From NCBI RefSeq assembly GCF_965363235.1, contig NC_134841.1, forward strand, positions 49,497,078 through 49,561,077: 64,000 nt of DNA. The letters run 5' to 3'. The notes under the pieces were generated by a model. The model saw only the letters and a program-made list of their open reading frames with translations, made no database searches and was not told the origin of the DNA. Both the position numbers and the translations under genes were made by a program. Positions 1 through 64,000 of the stretch are shown here, one piece after another (within the stretch, counting starts at the first letter, position 1; the number at the start of each line of letters is the position of its first letter). Origin of the DNA: Mytilus galloprovincialis (lineage: Eukaryota > Mollusca > Bivalvia > Mytilida > Mytilidae).

Positions 1-1910
1 GTTAATAGAAATCTATGAAATTTTGACACAAGGTTTATGACCACAAAAGAACGGTTGGGATTGATTTTGGGAGTTTAGGTTTCAACAGTTTAGGAATTAG
101 GGGCCAAAAAAGGGCCCAAATAAGCATTATTCTTGGTTTTCGCACAATAACTTTAGTTTAAGTAAATAGAAATCAATGGAATTTAAACATAATGTTAATG
201 ACTACAAAAGGAAGGTTGGTATTGATTTTGGGAGTTTAGGTCCCAACAGTTTAGGAATTAGGGGCCAAAAAGGGACCCAAATAAGCATTTTTCTTGGTTT
301 TCGCACCATAACGTTAGTATAAGTAAATAGAAATCTATGAAATTTAAACACAAGGTTTATGACCATAAAAGGAAGGTTGGTATTGATTTTGGGAGTTTTG
401 GTCCCAACAGAATAAGGGGCCCAAAGGGTCCAAAATTAAACTGTTTGATTTCATCAAAATTGAATAATTGGGGTTCTTTGATATGCCGAATCTAACTGTC
501 ATGACTGTGTATGTAGATTCTTAACTTTTGGTCCCGTTTTCAAATTGGTCTACATTAAGGTCCAAAGGGTCCAAAATTAAACTTAGTTTGATTTTGACAA
601 AAAATGAATCAGTTAGGTTCTTTGATATGCTGAATCTAAAAATGTACTTAGATTCTTGATTATTGGCCCAGTTTTCAAGTTGGTCCAAATCGGGGTCCAA
701 AATTAAACTTTGTTTGTTTCATCAAAAATTGAATAAATGGGGTTCTTTGATATACCAAATCTAACTGTGTATGTAGATTCTTCATTTTTGGTCCTGTTTT
801 CAAATTGGTCTACACTTAAGTCCAAAGGGTCCAAAATTAAACTTAGTCTGATTTCAACAAAAATTGAAATCTTGGGGTTCTTTGATATGCTGAATCCAAA
901 AATGTACTTAGATTTTTTATTATGGGCCCAGTTTTCAAGTTGGTCCAAATCAGGATCTAAAATTATTATATTAAGTATTGTGCAATAGCAAGTCTTTTCA
1001 ATTGCACAGTATTGCGCAATGGCAAGAAATATCTAATTGCACAATATTGTGAAATAGCAAGATTTTTTTTTAATTGGAGTTATCTTTCTTTGTCCAGAAT
1101 CAACTTAAATCTTTGTTATATACAATATACAATGTATATTCACTTTTTACTACCAACTGATAAATTATAATAAATAACATTCAGTGATAACAAGCAGTTT
1201 TTTTTACATCTTAATATTTTATGATGTATTTAAATGAGTAGTTATTGTTGCAAACTCCATTAGAAATTTTAATTGAGATTTGTTTTGGAATAAGGGAAAG
1301 GGGGATGTGATTAAAAAAATTGGGTTCAATTTTTCTCATTTGAAATTTCATAAATAAAAAAGAAAATTTCTTCAAACATTTTTATGCCCCACCTACGATA
1401 GTAGAGGGGCATTATGTTTTCTGGTCTGTGCATCCGTCCGTCCGTCTGTCCGTTCGTTCGTCCGTCCGTCTGTCCCGCTTCAGGTTAAAGTTTTTAGTCA
1501 AGGTAGTTTTTGATGAAGTTTAAGTCCAATCGACTTCAAACGTAGTACACATGTCCCCTATGATATGATCTTTCTAATTTTAATGCCAAATTAGAGTTTT
1601 TACCCCAATTTCACGGTCCACTGAACATGGAAAATGATAGTGCGAGTGGGGCATTCGTGTACTGAGGACACATTCTTGTTTTGAGAGGATTAATATTCAA
1701 CAGCATAGTGAATTGCTCTAAGAGAAAACACAAATTTTAAGTTCATTAGAACACATTCATTCTGTGTCAGAAACCTATGCTGTGTCAACTATTTAATCAC
1801 AATCCAAATTTAGAGCTGAATCCAGCTTGAATGTTGTGTCCATACTTGCCCCAACCGTTCAGGGTTCAACCTCTGCGGTCGTATAAAGCTACGCCCTGCG
1901 GAGCATCTGG
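1..1910 (+). mobile_element. Dispersed repeat, TATACGACC family (3' part, left end outside window)
   Basis: The segment ends with GGTCGTATAAAGCT, then a GC-rich hairpin and CTGG followed by TT, the same 3' end as the copies at 24326-25309 and 49591-50563. Its first 410 bases hold about three tandem copies of a roughly 163-base unit ('aatagaaatctatgaaatt...'), followed at 430-960 by a second set of degenerate repeats built round 'ggttctttgatatgc'. A TATGCCCC-family element is inserted at 1383-1678. There is no coding sequence; the short open frames here are repeat text. Helentron-like affiliation is inferred from structure. Confidence 0.6.
1383..1678 (+). mobile_element. TATGCCCC-family non-autonomous element
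   Basis: It starts with a near-perfect hairpin (ATGCCCC ... GGGGCAT with inner arms CTAC and GTAG), continues through a CCGTCCGTCTGTCC tract, and ends with GTGGGGCAT, a small GTGT/ACAC hairpin and CTTG before T. GTGGGGCAT is complementary to the 5' end, giving asymmetric terminal inverted repeats. It is nested in the TATACGACC-family element and flanked by T on both sides with no obvious target duplication. Confidence 0.65.
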
Positions 1911-2096
1911 TTCCTTATTGATTAAAACTGTGATTGCATTTTTGTACTAAAATACAAATGTTTTACCTGTAAACAGCTAATTATCTTTCTGGAAAGGTGT
2001 TTTATTGTTGTCCTTATTAAACAATTAGACAACAACAATCTTAAAGCTTATATAAATATGTGTTGTAGTTGCAATTAAAATATTTTTATGCCCCAC

Positions 2097-3200
2097 CTAC
2101 GATAGTAGAGGGGCATTATGTTTTCTGGTCTGTGCCTCCGTTCGTCCCTTCATTCGTCCTGCTTCAGGTTAAAGTTTTTGGTCAAGGTAGTTTTTGATGA
2201 AGCTGAAGTCCAATCAACTTGAAACTTAGTACACTGGTTGCTTATGATATGATCTTTCTAATTTTAAAGCCAAATTAGACTTTTGACCCCAATTTCACGG
2301 TCCACTGAACATAGAAATGAAAGTGCGAGTTTCAGGTTAAAGTTTTTAGTCAAGGTAGTTTTTGATGAAGCTGAAGTCCAATCAACTTGAAACTTAATAC
2401 ACTTGTTGCTTATGATATGATCTTTCTAATTTTAAAGCCAAATTAGACTTTTGACCCCAATTTCATGGTCCACTGAACATAGAAATGAAAGTGCGAGTTT
2501 CAGGTTAAAGTTTTTGGTCAAGGTAGTTTTTGATGAAACTGAAGTCCAATCAACTTGAAACTTAGTACACTGGTTGCTTATGATATGATCTTTCTAATTT
2601 TAAAGCCAAATTAGACTTTTGACCCCAATTTTATGGTCCACTGAACATAGAAATGAAAGTGCGAGTTTCAGGTTAAAGTTTTTGGTCAAGGTAGTTTTTG
2701 ATGAAGCTGAAGTCCAATCAACTTGAAACTTAGTACACTTGTTGCTTATGATATGTTCTTTCTAATTTTAAAGCAAAATTAGACTTTTGACCCCGATTTC
2801 ACGGTCCACTGAACATAGAAATGAAAGTGCGAGTTTCAGGTTAAAGTTTTTGGTCAAGGTAGTTTTTGATGAAGCTGAAGTCCAATCAACTTGAAACTTA
2901 GTACACTTGTTGCTTATGATATGATCTTTTAATTTTAAAGCCAAATTAGACTTTTGACCCAATTTCATGGTCTACTGAACATAGAAAATGAAATTGAGAG
3001 TTTCGGGTTAAAGTTTTTGGTCAAGGTAGTTTTTGATGAAGTTGAAGACCAAACAACTTGAAACTTAGTACACATGTTCCATATGGTATGATCTTACTAA
3101 ATTTATTGCAAATTTAGATTTTTTATCCAATTTCACGGTCCATTGGACATGGAAATTGATAGTGCGAGTGGGGCATCCGTGTACTTAGGACACATTCTTG
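2097..3200 (+). mobile_element. TATGCCCC-family element with expanded tandem core
   Basis: Same 5' hairpin and same GTGGGGCAT...CTTG 3' end as the 1383-1678 copy, but 1.1 kb instead of 0.3 kb because the core has been amplified into about six tandem units. The T-flanked ends and family text make the boundaries reliable to a few bases. Confidence 0.7.
2163..3010 (+). repeat. Tandem array, 168-bp unit, about five full copies
   Basis: The motif 'ttcaggttaaagttttt' recurs at about 2163, 2331, 2499, 2667, 2835 and 3002, a spacing of 167-168 bases. Units differ by only a few substitutions, while the last, partial unit is more diverged. The array is the amplified core of the surrounding TATGCCCC-family element. 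Confidence 0.85.
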
Positions 3201-5862
3201 TTTTTCATTCTTTGATTTTTCATGCACTGCTGTTATTTAGAAATATGAAATATTAAAAGTTAAAGTTAGAAAGCCCAAGGTGATTTCAGTGAAAGAGGTG
3301 TGAATCACAATGTACATACATGTACATGTCAGTTTGGAACAACTCTGGACTTTAATCAGATTATTATATATTTTAGTAAGTAACTGAAACATGGTTATAA
3401 TTATTACTTGTATTTTTGGCATCAAGTGTGCAGATTTGAGATTTGGTGTCATTTAGTTAGGTTAAAAAAAGTCACCTGGTCAGAAATGTGATGTATTTAT
3501 TTTGTTTTTCCTATGAAGTTGCCAACTTGGCAATAGTTTGAATATCTCTGACTAACATTTGAGTTCAAAAGATTTTCTACCATTGGAATAGATTGTTTTG
3601 CTGTTCAAATTTTTTTGATTTGAACATGACATCAATAGGAGTCTATTGTAGCTGAAATGTGTGTCTGATGTACAAAATGTATCTATCAGATGAGTGTTTG
3701 AAATTTCTAAAATGCACTAAACATTTATAGTTGGTAGGAAGATAAATGTTTAAAATTTTAAAGGGAAATATTATATATAGTGCTTACTTCAAAATAGTTA
3801 TACACTTTAAATGAAAAACTTGAGGGAAACTTTCAAAGCACAAAAAAGGCTACATAGGCAATTTGAAACAAAACTTTTGGACTTTTACATACATGTACAA
3901 TATGCAGATAGATCTCACTAAAAACTTTGACATATGAATTTTCATAAACCATAATAATTTTTCTCAAAAGTTGAAAATTCTACCATTGGATTGGTAAGAT
4001 CCTGAATGAACAATAAATAAGGAAATCATCAAATCAAAAGAACTTGAACATTAATTTTATTGCATTTTTTTAACAATTCAAATGAAAAGGGGAAGGGCTT
4101 AGATTTTATTCCTTGTTAGGCTAACATGCCTCAGATTTTAAATTTTATAAACTGAGTTAACAATATCTTGAGACCATATATCCTGAATAATGGAGTCCTA
4201 CTTACTAGACTTAAGATGATTGATTTGAAAAATAAAGGGTGGTAATTTTACTATAGGCATGATAGAAGATTTTTTTATAATTTTCAGTGATTTGGAATGT
4301 GTCAATTACAACAAAGGGGTCTCATTATCTTTCATGTTAACAGGTACACACCTATTTGTAGGTCGTGTAGGTGGTACTTTTCATTATATTAAAAAAAACA
4401 TCTAAATCCAGGTGGTACTTATCAGTAGCATTAATACAGTAAAAGTATTGATTACGGGAGGGGGGGGGGGGGGGAGTCTGCCAATTGTGATCATTGTAAT
4501 TTATTTAATTGGAGCTGGTGCAGGAAGAATCTTTTTACTTGACCAAACCAAATTCAAGTCCTTCTTTGTACATTTCTGCCATTAAAATCAAAATAGATGC
4601 ATAGAGTCAATTTGCATATATTTATGTGAGTTTGAAGCTTTTATTTTACACCTTTTTCAAAAACATGAGAAAATTATGAATCTTGTTTTTCCTAAAAACT
4701 GAATAAGTTTATAATTTTTAGGCAATTACTTTTGGATGTCCTGCTTGAAAAAAATTATGATTCTAAGGCACCAACTTTTTGATGCCCTGCATGCATGAAT
4801 AAGTTTATAATTGTTAAACGTAATATTTAATAAACATGAGGTGAACTTGTCATCCTGTTTACTAAGATAACTCATCCCTTTCGCACCTTTCACTTAATGC
4901 AATCTACTCTTATTAACAGGAACTGTCTATTAATTCTTCACCTGGATGTCATGCCCACGTATTTACATTTGTATAATAATTATTTTAAATATAGTTAGTC
5001 ATTTTAATATCATGATTGATTTTCATACTTTCTTTCATAAATAATGCAGTGAAAATTTATGAACAGCAATACAAGGTTAAAACCTTTACAGGTGTATTAG
5101 GACCAGATCAAAGAATTGAAAAACTATTGATATCATATACATCATGTACATACATTTGATGTATTCACATTTTTAGTATGATCAACAAAGTAAATCTCCT
5201 GACCCCTAAAATCAAATAAATGCTCTATATTATATGTACATGTATATATTATTCGTCTAAACATGAGCCCAACAATGTTAGATCTGTAAATTTGCCTTCA
5301 AATTATACATGTTTATATATATTTATTTACATATTTTAATGAGATATGTGAAATGATGGAATCTGTGAGCTTAGTTCATGAGAGTTTAAAAAGGCATGAA
5401 AGGAAATTAAATCAAGGCAATATTTATTTTCTACTTTGAATAGAGCATAATGACTTCAGTTGAAACATGATAGATAATGTCACTAAAAGATTGGAAAACT
5501 TTAGTTGAATTTATTTTTAAATTCTTCATGTTGATAAATAAAAACTTTTAGACTGTATTGAGAGTAAATAAAGGAATTGGCAATTATTTGGAGGCCTTAT
5601 TTTTCAAATTCACTGCAGTGCATGTGCAGAAATGTACATATTTACATATATGTAACATCAAAACATACAAACAGTTGACCCTTAAGCTAGGTAATGTCAG
5701 TCTTCATGCTAAACCACAGGCCCTGGCTTTCAGGCCTGTAAAAACCAACTCTACAGGCCAACAGAATCAAACTAAAATTTTCCATAAGTTCAGTTTCGGG
5801 CCTGTTGATTAAAAGTTTATCATGAAGACTTTGATAATATAAGGATTTTTTATACTGTAAAT
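3201..5862. other. AT-rich intergenic DNA, no gene seen
   Basis: No open frame with coding character and no recognisable RNA gene. Contains a G run at about 4459-4474 and scattered 'tacatgta' palindromes. Confidence 0.5.
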
Positions 5863-5985
5863 AAAATTGAAAATGGAAATGGGGAATATGTCAAAAAGAC
5901 AACAACCTGACCTATGAGCAGATAACAGCTGAAAGTTCATCAATGCATTTTCAGTACAGCGAGAAAATCCTGCACCCGTGAGAAA
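5863..5985 (-). mobile_element. 3'-end fragment of a Naiad-type Penelope-like element
   Basis: The text 'aaaattgaaaatggaaatggg' onward, through 'gtcaaaaagacaacaacctgacc' to 'ctgcacccg', matches in order the 3' end of the Naiad copies at 32015 (minus strand) and at the right ends of the plus-strand copies near 39977 and 56581. Only the last ~120 bases are present, as expected for a strongly 5'-truncated retrocopy. Confidence 0.6.
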
Positions 5986-7586
5986 GTACCATTACATTAC
6001 TGCATAGACTTCTCAGATGTTATAAATTACCCAAGAGTTAAGGTTAAGTAACATCTTTGTGGCAAATAAGAAGAAATCAATATTGTTTTCATCATAGACA
6101 GTTTATTGCTGATTCCTTCTTTAATCAGGTTGATACGACTTTTAGGAATAGTAAAGATAAATCTATATATTGTGTACTTTTGGTTTAATTTCCATTTACC
6201 TGATGTTTCTCGGAACAACAAACTCCTGTAAACAGATCAATTTTGAAATACTTAGAAATCAATGTTTTCGTGAAATAAAACCTGAAGTAAATTAGTTACT
6301 GGCACTGCAGAGGTTTGCTGTTTACTTCAGTTTTGTTTTTAATTATCTTGTATCGAGAAAAAAACAAAATTCACTGAAAAATTAATAAATTTAAATTAAA
6401 AAAATATCACCAAACTGCAAAGTGAAAAATGAATTATATATATTGAATAATCTTTAATGATGTACTATATTTTGATATTGTTTAAATGTACTTGGGGTTT
6501 TAATAATCCTTGTCTGCTCATTGCAGGCCAAAGAAAGGTTATGTATAATAAGCCGGAAGAATGTAGATACATGTATAAGATATATAACTTGGAATAGTTA
6601 ACTGACAAGCCTGTTGGGCAAACGTAGTAAATGTGCAGTCATAATAAAATTTTAAAGGCCTGCAGAAGAGTAAAACTTCTTGATCACACGGAAATCTTCA
6701 ACTGTCATAAGACTCATTGGACTATAACCATGTGCAGAGTAATGTCTTTTTACTTTCCTTGTTTCCAGTTGTCACAAATGTTATATCTGTTTATCATGTA
6801 GTGATCAGATCATTATATTTATAGTGATATTCCTTATTTTAAGTTCATGTGTAGAGATTGTTTGATTGATGTATACATGCTTGTTCAGTGACAGATATTA
6901 CCTGGATATCTAGGATTAATAATTTATAACATTATAGTATGGTATATATATGAACATCTATCCTGTATTGTTCTCAATAGACTGAAGTGTCAGCTCATAA
7001 GGTCTACAGGAAGAGTTTGCTGTGGCATCCTTCTTTGACATCATTCTGACTCAAAGCTTAACAGTCTTTTCTTCTCCTAGTGCTTAGCAGACAACTATTA
7101 AAGCATCAGAATCCAATTTTAAAGTGCCAGGTATCAAACCCATAACCTTCAGCACTCCTGATAAACACAAGAGTGACAAGACCATGATAATGGTTGTAGA
7201 ATTTTATTCCTGGTTGTACCAGTATTGTGTACATATAGAACCAAGTGTTTGATATTGTTAGTAGCTGATCATTCCTTTTAGAGGTACATGTACATATTGT
7301 TATTGTATTATATTTGGTATAGGGAAGTTAAGTTCACCATTTTGTGTGTAATCTTTCTTGATGATGACTTATATATATTCCCTTTTTCTTTGTACGCTTT
7401 CATATCAATATGATAAGAAGCTTTTGTTGTTAAAGGAGAAACACTAGTGTTATAATCAGGATCTTGTGTAAATAGACTTTTAGGTATAAAGTGGATATTG
7501 AAAAGATTATGGTCACTCACACAGGGAAAATAATTAATCTATTTACAACCTGTATTATGACCTGTATCATGCTATAAATATATATA
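5986..7586. other. AT-rich intergenic DNA, no gene seen
   Basis: No supported coding or RNA feature. Confidence 0.45.
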
Positions 7587-7770
7587 CAGTGTAACCTGTG
7601 TTATCTGACTCACTGGGGGACAGGAAAAAAATGTTGAATTAAGGAGGGTGTTGGAATACTCAGTTATTTTTCTGCAAGGATAGGCATATTTTCAATTTGG
7701 GACCATAAAAAAGTGTTGGTTAATCGAGGATTTTGGAAAACTCAGGTGTCAGTTTAGGCAGGTTGCACTG
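7587..7770. mobile_element. pogo/Tigger-like MITE, 184 bp
   Basis: Ends are CAGTGTAACCTG and its inverted partner CAGGTTGCACTG (11 of 12 pairing), each next to TA. A TA target plus CAGTGnAACCTG termini is typical of pogo/Tigger-class MITEs. There is no internal coding sequence. Family assignment rests on the terminal motif only. Confidence 0.55.
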
Positions 7771-9381
7771 TATATGTTAATATTTGTATATGTATGACTC
7801 TGCTTGTGTTCATGTAACCCTGGTTGAATATTACGAAATTCAATGTGACTTTTATATTAATGTGCGCTATCCCTTTAAATTTTTAATATTTCACATACAA
7901 CTGTGGCTATGACTTTTGTCCTTCACATTCAGTGATTATTTATGGTAAAAGTAAGAAAGGGTAAATGTATTCATATAAATGCAGTATATATTATACTTAA
8001 AGTCAACTTTAGAGTCGCAGTAGGATGTTATAGATTATATGCCGTTAGGACTTCTATGTCTGGGTTAGTTCTACTTTTAATAGATATTGATATTTTCCTG
8101 TTGCAAATATTAGCTACAACTATGCAAAGATAGAATTCTATCTTTTGACATTTGATATTATTTGTATTAAATTTATATCATTTGAACAGCGTATATGACT
8201 TTATCACAAGATTTTATTTCATAGAAATACAAAAAAGCCTGAATTCAACCTTGAAAAGTTTGATTATTTTTTTTCTTTTCAATTCCTTCCAAACGGAAAC
8301 TGTTCAAATGAAAAAGATTTTAAACTGAATAATTTATTGTATATGGCCTAAATAACATGTTTAATACATTACCATATTACCTTGAAGCCAGATAATATTG
8401 ATCGTTTCATGCCAGGGATCACAGGTAAACAAATCATATATATATACATGTATATTTCAAATATATATTGCCGATATACTGTTGAGTAATAATTTCAATG
8501 GTCTATTGGTTTAATTATGAGAATATGGGTTTTAACTTCTCTTGAAAATGAAATGAAATGAAAAAAAAAAATATTTTTGGAATCGATCTTTTTGTATAGA
8601 AATAAAGAGGAATTGAAAAATTAAAAACCGTTGTATGTTTGTTAATAATAAAGGTAGTTTCTTTATTGATACCAAAAATAAATAGGTAAAATCCATAATA
8701 ATTCATCTAGTGATAAGACTGCAAACTGTTTTATGGTGACAGCAATAGTAACTGATCAAGTTGTTAAGAAGTAGTATTGATTTGGATGAATAGTGTTTCA
8801 GTTTTTAAAATGTATAAGGATAGACTTTTCATATTTTAATAGCAGGATGAAACTTGTGTGTGGTGCAGTTTTTATTATACAATGTAACTACTTTATATCA
8901 TGTTTTTCAACTTATTGTAAATGTACATATGTAAATGCATGTTTACAGTTAGATGTTGTAACAACAAAGTAATAAGCTATTAATACAACAGGAAATCAGA
9001 TGATTTATTTCCCAATCGAACGATTAAGTATAAAGTGTATACATTTTAGTATTAGCTGAAACTTAATCTTAGGTGAATTTTGTATAGGATAGTATTTGTA
9101 TATCATTTCTCAACCTTAACAACCAAACATTTATCAATCGCCAAAAAATTGTAGAACATTTATTTTAAAATAATTATGTGATTATATAAATAAAATTCAC
9201 CACTACCTTCAATTTATTCCTTATACATGTTATACAGATATCCATACTTGAAACTAAATTATCTTAAATTCTGAAGATAATGATTTAAAAAAAAGTAATG
9301 ATTAGTAATGTCAGTAACTGATTAAAATTACAAGAAGACATATGTACTTGTATGGCTTTAACAGATAAAGTTTCTTTTTAG
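7771..9381. other. AT-rich region upstream of the SKI-like gene
   Basis: No coding exon or promoter motif could be supported. The first visible coding exon of the downstream gene begins at a splice acceptor (AG at 9380-9381), so an untranslated first exon and the promoter probably lie in or before this stretch. Confidence 0.4.
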
Positions 9382-9416
9382 GGATAGTATGCGGAGATGT
9401 CAGCTGATCACCCAGC

Positions 9417-12042
9417 ATGCAGCATTGTAAACAGAGTGATTTTAATCCATTAGACATCTTAGCCACAGCTGCTGCATTGAAACAGACTGATAAACCTGAA
9501 ACGAAACAAAAAATTGTTATTGTCAAACCAAAAGAAGGAGTCAAAATCATAAATCCTAAAGATCATGCAACCTCCTCATGTTCAACAAATGAGAAAAAGA
9601 CAAACACAAAACCTATTGGATTGATTCGGACTACTAGCTTTGTTGAAGATGGTGTGAAAAAAGTCAAACTTACTATAAGTTCGGAGTTGGAGAAAATGCT
9701 CAATGAGCATAATTATGGAAGTATACAAAAAGTAAGCTCAGGAAATAAAACAGTTCTAAAATTGCCAGATGTTTTGTCCTTAGGGAATGATAAGAAAGTT
9801 ATTGTAAAACTTGTTGACAAATCAGGTGATCATGTGAACCGTGACCAGTTATTGGCAGGTGTAAATAGTACTGATAAAGATAGCCCCAAGGAAACGACTA
9901 CATCAAATCAAGAGAGTGGAAATGATGGGCACAAAGAGAATAAATCTGACCAAGTATGCGATGGTCAAAATACAGAGACATTGTCCGAAGATTTAGATAC
10001 AAAATTGCAGTCTTTAAAGGAAAGTAATCTGTCAGTTGAAGATCTAAGGAATGATTTAATCTTAGATCATGAAAATGGTGAATTAAAACATGTAGATTCA
10101 GAGGAGAGTTTGACTGAGAGCACTGGGAGAAAGGAATCCTGCTCCAGTTATACTGTACCAGTCTGTAAACCAGTTCAAATTGAGGATTTTGATGTTTGTA
10201 ATGAGAGGATAGACTCTGATATCAGGTCACCTGTTTATGAGGATATTGATTTTAATGAATCACATAAAACTCCACCCAATGATCAAACTATATTGGAATC
10301 TAATACAAACAGTGATCAGATTCTAAATATAAAACAGTCGATTGAAGAAGAAGAAGAAGAAAATCATGATCAAGACACAGCATTATTGACGAATACAGAA
10401 TATTCAATATCTACATGGTCAGATAAAGAGAATAAAATATTGGAGAAAGATGGAAAAAATCAATATGGTGATAATGAGATACTACCTGGTAAAGTAGACA
10501 CAGGTGCTAATAACATAGACAGATGTGACATGGGGAAGTCACAAGTTCTGGATAAAGTTGAAACATATGCCGCTGTTCATGAAAAACAGACTAACATTGA
10601 AGATACTTCGGAGGAAAGTCCATCCCTGGATAGTTATTCAAGCAGAGCCACATTTTCAATGCAAGATCATGAGTATGCTGAGAAATATTGTGATGACTCA
10701 TCAGAAAAAAGAAATGACAAACTCCATGATTTACATCTAGTAAATGAATTTTCACAAGACAGTGGCTTTAGTGATTCAGGATTATCACCTGACGGTTTAG
10801 AATCGAGAACATATAGACGTGATAGTCCATCTTTAATACCTGTCAAAACAGACATGTTACCTTCGTTTGATTTGAACGATGTCAATAAGGCAAGAGACGC
10901 AATTGTTGCTTTGGTAAATTCTAATGCGCTACCAGTCGTACCTCATGGGACTAATTCACAATCTAGTTCAACTAAAACATCACCAAAAGTTGGTAAATTT
11001 TCTATCGGAACATTTGCTTCTGTCTGTAACTCCACTCTTGGTCTTCAATCACCAGAAAAGAGTCAAATTGCATTCGGGCAAAGGATTGCCACTTCTCTTC
11101 TATCAAACAATATTTGTCAACAAAACAAAAGTGAAAGTGCTGTAACATGTGTTCAGAATAATTCAACTGAACATATTGAACATGATCATGACTATAGTCT
11201 TCCATATCATGCCAGACCAAGTAATATACCGTTCTCAGTTCAAAAGGTCAACAAGGAAATAGCTGGCAAGGGGAAAACAAAGGAGAAAAAGAGTGATGGA
11301 AATGAAAAAAGAATAAAGCGCTCAGGAAGTTCAGAGTCAAAAGAAGACAAAACATTTGATTTGATAACTGGAGAAAGTGAGAAAAAGAGCAACAAAAGTG
11401 AAAAACTGGCAGAATTCCTTAAGAATAGTACATCAGACTCAAAATTAAAAATTCAAGGAAGTTACAAAGATGATTTCGTTTATTTTCTTAATACAAATTT
11501 CCGTAGTCGAAGGAGAGCTAGTCAAGACATTCCACCGTCAGTACCATCAGATAAAATTATTGTGCCACTTCCTAAACCAGGGGATATCATTGTGCCCCAC
11601 TTGACAAACGAGGATTTGGAAGCCATTCGATTGGGTAAACATAGCACATTGTCAAATGGTCCACACGCTAATGGAAGTCTGTCATCAACAGTAACACAGA
11701 CGTCATTACCAGCCACTGTTTCTTCCGCGCTGAGAAACCAAACAAATGGCGTTATGACAGATATTGAAAGTGGAATCATTAATACAATATTAAGTATGGA
11801 AACTGAACCATGTGCCGATACCACTGACCCTGTATTGTTTGGAAATGGAAATGAAAATTTTAATATCAATTTCTCCGATCAGTTGACACCTGAACAAATG
11901 GAAATTTTATATAGTGCTGTGGATCAAGTCCAGAGTATTGACAGCACATCAAGTGATAAAGAAAACGCTGGTGACACAATACAGGGCAAAGGCGTGACGT
12001 CTGACCTGAATGGGGAACCAGCTTGTGTGGAAATCAAAACAG
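9417..12042 (+). CDS. SKI/SNO/DAC-like nuclear protein, coding exon 1 of 3
   Basis: This exon encodes residues 1-875 of a predicted 1435-residue protein (join 9417-12042, 17563-18112, 19857-20988; 4308 bases, frame kept at both junctions). It follows a splice acceptor at 9380-9381. The 9417 ATG is the first in this frame, since an in-frame TGA lies at 9405-9407; two out-of-frame ATGs at 9389 and 9396 precede it. The product is mostly low-complexity, Ser/Asp/Glu/Lys-rich and probably disordered, with an acidic run (EEEEEEN) near residue 308, a lysine-rich stretch near 620-680 and a more ordered patch containing KIIVPLPKPGDIIVP near 715-730. The exon ends at CAG|GTATGT; reading past it meets a stop at 12090. 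I do not recognise a specific orthologue. The later exons suggest a transcription corepressor. Confidence 0.85.
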
Positions 12043-12995
12043 GTATGTACAAGGCTAAAATTATAAATTCAATGAACCCATTCAACTATTAAAAGCTTTT
12101 AAGTATGTATTTGATAACCAGAAAAGGTTTGTATGTGGTTCACTGATAATAAATACCTTGGCCTTGGGGAAATTTATCTTGAAATTCAAATAATATATAT
12201 TATAACAGAAATAACCTAATAAAAATACAACATCCTGTACATTTTATATCAGAAATTGTTCATCTTGTCAGATTCAGACAGTTCATTTAAAAGTGTAACC
12301 AAATTTTCAGAATTATATGATTATAACAGCAACTTTAATCTGTTATTATAGTCTGGGACTTTAAGCTGAAGTGTTACTCTACAGTACGTGCTGTAATTTA
12401 AAAATTCTTCAAAATATTTGGATAATATTGACAAAGTAAAATTAATTGGCTGCTTGAGCTAGTTTATTCAAAGCTATTTGGTGCATACTGCTTTAAGTAC
12501 CAATAAAAATCAATTTACAAGTTTAATAGTAACAAGATCAGGATATTGGTCTTTATTAAAATATCCAATGTTCATGAATATTGGCCCAGATAGCACCAAA
12601 TGGTAAATCTAGGTGCAATTTGCATAAATTTTATTCCGAATATTTTTTCTGTCAACTTTTAAAAATAATTACTCCTATTCACCTGATTCACTGCATTGTT
12701 TAAAACAAAGCAAGTTTTTCCTAAGCACATGTGTTGTTCCTTTATTTAATCATTGTCTGAAATTAAAAGGGTAATTATATATAAGCCAATTATATATTGA
12801 TTTGAGGCCTTTAGCCAAACAGAAAGTACATGGTTTTCTTTGTTTTGAATTTAATATTTTATAACACAGTTATGTAATATTATACATGTATTAGAATCTA
12901 TTCATTTCTTGTTCTGAATAAGCTCACATGAAACAAAGAACATAACATGAAACCAAATAAAAAATAAGTATAAAAAGTTGTTCATAACAACTAAA

Positions 12996-13105
12996 CAGTG
13001 GTAGATCCAGAAAAGGGGGGGTCCAGGGATTTGAACCCTCTTTTTATTTTGACGATCAATGCATTTGAATGGGGACATATAGTTGGAACCCCCATTTTAT
13101 TATGG
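12996..13105. repeat. Degraded copy of the short GGATCCAG/GGATTCG repeat
   Basis: 'agatccagaaaagggggggtcc' followed by 'caatgcatttgaatggggacata' matches, in order, text in the better-preserved copies at 41284-41427 and 57411-57560. The right terminal inverted repeat is missing. Confidence 0.4.
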
Positions 13106-15743
13106 GTTGGGAATATAGTCATATATATTTTTTTCTTTTACTCTCTCTCTCTCTCAAAAAAAAATCCTTTTTTAAATAATAAGTAACATGGCTTATGATA
13201 TATAATATAAAAAAGTATTTTTATGCAATAATTTTGGGAGCATTGTGCTTTAAATGTAACACATCTACACAAAGGATATTGTTGATTTGAATTACCATGT
13301 ACACTGTACATGTTGTAGATGCTTAGGGGAAAGACTAACATTAAAGATTAATCATGCGCTTCCTGTACATTCATATCTGTACATTCATATAAGTATATTC
13401 ATATCTGAATAAATGATTTTCTGTATTGCATGTTACACGGTGTATGTTCAATGAACTAATTGTTCTAAATGTCATATGGGAGGTATAGAATTACCCATGG
13501 AATGTGAAAAGGTTTTCAGATACACTTCTTTTATCAAATGAATACAGTAACTAAATAAAGTCACATTTAATGGAATGATACATTATGTAAGCCTATGACT
13601 TCGAATAGACTACCTATTGTACGTAATCTAGGTCTTGGCCCTTGGGACTTCTAGAGGCTTGGATGATTTTTAAGGCAGTTTGTGTAATCACAGAAAAAAA
13701 CTTGAAGGCGTTTTATAATCTCTGCCAGACTCTGGTCCAGATAAAATGTTGGTGGTTCAAATGTTAGATCCGCTATATTTTGATATAACTACATTTATCT
13801 CAAGGTCTTGGATTTTATTCTGAGGGGTTATGCTTCATTGATTCCCTATATAATCAACTAATTTTCTCCCACAAAAGGGTGGACCTAGGCCCCCTGATAA
13901 ACCCTCTAAATCCACCTCTGCTACATTTTGTAGCTATAGTAACGTAATTGTAAATGAAACATAAAAAACTGAATACTTTTATAATAATTAGTATAAATAA
14001 TGGTAAGTTGTACATGAATATTATAATACAGTTCAATCATTGATCTGATAGAATATTTTTGTAATATTTTCTATTTCAAAATTTTGTGCTGACTTATCTT
14101 GTGTTTCTAGCCAGCTTGGTAATTTTAGATAAAAAAGCCAGCTGTCACATGATGTACAGTATGTGCTGTACATGTGTATGCAATGTTTTTTCCTGATATT
14201 AAAACCATGTACATATATATAATTTCAACTATTATCATGATTATCAACATGAATAATCTATACTTTGGGGTGGAAACCAGATATTTTTAATGGGAAATTG
14301 GGAATTCATTGATATTTTAATACTAATAGGTTTCAAGTATGTTATTTTTTAACCACATATTTTTACTATAAAATGTGATTTATATCTACATTTATATTAA
14401 AGAGCAGACCTTTTGTTTGCTTTTTCCCTAGCTACAAGATTTAATTTATTGACTTTGTATTTGTCATGTTCGTTATCCACATGTTTGGATTATTTTAGAG
14501 GGAGGGGATTACTAGATTATGGTAAAAAAAATGATTTCCAAATCATCTGCATTTTAAGTCTATCCTATACTCAGATTTATGTCAAGTACAAAATTTATTT
14601 CCATTTTCCATGTTAATACATTACATGCATGGTCAGTACTATAAAGATATGGTTAAAGGAACCTACAACATACCCAAACAACAAGACACTAAAATCTAAC
14701 TAAATGAAACTATGATTAAAAAAAAAAAAATTAACATTGCTTTAATACTAGCCAAAATTGATTCCAAGACAAACTGAATATATCAATTGTACTACATAAG
14801 CTTGGAATGTTAAGTATAACTTCATGCTAATGTACATTTATCAGTTGACAATTGTGGATGTAACCATAAACATGAGGATTTAATTTGCATGCCAAGAATT
14901 AGGAATTTCATCTAGTAATTTATTATAAATTTTATATCGTCTTCTGTTACTATTATAATGAACTTTAAAGTACATAAGAAATGTAACATAGTTATCAGTT
15001 ACATAAAGTAGTTTACTGGACTACACCTGATGTTTGTCAGGTAAAAACATATACATTGTAAGTGCATGCATTTCACAACAAAGGTAAGAAAACAACAATC
15101 CTACAAAACAAACATCCTTCTCACACATTCTCTCAAGTCAAATTATTGACAGGTGTGACTTTAACATTAACACCCAAACACTTTAAAAACACTTAGGGTT
15201 ATTAGCTATAGGTGCTCATTATATGTCTTGTCCATTGAATTAATTTACTTACAAATATATATGTATTCATTATCATGAAAAGATTAAGAAATATGTTCAT
15301 AAGTTGAGAAAGACCATGCAAACAAATTTTGCATAGTCCTCAGAGAGAGCCCCACCTCAGTGAGTCACCATGAAATTCTAGTCCATAGGATCAGTATACA
15401 TGTATATACCGTTATATGTACACTAAACTCGTAATATTGCTTAGCATGAAAATTTTCCCTTATATAAATTAAAATCAATCGATTTACAAAATTATTAGGA
15501 CTCTTCTAAGTGTTATTGAATTTGGCGTATATAGAATGAAATTCATAACAGTGTAGCTATGGCCATTCATTGACTGGGGGAAATTAGGTGAACGTTCGTC
15601 TGTAATGCCCACTGCTCACGACGTGCTTATCATAGAAATTTTTAACTGTGAGGTCACCAAAGGTTCTAAACGCCTAAATAAAATAATTAAAAATACTAAT
15701 CAGGAATAACCTTTGTAATTTGAAAATAAATAAAAATGGCCTT

Positions 15744-16132
15744 CAACACGGAGTCTTGACTCACACCGAACAGCAAGCTATAAAGGTTGAATACTTAAAA
15801 TTCTTTACTTGATTTTTTGTTATGGTTTGACCATCAATTTTCCTAATATCGCACGTTCTTTCAGATTATTTTTTTTACTTAATTGGCTTTAAAAGTTACA
15901 ATGCATGATGTCGTCTGTTTATGTAGTTCATATGTGTTTTTCGTTTCTCGTTGGTTTTCCCGTTTGAATGGTTTTACACTAGTAGTTTTGGGGCCCTCTA
16001 TAACTTGCTGTTCGGTGTGAGCCAAGGCTCCGTGTTGCAGGTCGTACCTTGACCTATAATGATTTACTTTTATGAATTATTACTTGGGAGGAGAGTTGTC
16101 TCATTGGCACTCATACCACATCTTCCTATATC
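15744..16132. repeat. Inverted ~39-bp arms joined to a Naiad-related 3' end
   Basis: Arm 15744-15782 ('caacacggag...cagcaagctata') is inversely repeated, with few mismatches, at 15999-16038; the spacer is about 216 bases. To the right, 'gttgtctcattggcactcat' and 'accacatct' are the reverse complement of the repeat end found at 19226, 25806 and 31322. The arrangement looks like two copies of one repeat family meeting head to head. It lies inside the SKI-like intron. Confidence 0.5.
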
Positions 16133-16941
16133 TATCTATATCAATGCATTTTTTTTCCAACAAAAGAATACATCACAAGAATATAAGTTTTGTAAGAAAC
16201 GTGAGAAATTGTGTTGGACTTGAAGATAAGGCAAAGTGACAAATATCTGAAAGAATGAATCGTTTTATGGTATTAAACAAAGAAATCAAATGATTTTTTA
16301 ATTATCCAGAACTCTTCACAAACAAAACCCACATGTATACGCATTGAATAAATAGTAGGCCATTCTTAAATGATCACACCGTAGAAGTAGTTGTGCTCTT
16401 AATCAATGAGATATTTTGTGAATTAACCCCATCAACTTAATAGTTTTTTTTACAATGGATAAACCTATTTTTTTTTTATTATTATTAAATAATATCATCT
16501 CTGAACATTATTATTCTTATAAATGACACGGTTGTATGTGATGATTATAATAAATATTTAAAACAAATTCCTTTCAAGCTTTGTAAAAAGAAAGTTTCAT
16601 TTTATGTATCGGAATGTGTAACAAGTGAATATTTCAATCCCCACTGGAAGGCCTCTGACAGACTGGGTGAGCATAAAATCATAGCCGTTGACAAACAAGT
16701 TACAACCTACAAACGTTTTACTGTCGACCACACTGTTATGCAATTAATTCTATATACAGGTATGAGACAACTAGAATGTATATATCAACCAAAAACAAAT
16801 GGAGCAGGTTACAACAAGAAGCAAAATCCAAACAGCATAGCAAGCTATAAAAGATTTTATAGTAATATGATAAACAATGAATTGCCATGGCCTGTCCTAG
16901 GGGAAATAATTATTTGCAAGATAGGTAACTATTGCATCATT

Positions 16942-17466
16942 AAGACTCAAATAGGGGTTTTAAAAAATTCAGTTAGACAAGAACTAATTGTGATCCAAGT
17001 AAGACTTAAATATGGGTTTTACAAAATTCAGTTAGGCAAGAACTAATTGTGATCCAAGTAAGACTTAAATATGGGTTTTACAAAATTCAGTTAGACAAGA
17101 ACTAATTGTGATCCAAGTAAGACTTAAATATGGGTTTTACAAAATTCAGTTAGGCAAGAACTAATTGTGATCCAAGTAAGACTTAAATATGGGTTTTACA
17201 AAATTCAGTTAGACAAGAACTAATTGTGATCCAAGTAAGACTCAAATAGGGGTTAAAATTCAGTTAGACAAGAACTAATTGTGATCCAAGTAAGACTTAA
17301 ATATGGGTTTTACAAAATTCAGTTAGACAAGAACTAATTGTGATCCAAGTAAGACTCAAATAGGGGTTTTAAAAAATTCAGTTAGACAAGAACTAATTGT
17401 GATCCAAGTAAGACTTAAATAAGGGTTTTACAAAATTCAGTTGGGCAAGAACTGATTGTGATCCAA
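16942..17466 (+). repeat. Minisatellite, 59-bp unit, about nine copies
   Basis: Units beginning 'aagaactaattgtgatccaa' start at about 16979, 17038, 17097, 17156, 17215, 17268, 17327, 17387 and 17446. Most spacings are 59 bases; one unit is 53 bases. Two subtypes alternate ('cttaaatatgggttttac' and 'ctcaaataggggtt'). Each unit contains CCAAGTAAGAC, which resembles a 5' splice site. The array ends about 95 bases before exon 2 of the host gene. Confidence 0.85.
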
Positions 17467-17562
17467 GCTTAAAGACAACAATATGTATTTCCTGTGATAT
17501 TTCAAGAATAATATCTCGGAAAATTTAATGTAGTACAAAGCCCTTTATTTGATATTTTTCAG

Positions 17563-18112
17563 GGTCTCCAGAAACACCTACTCCAAAAGAGACGACGGCA
17601 ACAAGTGACAAGAGTTTACCAGGAAACTCAGATTCTTCAGAACAACTTGATTTGTTAAATGATGATATGAAATTGTTTACATCAACTCCAGATGTGTCCA
17701 AAAATAAATCTGAAGAGACTGATGCACCTTGGATTGTAACCGTCAGCATGTTTTGGAACGACTTGCCTGCAATTATGCTGGAAAACTTACCATATTTACG
17801 TTTAGTTGACATTCATAAACAAATTCTTCCTGCCAAAGACACAGGTATTTTAAAAAAACGATGCCAGCTTTTGGGAATTGTTGTTAAAAATTGTTCAGAA
17901 ATGCAAAGATATTTCCTTGTTCAGTATGGAAGGGCATTTAGTTCCAAAAGTAATTTAATAATAAGCAAAGTAAATGCAGAGTTTTTAATTGGATATTATG
18001 TGAATCCAGTGACTAAATTACCAAGATCATCATCAGAAGACCACCCACAGCCAAAAGTTAAGCCAACTAAAATCTCCAGACCAAGATCAAGGCCACCAAG
18101 TAGAACTGACAG
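17563..18112 (+). CDS. SKI-like gene, exon 2: SKI/SNO/DAC-like domain
   Basis: Encodes residues 876-1059. Residues about 932-1022 form the one clearly folded domain of the exon, from PWIVTVSMFW through LRLVDIHKQIL, ILKKRCQLLGIV and NLIISKVNAEFLIGYYV. In SKI, SnoN and Dachshund the domain has the same order of elements: a helix, a 'K.CQLLGI'-like segment and a 'LI.K.DAE.L' segment near its end. This is a by-eye family-level match. The domain is followed by a basic, Ser/Pro-rich linker (SRPRSRPPSR). Borders: 'tttttcag' before 17563 and CAG|GTAAAT after 18112; the last codon is split and completed in exon 3 as AGT. The alternative is a lineage-specific nuclear protein with a chance resemblance. 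Confidence 0.8.
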
Positions 18113-18171
18113 GTAAATAGACAATATTCATGTTGGAATTACTGAATTAGGACATACTTTTTATACGACTG

Positions 18172-18253
18172 GAAAAATTAAAAAAAAATTTGGTCCTGTA
18201 TTGGTATCACATTGTCAGTGTCAGCGAAGACAGATGATTTGCAGAGCATCTAG
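18172..18253 (+). mobile_element. Minimal TATACGACC-family element (82 bp)
   Basis: Starts with TATACGACTGG and an A/T-rich inner arm, keeps 'ttggtatcacattgtcagtg', then jumps directly to the 3' end 'gcagagcatCTAG' followed by TT. Both termini are present but nearly all of the core is deleted, so this may be the shortest copy of the family in the window. The CTAG|T end is notable for a Helitron-like assignment. Confidence 0.55.
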
Positions 18254-18857
18254 TTAATCATTCATCATCATGCTCATTGTATAAGAAGGAGGAAAAAAAG
18301 ACGCATTATATGATAACCATCAATTACTTATGAAAGTAATTCCTTCTGATTTGATGATTTTTAAATGCCTGTCACCAAACATATATATATGTTGGTCTGT
18401 ATATCACTAAAAAGCTAGAGATTGCTTTGATAAAATTTCATAATTATTTGAATAGGTTATACATGTTATAAATTAAAGATAGGTCACAGACAAACCAGAG
18501 TAAAGTCTGGTCAATATTTTTGAAAAAATACACTAATTTTAAAACTACATGTACCTATAAATGATTTTAAAAAGGTTTTAACATGAACCTATCAATCTAA
18601 AGTTATACAACTTATGGTATTTTAACCATCAGGTTTGAGTCAATCTTTTACTTGAGACAGGCAAACTCAAGTACATGTATATACAATATATACAGTTTTG
18701 CAAAGTTAGAACTGATATTTGGTTCTCCTGTAGTTAATAGAATTGTACATGTGGTACATGTAATTGTCTATAATCACCTGTCACCTTTATTTACAACTGG
18801 TTGTTTATTTCTAATAGGAATATCAAGATGAATAACATTGATTGTCTATTTACTTAT

Positions 18858-18945
18858 TATATAATGAATTGTAATTATATAATGAATTGTAATTATATAA
18901 TGAATTGTAATTATATAATGAATTGTAAATATATAATGAATTGCA
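18858..18945 (+). repeat. Tandem repeat, 18-bp unit, five copies
   Basis: 'tatataatgaattgtaat' is repeated five times with one substitution in the last full unit. The open frame across it is a by-product of a unit length divisible by three. Confidence 0.85.
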
Positions 18946-19225
18946 TGTTGTCTATTTCATTGGCAATGTCAGACATTGGTTAAGAAGAATGGTTCAATTT
19001 ATTTGCTTACAAACAAAATTTTCTTAATGCATGGCAAAAGAATCGTACCCATTAACAAAAGACATTTTGAAACTACATTTTTAAATAAAGATTATTAAAT
19101 TTTATGTGAAAAAAAAATTTAAAATGAAGAAAAAAAACCATATTGAAGTCCAATATCATTTCTGATTTTGTCAGGCTTGCGAGACATATAGCAATCCTAC
19201 ATTCTGTTGTACATGTACATGCCTG

Positions 19226-19590
19226 CTTTATAAAAATTAGAAGATGTGGTATAATAGATTCTTATAGTGCCTTCCAAAATGAGCTAAACCCATAACAAAT
19301 AATCAGCTGTAAAAGGCTCCAATATATATGACAAATGTAAAACAAGAAAACTAACAGCCTAATATATGTACGAAATATCAAAAATGAATAAAAAGACAAA
19401 TATGATACACAGAAATAGATAACAACCACTGAATTACAGGCTCCTGACATGGGACAAGCACTAATAGAATGTGGCTGGGTTAAACATGTAAGAGGCCACC
19501 TGTAACCTTCCCCCTAACCTGGGAAAGTGTTGTAACAGTCATAATAGTACAACAAAAGAACGAACTATAAAAATCAGTTGAAAAATGCTT
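19226..19590 (-). mobile_element. Naiad-related 3'-end fragment
   Basis: It runs from 'agaagatgtggtata' through 'ggctcctgacatgggacaag', 'gggttaaacatgt', 'cccctaacctggg' and 'gaacgaactataaaaatcag', in the same order as 31322-31720. The block from 'ggctcctgac' to 'cccccta' also matches the 3' untranslated region of the full-length Naiad at 36091-39977 read on the opposite strand. Confidence 0.5.
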
Positions 19591-19856
19591 AACACAACAT
19601 TAAGTTGAGGCAGTCCCATTGCATTGATAGTGTTTTTATCATGTTTGTGTTACTTTTTGAAGTTTTCTTGTATAAATTCCATTGTTTATGTAATATTATA
19701 ATGAAGTTATTTACATCAAACAAACGGAATCACTCATTTTCATCATATCAATTTCACAGAAATAACTAAATTTTCTATCACCATGCATGTATATCATGTA
19801 TACCATGTACTTGTTTCTATCAACATTTATCTAGATCTTTTTGGTTTTTTTTTCAG

Positions 19857-20988
19857 TGAGAAGACAAGGACAGTTGTTCCTCAGAAAAAACCTCCAGTTA
19901 TAGCGGAGCCACCTCCTCCAGCTCCACTTGGGCGAACACGTCATAAGAAGATCAATTTTCTGGAATTACTAAAAGGTGATTCAAACAGCAACTCCACAGA
20001 AAATTCTGTAACAGAACATGTTGAAGAAAAGAAATCAGAAGGAAGCATTTCTGTCGTAGTGGTTCAACCCCCTGTTGGTTGGAAAAAATCGGATTCGTCA
20101 GTTAAAAAAATTGAAGTAGGAAAGAAAACTGTTAAACGCTTGCATTCAGGAAGTGAAATAAACAAAAAGAAATCAGAAGAATGTCAGACAATTGATTCTA
20201 TGGGTGATGATGATATTGAGAATAGAAATTTGACATGGCTCTGTAAAAAAAGGCAAAAGATTCCACTGAAAGTGAATAAAAAGGTCAAGAAACCAGGTTC
20301 ACTAAAAGTAAAATGGACAATTTTTAACAAAGCAAGTAGGAAAAACTTGATTAAGAAAAAGAAACAGAGGGAGGTATTATCTGTTGTGCATAAAGATATT
20401 TTACCTAATAACAGTCATTTAAACAATATACAGCCAGGCAATGTGTTCATGGATTTATATAACAATGAAAATTCTTCGTGTGTTCGTTGTTGCACATGTA
20501 ACAAGATATTTTCAATAGAGGCTTTCCTCTCACATCAGCATGATAATGGGGGTGATGGAAAACTGATTTCCGTTGTTAATCCACAAAGTTTAAGTCTCAG
20601 GGATGCATCAGATTCACAAAAGAAAATTTGGCGCAACTTTCAGCTTAAAAGGAAACGATTCAACAACAATAAAATAACAACAGTTCAAAATGGGTTACCC
20701 AAAATACAAATTGTAGAAAGACAAAATGATTTGGAGAAAAGAACTCTGATTGTTAAACCTCCGTCAAACAAATCTGTGCGTATCAGTTCTAGGAAGCGTA
20801 AACAAAAACAATTGTATCCCATCGAAAACTATTCTTATAGTTCTGTTGTTAAACACGAAGGACAAGATGCATCATCACCTTCACCCAACAAAATCATCAA
20901 AGTTTCCAATGCTCTAGCTGATAATGTCGTCACAGAGTCAAATGGACCAATATTAACAAGTTTCACTGCCTTAGAACATGATGTGTGA
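19857..20988 (+). CDS. SKI-like gene, exon 3: Cys/His motif and C-terminus
   Basis: Encodes residues 1060-1435, starting in the split Ser codon and ending at TGA 20986-20988. The exon opens with KTRTVVPQKK and a Pro-rich run, then RHKKINFLELLKGD, long lysine-rich segments, and a metal-site-like motif near residues 1267-1290: CVRCCTCNKIF followed by an H.H pair. About 50 residues on comes KKIWRNFQLKRKRF. In SKI and SnoN the SMAD4-binding SAND-like domain has a C..C and H.H site followed downstream by a conserved Trp, so the pairing with the exon 2 domain supports a SKI-type corepressor. The spacing between the two modules is much longer than in SKI itself. DNA binding and SMAD partnership are inferred only. 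Confidence 0.8.
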
Positions 20989-23843
20989 TTGTGTACATGT
21001 ACAGAATGTATGGATATTTAGATGTATGTTACAAGTGATTTTCTTGTTCTGTTACGTCAGTTTTGTTTGTTTGTTTGTTAGAACCATCATGCTATAGATG
21101 GTCTTATATGTAGCAAAGAGTACACCAAATGCTAGGTATTGAACATGTTCATGATGTTTATAATTTAGAATATTGCAATCAAATTATATGATACTGACAG
21201 ATACCATGTTAGTTTTCCAAGTCATACTCCATAACAATATTTTCTTGCTAAATTCCTGATCTTTTTAAACATCATTGAATTTAAAGGTCAATTGATCTAT
21301 TGTGGGAAGGTATTCTAAAAGGTCTATCTTCAAACTGGAATTTTTCTTGTGCATTCTTATAAATGGAGATCATGTACTTTTATCATGTTAATTGTAAAAT
21401 TAAAAGTATGTAACTTTTTTCTTTTTAATCTGAACGGAAAACCAACAGAAATATGTGTAAATATAATTGCTTGAAGTTAAATTTCTTTTTTTTTATTATT
21501 ATTTTCAAATGAATTCCAAATTTAAAGGATTGAGCACAGTAAAATTCATGTGAATCCTGTGATATGAATCATATTTTTTATTGGTGTAAAACTGGTATTA
21601 ATAAGGGGGAAAAAATGAAAATGTGATCAAAGGCTAAAAGGTAAAATGAATATTCTAGAATAGATAACAGACTACATTTTGTAACACATTAACAATACTT
21701 GTATAAACATGAAACACATGTATTTAACAAAATCAATGATTCATCATTAAAATTTGAAACCTAGCTGAGTATAGCATGTGATCACTGATGGCAAATCAAT
21801 GATATTGATTATGAAGATTTTATTAGTCTCAATATTGATATTTCTTGGGATTAAGTACATTCTCATGCTGTTATGATATGAATTTATATTGTTAACTAAT
21901 GTTACTATGAAATTTATGGCTACATATATATATGAATGTAGTCATTATCTTGGTTTGCAAGGTTAGATGTACGTAAGATCACAGTAAAATTATTAACTAT
22001 CAGCATAAAATTATCAGTGAATAATGTTAACTATAAATAGGGTTGTTGCATGAATACATACATGTACAATGTACATGCATTGATTTTCCACACTATGATT
22101 ACAAGCTGTGTCAATAGTATTATGAAACATTCAACAATCTTGGAAATCAGCGTAAAATTACCATTAAAAGTTTATCAACATATTAAGAAATTAAAGAATC
22201 CTATACATGTATCTATTTATAATCCTACATATGCACAATTTCAAGATCCGTGTTGAAAAATATAAATAAAAAATCTTAAAAAGTTTTTCTTGTTGAGTTT
22301 CACATGGTTATGAGTGTAATAATAATTGACTAAGGATTAAACATTGCTTGTGTTCATTGTTAAAAGATTGCTTGCTAGTTAAACAAAACAGAGACATCAA
22401 ATAATCATATTGAACAATTGTGTGCACAGCCACTAGTAGTACTGCTATTTTGCCCTTTGTCAGTCCACATGCAAGTTTATTAATAAATCAATGCTTTTCT
22501 ATGTTTAATTTTTCTGACAATTTCAGTTAGTTTTTCATTTTATATGTGTCTATTCTTTATTAGATTTTTAATTTGGGACATATTATTATAATATATAAGA
22601 AGTAGCTTACAATTTGTAAAGCATAGTTACAAGAGATGCCATCTTCATTGGGTTTGATTAACACAAAATTAGCAAGAGTTACTTCCCTTTTACCATCATG
22701 CTTCAAGTGTGCAAACAGCCAAATTCCAACTTGTTATACTGATGTATTGACAACTATTGATTCTTTAAGCCTTGCTTAGTTTATCACTACCATTTATTAA
22801 GGATCCAACTTAAAAGTGCATCCAATGTTTCAATTTGGTTAGTCAGATTGGAAAGTAAACATTCATTCCTCAAATTACTGCCCAAGGGAAATCATTCAAA
22901 ACTTATCTTTAGGAACCTATCAAAACAGATTACAGTGTCTTATCAGTTTAATAGTTAGCATTGATACAGATGCCAGGTCAAAAATTACAAAATTCATCCC
23001 CAACCCAAGATATATTGTAGAACTACAGATTCATTTGGCAAATGATGTTGCTCTATAAAATTGTGTTATATTTACATGATTAGTAAAGTCTAGTAGAAGA
23101 TAATGTTGACTTATTGTCACCTAATTGTCACCTGTCACCGTTTGTGTAGCTGTATATTTCATAACAACAATAAACACAGAATAAGTCCAACTGAAAGTTA
23201 TAGGTTATACATGTGTGTATGCTGCAGAATTATTGTTGATTTTGAAAGTAGTAATCATAAGGGAAACATACTTGAAATGAATTATGCTGACATATTGGAA
23301 TGTGGGGTCATTAATTTATGGTACCACAACAAACAGTTTACTTTAGTAATATTTTTGAAAGATCTAACTTATAATGGTTTGAGTTTTATCATGTTATTAA
23401 GCATTTATGAAGTATTTAGGAATTATACTGTCAAATTTTGCTTGGAATTATTGTAACCAAAAACAAAAATTATTAATGATTTTTTTTTTTTACAATTTTC
23501 AATTTTAAAACACTTTGATGAATAGTAAAATTTGTTATTAATTAATTTGTGTTATTAACATTTGGTTTAGTTTCGGAAAGCATTTAAATGTTGTTTATTT
23601 TCTTTTGTGCATCAGGAGTAATTAAAGTATGATATATATCAGAACATATAGAGTGATTAAAAGGGATATAAACTGTAAATAGTGTTATAATTGTGTATCA
23701 TATTGTAATTAGAACCTGTCAAATACTTGTGTTGTATTGGATTAGTGCTGAATCATGTTCTTATTGTTTCTTTTTTCTGTGAAAAAGTGGTAACATTTCA
23801 AATGGAATAAAGTTTTTTTCAACCAATATTTGATTTTTTTATT
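20989..23843 (+). other. Probable 3' untranslated region and intergenic DNA
   Basis: AT-rich, no coding exon. Several AATAAA hexamers occur; the one at 23806 lies just before the next repeat begins. Where transcription of the SKI-like gene ends cannot be told from sequence. Confidence 0.4.
23806..23811 (+). promoter_or_regulatory. Candidate poly(A) signal AATAAA
   Basis: AATAAA followed by a T-rich tract ('agtttttttc'). It is one of several such hexamers downstream of the SKI-like stop codon, so its use is a guess. Confidence 0.25.
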
Positions 23844-25573
23844 GTTGAGCCTGCAACTTTTGTTGCAGAAAGCTGGACATGGGGATAGTGATCCGGTGAT
23901 TGCGCCGACGTAAGCTTACTCCTTAAAAGCTTTATATTTTAGAAAGTGGCAGATATGGATGTTTCATACATTTTATATAGATGCCTCATGTCACGAACTT
24001 TCCGTCAGTCACATGTCCAATGTCCTTACCTCATTTTCATGGTTCAGTGACTACTGAAAAAAAAGGTGAAATTTTTTGTTATGTTAAATTCTCTTATATA
24101 AAAATGTATTACAAGTAATAGGATAACTATATTTGGTATGTGCGTACCTTGCAAGGTCCTCATGCCCGTCAGACAGTTTTCACGTGACCTCAACCTCATT
24201 TCATGGATCAGTGAACAAGGTTAAGTTTTGATGGTCAAGTCTATAAGCAATAGGTTTAGTATATTCAGTGTATGGAAGGACTGTAAGGTGTGCATGTCAT
24301 GGTTCAGTAGTTATAGTTAAGTTTTTATACGACCCCAAAAAAAATTTGGGATCGTATAATGGTATGATGTCGTCGTTTGCGTTGTCGTCCGAAGACACAT
24401 TGGTTTCCGGATAATAACTTTAGTTAAAGTTAATAGATCTTCATGAAATTTTTTCAGAAAGTTCAATACCACAAAAGGAAGGTTGGGATTGATTTTGGGG
24501 ATAATGGTCCCAACCGATTAGGAATTAGGGGCCCAAAAGGGGCCCAAAACAAACATTTACTAGTTTCAGGATAATAACTTGTGTAGAAGTATTTCAATTG
24601 CTCTGAAATCATAAAACCACAAGTAGAAGGTTTGGATTCATTTTAGGGGTTATGGGGCCAAAGTTTAGAAATTAAGGGCCAAAAAGGGGTCAAAACAAGC
24701 ATTTTTCTAATTTCAAGACAATAACTTATGTGTAATTGTATGGATCTCTCTGAAATTGTACCACAATGTACCATATAATAAAGGGAAGGCTGGGATTAGG
24801 TTTTGGGTTAATTGCCCAAAATATGTAGGAATTAGGGGCCAAAAAAGGGCCAAAAAGAAGCATGTTTCTAGTTTCCAAACAATCATGACAATAACTTGTG
24901 TTTAAGTGTATGGATTTAACTGAAATTGTACTACAAGGTTCAATACTGCAATGGAAAGCATGGGGTTGAGTTTAAGGGTTATTGCTTTAAGGGGGTTTCA
25001 AAAAGTTGGGGAGGGGGTATATTTTGTTTACCATTTTTTGAAGGGCTTCCTTTTCTTTCAAAAGTTTTCAAATTTCGAATTTTGAAAAGTTTCAAGAAGA
25101 AATCTTCAATTGCACAGTATTGTGCAATCGATTTGTAAGATCTTTTTTGACCACATTAATTTTGTGACAAAAACCTATATTATGTCAAAAATTGGATCAC
25201 AATCCAAATTCAGACAGAATTAAGCTTGAATATTGTGACCAAATTTGCCCCAACTGTTCAAGGTTCAACCACTGGGGTCGTTTAAAGCTGCGCCCTGCGG
25301 AGCACCTGGTTGTGTTTTGGTCTGTTTTTCTGATACTATATGCAATAGGTCTGCTATATTTGGTGTATGGAATGATAGTAAGGTGTACATATCTAGCTGA
25401 CAGGTGTCATCTGACCTTGACCTCATTTTCATGGTTCATTGATCAATGTTTAGTTTTCTTGGTTTATGTTGAGTTTATGTGACAGTTGTTATAAAGATTA
25501 TATTTAGGACTATCAACAAAATATCAATGATTAGTAATAAAGAAGGCGAGACATTTCAGCGTGTGCACTCTTG
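23844..25573 (+). mobile_element. GTTGAGCCTGC-family element, interrupted by a nested element
   Basis: The 5' end GTTGAGCCTGCAAC forms a hairpin with the following GTTGCAG and AGC-rich arm. The 3' end 'ggcgagacatttcagcgtg' runs to CTTG before T. The text matches 60499-61454 throughout, apart from the 984-bp insertion of a TATACGACC-family element at 24326-25309. Recurrent motifs are 'ttcatggttcagtga' and 'tgaccttgacctcattttc'. There is no coding sequence. Confidence 0.6.
24326..25309 (+). mobile_element. TATACGACC-family element, complete
   Basis: The 5' hairpin runs TATACGACCC...GGGATCGTATA, followed by a GTCGTC-rich tract and four degenerate ~150-base tandem units containing 'ggttgggattgattttggg' or relatives. 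The 3' end is GGGTCGTTTAAAGCT, a CGC/GCG hairpin and CTGG before TT. It is inserted in a GTTGAGCCTGC-family element; the uninterrupted sequence is visible near 61185-61210, so the insertion point is a T-T step with at most a base or two duplicated. Confidence 0.65.
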
Positions 25574-26569
25574 TATTTCTAAATTCAAGCTGCTGTTGAA
25601 GAAAACACAAGGTTTTTGTCTTGCCTTTGACAAAAGTTGTAGAATATGAGACTGATACAGATTTTATTCTAAGGAAGGTATTGACAGCTAAACAATTTAT
25701 ATAAAGCTTTTTATCTCGTAAGGTAGTAGACCTGGATGCTTCAAATTCATACCCTTTATTCAGATACCTAATTATCTTATAAAGATTTCATCATTTGAAA
25801 ATTAAGAAATGTGGTATGTTTGCGAATGAGACAACTCCACCACAGTTCAAATGAAGTGGATGTAAGCTTTTATAGGCAACTGTACAGCATTCAACAATGG
25901 GAAAAAAAACATAATGTATAGTCTGCTACTTGAGCTATAAAAGGCCCCAACAAGAAAAATATGAAACAAATCAATTGAAATCTAATGGCCTAATTTGATA
26001 TGACAAACCAACAACAGCGGTGTTCAGTATGACGTGAACTTTTTAACTTATTTGGTTTTGACCTAGATTTAGCTGTTAACCCAAAATGGTAATGTGACAG
26101 TAAGAGTGGAGCATCATGGTGTCCTATAGTACATATTCTTGGTTTCAAATGTGTAGCACCTAAGCAAATTCAGTGTGTCTTGCCAAAAGGGCCATGCCAG
26201 CAATTGCCTACACTTCATGCATTTAATTATCTGTCATTTCATAGTCCTTCTCATATTCATCCCTTAACTTTTCTTAAAAATTAACAGTTTCCATTCAACT
26301 CAAATATTCTAATTGCATTATTATTGTATCAGTGTAGTGTAAAGCTGTCAGGTGTGGGATACAGGTTCATTGAAGCCTAGTTGGCAGTTATTGGCTTTTG
26401 TTTCTAAACTACAAAAGCATGGGTAAATGTGTTATTTGAAAAAATAACAACATGTCAAGTTTTATCTTCTATTGGCTATTGTTTCAACAAGTAAATAGCA
26501 GCCAGGTGAACATTTTAAAGACTTTATATCAATCAGTACTGAAATTTTCCATTAAATCAAATGTATTTT
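25574..26569. other. Intergenic repeat debris
   Basis: Holds a Naiad-related fragment at 25806-26030 and otherwise AT-rich unique sequence with no supported gene. Confidence 0.4.
25806..26030 (-). mobile_element. Naiad-related 3'-end fragment
   Basis: 'gaaatgtggtatgtttgcgaatgagacaac' style text leads into 'ttcaacaatggg' and 'gctataaaaggccccaac', in the same order as 31330-31460 with scattered changes. It is a truncated, older copy. Confidence 0.45.
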
Positions 26570-27270
26570 TATACGACTGCAAAACAAATTTTTGGATAGT
26601 ATTATAATGGAGGATGTCGTCGTCCAGAAGACGCATTTGGTTTTCAGACAATAACTTAAGTTCACGTGAATGGATATCTTTGAAATTTAATTAGAAGGTT
26701 CAATACCACAAAAAGGAAGGTTGGGATTGATATTTGGAATGATGGTCCCAACCGTTTAGGAATTAGGAGCACAAAAGGACGTTAAATACCACAAGTAGAA
26801 GGTTTGGATTCATTTTGGGGGTTATAGCGCCAACAGTGTAGGAATTAGGGGCCAAAAACAAGCATTTTTCTAGTTTCCAGATAATAGCTTGTGTTTAAGT
26901 GTATGGATCTCTCTGAAATTGTACTATAAGGGAAATTCTGGGATCAAGTGTGGCGGTAATTGCTCCAAGTGGGGATTTAATAAGTTTGGGGGTTATAATT
27001 TTTTTAAGGGTTCAATTTTTTTTAAATTTTTTTTTCTAATTTCAAATTTTTGAAAAGTTTTGAAGAAATCTTTAATTTCACAGTAATGTGCAATAGATTT
27101 GTAAGATCTCGACATTTTTTTTGTGTCAGAAACCAATATTATGTCAAAAATGTGATCACAATCCAAATTCAGACAGTATCAAGCTTGAATATTGTGTCCA
27201 AATTTGCCCTTACTGTTCAGGGTTCAACCTCTGCAGTCGTATCAGGCTGCATACAGCGAAGCATTTCATG
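26570..27270 (+). mobile_element. TATACGACC-family element
   Basis: 5' TATACGACTGCAAAAC with an imperfect partner arm 'tttttggatagtatta', a GTCGTCGTCC tract, shortened internal units, then 'ggttcaacctctgcagtcgt' and 'caggctgc...agcgaagcat' at the 3' end. The 3' hairpin is degraded compared with the 24326 copy. Confidence 0.55.
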
Positions 27271-29374
27271 TTTTAGTCTTGGCAGGTGAGTGAAGCAGTT
27301 TCCTTGGAATAACTTCTTTGTCATTGAATCCTGTAGACATGCCAGAAGGGTAATAGTTTATGTCATAGGTGCTCTTGACCATTTTCTTGTCAATTTTTAG
27401 GAGAGATTGCATTTGCATACAGATGGAATTAAGAAGTGTACCACCTTATTCTTATTCAGGCGACTAGCTACGTTAACTTCAAAACCCCGGGCGTACACCT
27501 GAATTTTGATAAAATAATATTTTAATCTAAATAAAATAAAAAGAACTGATTAAAATAACATCGGCCTTGTAATTCTCTCTTCAATGGCTTGTAATTGTGA
27601 ATAAAAGTGACGAAGTTTTCTTTTCAACCAAATGATTATCAGGGGTGGGTCCAGATAAGGGCGTAATGGGCGTACCCCCCCCCCCCCTTTTCAAAAAAAT
27701 AATTTGTAATCTGCTAGTTTTGTATTGAATATGGCAATTAACCATATTCATTAATTAAACACATACTGTCATTTCTTTTTATTTGATTCCCCCATCTGAT
27801 GGGTGACTTTGACACCTTTTGATCTTTTTAAACAACCAAAACGGTATTAGTAAATCTATACATGGAATGGTTGTTTTGTGTGACACGTCATCCCCAATGG
27901 TCTTCAGTCTACATCTACCCGGCGGATTGTCACTATATATATAATCGAATAATGATAACGGGTATGCTCCGAAAAACGGGGTTGCATTTTCAGCTTAATT
28001 GAAAACAACGTTTAAACCTATGATTGCGTTGGATAAAAACCGCTCTTTTATACGTTTGCGTGCAAAACAAATTTCTTGATAAAGGGGTGGTTAATACAGC
28101 ACAAACAACATTTTTTTAAAGACCAAAACAGTGAAAACGTATATTTAAACAAAACGGGTATATAATATATATATCAAAAGTTCACATAAAGCTATCGTTA
28201 AAGATTTATTTTTCATTTTTCATGCCCATTTCATATAAAACTTAAACTGAATTTACAACTTCTTCCAAAGATTTGATATCCATATGTTAATCAATACATA
28301 ATTTGAATGGTCCGAAGACTATTTTCACCAATTTGTATCATGGAGTCGGTTATAATACTTCATACTTTGATGCTAAATTGTTGAAATCCTGGAGCTTCTG
28401 ACCTTCCCCATGGACCCTATACCAGGGCAACCGGAATTACGCTTCCCGTTCATAAAATCCTGGCCTAGGACTATTGAAATGTAAAGTAACGTCTAGAAAT
28501 TGGGATTTCTCGTTATTGGTCTACTACTATTAAGATCCATCTAATCATTTTGATATACCATAGACAATTAATGGAAAGAATTCGGCATAAAAAATATCAA
28601 ACCCTGACACTTTAACTATAAAATATACATGTTCTAAGTCAGGAACCGTAACATTAGTGCATTTCCCAATTATTTTATGTTTTTTAGCCAAAAAAAAAGG
28701 TCCCAAAATTTTTCGCCTCGATCCGCTCGGCGAAAGATTGCATTTTATGCCCCCTATTTCAAATATCCGGGAAACACCCCTAAAACCTGGTACATGGGAG
28801 CAAACAATGTCAAACACGAGCACATGTTTTCTGAAAAAATATACCCATATGATTGGTTTGTTAATATATTCAGGTATACATTTATATGGGGTTTTTTTCA
28901 GAGACAAGTGCATGTGAGTCAAGTTTGTATTGATTTCCAGAATTAAATTCGCGAACAAATTAACAACAAGTATAACGGGTAGGGTCGGTTATATCGGCCC
29001 TCCGCCTGAGGAGAACTTGAGGGGCGGGGGAATTTGGAACTTGAACTGCCACGGGAAAATGAGGGTATTTTGCATAGGGACAGAAATTAAGCATTGCAAC
29101 AGGCCATCTACATGCCCCTCGATCGGCATAAAGCTGTTACAAGGGTTCTAACCGTGAAAAAAAACCGTGGAACTCACTTTAAACAAGGCATTGGATTTCA
29201 CTTCCCCATTTTGACCACAGGAACTCAGTTAGCAGATTCAAATTTTGTTCATCAATGTTTTTTTTTTATCTTTTTTTCGTGTTTCCTGTCTATATTTGGT
29301 TTACATTATTAACATTTTTCCAGATTGCACCAATGTTTCTTTGTTTTCTAGCAATGTGCAGTTTACTAGCATTT
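27271..29374. other. Intergenic DNA with repeat remnants
   Basis: At about 27465-27640, 'gactagctacgttaact' and 'cgggcgtacacctg' match the left part of the hAT-like element at 51404-52587, without its right end. A C run lies at about 27676-27688. The 137-codon minus-strand frame near 28.5-28.9 kb shows no domain, and the AT-rich strings in it look non-coding. No gene is supported. Confidence 0.4.
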
Positions 29375-29560
29375 TCCAGTCTACAAAACTAAGAATTAGT
29401 GATCATTATTTAAATATAGAAATAGGAAGACTTTCTAATATTCCTAAAGAGCAGAGATTATGCCTTAAATGTAACAAATTAGAAGATGAAAACATTTTTT
29501 ATTAGATTGTATATTAAATAGGGAACTTAGAAACTTTGAAACTAAACTTTTCTGTTAAAG
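29375..29560 (+). pseudogene. Non-LTR retrotransposon (LINE) ORF2 C-terminal remnant
   Basis: The frame reads LRISDHYLNIEIGRL, PKEQRLCLKCN and LEDENIF, then shifts by one base to continue LLDCILNRELRN. This pattern (helix, 'IE.GR', a Cys pair, an 'EDE.HFLL.C' segment) is the C-terminal zinc-knuckle-like region of many animal LINE polymerases. The minus-strand fragment at 54735-55012 is of the same kind. It is broken by the frameshift and has no upstream polymerase domain. Confidence 0.5.
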
Positions 29561-30309
29561 ATTTGTCTGATAAAAACGGTGATTTATATACTCAATCTAT
29601 CAACTTCAGGACCAGGACAGGGGACACTGGAATATTTACTGTAATTAAATGATTGTGTATATATATATATATTATGTGAATTTTAGATATATAATCTATT
29701 TATTTTGTATATGTCACAAACTTAATGTTGATATAGTTTATATTGCATAAATATTTAAATTGAATTAAAAATATATTTAAGTCGAACTTAGCGTTAATAA
29801 ACAAATGTCGTCTTCCATTTATGAACGTCACTTGAATGCCGGCAGTCAACAGAAATCAACGTATCATGGCAAAGACTAAAAAGATTATTGAAACCTAGCC
29901 ACATATATGATTTGTGCATACATAGCAGTGTTCTAGCCAGGATTTGAAAAGGGCAGGGTGCTAGTCAGAAAAAGGGCATTTAACGCGTAAATGTCATTAA
30001 AAAAAGGGCAAATTCAATTATTTAAAACTCACAGTTTATTTGCTCATAAAATAAGCACTATGACTATGGACTTTTGGGTATAATCAAGTTTTAATAGTTA
30101 TAGATTTCAAAAGCCTTTTTGACGCATACTTCTCTGTTTATAATTGACAATCTCAAACATTTTCAACCACATTCTATTTTAAACTGAATTTGAGTGCAAT
30201 GGAACAGTACCCATCATTTTTTTTTTATCAATATTACATATTTACATACTGTCATCATAATGACATTGGTGAGAAGTTTTTATATACAGAGTTGTTAGTA
30301 GTTATCCTC
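29561..30309. other. AT-rich intergenic DNA, no gene seen
   Basis: Contains a short TA run near 29660 and no supported feature. Confidence 0.4.
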
Positions 30310-30752
30310 CTACACAGCCAATTTTGCATAGGTACTATTTTTGTACTTAAAATCTGTAGTACTGAAAATTTACTTTTTATATTATTTAAGTACTATTTCT
30401 TTACTTTAAAATTATTGTACTATTTACGTACCTGTATTTTTCAGTACTTGATTTGTACTTAAAATTTTGGTACAGAAATAATACCAAAAGCGATCACAAT
30501 ATTCCATGTTTGAAAATCATAATTTTAAGATATTTGAAATAGACATAATATCAAAATGCTGAAAATGTAACGTTGTAACCAAAAATATGTAGTACTTAAA
30601 TTTCCAAGTACAAATCAAGTACTGTAAAATACAGGTACCTAAATATTACAATAATTTTAGAGTAACAAAATAGTACTGAATTTTAGAAGTTGATTTCCAG
30701 TACTACAGATTTTTGATACAGACATAGTACCTATGCAAAAGTAGTTGTGTAC
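30310..30752. mobile_element. Long-arm foldback MITE rich in GTAC
   Basis: Arms of about 160 bases (30310-30470 and 30592-30752) are inverted copies, sharing blocks such as TTTTGCATAGGTACTAT, ATCTGTAGTACTG and CAGTACTTGATTTGTACTT. The spacer is about 120 bases. Arms differ by roughly one base in six. There is no coding content. The tips (CTACACA / TGTGTAC) do not identify a superfamily. Confidence 0.7.
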
Positions 30753-31321
30753 ATTAGTAAAAACAAAATAAATCTAGATGATACACGTTTAAAAGTTCAA
30801 AAATATATAGCATATATGTCCCTATTTATTTTATGGTAATTAATTTTTCAAAACTGTGTATATGAATTGACGGTGGACAAATTCAATACAAATTATATAT
30901 TGAAAGCGAGACAACTCCAAAATATTTTCAAAAGTCAAACACACCTAGGTGCGATCGATAATTTTACGTTGGAATGTTATCTTTTGTTCTAACAACCAAT
31001 CAAATTGAAGTAACTGTCTAGACAAACAAAACTATGTTGTCGTTTTAAAAAGGCACTCGTCTCAGAATTTTTTCTCCCTATGTATATAGGATTTTTTTTT
31101 CTGAGAAGAGTGCTTGTGGTTTTTAATATCCAATAAGTGTTATTGAGTAAAATATACTTGTAGAATAATTGTCTTTGTTGTGTCATTTTATAATACATGT
31201 ATTCAATGTACTCTTTAATTGTGTATTGGAATAGACGAAAAGGGGGGGCCGACGAAGTGCATCTATTTCTTTGTCATGAAAAACTTATAAATTCGAATCC
31301 GTGTTTTGAATATGCAAATAT
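30753..31321. other. Intergenic DNA, no gene seen
   Basis: AT-rich, no supported feature. Confidence 0.4.
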
Positions 31322-31990
31322 AAAGAAGAAGATGTGGTATGATTGCCAATGAGACAACTGTCCACAAGAGACCAAAATGACACAGACATTAACAACTATA
31401 GGTCACCGTACGGCCTTCAACAATGAGCAAAGCCCATACCGCATAGTCAGCTATAAAAGGCCCCGATAAGACAATGTAAAACAATTCAAACGAGAAAACT
31501 AACGGCCTTATTTATCCAAAAAAATGAACGAAAAACAAATATGTAACACATAAACAAACGACAACCACTGAATTACAGGCTCCTGACTTGGGACAGGCAT
31601 ATACATAAATAATGTCGCGGGGTTAAACATGTTAGCAGGATCCCAACCCTCCCCCTAACCTGGGACAGTGGTATAACAGTACAACATAAGAACGAACTAT
31701 AAAAATCAGTTGAAAAAGGCTTAACTCATCAGATGGACAAACATACAAGTGGACGTGGCCGGGTACTTATACATCCCGACACAAAAAGACACAATGAACA
31801 GATCTGAGAGTACTCGCAGTTATCTGACAGCTAGTTCAAAGCCACTAACAACTAATAAAAAAATCATGCATCTACACTAAACTAGCAATCCGTACACATC
31901 CAACATCCAATGGATTTAGTGTAAAGACGTCATAAACAGCCAGAGAAAAACATGACCTTGTGCAATGCCAAGTTACAGGTATCGACAGAT
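31322..31990 (-). mobile_element. Naiad-related element fragment (3' untranslated part)
   Basis: Begins with 'gaagatgtggtatgattgcc' and 'aatgagacaactgtcc', a variant of the repeat end 'ggggaatgtgtcaaagagag' that starts the adjacent copy at 32015. Further in, 'caggctcctgacttgggac', 'gcggggttaaacatgtt' and 'aaccctccccctaacctggg' match the 3' untranslated region of the intact Naiad read in reverse. No coding part remains. Confidence 0.5.
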
Positions 31991-32397
31991 TGTAGATCCA
32001 TGAATATGTATATATAAAATTGAGAATGGAAATGGGGAATGTGTCAAAGAGAGAACAACCCGACCAAATAAAAAACAACAGCAGAGGGTCACCAACAGGT
32101 CTTCAATGTAGCGAGAAATTCCCGCACCCGGAGGCGTCCTTCAGCTGGCCCCTAAACAAATATATACTAGTCCAGTGATAATGAACGCCATACTAATACC
32201 TCTAACCAATGTAGTAAAGTAAACGCATAACAATACGCACATTAAAATTCAGTTCAAGAGAAATCCGAGTCTGATGTCAGAAGATGTAACCAAAGAAAAT
32301 AAACAAAATGACAATAATACATAAATAACAACAGACTACTAGCAGTTAACTGACATGCCAGCTCCAGACTTCAATTAAACTGACTGAAAGATTATGA

Positions 32398-32475
32398 TTT
32401 CATCATATGAACATCAGGCACAATCCTTCCCGTTAGGTGTTTAGTATCATACCATCATAACATATATGAGAAGAA
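32398..32475 (-). promoter_or_regulatory. SECIS-like element in 3' region of Naiad copy 1
   Basis: On the minus strand: a lower stem from TTCTTCTCATAT, the 5' core ATGA (32455-32458), upper stem GGTATGAT pairing with ATTGTGCC, apical AAA (32440-32442) and the 3' core TGAT (32413-32416). It is the counterpart of the elements at 39386-39464 and 55989-56063. Confidence 0.65.
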
Positions 32476-32519
32476 CATAACCCGTGTCATGCCAACAACT
32501 GTTTTTAGAATGAATGTGT

Positions 32520-34725
32520 TTAGTTCCGATGCAAAGACCTTATCAGTGACTCAATATTAACGCCAAAATATGCAATCTTTAATGACTTGACAACAGTATC
32601 GTAATTATATCCCTTCTTAATAAGTCTATTCAAAGGTTTTGTAAGTTTCTGAGGTGAATACTGACACCTTTGTGCTTTATAAAGAATATTACCATAAAAA
32701 ATTGGATGTGAAATACCTGAACGTATTAGAAGTCTGCATGTTGAGTTATATTTACGAATGATGTCTTTATACCGATGATAAAATTTAGTAAATGTTTTGA
32801 CTAGTTTGTGATATCGAAAACCCTGGTGTAATAATTTTTCAGTAATACATAAATTTCTCTCGTTAAAATCGAAAACATTGTTACATACACGAGCGAATCG
32901 TACAAGTTGAGATATATAAACACCGTAAGATGGTGACAAGGGAACGTCACCATCTAAAAACGGATAATTAACGATAGGAAATGAAAAATCATCCCTTTTA
33001 TCATAAATTTTAGTATTCAGCTTTCCATTAGTGATATAGATATCAAGATCGAGAAAAGGGCAGTGGTCATTGTTAGTATTAGCTTTATTTAAAGTAAGTT
33101 CAACAGGATAAATTTCATTAATATACATACTGAAGTCGTCATTATTGAGAGCCAAAATATCATCCAAATATCTAAAAGTATTATTAAATTTGTTTATCAG
33201 ATGTTGTTTCGATGGGTCTTTGCTTATTTTTGTCATAAATTGTAACTCATAACAATACAAAAACAGGTCCGCAATAAGTGGTGCACAGTTAGTCCCCATT
33301 GGAATTCCGATAATCTGACGATATACGGAATCTCCAAAGCGAACAAAAATGTTATCTAGTAAAAATTCAAGGGCATATATAGTATCAAAGCATGTCCAAT
33401 TAACATAGTTTTTTTGTTTATTGCTACTAAAAAATGACCTAAAAGAGTTTGAACATATATATTCACATTCTGATTTTTTGAATGCCCATTTAATTAGGTG
33501 TGTGAATTTTTCTTAATGAGAATGTGAGGCAATGTGGTATACAGGGTAGAAAAATCAAAACTTTGAACAGATTCAAAATCACCAATATAAGCATGCAATT
33601 TATCAAGTACTTCCAACGAGTTCTTGACACTCCAAAAGTAATTTATTCCACTATTTTCGAAGGCCTTATTGGAACAATTTATTATTAGGTTTTTAATTGT
33701 ACCAAGTGTGCTGGTAAGAAGAATAGACAATTTAGTAGTTGAACAATGGCTTGAAGACGAAATAAATCTATATTTGTAAGGGGTTTTGTGTAGCTTCGGA
33801 AGCCAATACATAGTTGGGACTTTCATTGTATTTGGCTCTGCTTGTAAAGCGGTGGCTAAAAGTTTATGTTTGTTACAGATTTCGTTTTCTAAAAATGGAG
33901 TCAGTTGGAATGTTGGCGAATTGGTGATTTCCTTTTTCAAAACCTCAATGTAAAATTTACGTCAAACAATAATAATATTATTAGCAGCTTTATCTGCCGG
34001 GACAAAAACAAATTCCTTGGCTAGTTCTTTTACTTTATGTTTGATACGAGAAATAGGTTTATTGTGGTTATTGTTTATAGTAAAATGTTCTTTAAAATGT
34101 TGAATACGTACATCAACTATCTTCATTACTGAATTAAAAAAAGAGTCCAAAGATTTTTTTGTCAGCTTTTTCCCGTTTTATCCATTTCATACAGTAAGTA
34201 TGGAGTGAGTCGTGGATGATATTACGACACTCATTCCAATTAATAATTGACGGGGGACGATATTTAGGTCCTTTACTGAGGAATGATTTTAACTCTCGGT
34301 CGCGAACGATGTTAAGGTCTCCTGTTATAACATGGGAAATGGGTCCATAAATATATTCGGAATTACTGCAATTACATGAAGTAGGTGTATTTTCACTGAT
34401 ATTAACATCTTTACACAATTGACTATAATTAAACACAAATTTCCGGGTAGATTTCTTGTAAATATAACAAATAAGAGGTAGCCCAGTATTGTCGAAATAT
34501 CCAGGAATTTGTTCTTTAACAGAATGGTCGTTAAATATACCGGCAATATTTACAAAATCAAAGCCTTTATTGACATACTTAATTTTAATAAAATGGTGTT
34601 TATGATCTTCAGGGCGATCAATTTTGGGAAATAATTTAGAATAACAATATGCCATAATAATTTGAACAATTTCATACTTAGGACTGCTATATGAAATTGT
34701 GTTGCAATCCTCCAAAATTTTAAAT
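32520..34725 (-). pseudogene. Naiad GIY-YIG/RT polyprotein, truncated and frameshifted (copy 1)
   Basis: It begins at ILEDCNTISYSSPKYE, after the endonuclease, and keeps the CxC linker (SCNCSNSEY), the PADKAANN finger motif and the reverse transcriptase through FRYLDDILALNN to the C-terminus LIRSLHRN. Two single-base frameshifts, near 34140 and near 33505 (an A run), break it. At 33962-33964 an in-frame TGA follows NNIIIV at the same place as one of the four TGA codons in the intact copy, so that TGA is shared and is not random decay. It is dead as a protein source but informative for alignment. Confidence 0.8.
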
Positions 34726-34749
34726 ATGTATATAACATACTAGTAATAT

Positions 34750-35338
34750 TTAGTTAGCTTTTAATTTACTGATAACAAAATCAATATTTATACCAATAAA
34801 AACAATATTCAATGATCTTATTACAGTGCGACAAGTATACATGGATCATTTCTAAATTTCCGGGCACGGTTAACAACATTTCCGTGAAAATGAGGATGTG
34901 CTATCCCGTTTGAAAGAAGTTTTCTACAGGTACAACCAAACTTCAAAACCAAATCTTTATATCTATAGAAAAATTTAGTAAAGGTTTTAAGTAATTTATG
35001 GTAACGATATCACTGGTTTAATAATTTACCCGTAATACATAGATTGCGTTCGTTAAAATAAAAAACGTCACAACAGACACGGGCATATCGAACCAGCTGT
35101 GAAATATAAACACCGTAAGATGGTGCCAAAGGAACATCACCATCTAAAATGGAAAATTAACAATAGGGAACGAAAAATCGTCTCTTTTGTCGTAAATTTT
35201 AGTGTGGAGTTTCCCGTTTAAAACCGAAATATCTAAATCCAGGAAAGAACAGTTATTACCGAATAAATTTGATTTATTTAAAGTAAGTTCCTTGGGGTAA
35301 ATTTCAGCAGTATATTGAGAAAATTCTTGATTATTTAA
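34750..35338 (-). pseudogene. Element B (older Naiad relative), RT C-terminal part
   Basis: The minus-strand frame resumes at LNNQEFSQYTAEIYP just after the TTAA MITE and runs through KIYDKRDDFSFPIVNFPF, DVPLAPSYGVYISQLV and the C-terminus NIDFVISKLKAN, with stop TAA at 34750-34752. It aligns along its length with the intact Naiad but is clearly diverged. It is broken by frameshifts and by an in-frame TGA in LLNQ-stop-YRYH, where the intact copy has Gly. Confidence 0.7.
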
Positions 35339-35906
35339 AGTCATATGAAACCTAAAATTAAAAAAAAAATATGCATTTGTTTTTATTAAAACTAAATGGA
35401 TAGTTTTCATTATACAACTTATGTACATATACTTTTTTCTGAGGAAAATTCTTTAATTTGTCCACATTTAGAAGAAGTTTACTTATTTTTAATTGCTTGC
35501 TGCCAGGAAGCAATTCGCCGACATATTTTCCGTATGCATAGTGACCTATGCGTGACCGTGCCCTCCTCGTAAAAATCCGATGATAGTAATACGCATGAAT
35601 CTGTCATTAAAATAAACAATTATCTGATTGTATATGTTAAACACGTGCTAAATACCCATGCTTTTTGTTGATTATTTACTATAAGGTGACAATCGGTAAA
35701 CTTCGGCTTCAAAACACGGCATTTAATGAGTAGCCATATTTGTTAAATCATAACAGACAGATAGAAAAAAAATTGACAATTATACGATATCTTTGCGTAA
35801 AAAACGATAAAATCGTGCACAGAGGACTAAGTTTATGATATATACATGCATTGGTTCAAGAATTGGATGAACATTATTTTTCACCAGTCACTCGTTTCTT
35901 ATGACT
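35339..35906. mobile_element. 568-bp MITE with 13-bp TIRs and TTAA target duplication
   Basis: Ends are AGTCATATGAAAC (35339-35351) and GTTTCTTATGACT (35894-35906), inverted repeats with one mismatch, flanked by TTAA at 35335-35338 and 35907-35910. Removing it with one TTAA rejoins element B between RYLDDIFSL and NNQEFSQY, exactly as in related proteins. A TTAA target suggests piggyBac-type mobilisation, although the ends are not the usual CCC type. No coding sequence. Confidence 0.75.
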
Positions 35907-36090
35907 TTAACGAAAAAATATCATCAAGATAACGGTAAGTGTTGTTGAATTTATCAATTAAATGCAATTTAGACGGGTCTTTACTGAGTTTAGTCATAAA
36001 CTGTGATTCGTAACAGTACAAAAACAAGTCTGCTATTAAAGGGGCACAATTAGTGCCCATGGGGATACCTACAACCTGTCGATAAACTTT
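35907..36090 (-). pseudogene. Element B, RT catalytic core segment
   Basis: On the minus strand this reads VYRQVVGIPMGTNCAP, a 'DLFLYCYESQF' stretch and RYLDDIFSL, that is, reverse transcriptase motifs B and C with the catalytic Asp pair. It is bounded on one side by the TTAA MITE and on the other by the inserted plus-strand Naiad at 36091. Confidence 0.7.
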
Positions 36091-36329
36091 AGTAAAAAGT
36101 AGTATTTTAATATTCAGCCCCATTCATCTATTTAGTCAGACGTCAGTCGCTACCTTGATATACCCTATCTTTTGTTAAATTTGTCGGGTAACTTATGACA
36201 ATAAGCATTTGACGTCTTGAGCCGAACAGTTTTATCATTTTTACACAATTTAATCTACTGTGTGATGGTTCATATTCTGGACGCCAGTCTTTGCTCCTTT
36301 GTAATAAATCTACATACCAAAAAACAAAT

Positions 36330-39300
36330 ATGAAGCTTAGAAATGGAAAAATATTAAATACTAAACTCGTTCAAAGGGTATCTACACGTCTCAATCTTCA
36401 GAATCGCTTATCTAAAAATACTACAATAGCTAACGTTTTTAACAATAAAAATCGTGGTTACCCTTCTATCGATAAGTGTCATGCCAAAAAATGACTTACG
36501 TGTCCCCGTCTTTCCACCAACAATACAGTAAGGTCCACATTTAATGGTCGCACATTTTCTCTAAATTTTGAAACTGATATTACTTGAAAAACAAACAGTA
36601 TTATTTATTTACTCACATGAAACAAACCGGGATGCGGTATTCAGTACGTAGGTGAAACTGGGCGATATTTATCTAAACGCACGCAAGAACACCTGTATCG
36701 TTTTAAAAGACCCAATAAATTCAAAAGTATCATTTATCAACATCTTAAGAAGCACAGTCATCCTATTAAATATTTAACAGTTCAACCTTTAGAAGTAGTA
36801 AATAAGCAGCCTGGTGAATCTCATTCCAAGTTTGTACGATCACGAAAAATAAATGAATTAAATTGGATTAAAAAATTACAGACAGTCTACCCTCTCGGTC
36901 TTAATGATAATATCATGGGAATTGGCAATATATCAAGAACCGATTCTGTTAACATTTTGGATATAGTTTCTAAAACTGTTCGTAAAAATCGTTCTCATGG
37001 ACGCAGAAAAAATCGCAATCAAAGAAAATTTCGGACCAACCATACAAATATTTCGGACCTAATTTCCATTTCAAAAAACAACGGCAGACATTATCTGTTA
37101 ACCAAGCTTTGTTCTTTACCTATAAATAAATTAAATAAAATTTTAGAGGATTGCAACACAATTTCATATTACAGTCCTAAGTATGAAATTGTCCAAATTA
37201 TAATGGCATATTGTTATTCTAAACTGTTTCCAAAAATTGATCGCCCTGAAGATCATAAAAAACATTTTATTAAAATAAAGTATGTCAATAAAGGTTTTGA
37301 TTTTGTAAATATTGCCGGTATTTTTAACGACCATTCTGTTAAAGACCAAATTCCTGGATATTTTGATAATACTGAACTCCCTCTCATTTGTTATATTTAC
37401 AAGAAATCCACCCGAAAATATGTGTTTAATTATAGCCAATTGTGTAAAGATGTAAATATCACTGAAAATACACCTATGTCGTGTAATTGCAGTAATTCAG
37501 AATACACCTATGGACCAATTTCCCATGTTATAACAGGAGACCTTAACATCGTTCGCGACCGAGAGTTAAAATCATTCCTCAGTAAAGGACCTAAATATCG
37601 TCCCCCGTCAACTATTAACTGGAATGAGTGTCGTAATATCATCAACGACTCACTCCGCGCCTACTGTTTGAAATGGGTAAAACGGGAAAAAGCTGACAAA
37701 AAATCTTTGGACTCTTTTTTTAATTCAGTAATGAAGATAGTTGATATTCGAATACAACATTTTAAAGAACATTTTACCCTCAACAAAAACTATAAAAACC
37801 CTATTTCGCGTATCAAAAATAAACTAACAGAACTAGCCAAGGAATTTGTTTTTGTCCCGGCTGATAAAGCTGCGAATAATATCATTATTGTTTGACGTAA
37901 ATTTTATATAGAAGTTCTGCAAAAGGAAATCACGAATTCACCAACATTCCAACTGACTTCATTTTCAGAAAACGACATCTGTAACAAACATAAACTTTTA
38001 GCTACTTCTTTACAAGCAGAACCAAACACAATGAAAGTCCCAACTATGTACTGGCTTCCGAAGCTGCACAAAAAACCTTACAAATATAGATTTATTTCAT
38101 CTTCCAGCCATTGTTCAACTACTAAATTGTCTGTTTTACTTACTAGTACACTTGGTACAATAAAAAACCTGATAATAAATTGTTCAAATAAGGCCTTTGA
38201 AAATAGTGGAATTAATTACTTTTGGAGTGTCAAAAACTCGTTGGAAGTACTTGATAAATTGCATGCATATATTGGTGATTTTGAATCTGTTCAAAGTTTT
38301 GATTTTTCTACCCTATATACCACTTTGCCTCATATTCTTATTAAGAAAAAATTCACATCCCTAATTAACTGGGCATTTAAAAAGTCGGAATGCGAGTACA
38401 TATGTTCAAACTCTTTTAGATCATTTTTTAGTAGCAATAAACAAAAGAACTATGTCAATTGGACATGCTTTGATACTATTTATGCACTTGAATTTTTACT
38501 TGATAACATTTTTGTTCGCTTTGGAGATTCCGTATATCGTCAAGTTATTGGAATTCCAATGGGGACTAACTGTGCACCACTTATTGCGGACCTGTTTTTG
38601 TATTGTTATGAGTTACAATTTATGACTAAAATTAGCAAAGACCCATCAAAACAACATTTGATACAAAAATTTAACAATACTTTTAGATATTTGGATGATA
38701 TATTGGCTCTAAATAATGACGACTTCAGTATGTATACTAAAGAAATTTATCCTGTAGAACTTACTTTAAATAAAGCTAATGATAACAATGACCACTGCCC
38801 TTTCCTCGATCTTGATATCTATATCATAAACGGGAAACTTAATACAAAAATTTATGATAAAAGAGATGATTTTTCATTTCCTATTGTTAATTATCCATTT
38901 TTAGATGGTGACGTTCCCTTGTCACCATCTTATGGTGTTTATATATCTCAACTTGTACGATTCGCTCGTGTATGTAACAATGTATTAGATTTTAGCGAGA
39001 GAAATTTATGTATTACTGAAAAATTATTACACCAGGGTTTTCGATATCACAAACTGGTCAAAACATTTACTAAATTTTATCACCGGTATAAGGAAATAAT
39101 TCGTAAATATAACTCAACATGCAGACATCTTATACGTTCAGGTATTTCACATCCAAAATTTTATGGAAATATTCTTTATAAAGCACAAAAATGTCAGTAT
39201 TCTCCTCAGAAACTAACAAAACCTTTAAATAGACTTATTAAAAGGGGATATAGTTACGATACTGTTGTCAGGTCATTAAAGATTGCATATTTTGGCCTTA

Positions 39301-39338
39301 ACATTGATTCACTGATAGGGTCTTTGCATCGAAACTAA
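36330..39338 (+). CDS. Naiad GIY-YIG endonuclease-reverse transcriptase, putative selenoprotein
   Basis: One frame of 1002 codons plus TAA, broken only by TGA at 36492, 36585, 36618 and 37893 (residues 55, 86, 97 and 522). The 36330 ATG starts MKLRNGKIL. Domains in order: a small N-terminal region (CHAKK-U-LTCP); GIY-YIG endonuclease with GIQYVGETGR (103-112), Arg117, His121 and a HLKKHSH segment near 138-144; CxC linker with Cys385 and Cys387; PADKAANN finger motif just before residue 522; RT motif A FDFSTLYTTLP (Asp658); IPMGTNCAPL; catalytic YLDD (789-790). Residues 86 and 97 occupy the two Cys positions of the CCHH zinc site of Penelope-type endonucleases, and residue 522 a position usually Cys. 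The element would copy its RNA into the genome by target-primed reverse transcription. No frameshift is seen, so activity is possible. Confidence 0.85.
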
Positions 39339-39385
39339 ACACATTTATTTCTAAAAAAACAGTTGTTGGCATGACACGGGTTATG

Positions 39386-39464
39386 TTCTTCTCATATATT
39401 TTATGATAGTATGATACTAAACCCCTAACGGGAGGGATTGTACCTGATATTCATATGATGAAGA
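39386..39464 (+). promoter_or_regulatory. SECIS-like hairpin in the 3' untranslated region of Naiad copy A
   Basis: It starts 48 bases after the stop codon. Lower stem TTCTTCTCATAT pairs with ATATGATGAAGA (one bulge). After an internal loop comes 5' core ATGA (39403-39406) opposite 3' core TGAT (39445-39448), the expected site of the tandem G.A pairs. The upper stem GTATGAT pairs with ATTGTAC, an unpaired AAA (39419-39421) sits in the apical part, and a CCC/GGG mini-stem closes the top (type II-like). These are the invariant parts of eukaryotic SECIS elements, which recruit the machinery that recodes UGA as selenocysteine. Confidence 0.75.
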
Positions 39465-39977
39465 CATAATCTTTCAATCAGTTTAATTGAGGTCTGGAGC
39501 TGGCATGTCAGTTAACTGCTAGTAGTCTGTTGTTATTTATGTATTATTGTCATTTTATTTATTTTCTTTTGTTACATCTTTTGACATCAGACTCGGACTT
39601 CTCTTGAACTGAATTTTAATGTGCGTATTGTTATTCTTTTACTTTTCTACATTGGCTAGAGGTATAGGGGGAGGGTTGAGATCTCATAAACATGTTTAAC
39701 CCCGCCGCAATTTTGCGCCTGTCCCAAGTCAGGAGCCTCTGGCCTTTGTTAGTCTTGTATGATTTTAAATTTTAGTTTCTTGTGTATAATTCGGAGTTTA
39801 GTATGACGTCCATTATCACTGTACTATTATGCATATTTTAGGGGCCAGCTGAAGGACACCTACGGGTGCGGGAATTCTCGCTACATTGAAGACCCATTGG
39901 TTGCCTTCGGCTGTTGTTTGCTCTATGGTCGGGTGGTTGTCGCTTTGACATATTCACCATTTCCTTTCTCAATTTTA

Positions 39978-40580
39978 TTTGTTGCCGAAACGTACATAAA
40001 TATCATCAAGGAGAAAATTAACAGCTACAATCATCTCATCACACCTCCAATAAGTATATCTAGCATATTTACCTTTCTCATTAGAGAAGAAGGCTTTAAA
40101 TGAGTTGCAGCAAATGTATTTGCATTCAGCTTTACCAAACGACCATTTAATTAAATAGGAAAACTTTTGTTTAATAAGATAGCGTGGAAGTGCAGTGTAA
40201 AGAGTAGAAAAATCAAAACTGTCAACAGAATCAAAAGGACCATCAAAAACACGTAATTTATCTAAAATATCCAAAGAATTTTTTACACTCCAAAAATGGT
40301 TTATGCCACTATGTTTATATATTTTATTACAATAGTTTATGATAAGCTCTTTAATAGCAATTAATGAACTAGTTAAGAGCACTGAAAGATTAGTTGTAGA
40401 ACACTTACTAGAGGCCGAGATGAAACGGTATTTAAATGTTTTTTGTGTAGTTTAGGTAGCCAATACATAGTAGGGACCTTCAAATGTTCAGAAGAAGCCT
40501 TAAGCTTTGATGTCGTTGTGATATGTTTGTTTACTATATGACTCTCTGTGGAGCGGATGAACTTGAATGTAAATGAATTT
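39978..40580 (-). pseudogene. Element B, RT N-terminal part
   Basis: The minus strand reads KVPTMYWLPKLHKKH, then (after a frameshift near 40435) a segment up to INHFWSVKNSLDILDKL, FDFSTLYTALPRYLIK and FLLDDIYVRFGN, where the plus-strand Naiad was inserted. Together with 35907-36090 and 34750-35338 it makes one diverged copy, truncated at its own 5' end near 40580. Confidence 0.7.
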
Positions 40581-41163
40581 AAAATTTTAAAAATTTAAAT
40601 TTAAAAAGTCGGGCTACACTAATGAAAAAGTTTAGAAAATAAGTATTAATAACTTGCGAACGTTTCAAATCCCAAGTAAACATCACTGTTCATAAGCCAT
40701 GGAATTAGCCATATCAGGCGGGTAATAATATTACACGGCAACATTTTTATCAATTATTATTAACCAATTTACTACAATATGTATAGAAATGCCCATGCTT
40801 TATAAAAGGAAAATTTCGACAACTTGCTGGTCATTATGAACGGAGAAATTGCTACAGCCAGTCATTACGAAATTTCAGTCATGCATTACGAAATCACGCC
40901 CGTGCATTTCAACCATCCTTGGCCATTATTAATACCTCGGGCATGTTACAGGGCCAATATGGAAGAGTCCGTACATTAATACTATAGTAATTGATAAAAA
41001 TGTTGTGTAATATGTCTTTCAGGTAATCATGAAGTGGTTTGAACTTTTGACAATGTACAAATAGGTGATAGTTTCAATAAAAAAAATGTATTTCATATCG
41101 TCGGATTAAAACCTGAAAGAAAGACCGGCAAAATAGCGCCAATGATTGTCAATATATCAGAAT
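40581..41163. other. Intergenic DNA, no gene seen
   Basis: Includes 'gcattacgaaatcacgcccg'-like short internal repeats around 40850-40900. No coding or RNA gene is supported. Confidence 0.4.
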
Positions 41164-41228
41164 AAGGATTTGTATAGTAAGACAGGGACTAGAAAGTCCC
41201 TGAGTAAGACTAAGCTATACAGATCCTT
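41164..41228. repeat. Two-tier hairpin
   Basis: Outer arms AAGGATTTGTATAG and CTATACAGATCCTT enclose an inner hairpin AGGGACT/AGTCCCT with a 4-base loop. The phrase AAGGATTTGTATAG recurs at 41651 and inverted near 42050-42064, so the hairpin may be the end of a small repeat family. Confidence 0.5.
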
Positions 41229-41283
41229 GCTCAGTCTGACCGTGAGATATATATACTAGGTCATACTAGTATTTTCGGTTCCC

Positions 41284-41427
41284 AGGGGCGAATCCAGCTA
41301 TTTTGAAAAGGGGTGTTCCCAACCTAGGACAAAAACTCCAACTATATGTCCCCATTCCAATGCATTGATCGGGCAAAAAAAGGGGGGTTCCAACCCCGGA
41401 CCCCCCCTCCCCCCTGGATTCGCCAAT
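41284..41427. mobile_element. Short MITE-like repeat, GGCGAATCCAG ends
   Basis: Terminal inverted repeats GGCGAATCCAG and CTGGATTCGCC enclose about 120 bases with 'tgtccccattccaatgcattgatc' and G- and C-runs. Related copies lie at 57411-57560 and, degraded, at 12996-13105. Confidence 0.6.
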
Positions 41428-41879
41428 GGGTTCCTGATTGCATACTCCATTCAAGGTAACAATGAGATGTAGAGGATTAATTAACGTGAGGATATTAGCT
41501 ACTGACTTCTATGGTCTAGCTGACTATAGGCCTACTACACAAAGTGAAACACGATTTTTTTTTATCGAAACATGAATATATTGCTTAATTTTCACGCGGT
41601 TTTTATTTTACAACAAACCAAAAAAATGAAATTATGCAACTTGCCTCCAACAAGGATTTGTATAGTAAGTTTCTTTAATTGCCCTCTTTACATGATAACC
41701 TCAGAAGAGATGTGACTGATTATATAAAAAAAAAAACCCAGTTTAGATAATTCAAACTGAAAAGATCTTTTTTCATGGATAATGATTAATGAAGATAGCA
41801 GATTTTTATCTATTTTATGTGCATACCTCGAAAAAGGCCTGCAACTTAGAAAATCAGAAAATTAGTTAACTTAAATACT
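41428..41879. other. Intergenic DNA, no gene seen
   Basis: AT-rich. It contains a repeat of the 'caaggatttgtatagtaag' phrase at 41649-41667 and nothing else supported. Confidence 0.35.
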
Positions 41880-42056
41880 CTAAAAGATATAAAATTTATC
41901 TCCCCTTGACCACTGATTCTTTCCTCATGCATTTGAATTATTATTTTATATTTCTTTAATCACTCTGTAATGTTTATGTCATGTTGTAATTAATGTTATG
42001 CTCTTAATGGGCCCTTTAATTTGGAACTTGAATAAAAATATTGTATTGTATTGTAT
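41880..42056 (+). mobile_element. LINE 3' end with TATTG tail
   Basis: 'cttaatgggccctttaattt' and 'ggaacttgaataaaaata' lead into a short TTGTA repeat tail (TATTGTATTGTATTG). An 'AATAAAAAT' box followed by a pentanucleotide microsatellite tail is typical of several mollusc LINE 3' ends. The coding part is absent; the left boundary is approximate. Confidence 0.45.
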
Positions 42057-43201
42057 ACAAATCCTTTCCCCCAATGATCATACACATACACAACTGGATT
42101 TATTTTTTCTGTGTATTTATTGCATTTTAATTAACTAAATAGTACTTTTTAACCGATATGTGCAGAGATACAATTATTATTACTATACAAGTATTTTATT
42201 TCTCTGATTATCGACGGCAATTTTATAATCCCGGAAAAGATATCCGATATGGGTTTATATTTAACCATCTATCATGCACTTCCTGTTAGCTTTAGAAACG
42301 GAAAAAAGTTTGTGAACAGTGATGAATGTGTCGATGATCTAAATTGTAACTTTCTAATTGATCTACTGGTCAGAAGGGGAGGTCCATTGTGTTTATCTAA
42401 ATGTATTATTGAAACCTCTTACTTCCTTTTCACATGTAGTACAATCAGTCTTTGTAATTGTAGTTCTACAGTTAAAGGGTTTGTCTGAATCCAAGAAAAG
42501 AATTGACATTTTCTACAATACATCATGTATCAATATCTTAAACGTCTGGTGGCCTTAAGCTAAACAATAAATCTTTTTGTTGGTCAGACAGAGGTTTGGA
42601 TAAACTGTCATAACTGTACAATCAAGATTTAATTAATTAATTAAAATGACAACCAGACAGGGGACACCGGACTGATCCTTGGGATAGAGGAATAGTTTCA
42701 AAGAGATTCAAATAAAACAAATTGAACTTTTTACCATTATGGTGTTTCTGTTTTCTGTCCTGTGTCTCAGATGGTCCTAGTTGTCTTCATAGATGATCCT
42801 AGTTGTCTTTTTTGTAGACTGTTCATGTCTGTGACTTGTGCAAGCTAAGTGATTAATTCATCAGTATAATTATGTTCCTTTGCTTAGTTTGACAAAATTG
42901 AACCAAATTGGCTGCTGAAGCGAATTATTAAGGTATTTCCTCTATGTGAGGAAAGACCTTATTGTTTTTTTAATGTTTTTTTTTCTTCCAACATTTTTTT
43001 GACATGCCCTCCTCCTGTTTCTTTTGAAGTAATCAAGACCAAATATACATGTTGACCATCGATAGACCTCATCATGAAATATTACCAGATGAGGCTGTGT
43101 AGGATTTCATCATCCCCTTTGAGAGTTATAAATTCTATTTGAAGCAATTTCTTTTATTTGCATTTTACTTAAAAAGTAAAAGAGATAGATTCGAATTGAG
43201 A
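42057..43201. other. Intergenic DNA, no gene supported
   Basis: AT-rich. A short frame near 42249-42488 has no recognisable domain. Confidence 0.35.
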
Positions 43202-43504
43202 ATGGCAACATGTACAAGAACAGATGGCAATGTTAATAAACATAAACAATCAGTATGTTATCAACCCTTACAAGGAGTTATTTCCCTTGAAAAATTATAC
43301 ACATTTAAAAAATATGTCGATTTTGAGAACTGGAAGTCAGGAAAGAAATTAGGACCTTCACCAATAATCTTTAATTCATGTGGCCATCAATTTACACCCA
43401 GGTCAAAGGTTGCTGAGTGCAAAAAAAAAATAGTTTGCTGCATACATACTGTGTATAAAATGTTTCTCTCAACAAGCTCTACATTTTATACATTATTAAG
43501 CTAA
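43202..43504 (+). CDS. Possible small coding exon of unknown function
   Basis: From ATG 43202 (context GAGAATGG) a 100-codon frame reads MATCTRTDGNVNKHKQSVCY and onward, with a composition richer in Cys, Lys, Thr and Gly than the AT-driven frames around it. A possible donor, CCCAG|GTCAAA at 43401, would end it after GHQFTP. No domain is recognised. It could be the first exon of a host gene, a transposon relic, or chance. Confidence 0.25.
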   Translation: MATCTRTDGNVNKHKQSVCYQPLQGVISLEKLYTFKKYVDFENWKSGKKLGPSPIIFNSCGHQFTPRSKVAECKKKIVCCIHTVYKMFLSTSSTFYTLLS

Positions 43505-44380
43505 AAAATGTCTGACCGTCTTTTCAAAAGTTACATCAGGATAATTCTTATATAGTATAGTATTGTGTGTTTATCTTTTAAAAAGTAACAGATATCTCCC
43601 TATTACATGTATAAACTGCAAAAATGATCAGTAATTTAAGACCTTCAATTTGAGGTCAATGTCAGGTTGTCATGGAATTTAACCTTGACCTTGTGACATT
43701 TGAAAGGCCAAGTGGTCTTGAGTTGAATGGTGGTAATCATATGTCTCTATGACTTCCAGTTCCCAACTTTGGTATTGCATCATATATTTGATGATTCATT
43801 GTGATCTTGATGAATTTCGTAATTGTCCAAATATTTTTCTATAATGTTGTCTTTCAACTGCAGATCATTTATCCCTTAGCTGATTTGAGATATTTGTTGC
43901 TGTTTCAAAGATAATTCAGTTTGAAGTTTTACATTTCAAATATCAAATTGATGACCCTCAAAAATGAGTTGGGAAGGGTCATTGAGTGCATTTTTTTTCT
44001 ATATCAAGGTTGTTGTGACAAATGGAGGTCATGAGGTGTACATTTGAAATATCAAAATTATTGATCTCCAAAAATGAGGTGGATGGGGTTATTTGGAGCA
44101 AACTTTATTAAAAGAAAATCAAACTTTCTAGAAAATGGCATTGTTGCATATCAAATGAACTGTAATCAAGTCAACATTACAAATATCATACTTTGGATCT
44201 CAAACAATTGAGTTACAAGTTATTTCATATTTCACCTTTTAAATTATTAAATATTGAACAAAAAAATAAAGTATAACAATTTTTTCAGATCTCTTAACCA
44301 ATGTCCCTTTATATAATCAATTAGTAATCACATAATAAAATTCTAAAAATAAAATATCATTGGAAAACTGGAAATGTTTT
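43505..44380. other. Intergenic DNA, no gene seen
   Basis: Contains a repeated phrase 'atatcaaattgatgaccctcaaaaatga' / 'atatcaaaattattgatctc' at about 43938 and 44049, suggesting a decayed ~110-base duplication. Confidence 0.35.
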
Positions 44381-45060
44381 TAATGCCCCTCCGCTACCGT
44401 TTAACCTTTGTCAGTCTGTACGTACACATGTATGTACATCTGTACATTCCAAGTTGGTCTCCAATCTATAACTTGAGTTTGCAGCAACCAATGTTATGAT
44501 ACTTATACACAATACTTATAACCTCAAAACACAGAAATAGGCAGATCAGTTTTGAATTTTGGTTGCATCACTTTAATCGTTCTAGAGTTTTGTCTATTTA
44601 CAAATGGTAAAACTGCTGATTTTTTTGGTGTCTGTTTTCTTACTTAATATAATTTAGCCTCAATCAATGTTATGAAACTTATACACAATGCTTATTACCA
44701 CAAAACTTAAGATCAAGTTTGAATTTTGGGGGAGTCACTTTAACCAATCTAGAGTTATGGCCCTTTACAAATGTAACAATTACTGAATATTTTGTTTGTG
44801 TTCTCTTTAGTTAGCCTAAAGCAAATATGAAATTTATACACAATGCTTATTATCCGTAACTTAGAGGAAGTTTGAATTTTGGGGCTTCACTTTAACCAAT
44901 TTAGAGTTATGCCACTTTACAAATGTAAAGATTGCTGAATTTTTCATTTCCATTCTTTAACTTTAATTTTCCTCAACCAAATGGTATGAAATTTATATAT
45001 ACAATGCTTATTACCACAAAACACAGATCAATGTTGTATTTTTGGTTAGCTTGCATAGAC
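44381..45060 (+). repeat. Diverged AATGCCCC-type repeat with ~120-base tandem units
   Basis: Starts 'aatgcccctccgctaccg', a relative of the TATGCCCC family, followed by about four degenerate units containing 'acttatacacaatgcttatt' and 'gtcactttaaccaatctaga'. One unit of the same text occurs at about 49030-49210. The right boundary is uncertain. Confidence 0.5.
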
Positions 45061-45100
45061 TTTGGAGGTTCATATCATTTACATTTAATGTTTTTTATCA
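45061..45100 (+). repeat. Left arm of an inverted repeat flanking the AGCTCACC element
   Basis: GTTCATATCATTTACAT is found inverted at 46498-46514, and imperfect pairing extends on both sides. The pair encloses the element at 45150-46430. Confidence 0.6.
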
Positions 45101-45149
45101 AATTTTTTAACGATCAATTTTTAACCCGTGTAAGTTTATTGGACTTTTT

Positions 45150-46430
45150 AGCTCACCTGGCCCGAAGGGCCAAGTGAGCTTTTCCCATCACTTTGCGTCC
45201 GTCGTTGTCCGTCGTCGTTAACTTTTACAAAAATCTTCTCCTCTGAAACTGCTGGGCCAAATAAAACCAAACTTGGCCACAATCATCATTGAGGTATCTA
45301 GTTTAAAAAATGTGTGGCGTGACCCCGCCAATCTACCAAGATGGCCGCCATGGCTAAAAATAGAACATAGGGGTAAAATCCAGTTTTTGCTTATTACTCA
45401 AAAACCAAAGCATTTAGAGCAAATCTGACAGGGGTAAAATTGTTTATCAGGTCAAGATCTATCTGCCCTGAAATTTTCAGATAAATCAGACAACCCGTTG
45501 TTGGGTTGCTGCCCCAAAATTGGTCATTTTAAGGAAATTTCACCGTTTTTGGTTATTATCTTGAATATAATTATAGATAGAGATAAACTGTAAATAGCAA
45601 TAATGTTCAGCAAAGTAAGATCTACAAAAAAGTCAACATGACCAACATGGTCAGTTGACCCCTTAAGGAGTTATTGCCCTTTATAGTCATTTTTTGTCAA
45701 TTTTTCGTGAAGTTTTGTTATCTTGTACAAAAATCTTCTCCTCTGAAACTACTGAGACAAATTTAACCAAACTTGTCCACAATCGTCATTAGGGTATCTA
45801 GTTTAAAAAATGTGTCCGGTGACCCGGTCAACCAACCAAGATGGCCGCCACAGCTAAAAATAGAACATAGGGGAAAAATGCAGTTTTTGGCTTATGACTC
45901 AAAAACCAAAGCATTTAGAGCTAATCTGATATGGAATAAAATTGATTATCAGGTCAAGATCTATCTGCCCTGAAATTTTCAGATGAATCGGACAACCTGT
46001 TGTTGGGTTGCTGCCCCTGAATTGGTAATTTTAAGGAAATTTTGCTGTTTTTGGTTATTATCTTGAATATAATTATAGATAGAGATAAACTGTAAACAGC
46101 AATAATGTTAAGCAAAGTAAGATTTACAAATAAGTCAACATGATTGAAATGGTCAGTTAGCCCCTTTAGGAGTTATTGCCCTTTATAGTCAATTTTTAAC
46201 CATTTTTCGTAAATCTTAGTTATCTTTTACAAAAATCTTCTCCTCTGAAACTACTGGGACAAGTTCATTATAAATAGAGATAATTGTAAGCAGTAAGAAT
46301 GTTCAGTAAAGTAAGATGTACAAACACATCACCATCACAAAAACACAATTTTGTCATGAATCCATCTGCGTCCTTTGTTTAATATTCACATAGACCAAGG
46401 TGAGCGACACAGGCTCTTTAGAGCCTCTAG
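45150..46430 (+). mobile_element. AGCTCACC-family element, complete
   Basis: The 5' hairpin is AGCTCACCTGGCCC with its partner GGGCCAAGTGAGCT. Then come TCCGTCGTTGTCC-type sequence and nearly three tandem units of about 480 bases, each with 'cttctcctctgaaact' and 'aagatggccgcca'. The 3' end has AGGTGAGC (complementary to the 5' tip), hairpin AGGCTCTTTAGAGCCT and CTAG before T. No coding sequence. The other copies are at 57636-59420 (minus) and 63551 onward. Confidence 0.7.
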
Positions 46431-46484
46431 TTTTTACTATCAACATTGATAGTAAAAATAAAATCTGTTTAACATTGATAGTAA

Positions 46485-46520
46485 AAAAAAATGTTGGATG
46501 TAAATGATATGAACTTCCAT
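46485..46520 (-). repeat. Right arm of the inverted repeat flanking the AGCTCACC element
   Basis: Inverted match of 45061-45100. Between the element and this arm, 'aacattgatagtaaaaa' occurs twice. Confidence 0.6.
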
Positions 46521-46879
46521 AATCTTATATCATAGGACAAAGCTTTACCATGAAATCATTATTAGATTATGTATACTTCCCTTCTTTAAGTTTAAGAGGA
46601 ACTAGTCTGACATATGAAAAATCAATTTTTCAGTAGGACAAGACTACTCCAAAAGGAGTGTAGTATGATTAACCCTATAATGATTTCACTGTTCAGCTAA
46701 AAAGCAAGTTTGCCAAAGATATTACCCTTATTTACACACTAACATGTAGGCAATTTGCTGTAATATAATTATGATCTACAAAGTTTCATGAAGTTCTATT
46801 TTGTGGTTTCAGAGACAAAAATGTAGAAACTTTTATAATAAATTTTTATTTCTATTACAGGTTTTCTTAATCAAAAACA
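46521..46879 (+). other. Region just upstream of the LRR start codon
   Basis: Ends with 'tttctattacag' at 46860, a good splice acceptor, leaving a 19-base untranslated stretch before the ATG. An upstream untranslated exon is implied but not located. Confidence 0.45.
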
Positions 46880-47617
46880 ATGGCCATGGATGTGATGGCA
46901 GTGGAGAATATCATTCAAAAAGCTATTGGAAGCAAATCAGAAGTTGTGAATTTGAGTCACCGCAACATAAAAGTTCTGTCAAACAATGTTAGTCAACTAA
47001 CACATGTCATTAGACTTTTACTGAATGATAATGAGATTTTAATGCCTCCAACTGAAATTACACAGCTGTTACAATTACAGGAGCTGGTATTGAATAACAA
47101 CAAATTGACAATGTTGCCACATGGTGTTGGCAAGCTTCAGAATTTGACTTATTTGAATTTGTGTGGAAATCCACTAGGATTTCTACCTGATGAGTTCTGT
47201 GAGCTTACAAACTTGCATCAGCTTTGGTTAGTCAACTGTCAGCTGAAATCATTACCTAATGACATTGGAAACTTGAAATCACTTGAGAAGTTTAGTGTTC
47301 GTGAAAATGCACTAAGATCACTACCAAAATCTTTTTATAATTTAATATCATTACATTGGCTTTGCTTGGCAGAAAATATGTTTGAAGAATTATCATCAGA
47401 ATTTAAAGACTTTAAACAGCTAACATATTTGAATTTAAACTACAATTGTCTCGCAGAAGTGCCCAGTTGTGTTCTTGAGATGTCAGAATTAGTTACGCTA
47501 CTTTTAAAAAACAATGTTATCAAAACTGTTAGTGATGATACTGTTCTTGGTCTTGCAAAGTTAACAAAGTTTGATTTGAGAGATAATATGATTGATATAA
47601 AACCGGATCATTGGAAG
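46880..47617 (+). CDS. Leucine-rich-repeat protein, coding exon 1 of 2
   Basis: Residues 1-246 of a 295-residue protein (join 46880-47617, 51234-51383). The start has a good context (AACAATGG). After a short helix (MAMDVMAVENIIQKAI) come about nine leucine-rich repeats of about 23 residues with the pattern LxxLxLxxNxLxxLP, for example LTYLNLCGNPLGFLPDEF and LKSLEKFSVRENALRSLP. It has no signal peptide or membrane segment, so it is probably cytosolic or nuclear, resembling the SHOC2/small LRR-scaffold type. Such proteins bind partners through the concave repeat face. The exon ends at W-K with donor AAG|GTAAGT; reading on adds 18 residues of repeat-derived sequence before a stop and is not real coding. 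A specific orthologue is not recognised. Confidence 0.85.
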
Positions 47618-47669
47618 GTAAGTAAGTTAGTTTTAATACAGTATCAAGCTTCAATATTGTGTCCAAAGG

Positions 47670-48247
47670 AGTAGGTCCAGTAAGACCCCTTTTCAGCCCC
47701 AAAATATAGCAGTTTTACAAAATTATTTAAATGTAAACTTTAGTTATTTATTTGAAAGTAAAATGCTTCTGCTACATGCATATGGGCTGTTTTTGACAAT
47801 ACAATCCAGATATATCGGGTACTAGCATCATAAAGCCATGCTAAATTACTGAAATCTTCACAATTTTAGCATTTTAGTTATATTTTAGACGATTTCCGTC
47901 TTAAATGAAAGTGGCTGCAATTGTGTTCATTTTTAATATTGAAATGTAAGTTGTATTTGATGATAATACATAACATATATAAAGGTTGAGGATGAACACG
48001 GATGTGGCCACTTTCATTTGTGACAAAAACCATCTGAAAAGTGACATTTTGTGGCATATTTGATAGATTTTTCATATTTAAGCTAGAAACGGAGGGTTTT
48101 TAATGAGTAAATCAGTTAAAATCTTTTACATAAACTACGGTAATTGAATCAACTGAAATAGACACTTGAGTGTTTAAAAAGTGTCCAAAATCATTCGTCA
48201 GATGAACCAGAAATTTGAGGCCAAAATCGGCCCTTACCAGACCTACT
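47670..48247. mobile_element. MITE with AGTAGGTC ends
   Basis: The left end AGTAGGTCCAGTAAG and the right end, read inverted as AGTAGGTCTGGTAAG, match at 13 of 15 positions. It interrupts a TATACGACC-family fragment between 'caatattgtgtccaa' and 'ttgccccatctgttcagg', which are contiguous in other copies. No coding content, and no clear target duplication. Confidence 0.55.
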
Positions 48248-48405
48248 ACTTTGCCCCATCTGTTCAGGGTTTGACCTCTGCAGTTATATCAGGCTGCGCT
48301 CAGCGAAGCATTTTATTTGTTTTTTGGTTAAGTAATTGCAGATATTGACATTAACAAATTCTAGAATATTTGATCTAAATTGATGGTTTTAATTGTAGTG
48401 ATTTT

Positions 48406-49590
48406 GTTGAGTCTGCAACTTTTACTCAGAAAGCTAGACATAGGGATAGTGATCCTGCATGGGCGGCTGCTGTGGCGGCGTTAGCTAACTTCTTTAAAGC
48501 TTTTCTCTTTTAGAAGGTGAGAGACCTGGTTGCTTCATACTTTGTATATAGATGCCTCAATCATGTTACAAAGATTCCCTCTGTCACATGTCCATTGTCC
48601 TTGACCCTTTTTTCATGGTTCAGTGACGTGACTATATATAGCTACTTGGAAAAAAAATTAAAAAATTTTGTAATGTTAATTTCTCTCTTTATTATGAGTA
48701 ATAGAATAATTATATTAGGAATGTGCCTACCTTGCAAGGTCCTCATGTCTGTCAGATAGTTTCACTTGACCTTGACATCATTTCATGGATCAGTGAACAA
48801 GGTTTAATTTTGGTGGTCAAGTCTGACCCGGGCATATGATCTCAGATATTTTAAGCAATAGGTCTATATGTTTAGTGTATGGAAGAACTGTAAGGTGTAT
48901 ACATGTACATGTATGTCCAACTGGCAGGTGTCACCCGACCTTGACCTTTTTTCATGGTTCAGTGTTTAAAGTTATTTTTTATGCTCCTGCTGTAGCAGAG
49001 GGGGCATTAAGTTTTACCCTTGTCCGTCTGTCCAAATTTTGGTGGCGTCACTTTTACCGTTCTATAGTTATACCCCTTTACAAATGGAAAAATTTAGCAT
49101 TTTTCGTTTCCGCTCTCTTATATTACATAAGTTTACCTCAACCAAAACCAAATGTTATGAAACTTATACACAATGCTTATTACTACAATATACAGATCAA
49201 GTTTGAATATTGGTGATAACTTTATATGCTAGTGGGGGCATCATCTCTGTCCCTATGGACCCATTCCCCATTTATTTGTGTTTTGATCTGTTTTTCTTTA
49301 ACTGTATGCAATAGGTCTACTTTATAACTTTATTTTGTGTATGGAATGATTGTAAGGTGTACATGTCCAACGGTAAGTGTCATCTGACCATGACCTAAAT
49401 TTTATGGTTCAGTGGTCAAAGTCAAGTTTTTGAGGGTTTTTATTCTTTCTAATAATAAAATATGTATATGCAATAGGTCAACTATATTTGATGTATGGAA
49501 ATATTTTATGTCAGATGTACATGTCAGTCTCACAGGATTTATTTGACCTTGACCTCTTTTTCACGATTCATTACTCAGTTTTAGTTTTTA
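48406..49590 (+). mobile_element. GTTGAGCCTGC-family element, third copy, interrupted
   Basis: Starts GTTGAGTCTGCAAC and follows 60499-61454 through 'ttcatggttcagtgacgtg', 'gcctaccttgcaaggtcc' and 'tttgatgtatggaa'. It is interrupted at about 48980-49276 by a TATGCTCC-type element. The right end is not seen; a TATACGACC-family element takes over near 49591. Confidence 0.5.
48980..49276 (+). mobile_element. TATGCTCC-type element nested in the previous one
   Basis: 5' hairpin TATGCTCCTGCTG / AGCAGAGGGGGCAT, then 'ccttgtccgtctgtcc' and a single unit with 'gaaacttatacacaatgctt'. A GTGGGGGCATCAT segment near the 3' end is complementary to the 5' tip. The 3' boundary is approximate. Confidence 0.5.
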
Positions 49591-50563
49591 TAAATGTAAA
49601 AATGGCCGGAAAAAAATTTGCGGTGGTATATTGGTATCACGTAGTCGTCGTCAGTGTCGTCCCAAGACATTTACTTTCCGGACAATAACTTTAGTTTAAG
49701 TGAATGGATGTCTATGAAATATAAACACAAGATTTGAAACCACAAAAGGAAAGTAGGGATTGATTTTGGGGGTTATGGTCCCAACAGTTTAGGAAGAAGG
49801 GGCCCAAAAGGGGTCAAAATAAGTATTTTTCTAGTTTCCAGACAATAACTTGTGTGTAATTAAAAGTGCATGGATCTTTCTGAAATTGTACCACATTGAA
49901 GGTTCCATACCTAAAAAGGAAGGTTGGGATTTATTATTGGGATTATGGCCAAAACTGAATAGGAATTAAGGGCCCAAAAGGGGCCATATTAACAAGCATT
50001 TTTCTGCTTTCAGGATAATAACTTAAATTGTGTGCAAGTTTTTCAGTTGCTCTGAAACTGTACCAAAATGTTTATTACCACAAGTAGAAGGTTTGAAATG
50101 ATTTTGGGGGTTATGGTGTCAATAGTTTAGGAGTTAAGGGCCAAAATGGGCCCAGAAACAATAATTTCTGTAGTTTCTGTACAATAACTTGTGTGTATTA
50201 AAGTGAATGTATTTCTCTGACATTGTACCACAAAGTTCCAAAACACAAAAGGAAGGCTGGGATTGAGAATGCAGGAATATGGGGCCAAAAAAGGGCTAAA
50301 AACGAGCATTTTTCTAGTTTCAAGACAATAACTTGTGTTTCAGTGTTTGGATCTCTCTGAAATTGTACTACAAGTTTCCATATACAACAATGGAAAGGCT
50401 GGGATCGATTTTAAGATAATTGCTCCAAGGGAGGATTCAAAAAGTTTTAGGGGGTTCAAATTTTTTTAAAAGGTTCAATTTGTTTTTCTCAAAATTTCTC
50501 AAATTTCAATTTTTTTTTAAAGTTTCTGCAGTCGTATAAAGCTGTGCCCTATGGAGCACCTGG
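49591..50563 (+). mobile_element. TATACGACC-family element in LRR intron
   Basis: The 5' hairpin is degraded ('ggccggaaaaaaatttgcggt'-like). The GTAGTCGTCGTCAGTGTCG tract and five tandem units with 'ggaaggttgggattta' or relatives follow, and the 3' end is GTCGTATAAAGCTGTGCCC...CACCTGG before TT. Confidence 0.55.
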
Positions 50564-50695
50564 TTGATTATGGGCCCAGTTTTTGAGTTGGTCCAAATTA
50601 GGGTACAAAATTTAACTTTTTTTTATTTCAACAAAAATTGAATGTATGGGTTTCTTTGAAATGCTAAATCTAACCATGTCTAACCATGTATTTAG
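50564..50695 (+). repeat. Core sequence of a TATACGACC-family element
   Basis: 'tgggcccagtttttgagttgg' and following text match 664-760 near the window start. It continues after the 255-bp MITE at about 50951-51010. Confidence 0.4.
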
Positions 50696-50950
50696 CATAC
50701 CTGCCAACTGTCACTATTTGTGGGGATTTCCCCCATGGAGGCTCCCAAATTGAAATTTTGAAAGAGCAATTTTGTCCACAATTTTAAACAAAACAATTAA
50801 TTTTACAAAGACTTTAGGCTTATTAAAGTATGAAGAAGCCAAAATAAACAACATTAACATGTATTTGGCCCCCTTGAAGGTTTTTCAGGACTATGACAGC
50901 CATCTTGCACGCAAAACCCCCATGATCATTTTGAAAAGTTGGCAGGTATG
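50696..50950. mobile_element. 255-bp MITE, 14-bp TIRs, ATTTAG target duplication
   Basis: Perfect terminal inverted repeats CATACCTGCCAACT / AGTTGGCAGGTATG, flanked by ATTTAG at 50690-50695 and 50951-50956. It sits inside TATACGACC-family text whose uninterrupted form reads 'tacttagattcttg' near 640-655. No coding sequence. Confidence 0.8.
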
Positions 50951-51233
50951 ATTTAGATTTTTGATTTTTGGGCCCTGTTATCAAATTGGTCCACATTGAG
51001 GTCCACATTGCTATCTGCCGTTTTCTATCTACCTTGAAAATATAGTTTAACATGTGACTATCCCTGAACGAATCAAATTAGTTAAAATATACGAATTAAT
51101 AATACATGTACATAGATATACTTTACTGGCTCAGACGTACTCATAGATATACTTTATACATAGATATACTTTATAAATAGATATATTATTTATACAGAGT
51201 AAATGTAAATCAGAGTATTTATTTTTCTTTCAG

Positions 51234-51383
51234 GGTTTAGATTACATTTTAATAGGTAAAAGTGGATTAGATGAAGATATTAGTGTGGATGATGATGTGG
51301 AGGAAGATGATGATGAAGATGAAGAAGAAGATGATGATGATGATGACAGTGAAAATAATGAAACTGATGAAACAAAAAAATAA
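51234..51383 (+). CDS. LRR protein, coding exon 2: conserved GLDYILIGK and acidic tail
   Basis: Adds residues 247-295. GLDYILIGKSG completes the last repeat cap; then comes an almost uninterrupted Asp/Glu tail (VDDDVEEDDDEDEEEDDDD) ending NETDETKK and TAA at 51381-51383. The frame across the splice is phase 0. An acidic C-terminus after LRRs is also seen in ANP32-like proteins, but the repeat type differs. The stop codon lies 20 bases before the hAT-like element. Confidence 0.85.
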   Translation, partial: GLDYILIGKSGLDEDISVDDDVEEDDDEDEEEDDDDDDSENNETDETKK

Positions 51384-51403
51384 AAATGTTCCTATTGTAA
51401 CGT

Positions 51404-52587
51404 CATGCGCGTAGCTACGTTTACGTCAAAACGCCCGGGCGTACACTTGGATTTTGAAAATCGAAAAAAAATAATAGTAGAATAAGAAAAATCTGATTGC
51501 TCAACAGCCTTGTGCTTCTTTCTTCAATGGATTGTAATTATAATTAAAAAGGGACTAACTTTACTTTAATCAAGTAGATCATATTATATATTTGTTCCGT
51601 AAAAGTCTAAATCTACTGTGAATTCTGCGTACTTTTCTTACTATTCAAAGTAATTTATGATCTGCTGAGATTCGATATGCGGTTTGCATTTTTGTCGAGC
51701 CTGTGATTTATGTCGCAAAAGCGAGAAATAGCGTCGTCGGCGTCTATTTTTAGGTTCCGAATGTGAATAAAGTTTTTTGAATGACTCTCCGTGAAATTTT
51801 ACGAAAATTGGCAAAAAATGTTTATGATCAAGAGTATCCAGAGCAATATAATAATGCAATTATATGTTCAATTGTCCCGCATTTTACGGATAAAAGGTAT
51901 TTCTTTCTGCAGTTTTATTAATAAGTGGTCACAGTTTGTCAAACCTTTATCGAATTTTATGAAAATTTGGAAGAAGCTTTTTTTATGATTAATGTCTAAA
52001 GCAAAATTTTGAAAGCATTTTTTTTCGTTCATTTTTCTGTTCTTTACTGAAAACCGGACTTTTCTTTACGCAATTAATTGTTTTACCAGATCAATTTATA
52101 AACTTTCATAGATTGTTTAATCCTTTTGAAGGACTGACTGATAAATTGATTCACTTTTAGTGGGAAGGTGTTCAAGATAATTTTTATATTGCACCTGAAA
52201 TATTTTGTTCATGTTCATTAAAAGGTGCTTTTGTCGATTGTATGCTCACTCACTGCTCTCTTGAAATATATTTGAAAGTAATATTGGTTTGGACGTTTTC
52301 TCTAAAACCAATGAACATTAGCTTCTAGTTTAACACAATGAATAAGTTAAACATATTTAAAAATTAAACATAAAAAATAAACCACTTTAGATTCAAAAGT
52401 ATGTTGCTCTTAATGAATTTTTACTAGCAGGAATTGTATCTCATTCTCGATAACTCCATAGCTTTTGGGGGCTTCATCCCCTCGAACCCACTACCAGCAG
52501 GTGCTTTGACATTGAGCGGTTGGCACCCCCTCAGACCCCTCGCCAAGGTTCGGGCGTACACGTAAAAATGTCCCAGCTACGCCACTG
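51404..52587. mobile_element. hAT-like non-autonomous element, 1184 bp
   Basis: Ends CATGCGCGTAGCT and AGCTACGCCACTG pair with few mismatches (CAGTGGCGTAGC-type, common in hAT elements). AACGT flanks both sides (51399-51403 and 52588-52592), shorter than the 8 bp usual for hAT. There is no transposase. Inside, 'gtcgagcctgtgatttatgtcgc' near 51692 resembles the GTTGAGCCTGC family. A partial left end of the same family is at about 27465-27640. Confidence 0.55.
51766..51771 (+). promoter_or_regulatory. Candidate poly(A) signal inside the hAT-like element
   Basis: AATAAA followed by a T-rich stretch, 383 bases after the LRR stop codon and inside the transposon. No earlier AATAAA was found between stop codon and this point. 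Confidence 0.3.
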
Positions 52588-52592
52588 AACGT

Positions 52593-52814
52593 TAATTTTC
52601 TTTTCGTCTTATAGCTTCTTTATGTATAAAGCTTCAAAAATGAGTCAAACAGACGATATATGTACCTTATAAGGCAGAAATAAAACTCTGACATAAGTCA
52701 AAGAAAGACTATAATCAAAATCATGGCAAACATCAGAAAAAATCCCACAGCAATCTACAAACCACCACATAAAATACTTCAACTGCATGAGCTATTATAC
52801 ATGAACCCAATTTT
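52593..52814. other. Short intergenic stretch
   Basis: No feature seen. Confidence 0.3.
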
Positions 52815-53071
52815 TATGCCCCATTTATGAGCATTATGTTTTCTGGTCTGTGCGTCTGTTTGTCCCGCTTCAGGTTAAAATTTTAGGTCGAGGTAGTTTT
52901 GATGAAGTTGACTCTCAATCAACTTGAAACTTAGTATACATGTTCCCTCATAATGATGTGATTTTTCTAATTTCAATGCCAAATTAGAGATTTTCCCCAA
53001 TTTTCAGGGTCCACTGAACATTTAAAATGATAATGCGGATGGGGCATCCCTGTACTGGGGACACATTCTTG
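52815..53071 (+). mobile_element. TATGCCCC-family element
   Basis: 5' TATGCCCCATTTATGAGCAT (hairpin partly deleted), the usual 'cccgcttcaggttaaa' core as a single unit, and the GGGGCATCC...ACACATTCTTG 3' end before T. Confidence 0.6.
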
Positions 53072-53281
53072 TTTATACTTGTTGACATCAACCCAATAAC
53101 ACAAGGACACAAGAAAGAAGTTTTTAAATTTGTTTGTGCACACTTAAAACTGGTTTAAACCTGCTATATGTTGTGTCTGTACTAAGTCAGACTATGTGGT
53201 TAAGTGTACTCAGTGTAATTTTTTGTTGTATTATTCAGATATACTTATTTTAATGCTTTTCGTCATAATAAATTTGTCTTA

Positions 53282-54012
53282 TCTATAATACTAAAATTAC
53301 GAGGTCCAATTTGTCAGCCGTCATCACGTAAAAACGACGAATCAAAGAATTCAACTTTATATTTAACTAATATAGTACAAAGGTGTAGATTAAAAATTAC
53401 ACCACTCCAGGCCCTTTTGTTTTCCACGTAATTAATATTGCCAATAATTAAGAAGTTCCGGGTCGAGTCCGATACCGATATCAATAGTATATTCACCTGT
53501 TACCTTTTCCTTATCTGTACGTTCCGCATCTGACAGGCACAACAACAAACGGTGTATTCAGGATTAATATGCTATATACACGGGTCATAATCACAGGGTT
53601 GACACTACTAAATTGTCAAATTGTTTAGTATTGTAGTATTTTAATCAGTAAGACTTTCTAAGATAACAATACGAATACTAAAAATCTGGACTAAAATAAG
53701 GCGTATAGGTACAGTTTTCAATTTGTTAGCAGGCATGACGTAAAACAGCGAATCAAAGAATTCAACTTTATTTATAACCAATATAGGACAATGCTGTTGA
53801 TTAAAAAATACTCCATTCCAGTTTTCCAAACAATAAAGTTCCAGTTCGACGGGTTCAAACAGAAAAATTTGAAAGCAGAAAAAACTGTGTATCTTATAAT
53901 CGGCATGACTTTATCAGATGACATTACTAATACTAAAATAAGGCTTGCGCATAGTTACCGGGTATATACTTTAATTCAGTCACGGACCCGCGATATCACG
54001 GGTGTGTTCTAG
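53282..54012 (+). mobile_element. Non-autonomous Helitron
   Basis: Inserted between A (53281) and T (54013), starts TCTATAATACTAAAATTAC, and ends with a hairpin (ACCCG...CGGGT, 53986-54003) followed 6 bases later by CTAG (54009-54012). TC start, hairpin and CTRR end in an A|T target are the defining Helitron features. The interior holds two related copies of a ~350-base block ('gaatcaaagaattcaacttta' in each). No Rep/helicase coding. Confidence 0.75.
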
Positions 54013-54734
54013 TATCATATAAGATATTGAGCTGTTGTACTATTTTTCTGATTTGTTGATAAATTATTGTTTGCATTGCTTAAAAATCAGTTAACAAATG
54101 ACAAGTAGTTCTTCAATCAAATAAAGTAAGCAACCACAGTGTATAACTGGTATATATCATCTATTGCAAACCAAATGAAACTTTTCCACATATTCATCTC
54201 CTATTGGTCAATCTTTTCAAACTTATGGAAGTTCTACAGGCCATCTTAAATGTGTTCTATTAAAACCAAAAATGTGAATTTCAATTGGGTAAATTAATTA
54301 AAAAGTGGGACCAATAAGATAAGATAAGATAAGCTAATTTTATAATTACAATCATGGTGCCCAAAATTTGAGCTATACAATCAAATGAATTACAAAATAA
54401 AGCACATAAAATGATTAAAGTACATTTAAACTAAAAAAAATTAATACACAGCCACACTAAGGTACATGATATAAACCAAGTTATTGACAAAATGTAGATA
54501 TTTTGGGTGCCACTGTGACTGGGAGAAATTACATAATTCTTTATAGTTCTAGGTCTATGAGAGACAACTCCTGATCAATTTTATTACACTATATATATCT
54601 ATATATATTTTTCTTCTAGATAAGTTTGATTTATCAAACAAATCTTCAGATGAAAGAATCCAAACAAATTTCATTTTATCTGAGATAATCTTGAAATTTT
54701 TTTTAATTTAGAATTTAAATTGAACAGATGTTGA
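54013..54734. other. Intergenic DNA, no gene seen
   Basis: AT-rich. A short AAGAT pentamer run near 54318 is the only structure. Confidence 0.4.
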
Positions 54735-55012
54735 GATCTAGAACAGGACATTTTAAAAGAAAATGTAGTTCATCTTCAACTGCATTCTTACATAGCTTAC
54801 AATTTCTGTCTTCAGCTTTAATACAAATGTACCTCCCTCTTTGGATTTCAAGATCATGACAGCTAGTTCTAAATCTTGTAATTATTTGCCTGTCTTTTTG
54901 TCAGCTAGTTCTAAATCTTGTAATTATTTGCCTGTCTTTTTGTGAATTCATTTTTAAATATGGTTCAAACATAAAAATATTTTCAAATTTTCTATAAGTT
55001 CTTATATTTTTA
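54735..55012 (-). pseudogene. LINE ORF2 C-terminal remnant
   Basis: The minus strand reads FRTSCHDLEIQRGRYICIK, EDRNCKLCKNAVEDELHFL and LKCPVLDLNIC, the zinc-knuckle-like C-terminal segment of animal LINE polymerases, preceded by KDRQIITR. A 42-base direct duplication (about 54859-54942) repeats KDRQIITRFRTS and introduces a stop. Confidence 0.6.
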
Positions 55013-55204
55013 ATTTATTGTCAGATTGTATATTGGTACACTTCCCAGAATTGCTTTCTAAACTAGCTAACCAGCTTTCTTTATATTTAATAGGAATTGA
55101 ATCTCAGCAGGAAAATTTTATTAGGTTAGCAATTATGAAAATTATTTAATCGAAATATACATGCAAACACATACTGGGCACCACTTATTGCGGACCTGTT
55201 TTTG

Positions 55205-55942
55205 TATTGTTATGAGTTACAATTTATGACAAAAATAAGCAAAGACCCATCGAAACAACATCTGATAAACAAATTTAATAATACTTTTAGATATTTGGAT
55301 GATATTTTGGCTCTCAATAATGACGACTTCAGTATGTATATTAATGAAATTTATCCTGTTGAACTTACTTTAAATAAAGCTAATACTAACAATGACCACT
55401 GCCCTTTTCTCGATCTTGATATCTATATCACTAATGGAAAGCTGAATACTAAAATTTATGATAAAAGGGATGATTTTTTATTTCCTATCGTTAATTATCC
55501 GTTTTTAGATGGTGACGTTCCCTTGTCACCATCTTACGGTGTTTATATATCTCAACTTGTACAATTCGCTCGTGTATGTAACAATGTTTTAGATTTTAAC
55601 GAGAGAAATTTATGTATTACTGAAAAATTATTACACCAGGGTTTTCGATATCACAAACTAGTCAAAACATTTACTAAATTTTATCATCGGTATAAAGACA
55701 TCATTCGTAAATATAGCTCAACATGCAGACTTCTAATACGTTCAGGTATTTCACATCCAATTTTTTATGGTAATATTCTTTATAAAGCACAAAGGTGTCA
55801 GTATTCACCTCAGAAACTTACAAAACCTTTGAATAGACTTATTAAGAAGGGATATAATTACGATACTGTTGTCAAGTCATTAAAGATTGTATATTTTGGG
55901 GTTAATATTGAGTCACTGATAAGGTCTTTGCATCGTAACTAA
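55205..55942 (+). pseudogene. Naiad RT C-terminal half (copy 5)
   Basis: About 246 codons, undamaged, from CYELQFMTKISKDPS through FRYLDDILALNN to LIRSLHRN and TAA. It lacks the endonuclease, the linker and RT motif A, so it cannot encode an active enzyme. It serves as a good alignment partner: no UGA occurs in this half, as in the intact copy. Confidence 0.75.
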
Positions 55943-55988
55943 ACACATTTATTCTAAAAACAGTTGTTGGCATGACACGGGTTATGTT

Positions 55989-56063
55989 CTTCTCATATAT
56001 GTTATGATGGTATGATACTAAACCCCTAACGGAAAGGATTGTGCCTGATGTTCATGTGATGAA
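55989..56063 (+). promoter_or_regulatory. SECIS-like hairpin in Naiad copy 5
   Basis: Lower stem TTCTCATAT with ATGTGATGAA, 5' core ATGA (56004-56007), upper stem GGTATGAT with ATTGTGCC, apical AAA (56020-56022), 3' core TGAT (56046-56049). Compared with 39386-39464, an A-U pair has become G-U and an A/C mismatch has become a G-C pair, keeping or improving the pairing. Confidence 0.7.
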
Positions 56064-56581
56064 ATCATAATCTTTCAGTCAGTTTAATTGAAGTCTGGAG
56101 CTGGCATGTCAGTTAACTGCTAGTATTTCTGTTGTTTTTTTATGTATTATTGTCATTTTGTTTATTTTCTTTGGTTACATCTTCTGACATCAGACTCGGA
56201 TTTCTCTTGAACTGAATTTTAATGTGCGTATTGTTATGCTTTTACTTTACTACATTGGTTAGAGGTATAGGGGGAGGGTTGAGATCTCACAAACATGTTT
56301 AACCCCGCCGCATTTTTGCGCCTGTCCCAAGTCAGGAGCCTCTGGCCTTTGTTAGTCTTGTATTATTTTAATTTCAGTTTCTTGTGTACAATTTGGAAAT
56401 TAGTATGGCGTTCATTATCACTGGACTAGTATATATTTGTTTAGGGGCCAGCTGAAGGACGCCTCCGGGTGCGGGAATTTCTCGCTACATTGAAGACCTG
56501 TTGGTGACCCTCTGCTGTTGTTTTTTATGTGGTCGGGTTGTTGTCTCTTTGACACATTCCCCATTTCCATTCTCAATTTTA

Positions 56582-57410
56582 CATATGGTTTTATTTTCAT
56601 CATTAAAGGTGGCATCAGTGGTGCAATCCGAAATTAGAACTAACAACAATAAGAAATGTAGGGTGAAAACTAACCCAACTAAATAGGCATAGCTATTAAA
56701 GGTTAATTTTACTTTCACTATCATTTCAATATGAACTTACTTACCCCCCCCCCCCCCCCCCTAAGCCATGCCAGATGGCTAACCTTATTTAGTTGGATTA
56801 GTTTTCATCATAAATTTCTCATCAGTTTTCCAGATTCAAATAATTCGTTGTTTTTAATAAAGAGATAGCTAGAGGATTTAATGCAGGCACCAGTTTCTCA
56901 TTTTAAACAACACTACTCCTTGGGGGAACAACACAGGCTCCAGTTTCTTTGGAACCCATGTATCTTAAGACTAGATTCCTACTATGAGAGCTAGGAGCCA
57001 TATGATTTGAGCCTGAGGCCTACATTTGTATTAATGGAACATGGCCAATTCCCAAAACATGGCTTGAATCGGGAACAATATATTTTTCGTAAGATATACT
57101 GTTCCCAGCTAGAATACCGGTAGTCTAGAACCCTGGGGTCTAGAACTGAAAATTGATTTAGAGCTGAATGGATTCCAAGCATGCCATGATGTGTTATGTA
57201 ATGTTTCAAGGCAGGAACCAGAGAAGTCTATTGCTGGGAAATTCCGAATGAGAAGCCTGGTATCTGGCATAATTGATTTTTCTTTTTATTTAAGAAGTCA
57301 TAATTTGGCTGTCACTTTTGAATTTTTTTTCTTCATTCTTTTATACTGGGCCTTTCAGAGTAAATACAGGTTTACATAAACACCAGTAATGGTATTGCTC
57401 ATGATTATAC
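56582..57410. other. Intergenic DNA, no gene seen
   Basis: Contains a C run at about 56744-56761. Short frames here lack domain signatures. Confidence 0.4.
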
Positions 57411-57560
57411 AGGGACGGATACAGCCATTTTTAAAAGGGGGTTCCTAACCCAGAAGGGGGGGATGGGTGTTCCAACTATTTGTCCCCATTCAAATGCATT
57501 GATCATTCAAACAAAAAGGGTGGTTCCAACCATAGGAACCCTCCCCCTGGAGCTGCCACT
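57411..57560. mobile_element. Short MITE-like repeat related to 41284-41427
   Basis: GGACGGATACAGCC at the left and GGAGCTGCCACT at the right, with 'tccccattcaaatgcattgatc' between them, in the same order as the 41284 copy. Confidence 0.5.
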
Positions 57561-57635
57561 GTTATGTGAATATATGGCTTCAATACCCCCCCCCCCAAAA
57601 AAAAACAACCCCAAAACACAAACAAACCAATAAAA

Positions 57636-59420
57636 CTAGAGGCTCTAAAGAGCCTGTGTCGCTCACCTTGGTCTAAGTGAATATTAAAACAATGGACACA
57701 GATGGATTCATGACAAAATTTTGTTATGGTGATGGTGATGTGTTTGTAGATCTTACTTTACTAAACATTCTTGCTGCTTACAATTATCTCTACTTATAAC
57801 AGTACTTTCTGTGGAAAATGTTATTGAAAATCTTCAAATTTTAAGAAAATTGTTAAAAGTTAACTATGAAGGGCAATAACTCCTCAGGGGGTCAATTGAC
57901 TATTTTGGTCATACTCACTTATTTTTACTTCTTACTTTGCTGTACATTATTGCTGTTTACAGTTTATCTCTATCTATAATAATATTCAAGATAATAACAA
58001 AAAAACAGCAAAATTTCCTCAAAATTACCAATTCAGGGGCAGCAACCTAACAACCGATTATTTGATTCATCTGAAAATTCCAGGGCAGATAGATCGTGAC
58101 CTGATCAACAATCTTACTTCCTGTCAGATTTGCTCTTAATGCTTTGGTTTTTGAATTATAAGCCAAAAACTGCAATTTACCCCCATGTTCTATTTTTAGC
58201 CATGGCGGCCATCTTGGTTTGTTGGCCGAGTTACCCGACACATTTTTTTAACTAGATACCCCAATGATGATTATGGCTAAGTTTGGTTTAATTTGGCCCA
58301 GTAGTTTCAGAGGAGAAGATTCTTCTAAAAGATTACTAAGATTTACGAAAAATGGTTAAACATTGACTATAAAGGGCAATAACTCCTAAAGTGGTCAACT
58401 GACCATTTTGGTCATGCGACTTATTTGTAGATCTTACTTTGCTGAACATTATTGCTGTTTACAGTTTATCTCTATCTATAATAATATTCAAGATAATAAC
58501 CAAAAACAGCAAAATTTCCTTAAAATTACCATTTCAGGGGCAGCAACCCAACAACGAAATGTCCGATTCATCTGAAAATTTCAGGGCAGATGGAACTTGA
58601 CCTGATGAACAATATTACCCCATGTCAGATTTGCTCTAAATGCTTTGGTTTTTGAGTTATAAGCCAAAAACAGCATTTTACCCCTATGTTCTATTTTTAG
58701 CCATGGCGGCCACCTTGGTTGGTTGGCCGGGTCACCGGACACATTTTTTAAACTAGATACCCCAATGATGATTATGGCCAAGTTTGGTTAAATTTGGCCC
58801 AGTAGTTTCAGAGGAGAAGATTTTTCTAAAAGATTACTAAGATTTACGAAAAATGGTTAAAAATTGACTATAAAGGGCAATAACTCCTAAAGTGGTCAAC
58901 TGACCATTTTGGTCATGTTGACTTATTTGTAGATCTGACTTTGCTGACCATTATTGCTGTTTTCAGTTTATCTCTATCTATAATAATATTCAAGATAATA
59001 ACCAAAAAAACAGCAAAATTTCCTTCACTGAAAATTACCATTTCAGGGGCAGCAACCCAACAACGAAATGTCGGATTCATCTGAAAATTTCAGGGCAGAT
59101 AGATCTTGACCTGATGAACAATATTACCCCGTCAGATTTGCTCTAAATGCTTTGGTTTTTGAGTTATAAGCCAAAAACTGCATTTTACCCCTATGTTCTA
59201 GTTTTAGCCATGGCGGCCATCTTGGTTGGTTGGCCCGGTCACCGGACACATTTTTTAAACTAGATACCCCAATGATGATTGTGGCCAAGTTTGGTTAAAT
59301 TTGGCCTAGTAGTTTCAGAGGAGAAGATTTTTGTAAAAGTTAACGCCGGACGACGGACGCCGGACGCCAAGTGATGGGAAAAGCTGACTTGGCCCGAAGG
59401 GCCAGGACATGAGGTGAGCT
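57636..59420 (-). mobile_element. AGCTCACC-family element, minus strand, with three tandem units
   Basis: On the minus strand: 5' AGCTCACCT with GGCCC/GGGCC arms, a GGCGTCCGTCGTCC-type tract, about three ~530-base units each containing 'aagatggccgcca'-type text, then AGGTGAGCGACACAGG, the AGGCTCTTTAGAGCCT hairpin and CTAG before TT. The frames with KPRWPPWLKIEHGG are repeat translations. Confidence 0.7.
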
Positions 59421-60061
59421 AAAAAAACGACAGCAAAAAAACAAAGCCAAAAATATTAAACAAAACAGAAACTAAAGAAAAAAAAATAAATATTTTAAAG
59501 AAAAGAAATCTGCGAATCACAATATGACGATATAGATAAAAAAAAAACACAAAAAACAATCTTGAGACGACCCCTCACTGCACGGTTTCCCGCGATTATT
59601 TACCGGAAGTTCGAAATTTTCGACAACAAAGTTGACAAACAAATATTGCCTTCTACAGCCTACAGCCTGAAGATAAAAAAGGTGATACATAAGTTTTACC
59701 CGTATCATAAGTAATGCAGTTACAAAAGAGGGACGGACAAAAGATACCAGAGAGACAGTCAAACTCATAAACTGACAACGCCTGGCTAAAAATGAATTTT
59801 TAGACAAACCAGAGACATATAATACAATTGCATTAATGTCTCTGGACAAACAGACAAACATATGTATACATGATATAGAACACATGACACAACATAGAAT
59901 ACTGAAGAATAAGCAACAAAATTCTCTCTGACTTAGAACAGTGACTGTTTTTAAAAGCGTTTTTATACTTTTAGCTCGACATGTAGACTGGTTTCTTTCC
60001 ATTTTATAATATATGGATTGTCGACCTTACCTGTAAGTGGATTAAACAAATGTTGACCTTC
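59421..60061. other. Intergenic DNA
   Basis: The stretch at about 59705-59935 ('gagggacggacaaaagatac', 'ccagagagacagtcaaactc') reads like a dispersed mussel repeat, but there is no second copy here to prove it. The 161-codon minus-strand frame across it has no domain. Confidence 0.35.
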
Positions 60062-60309
60062 AGGAGGCTCCCGCAGGGTCAAAAATGACCTGCGACCTCT
60101 GGGCTTTTTAGAGACGACTTATGACCTGAGGACCTTCTACAAACAACCTGCGACCTGTAAAATTTGGAAAAAACGACCTCCGACCGACTTTCTTCCTCTG
60201 TGTTGGGTAAAAAACGACCTGTGACCTGTACATTTCCCTTAAAAACGACCTCTCGACGAATTTAAAAGCGACCTTGCGGCCTGAGGGGGGTACCCTGTGA
60301 GAGCCTCCT
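60062..60309. mobile_element. 248-bp MITE packed with GACCT motifs
   Basis: Ends AGGAGGCTCCCGCAGGGT and, inverted, AGGAGGCTCTCACAGGGT (two mismatches). The interior repeats CGACCTGYGACCTG-like text with more than a dozen GACCT pentamers. It is flanked by TGACCTTC on the left and TCAGGTCA on the right, a palindromic target with a possible 2-bp TC duplication. Confidence 0.6.
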
Positions 60310-60498
60310 TCAGGTCAATGATGTACATTTTTGCTGAAAGTGAGAAGGTGACGGCCTTGAAGTTGTCAGAGAATTTTTTTTCAAATATAGCCAAGCCAGC
60401 TAGACATCATAATTATTTGAACAAATGGTATATGATTTTGCATAATTCGGGAAGGGGTTGTAAAGGGTTATTTTCGTGCAACATGTTTTGCCATTTTT
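60310..60498. other. Short unique stretch
   Basis: No feature seen. Confidence 0.3.
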
Positions 60499-61454
60499 GT
60501 TGAGCCTGCAACTTTTGTTGCTGAAAGCTCGACATGGGGATAGTGATCCGGCAGCGGTGTTAGCTAACTTCTTAAAAGCTATATATTTTAGAAGGTGGAA
60601 GACCTGGATGCTTCATACTTTGTATATAGATGCCTCATGTTACGAACTTTCCGTCAGTCACATGTCCAATGTCCTTAACCTCATTTTCATGGTTCAGTGA
60701 CTTCTTGAAAAAAAAGTTAAGATTTATTGTAATGTTAAATTCTTTCATGATAAATAATAGGATAATTTGGTATGTACGTACCTTGCACCTTGTATGAAAT
60801 TAGAATCCTGGTACCTTTGATAACTTTTGCAAGGTCCTCATGCCTGTCAGATAGTTTTCACTTGACATCGACCTCATTTCATGGATCAGTGAACAAGGTT
60901 AAGTTTTGGTGGTCAAGTCCATATCTCAGATATTAAACAGGTCTAGTATATTTGGTGTATGGAAGGACTAAGGTGTACATCCCCAACTGGCAGGTGTCAT
61001 CTGACCTTGACCTCATTTTCATGGTTCAGTGGTTATAGTTAAGTTTTTGAGTTTTAGTCTATTTTTCTAATTCTATATGCAATAGGTCTACTATATTTGG
61101 TGTATGGAAATATTTTATGATCTATATATCAGTCACACAGGTTTTATTTGACCTTGACCTCATTTTCACAGTTCATTTCAAAGTGTTAAGTATTTGTGTT
61201 TTGGTCTGTTTTTCTTAATTTATAAGCAATAGGTCAACTATATTTGTTGTATGGAAGAATTGTTAGCTGTACATGTCTGGTTGGCATGGTTCATCTGACC
61301 TTGACCTCATTTTCATGGTTCATTGTTTAATGTTTAGTTTTCTTGGTTAATGTTGAGTTTAAAAATGTATGTAATAAAGCTTTTTATTCAGGACTATCAA
61401 CATAATATCAATGATTAGGATAGAAAGCGAGACATTTCAGCGTGTGCACTCTTG
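60499..61454 (+). mobile_element. GTTGAGCCTGC-family element, uninterrupted copy
   Basis: Hairpin GAGCCTGCAAC...GTTGCTGAAAGCTC at the 5' end, several degenerate units with 'tgaccttgacctcattttc' and 'tatatttggtgtatgga', and the 3' end GCGAGACATTTCAGCGTGTG then CTTG before T. This is the reference for the two interrupted copies at 23844 and 48406. Confidence 0.6.
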
Positions 61455-61605
61455 TTTACCACATTTATTTTGTATCACAAACCCATGCTGTATCAAATAT
61501 TCAATCACAATCCAAATTCAGAGCTGGTTTAAGCATAAATGTTTGTGTCCATACTTCCTCTAACAACTGTTCAGGGTTTGACCTCTGCAGCCTCTTGTCG
61601 TAAGA
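61455..61605 (+). repeat. TATACGACC-family 3' remnant
   Basis: 'tcaatcacaatccaaattcag' and 'ctgttcagggtttgacctctg' match the segment just before the 3' end in the other copies (about 1795-1880, 25197-25270). The terminal hairpin is lost. Confidence 0.45.
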
Positions 61606-61715
61606 TTCGATACAAGTGATATCTAGAGATGTTTTTTTTAGATATAAACATTTATAAGTTGATTGTATAAACATATTATTTACAAATGTTTTGTTTTGAC
61701 AGATATTCTATAGAG

Positions 61716-61806
61716 ATGGTGAAGACTTCTAATACGCATATATTTCTACAGGAAGATGCTAACAAGTTACTACATAACAAATTTATTGTTATCATTGGGG
61801 ATTCAA
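61716..61806 (+). CDS. PCED1: PC-esterase domain-containing protein 1-like, coding exon 1
   Basis: After a 'ttgttttgacag' acceptor (61702) and 13 untranslated bases, the exon reads MVKTSNTHIFLQEDANKLL, then [11 protein letters not shown], ending in a split Ile codon at CAA|GTAAGT. Joined to 62797-62876 it gives [21 protein letters not shown] and a following helix, which matches the N-terminus of vertebrate PCED1A/PCED1B (FAM113), members of the GDSL/SGNH acyl-esterase family. The GDS serine is the expected nucleophile. Substrate and role are unknown in the family. Remaining exons are not in the window. The paralogue (A or B) cannot be assigned. Confidence 0.8.
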
Positions 61807-62796
61807 GTAAGTACAAGAATCAGTCTTCACTCCATTAACTAGGTTTTTGGTCAGAAATTTGGTCATCAAAACACAGGCCCTTGTTTCTGAATAATTTTTT
61901 TTACAAGTTTACCTTAATAAATATCTAGGTACCTAACTCGTACAAAAAAATGTATGTTTGTTAATTTCATTCAATCACAGACTTCCAAATATGTTTTGAT
62001 TCTGTGGTTGAGGAAACATCTGAAACTTGTTATGTTGTAAATCTACATTGTGAAATTCTTTTTAACAGGCCTTCCAAGTACAAATCTAGGTCAACTTAAG
62101 ATTATTTTGTCTAATCACAGCCAAATTGAATTTTTCTCTCAGTTAATGATTATTTAAATTTGTCTCTCTCTCTTTATTTTGAAAATTTTACCTTAATAAA
62201 TATCTAGGTACCGGTACCTAACTCGTACAAAAAAATGTATGTTTGTTAATTTAATCCAATCACAGACTTCCAAATATGTTTTGAAAACATAAAATAGATT
62301 TATCATCTACATGTGTTTTATCAAAAATGATATCAGCATTTTTCACATTTTTTTAAGTCTAAAGGCTAGTTCTTTTTAAGTGATTAAAATACTTTGCTTG
62401 TCCTTATATATTTGAATGGAAGTTAGATTTCCAATTTTACAGCTTTAGTGTCTTATATATACTTTGAAAACAGTATATTTTGGATTAAGAATTTTGAAAT
62501 ACATGTTAACATGTACATTTGTATATCAAACTTGAAAGGATATGTAAAGCTAAACTGAGTCCACAATAATGAACAAAGAAAGAGAGTTGCCTGAATGTGT
62601 GTTTTGTTTAATATACAATACAATGTTTAATTTTCAGGCAATCTTCCAGGCAAAATGAAATCAATCTTTACACACTCTCTGTTTTCATGAGCACTTTGAT
62701 TTTCTAACATTGTTTAAAGGAGAAATAAAAATATGATGTTACTCCTAACATGATTTTTTGCATTGCTGACCATATTGATAAAACTATATATTTCAG
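61807..62796 (+). other. Intron of the PCED1-like gene
   Basis: GTAAGT donor and 'atatatttcag' acceptor. It contains a ~92-base direct repeat (61911-62001 and 62190-62284). Confidence 0.75.
61911..62284 (+). repeat. Direct repeat pair of ~92 bp
   Basis: 'accttaataaatatctaggt' to 'caaatatgttttga' occurs at 61911-62001 and again at 62190-62284. The two differ by a small GGTACC duplication and two substitutions, so the duplication is recent. Confidence 0.85.
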
Positions 62797-62876
62797 TCCA
62801 AAGAGGTATTTATAAGGACCTGGTTTTATTGCTACAGAAAAACAAGTACTTGAGGGAAACTGACTTAAGGAAGAAG
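62797..62876 (+). CDS. PCED1: PCED1-like protein, coding exon 2
   Basis: Completes the Ile codon and reads QRGIYKDLVLLLQKN, then KYLRETDLRKK, matching the vertebrate QRxVYKDLVLLLQ segment that follows the catalytic GDS. It ends in phase 0 at AAG|GTATTC. The gene so far encodes 57 residues; the family continues with a GE-containing segment that I could not find before the window ends. Confidence 0.8.
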
Positions 62877-63550
62877 GTATTCCATAGTTTTTTTTTGTAA
62901 CTGTTTAAGTAATTACATATATGTGATCCTTATAAACTTTGAAAGAAGTTGCGTTATACACATGGCACTTAAAACAACAACACCTTATAAATGTAAATTA
63001 TTATACAAATCATTAACTGGTCCTTTGTGAGAACAATCATAGAGTAACTCTTCTTATGAAAAAGTTAACAAATCGATGGTAAAACAATGACAGTGATGAA
63101 ACTATTCAAAAGTTTTGATCATGCAGGACATTTTTTTTTAGTATGAAGAGAAGTGCATCTTTAGTCAATGCTTGTAAATGTGAAAAGAATCTCAAAAGGA
63201 AAACTCATTTCTTGATAAACTGACATTGATAATTGAAAATAAAGGGAAACCAGCATACTTTTATACTTTTAGCATATTGAGATGATCTACCATGGCAGAA
63301 TCAAGTTATAAGTACCAAATGTATGAATCCTTGCAATTTGAGAATATTAAACTGGTTTAATTTACACAAAACTGATATGTATTTCTGTAGTCATTAATCA
63401 AGTACTAACAGGGCCGTAACTAGCCTCTTAAAATAGTGAGGCAGAAATCTATTCGCCGAGCAAGACAGTGCAATATTTATTATACTTTAAGTACTAGTAC
63501 TGCTTAAGTCCACACTAAGGACCATCTTGAACTTGTTTTACGGTATTATT
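62877..63550 (+). other. Intron sequence of the PCED1-like gene
   Basis: No exon seen; AT-rich. Confidence 0.5.
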
Positions 63551-64000
63551 AGCTCACCTGGTCTAAAAGGCCATGTGAGCTTTTCTCATCACTTGGCGTC
63601 CGTCAACGTCGTCGTTAACAATTTTTCAAACATCTTCCCCTCTGAAACTACTGAATGGATTTGAATGAAACTTAGCATGATTGTTCCTTAGATTATCCTG
63701 CTCAAAGTGTGTGCTTCGATTTTTGATCCGTCAAAAAACATGGCCGCCGTTACTTAAAATAGAACATAGGGGTCAAATGCAGTTTTTGGCTTATATCTCA
63801 AAAACGAAAGCATTTAGAGCAAATCTGACATGAGGTTAAAATGTTCATTAGGTCAAGATCTATCAGCCCTGAAATTTTCAGATGAATCAAACAAACCATT
63901 GTTGGGTTGCTGCCACTTAATTGGTAATTTTAAGGAAATTTTGCAGTTTTTGGTCATTATCTTGAATATTATTATAGATAAAGATAAACTGTAAACAGCA
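63551..64000 (+). mobile_element. AGCTCACC-family element, cut by window end
   Basis: 5' hairpin AGCTCACCTGG / CCATGTGAGCT, TCCGTCAACGTCGTCG tract and the first tandem unit with 'aacatggccgccgtt'. The rest lies beyond the window. Confidence 0.65.

Follow-up and report, generated by a model that had tools for sequence, protein, structure and literature searches.

A Naiad-kind Penelope-like retroelement with four in-frame UGA codons, a probable selenoprotein polymerase, in the mussel Mytilus galloprovincialis

The DNA analyzed here, referred to as the window, comprises 64,000 nucleotides of contig NC_134841.1 of Mytilus galloprovincialis (assembly GCF_965363235.1, positions 49,497,078 to 49,561,077 of the forward strand) and carries a retroelement with a single ORF (Table 1). 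The only internal stops of this ORF are four TGA triplets (36492, 36585, 36618 and 37893), and neither TAA nor TAG occurs within it. The original prediction had described an otherwise continuous frame of 1002 codons and a protein similarity that passes unshifted across every TGA; the first point was confirmed by translation and the second by protein alignments, in which the same frame is kept throughout. Two further copies of the element occur in the window, one of which had been described as frame-shifted and indeed matches in three pieces and two frames (34722-32014, minus strand). An older, diverged relative with a broken frame flanks the element on both sides (34753-36114 and 39981-40588, both on the minus strand; 48-76% identity depending on the piece), and the young element appears to have been inserted into it. 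Elsewhere the window contains an open frame of 891 aa without Pfam match at E<=0.01 (9417-12092, plus strand), a frame with a c-SKI Smad4-binding domain (19783-20988, plus strand) and a frame with leucine-rich repeats (46880-47674, plus strand).

Table 1. Features of the element and of its neighboring copies, in window coordinates.
Feature	Position	Strand	Remarks
5'-truncated, frame-shifted copy, subfamily B-like	32014..34722	-	TGA kept at site 4; SECIS match 32404-32468
Remaining 5' UTR	36094..36329	+	about 146 nt missing upstream relative to full copies
Single ORF	36330..39338	+	ATG to TAA (39336-39338), 1002 codons, four in-frame UGA
Domain order of the ORF	36330..39338	+	N-terminal GIY-YIG endonuclease, CxC linker, telomerase-like reverse transcriptase
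UGA 1, residue 55, inferred selenocysteine	36492..36494	+	Cys columns in relatives; TGA in copies
UGA 2, residue 86, inferred selenocysteine	36585..36587	+	Cys columns in relatives; TGA in copies
GIY-YIG endonuclease domain, approximate	36600..36860	+	transferred from homolog P0041 (107-193)
UGA 3, residue 97, inferred selenocysteine	36618..36620	+	end of first GIY-YIG strand (91-97, model)
CxC motif, residues 385-387	37482..37490	+	CNC in the window copy; residue 385 is stop/Trp in many relatives
UGA 4, residue 522, inferred selenocysteine	37893..37895	+	Cys columns; relatives' ends at 521; TGA in copies
Reverse transcriptase core, approximate	38037..38819	+	RVT_1 in homologs; telomerase matches of the model
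3' UTR and element 3' end	39339..39978	+	end of matching among copies
SECIS element (RF00031)	39393..39457	+	54 nt after the stop codon
5'-truncated copy, subfamily B-like	55173..56581	+	SECIS match 55994-56058

The limits of the element were placed by comparison with its copies in the same genome. Upstream of 36094, 16 fetched copies part from the window copy and share a common sequence of their own; full copies elsewhere are longer by about 146 nt on the 5' side, and a partial copy in tandem often precedes them. By this comparison the window copy has lost the outer part of its 5' UTR, its first nucleotide lying near 36094. The 3' end is common to the family, since matching ceases at 39977-39984 in 40 of 43 copies. 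Among the sister copies the 5' truncation is variable and many have a truncated tandem copy upstream, that is, a pseudo-LTR (e.g., L021, L026, L031), which is absent from the window copy itself. The earlier description of this copy as undamaged and possibly active was thus borne out for the reading frame and not for the 5' end: lacking the 5'-most nucleotides, it may be silent despite the intact frame.

The window protein alone gave no Pfam match, and its assignment as a GIY-YIG endonuclease plus reverse transcriptase (RT) was consequently made by homology. Among 44 aligned members of the family, GIY-YIG (PF01541) was detected in 31 and RVT_1 in 20, and in P0041 the two domains follow one another in this order (107-193 and 625-827). 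The CNC motif sits between endonuclease and RT, and its second cysteine, residue 387, is Cys in all 149 aligned residues. An AlphaFold2 model of the protein (mean pLDDT 86.8, pTM 0.68) found telomerase reverse transcriptases (7trd, 6zdq, 3du5 and others) as its 16 best PDB matches, with E-values of 1.6e-10 to 2.5e-7. This kinship is one of fold alone: the TM-score by query is 0.25-0.32, sequence identity is 11-12%, and a profile search of PDB sequences returned 0 matches. Telomerase, unlike the element, is not known to carry a GIY-YIG endonuclease. An endonuclease placed before the RT, the CxC motif, the pseudo-LTR, the 5' truncation and the telomerase-like RT identify a Penelope-like element with permuted domains. 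Its anatomy is of the Naiad kind when compared with the published traits of that group, which are an N-terminal GIY-YIG followed by RT, a CxC motif, a tandem pseudo-LTR arrangement and multiple in-frame UGA codons that specify selenocysteine (Sec). Selenoprotein Naiads were reportedly described in clams and spiders by Craig et al. in 2021; the family of the window element appears to share the traits named above, and it differs in its host, a mytilid mussel. A CCHH motif in the endonuclease and an IFD in the RT are also counted among the features of Naiads.

The genome (1.385 Gb in 331 contigs) was searched with residues 98-521 of the protein, which produced 8885 first-look candidates; the best 99 were scored, a sample biased toward intact copies by this choice. 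The top score was shared by 13 of the 99 places, including that of the window, which are identical over 424 residues, and on this identity the family is judged to be young and recently multiplied. Relative to the window copy the members fall into two subfamilies, A (about 99.5% identical) and B (about 92%). Mapping of 47 further copies onto the window copy showed TGA at sites 1 to 4 in 41/41, 43/44, 45/45 and 46/47 cases, respectively, the exceptions being one GGA at site 2 and one TGC at site 4. TAA or TAG, which would have spoken for random decay, occurs at none of the four sites in this best-scoring sample. Across the frame, 13 of 48 mapped loci (the window's included) have neither gap nor extra stop, a count to which insertions are invisible. 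The comparison of the window copy with 18 B copies gave a dN/dS of 0.100 overall and of 0.087, 0.026, 0.100 and 0.103 for residues 1-54, 56-96, 98-521 and 523-1002, indicating that the protein past each UGA was under purifying selection. Within subfamily A the overall value is 0.15; segment 56-96 is reversed there (1.56), on 2 synonymous and 10 other changes, which are too few to weigh.

The sites occupied by UGA were then compared with those of other proteins of the family. In an alignment of the best 120 of 329 matches to the query, with counts taken over the rows that have a letter at the site, Cys stands at sites 55, 86, 97 and 522 in 43/45, 44/45, 48/51 and 107/118 rows, and Trp at 522 in 8/118. 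The coincidence of all four TGA with Cys columns of the relatives is more than expected by chance; a rough null gave P of about 8e-5, a value that is indicative only, since the 40 homologs used had been preselected for Cys at all four sites. Two further searches enlarged the set to 227 public proteins, in which stop or Trp states are read from the protein and not from the codon; one protein with <100 aligned residues was omitted from the residue counts. By projection, the C-terminal ends of 37 of the 227 fall at 521, just before site 4, and those of 26 at 384, before the first Cys of CxC, with the last residue itself aligned in 37/37 and 14/26 cases; the searches were made with the window element, which favors ORFs bounded by its own stops. 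These ends recur at identities down to about 40%. Trp is also concentrated at particular sites: it accounts for 37 of 463 residues at 55, 86, 97, 385 and 522 and for none of the 711 residues in seven further columns of conserved Cys (Fisher p 4.5e-16, calculated over related and hence non-independent rows). P0125 (97% identity), P0192, P0166, P0193 and P0196 have Trp at 55, 86 and 97, and P0135 (42%) has Trp at 86, 97, 385 and 522 and Cys at 55. Trp as a genuine residue of these sites was rejected because it occurs at recoded sites only. Most simply, a gene caller set to the ordinary code would stop at TGA and one set to code 4 would write Trp. The distribution of Trp among the relatives suggests at least five alternative UGA sites in the group, of which the window element has four, with Cys at 385.

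Searches were extended to viral contigs, where relatives were not found, and to genome contigs, where bacterial assemblies yielded five loci with pieces of relatives. Residue 522 is Cys in L001 and L003, the matches at the other three do not extend to the UGA sites, and no SECIS match (E<=2) was found in any of the five. L002, L004 and L005 belong to Bathymodiolus or clam gill symbiont assemblies, and the Penelope-like pieces that they contain are probably host DNA.

A match to the whole Rfam model SECIS_1 lies in the 3' UTR of the window element, with the core AUGA / AAA / UGAU. It scores 30.9 bits, below the gathering score of 35, with E-values of 0.0033 (5 kb against all 4227 families) and 0.042 (64 kb). 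Over the 64-kb window SECIS_1 gave only three matches at E<=2, all in the same place behind three element 3' ends, the other two belonging to the neighboring copies at 55994-56058 (25.8 bits) and 32404-32468 (25.5 bits). The usual B sequence scores 32.3 bits and the B sequence with a changed core 23.7. The region is contained in 39 further copies (22 A and 17 B; in the remaining eight of the 47 it lies outside the fetched or aligned stretch), of which 39 have AUGA and the apical CUAAAC and 38 have CUGAU. The folding energies of the hairpins are not unusually stable relative to the null (z -0.18, -1.51 and -1.03), and subfamilies A and B are too alike for covariation to serve as proof. With unexceptional minimum free energies, the case for a SECIS rests on the covariance model, the position and the conservation.

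The same genome also provides a Cys-type counterpart. At L014 a copy of subfamily A adjoins an older relative on the opposite strand, with 37-41% identity; the frame of this relative (L014/L057) is open over 441-936, and its codons are TGT at 522 and TGC at 385, the N-terminal sites not having been found. In L057, which extends approximately 3.4 kb past the end of the relative's match, no SECIS_1 match (E<=5) was detected, whereas the neighboring A copy gave one; this in-genome control consists of one element. Together with P0077 and P0119 of Pinctada imbricata, the Cys-type relatives are similar to the window protein over the shared parts (about 33-41% identity) and have Cys at the readable recoded sites; the same-genome copy has no SECIS match, in contrast to the combination of UGA and SECIS in the window element. 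A change of the genetic code throughout the genome was rejected, given the TGT and TGC used at 522 and 385 by the relative in the same genome. These data fit a use of UGA as Sec that would be a property of the element family and its SECIS rather than of the genome's code.

The window copy is therefore very probably a young, multi-copy Naiad-kind Penelope-like retrotransposon whose single protein is a selenoprotein, the four UGA codons being read as Sec. The original prediction, which had suggested a selenoprotein polymerase and a further Naiad case, is supported by the TGA codons of the copies, the Cys columns of the relatives and the SECIS element; the two outcomes that would have counted against it, TAA/TAG or random codons at the four sites of other copies and a close copy whose frame stops at the first TGA and has no SECIS, did not appear, given the near-uniform TGA and the hairpin described above. 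The element is a new, well-supported example of the selenoprotein Naiads, a kind already reported in clams and spiders. In the mechanism proposed, the SECIS hairpin of the 3' UTR would recruit the SECIS-binding protein of the host, the selenocysteine elongation factor and Sec-tRNA, the UGAs at 55, 86, 97 and 522 would be decoded as Sec and translation would proceed to the TAA; the endonuclease would then nick the target and the telomerase-like RT copy the RNA there. Both the insertion of Sec by the host machinery and its chemical use are inferred. In the structural model, the location of the sites, which include the Cys-rich entrance of the endonuclease and a strand end before the RT core, suggests metal binding or a Cys/Sec pair.

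Repeated recoding of UGA appears to be within the reach of such hosts. Two deiodinases of Mytilus coruscus are reported to have a SECIS and an in-frame TGA that specifies Sec (PMC8481496), and Sec counts of 10 in human, 46 in oyster and 132 in one bivalve are reported for selenoprotein P (PMC8230778). Bivalve selenoprotein P resembles the element in carrying many UGA codons in one mRNA in molluscs; selenoprotein P is a selenium protein of the host, whereas the window element encodes a retroelement enzyme. A literature search gave no title on selenoprotein retroelements among the matches listed, from which absence is not implied, the 2021 report on Naiads being of this kind.

An alternative to the plain selenoprotein reading is a dual use of the codons, in which the UGAs would act mainly as brakes: most ribosomes would stop and release short endonuclease fragments, rare Sec insertion would yield the full polymerase, and copy number would be kept in check. 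Three UGAs lie within the first 97 codons, and recoding of UGA competes with termination in selenoproteins generally, which counts in favor of this view. It is compatible with the main reading rather than opposed to it, and the confinement of UGA to Cys columns makes the sites look chosen for the protein and not scattered; as the principal role of the codons we consider it unlikely. A generic read-through or near-cognate decoding of UGA as Cys or Trp, without selenocysteine, is very unlikely. The amino acid inserted is invisible from DNA, and the hairpin is below the gathering cut-off and not unusually stable; against this, a rightly placed SECIS-type hairpin occurs in each of the 39 other copies in which the region is contained, with an altered core base in one of them, and no SECIS match stands beside the one same-genome Cys-type relative. 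Moreover, the Cys columns fit a Sec/Cys exchange and not Trp, and four such events in succession would presumably leave almost no full product. Ordinary decay, that is, four nonsense mutations that by chance are all TGA in a dead copy, can be dismissed with near certainty: TGA is one step from TGT or TGC and several mapped copies do have additional TAA, TAG or TGA stops, but the same four TGA are kept in nearly all of the other copies, which come from two subfamilies, all four lie on conserved Cys columns, the sequence beyond them has a dN/dS of 0.10, the element has a SECIS match and ORF ends at site 4 recur to about 40% identity.

The history of Cys/UGA exchange within the family was approached through a tree of residues 177-384, built from 155 of 228 rows including that of the window (rows with <130 of the 208 columns were left out). 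It is a quick tree with SH-aLRT supports only, in which 49 of 152 inner branches are starred and 52 are left open as weakly supported, and its states are read from Cys, Trp or the projected ORF end and not from codons. Every one of the 69 rows scored as stop or Trp at either 385 or 522 sits within a single group (79 rows, SH-aLRT 94); the other ten members are one row in which both sites are Cys and nine that are not fully readable. The 76 rows outside the group include 73 with Cys at both sites, one with Cys at 522 (385 unread) and two that are unreadable. The minimum number of changes on this tree is at least 2 for the state of 522, a lower bound because rows that stop at 384 have no readable state at 522, and at least 13 for that of 385. 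P0001, P0002 and P0005, which begin past 385 (at 413, 408 and 401), have Cys at 522, so this site probably reverts more often than the tree count indicates. What is possibly new here would be the existence of one deep UGA clade in which 522 is widely kept and the CxC residue 385 undergoes repeated exchange between Cys and stop. A more far-reaching proposal, which we regard as tentative and on balance doubtful, is that the UGA elements are a single, deeply rooted clade of polymerases that depend on selenium: Sec at 522 would be an early acquisition, preserved in many lines to identities of about 40%; exchanges of Cys and Sec at 385 would number at least 13; Sec would be preferred for its function, e.g., as the reactive partner in Cys/Sec pairs; and the selenium supply of the host would gate transposition.

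Most known selenoproteins are cellular redox enzymes. A selfish polymerase dependent on several recoded UGAs stands oddly among them and raises the question of why Sec should be favored over Cys in an endonuclease and an RT. This question is testable in a family that has near-identical intact frames and a recognizable SECIS, and whose host genome also carries a Cys-type relative. The family also carries a warning for annotation, as such elements are split into false ORFs (with ends at 384 or 521) or, seemingly, given Trp by code-4 calls. An annotated protein of Mytilus edulis, the sulfotransferase 1A1-like P0184, contains a fragment of the element family at residues 259-313 (82% identity over 55 residues); it stands after the sulfotransferase domain and is probably a transposon piece absorbed into the annotation. 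Among the Cys-type relatives, P0010, P0012 and P0019 (about 1300 aa) have a whole ubiquitin carboxyl-terminal hydrolase domain C-terminal of the RT (1024-1299, 1047-1322 and 1011-1293, respectively; E 8.7e-31 to 1.1e-33), in which a retroelement polymerase is apparently fused to a deubiquitinase.
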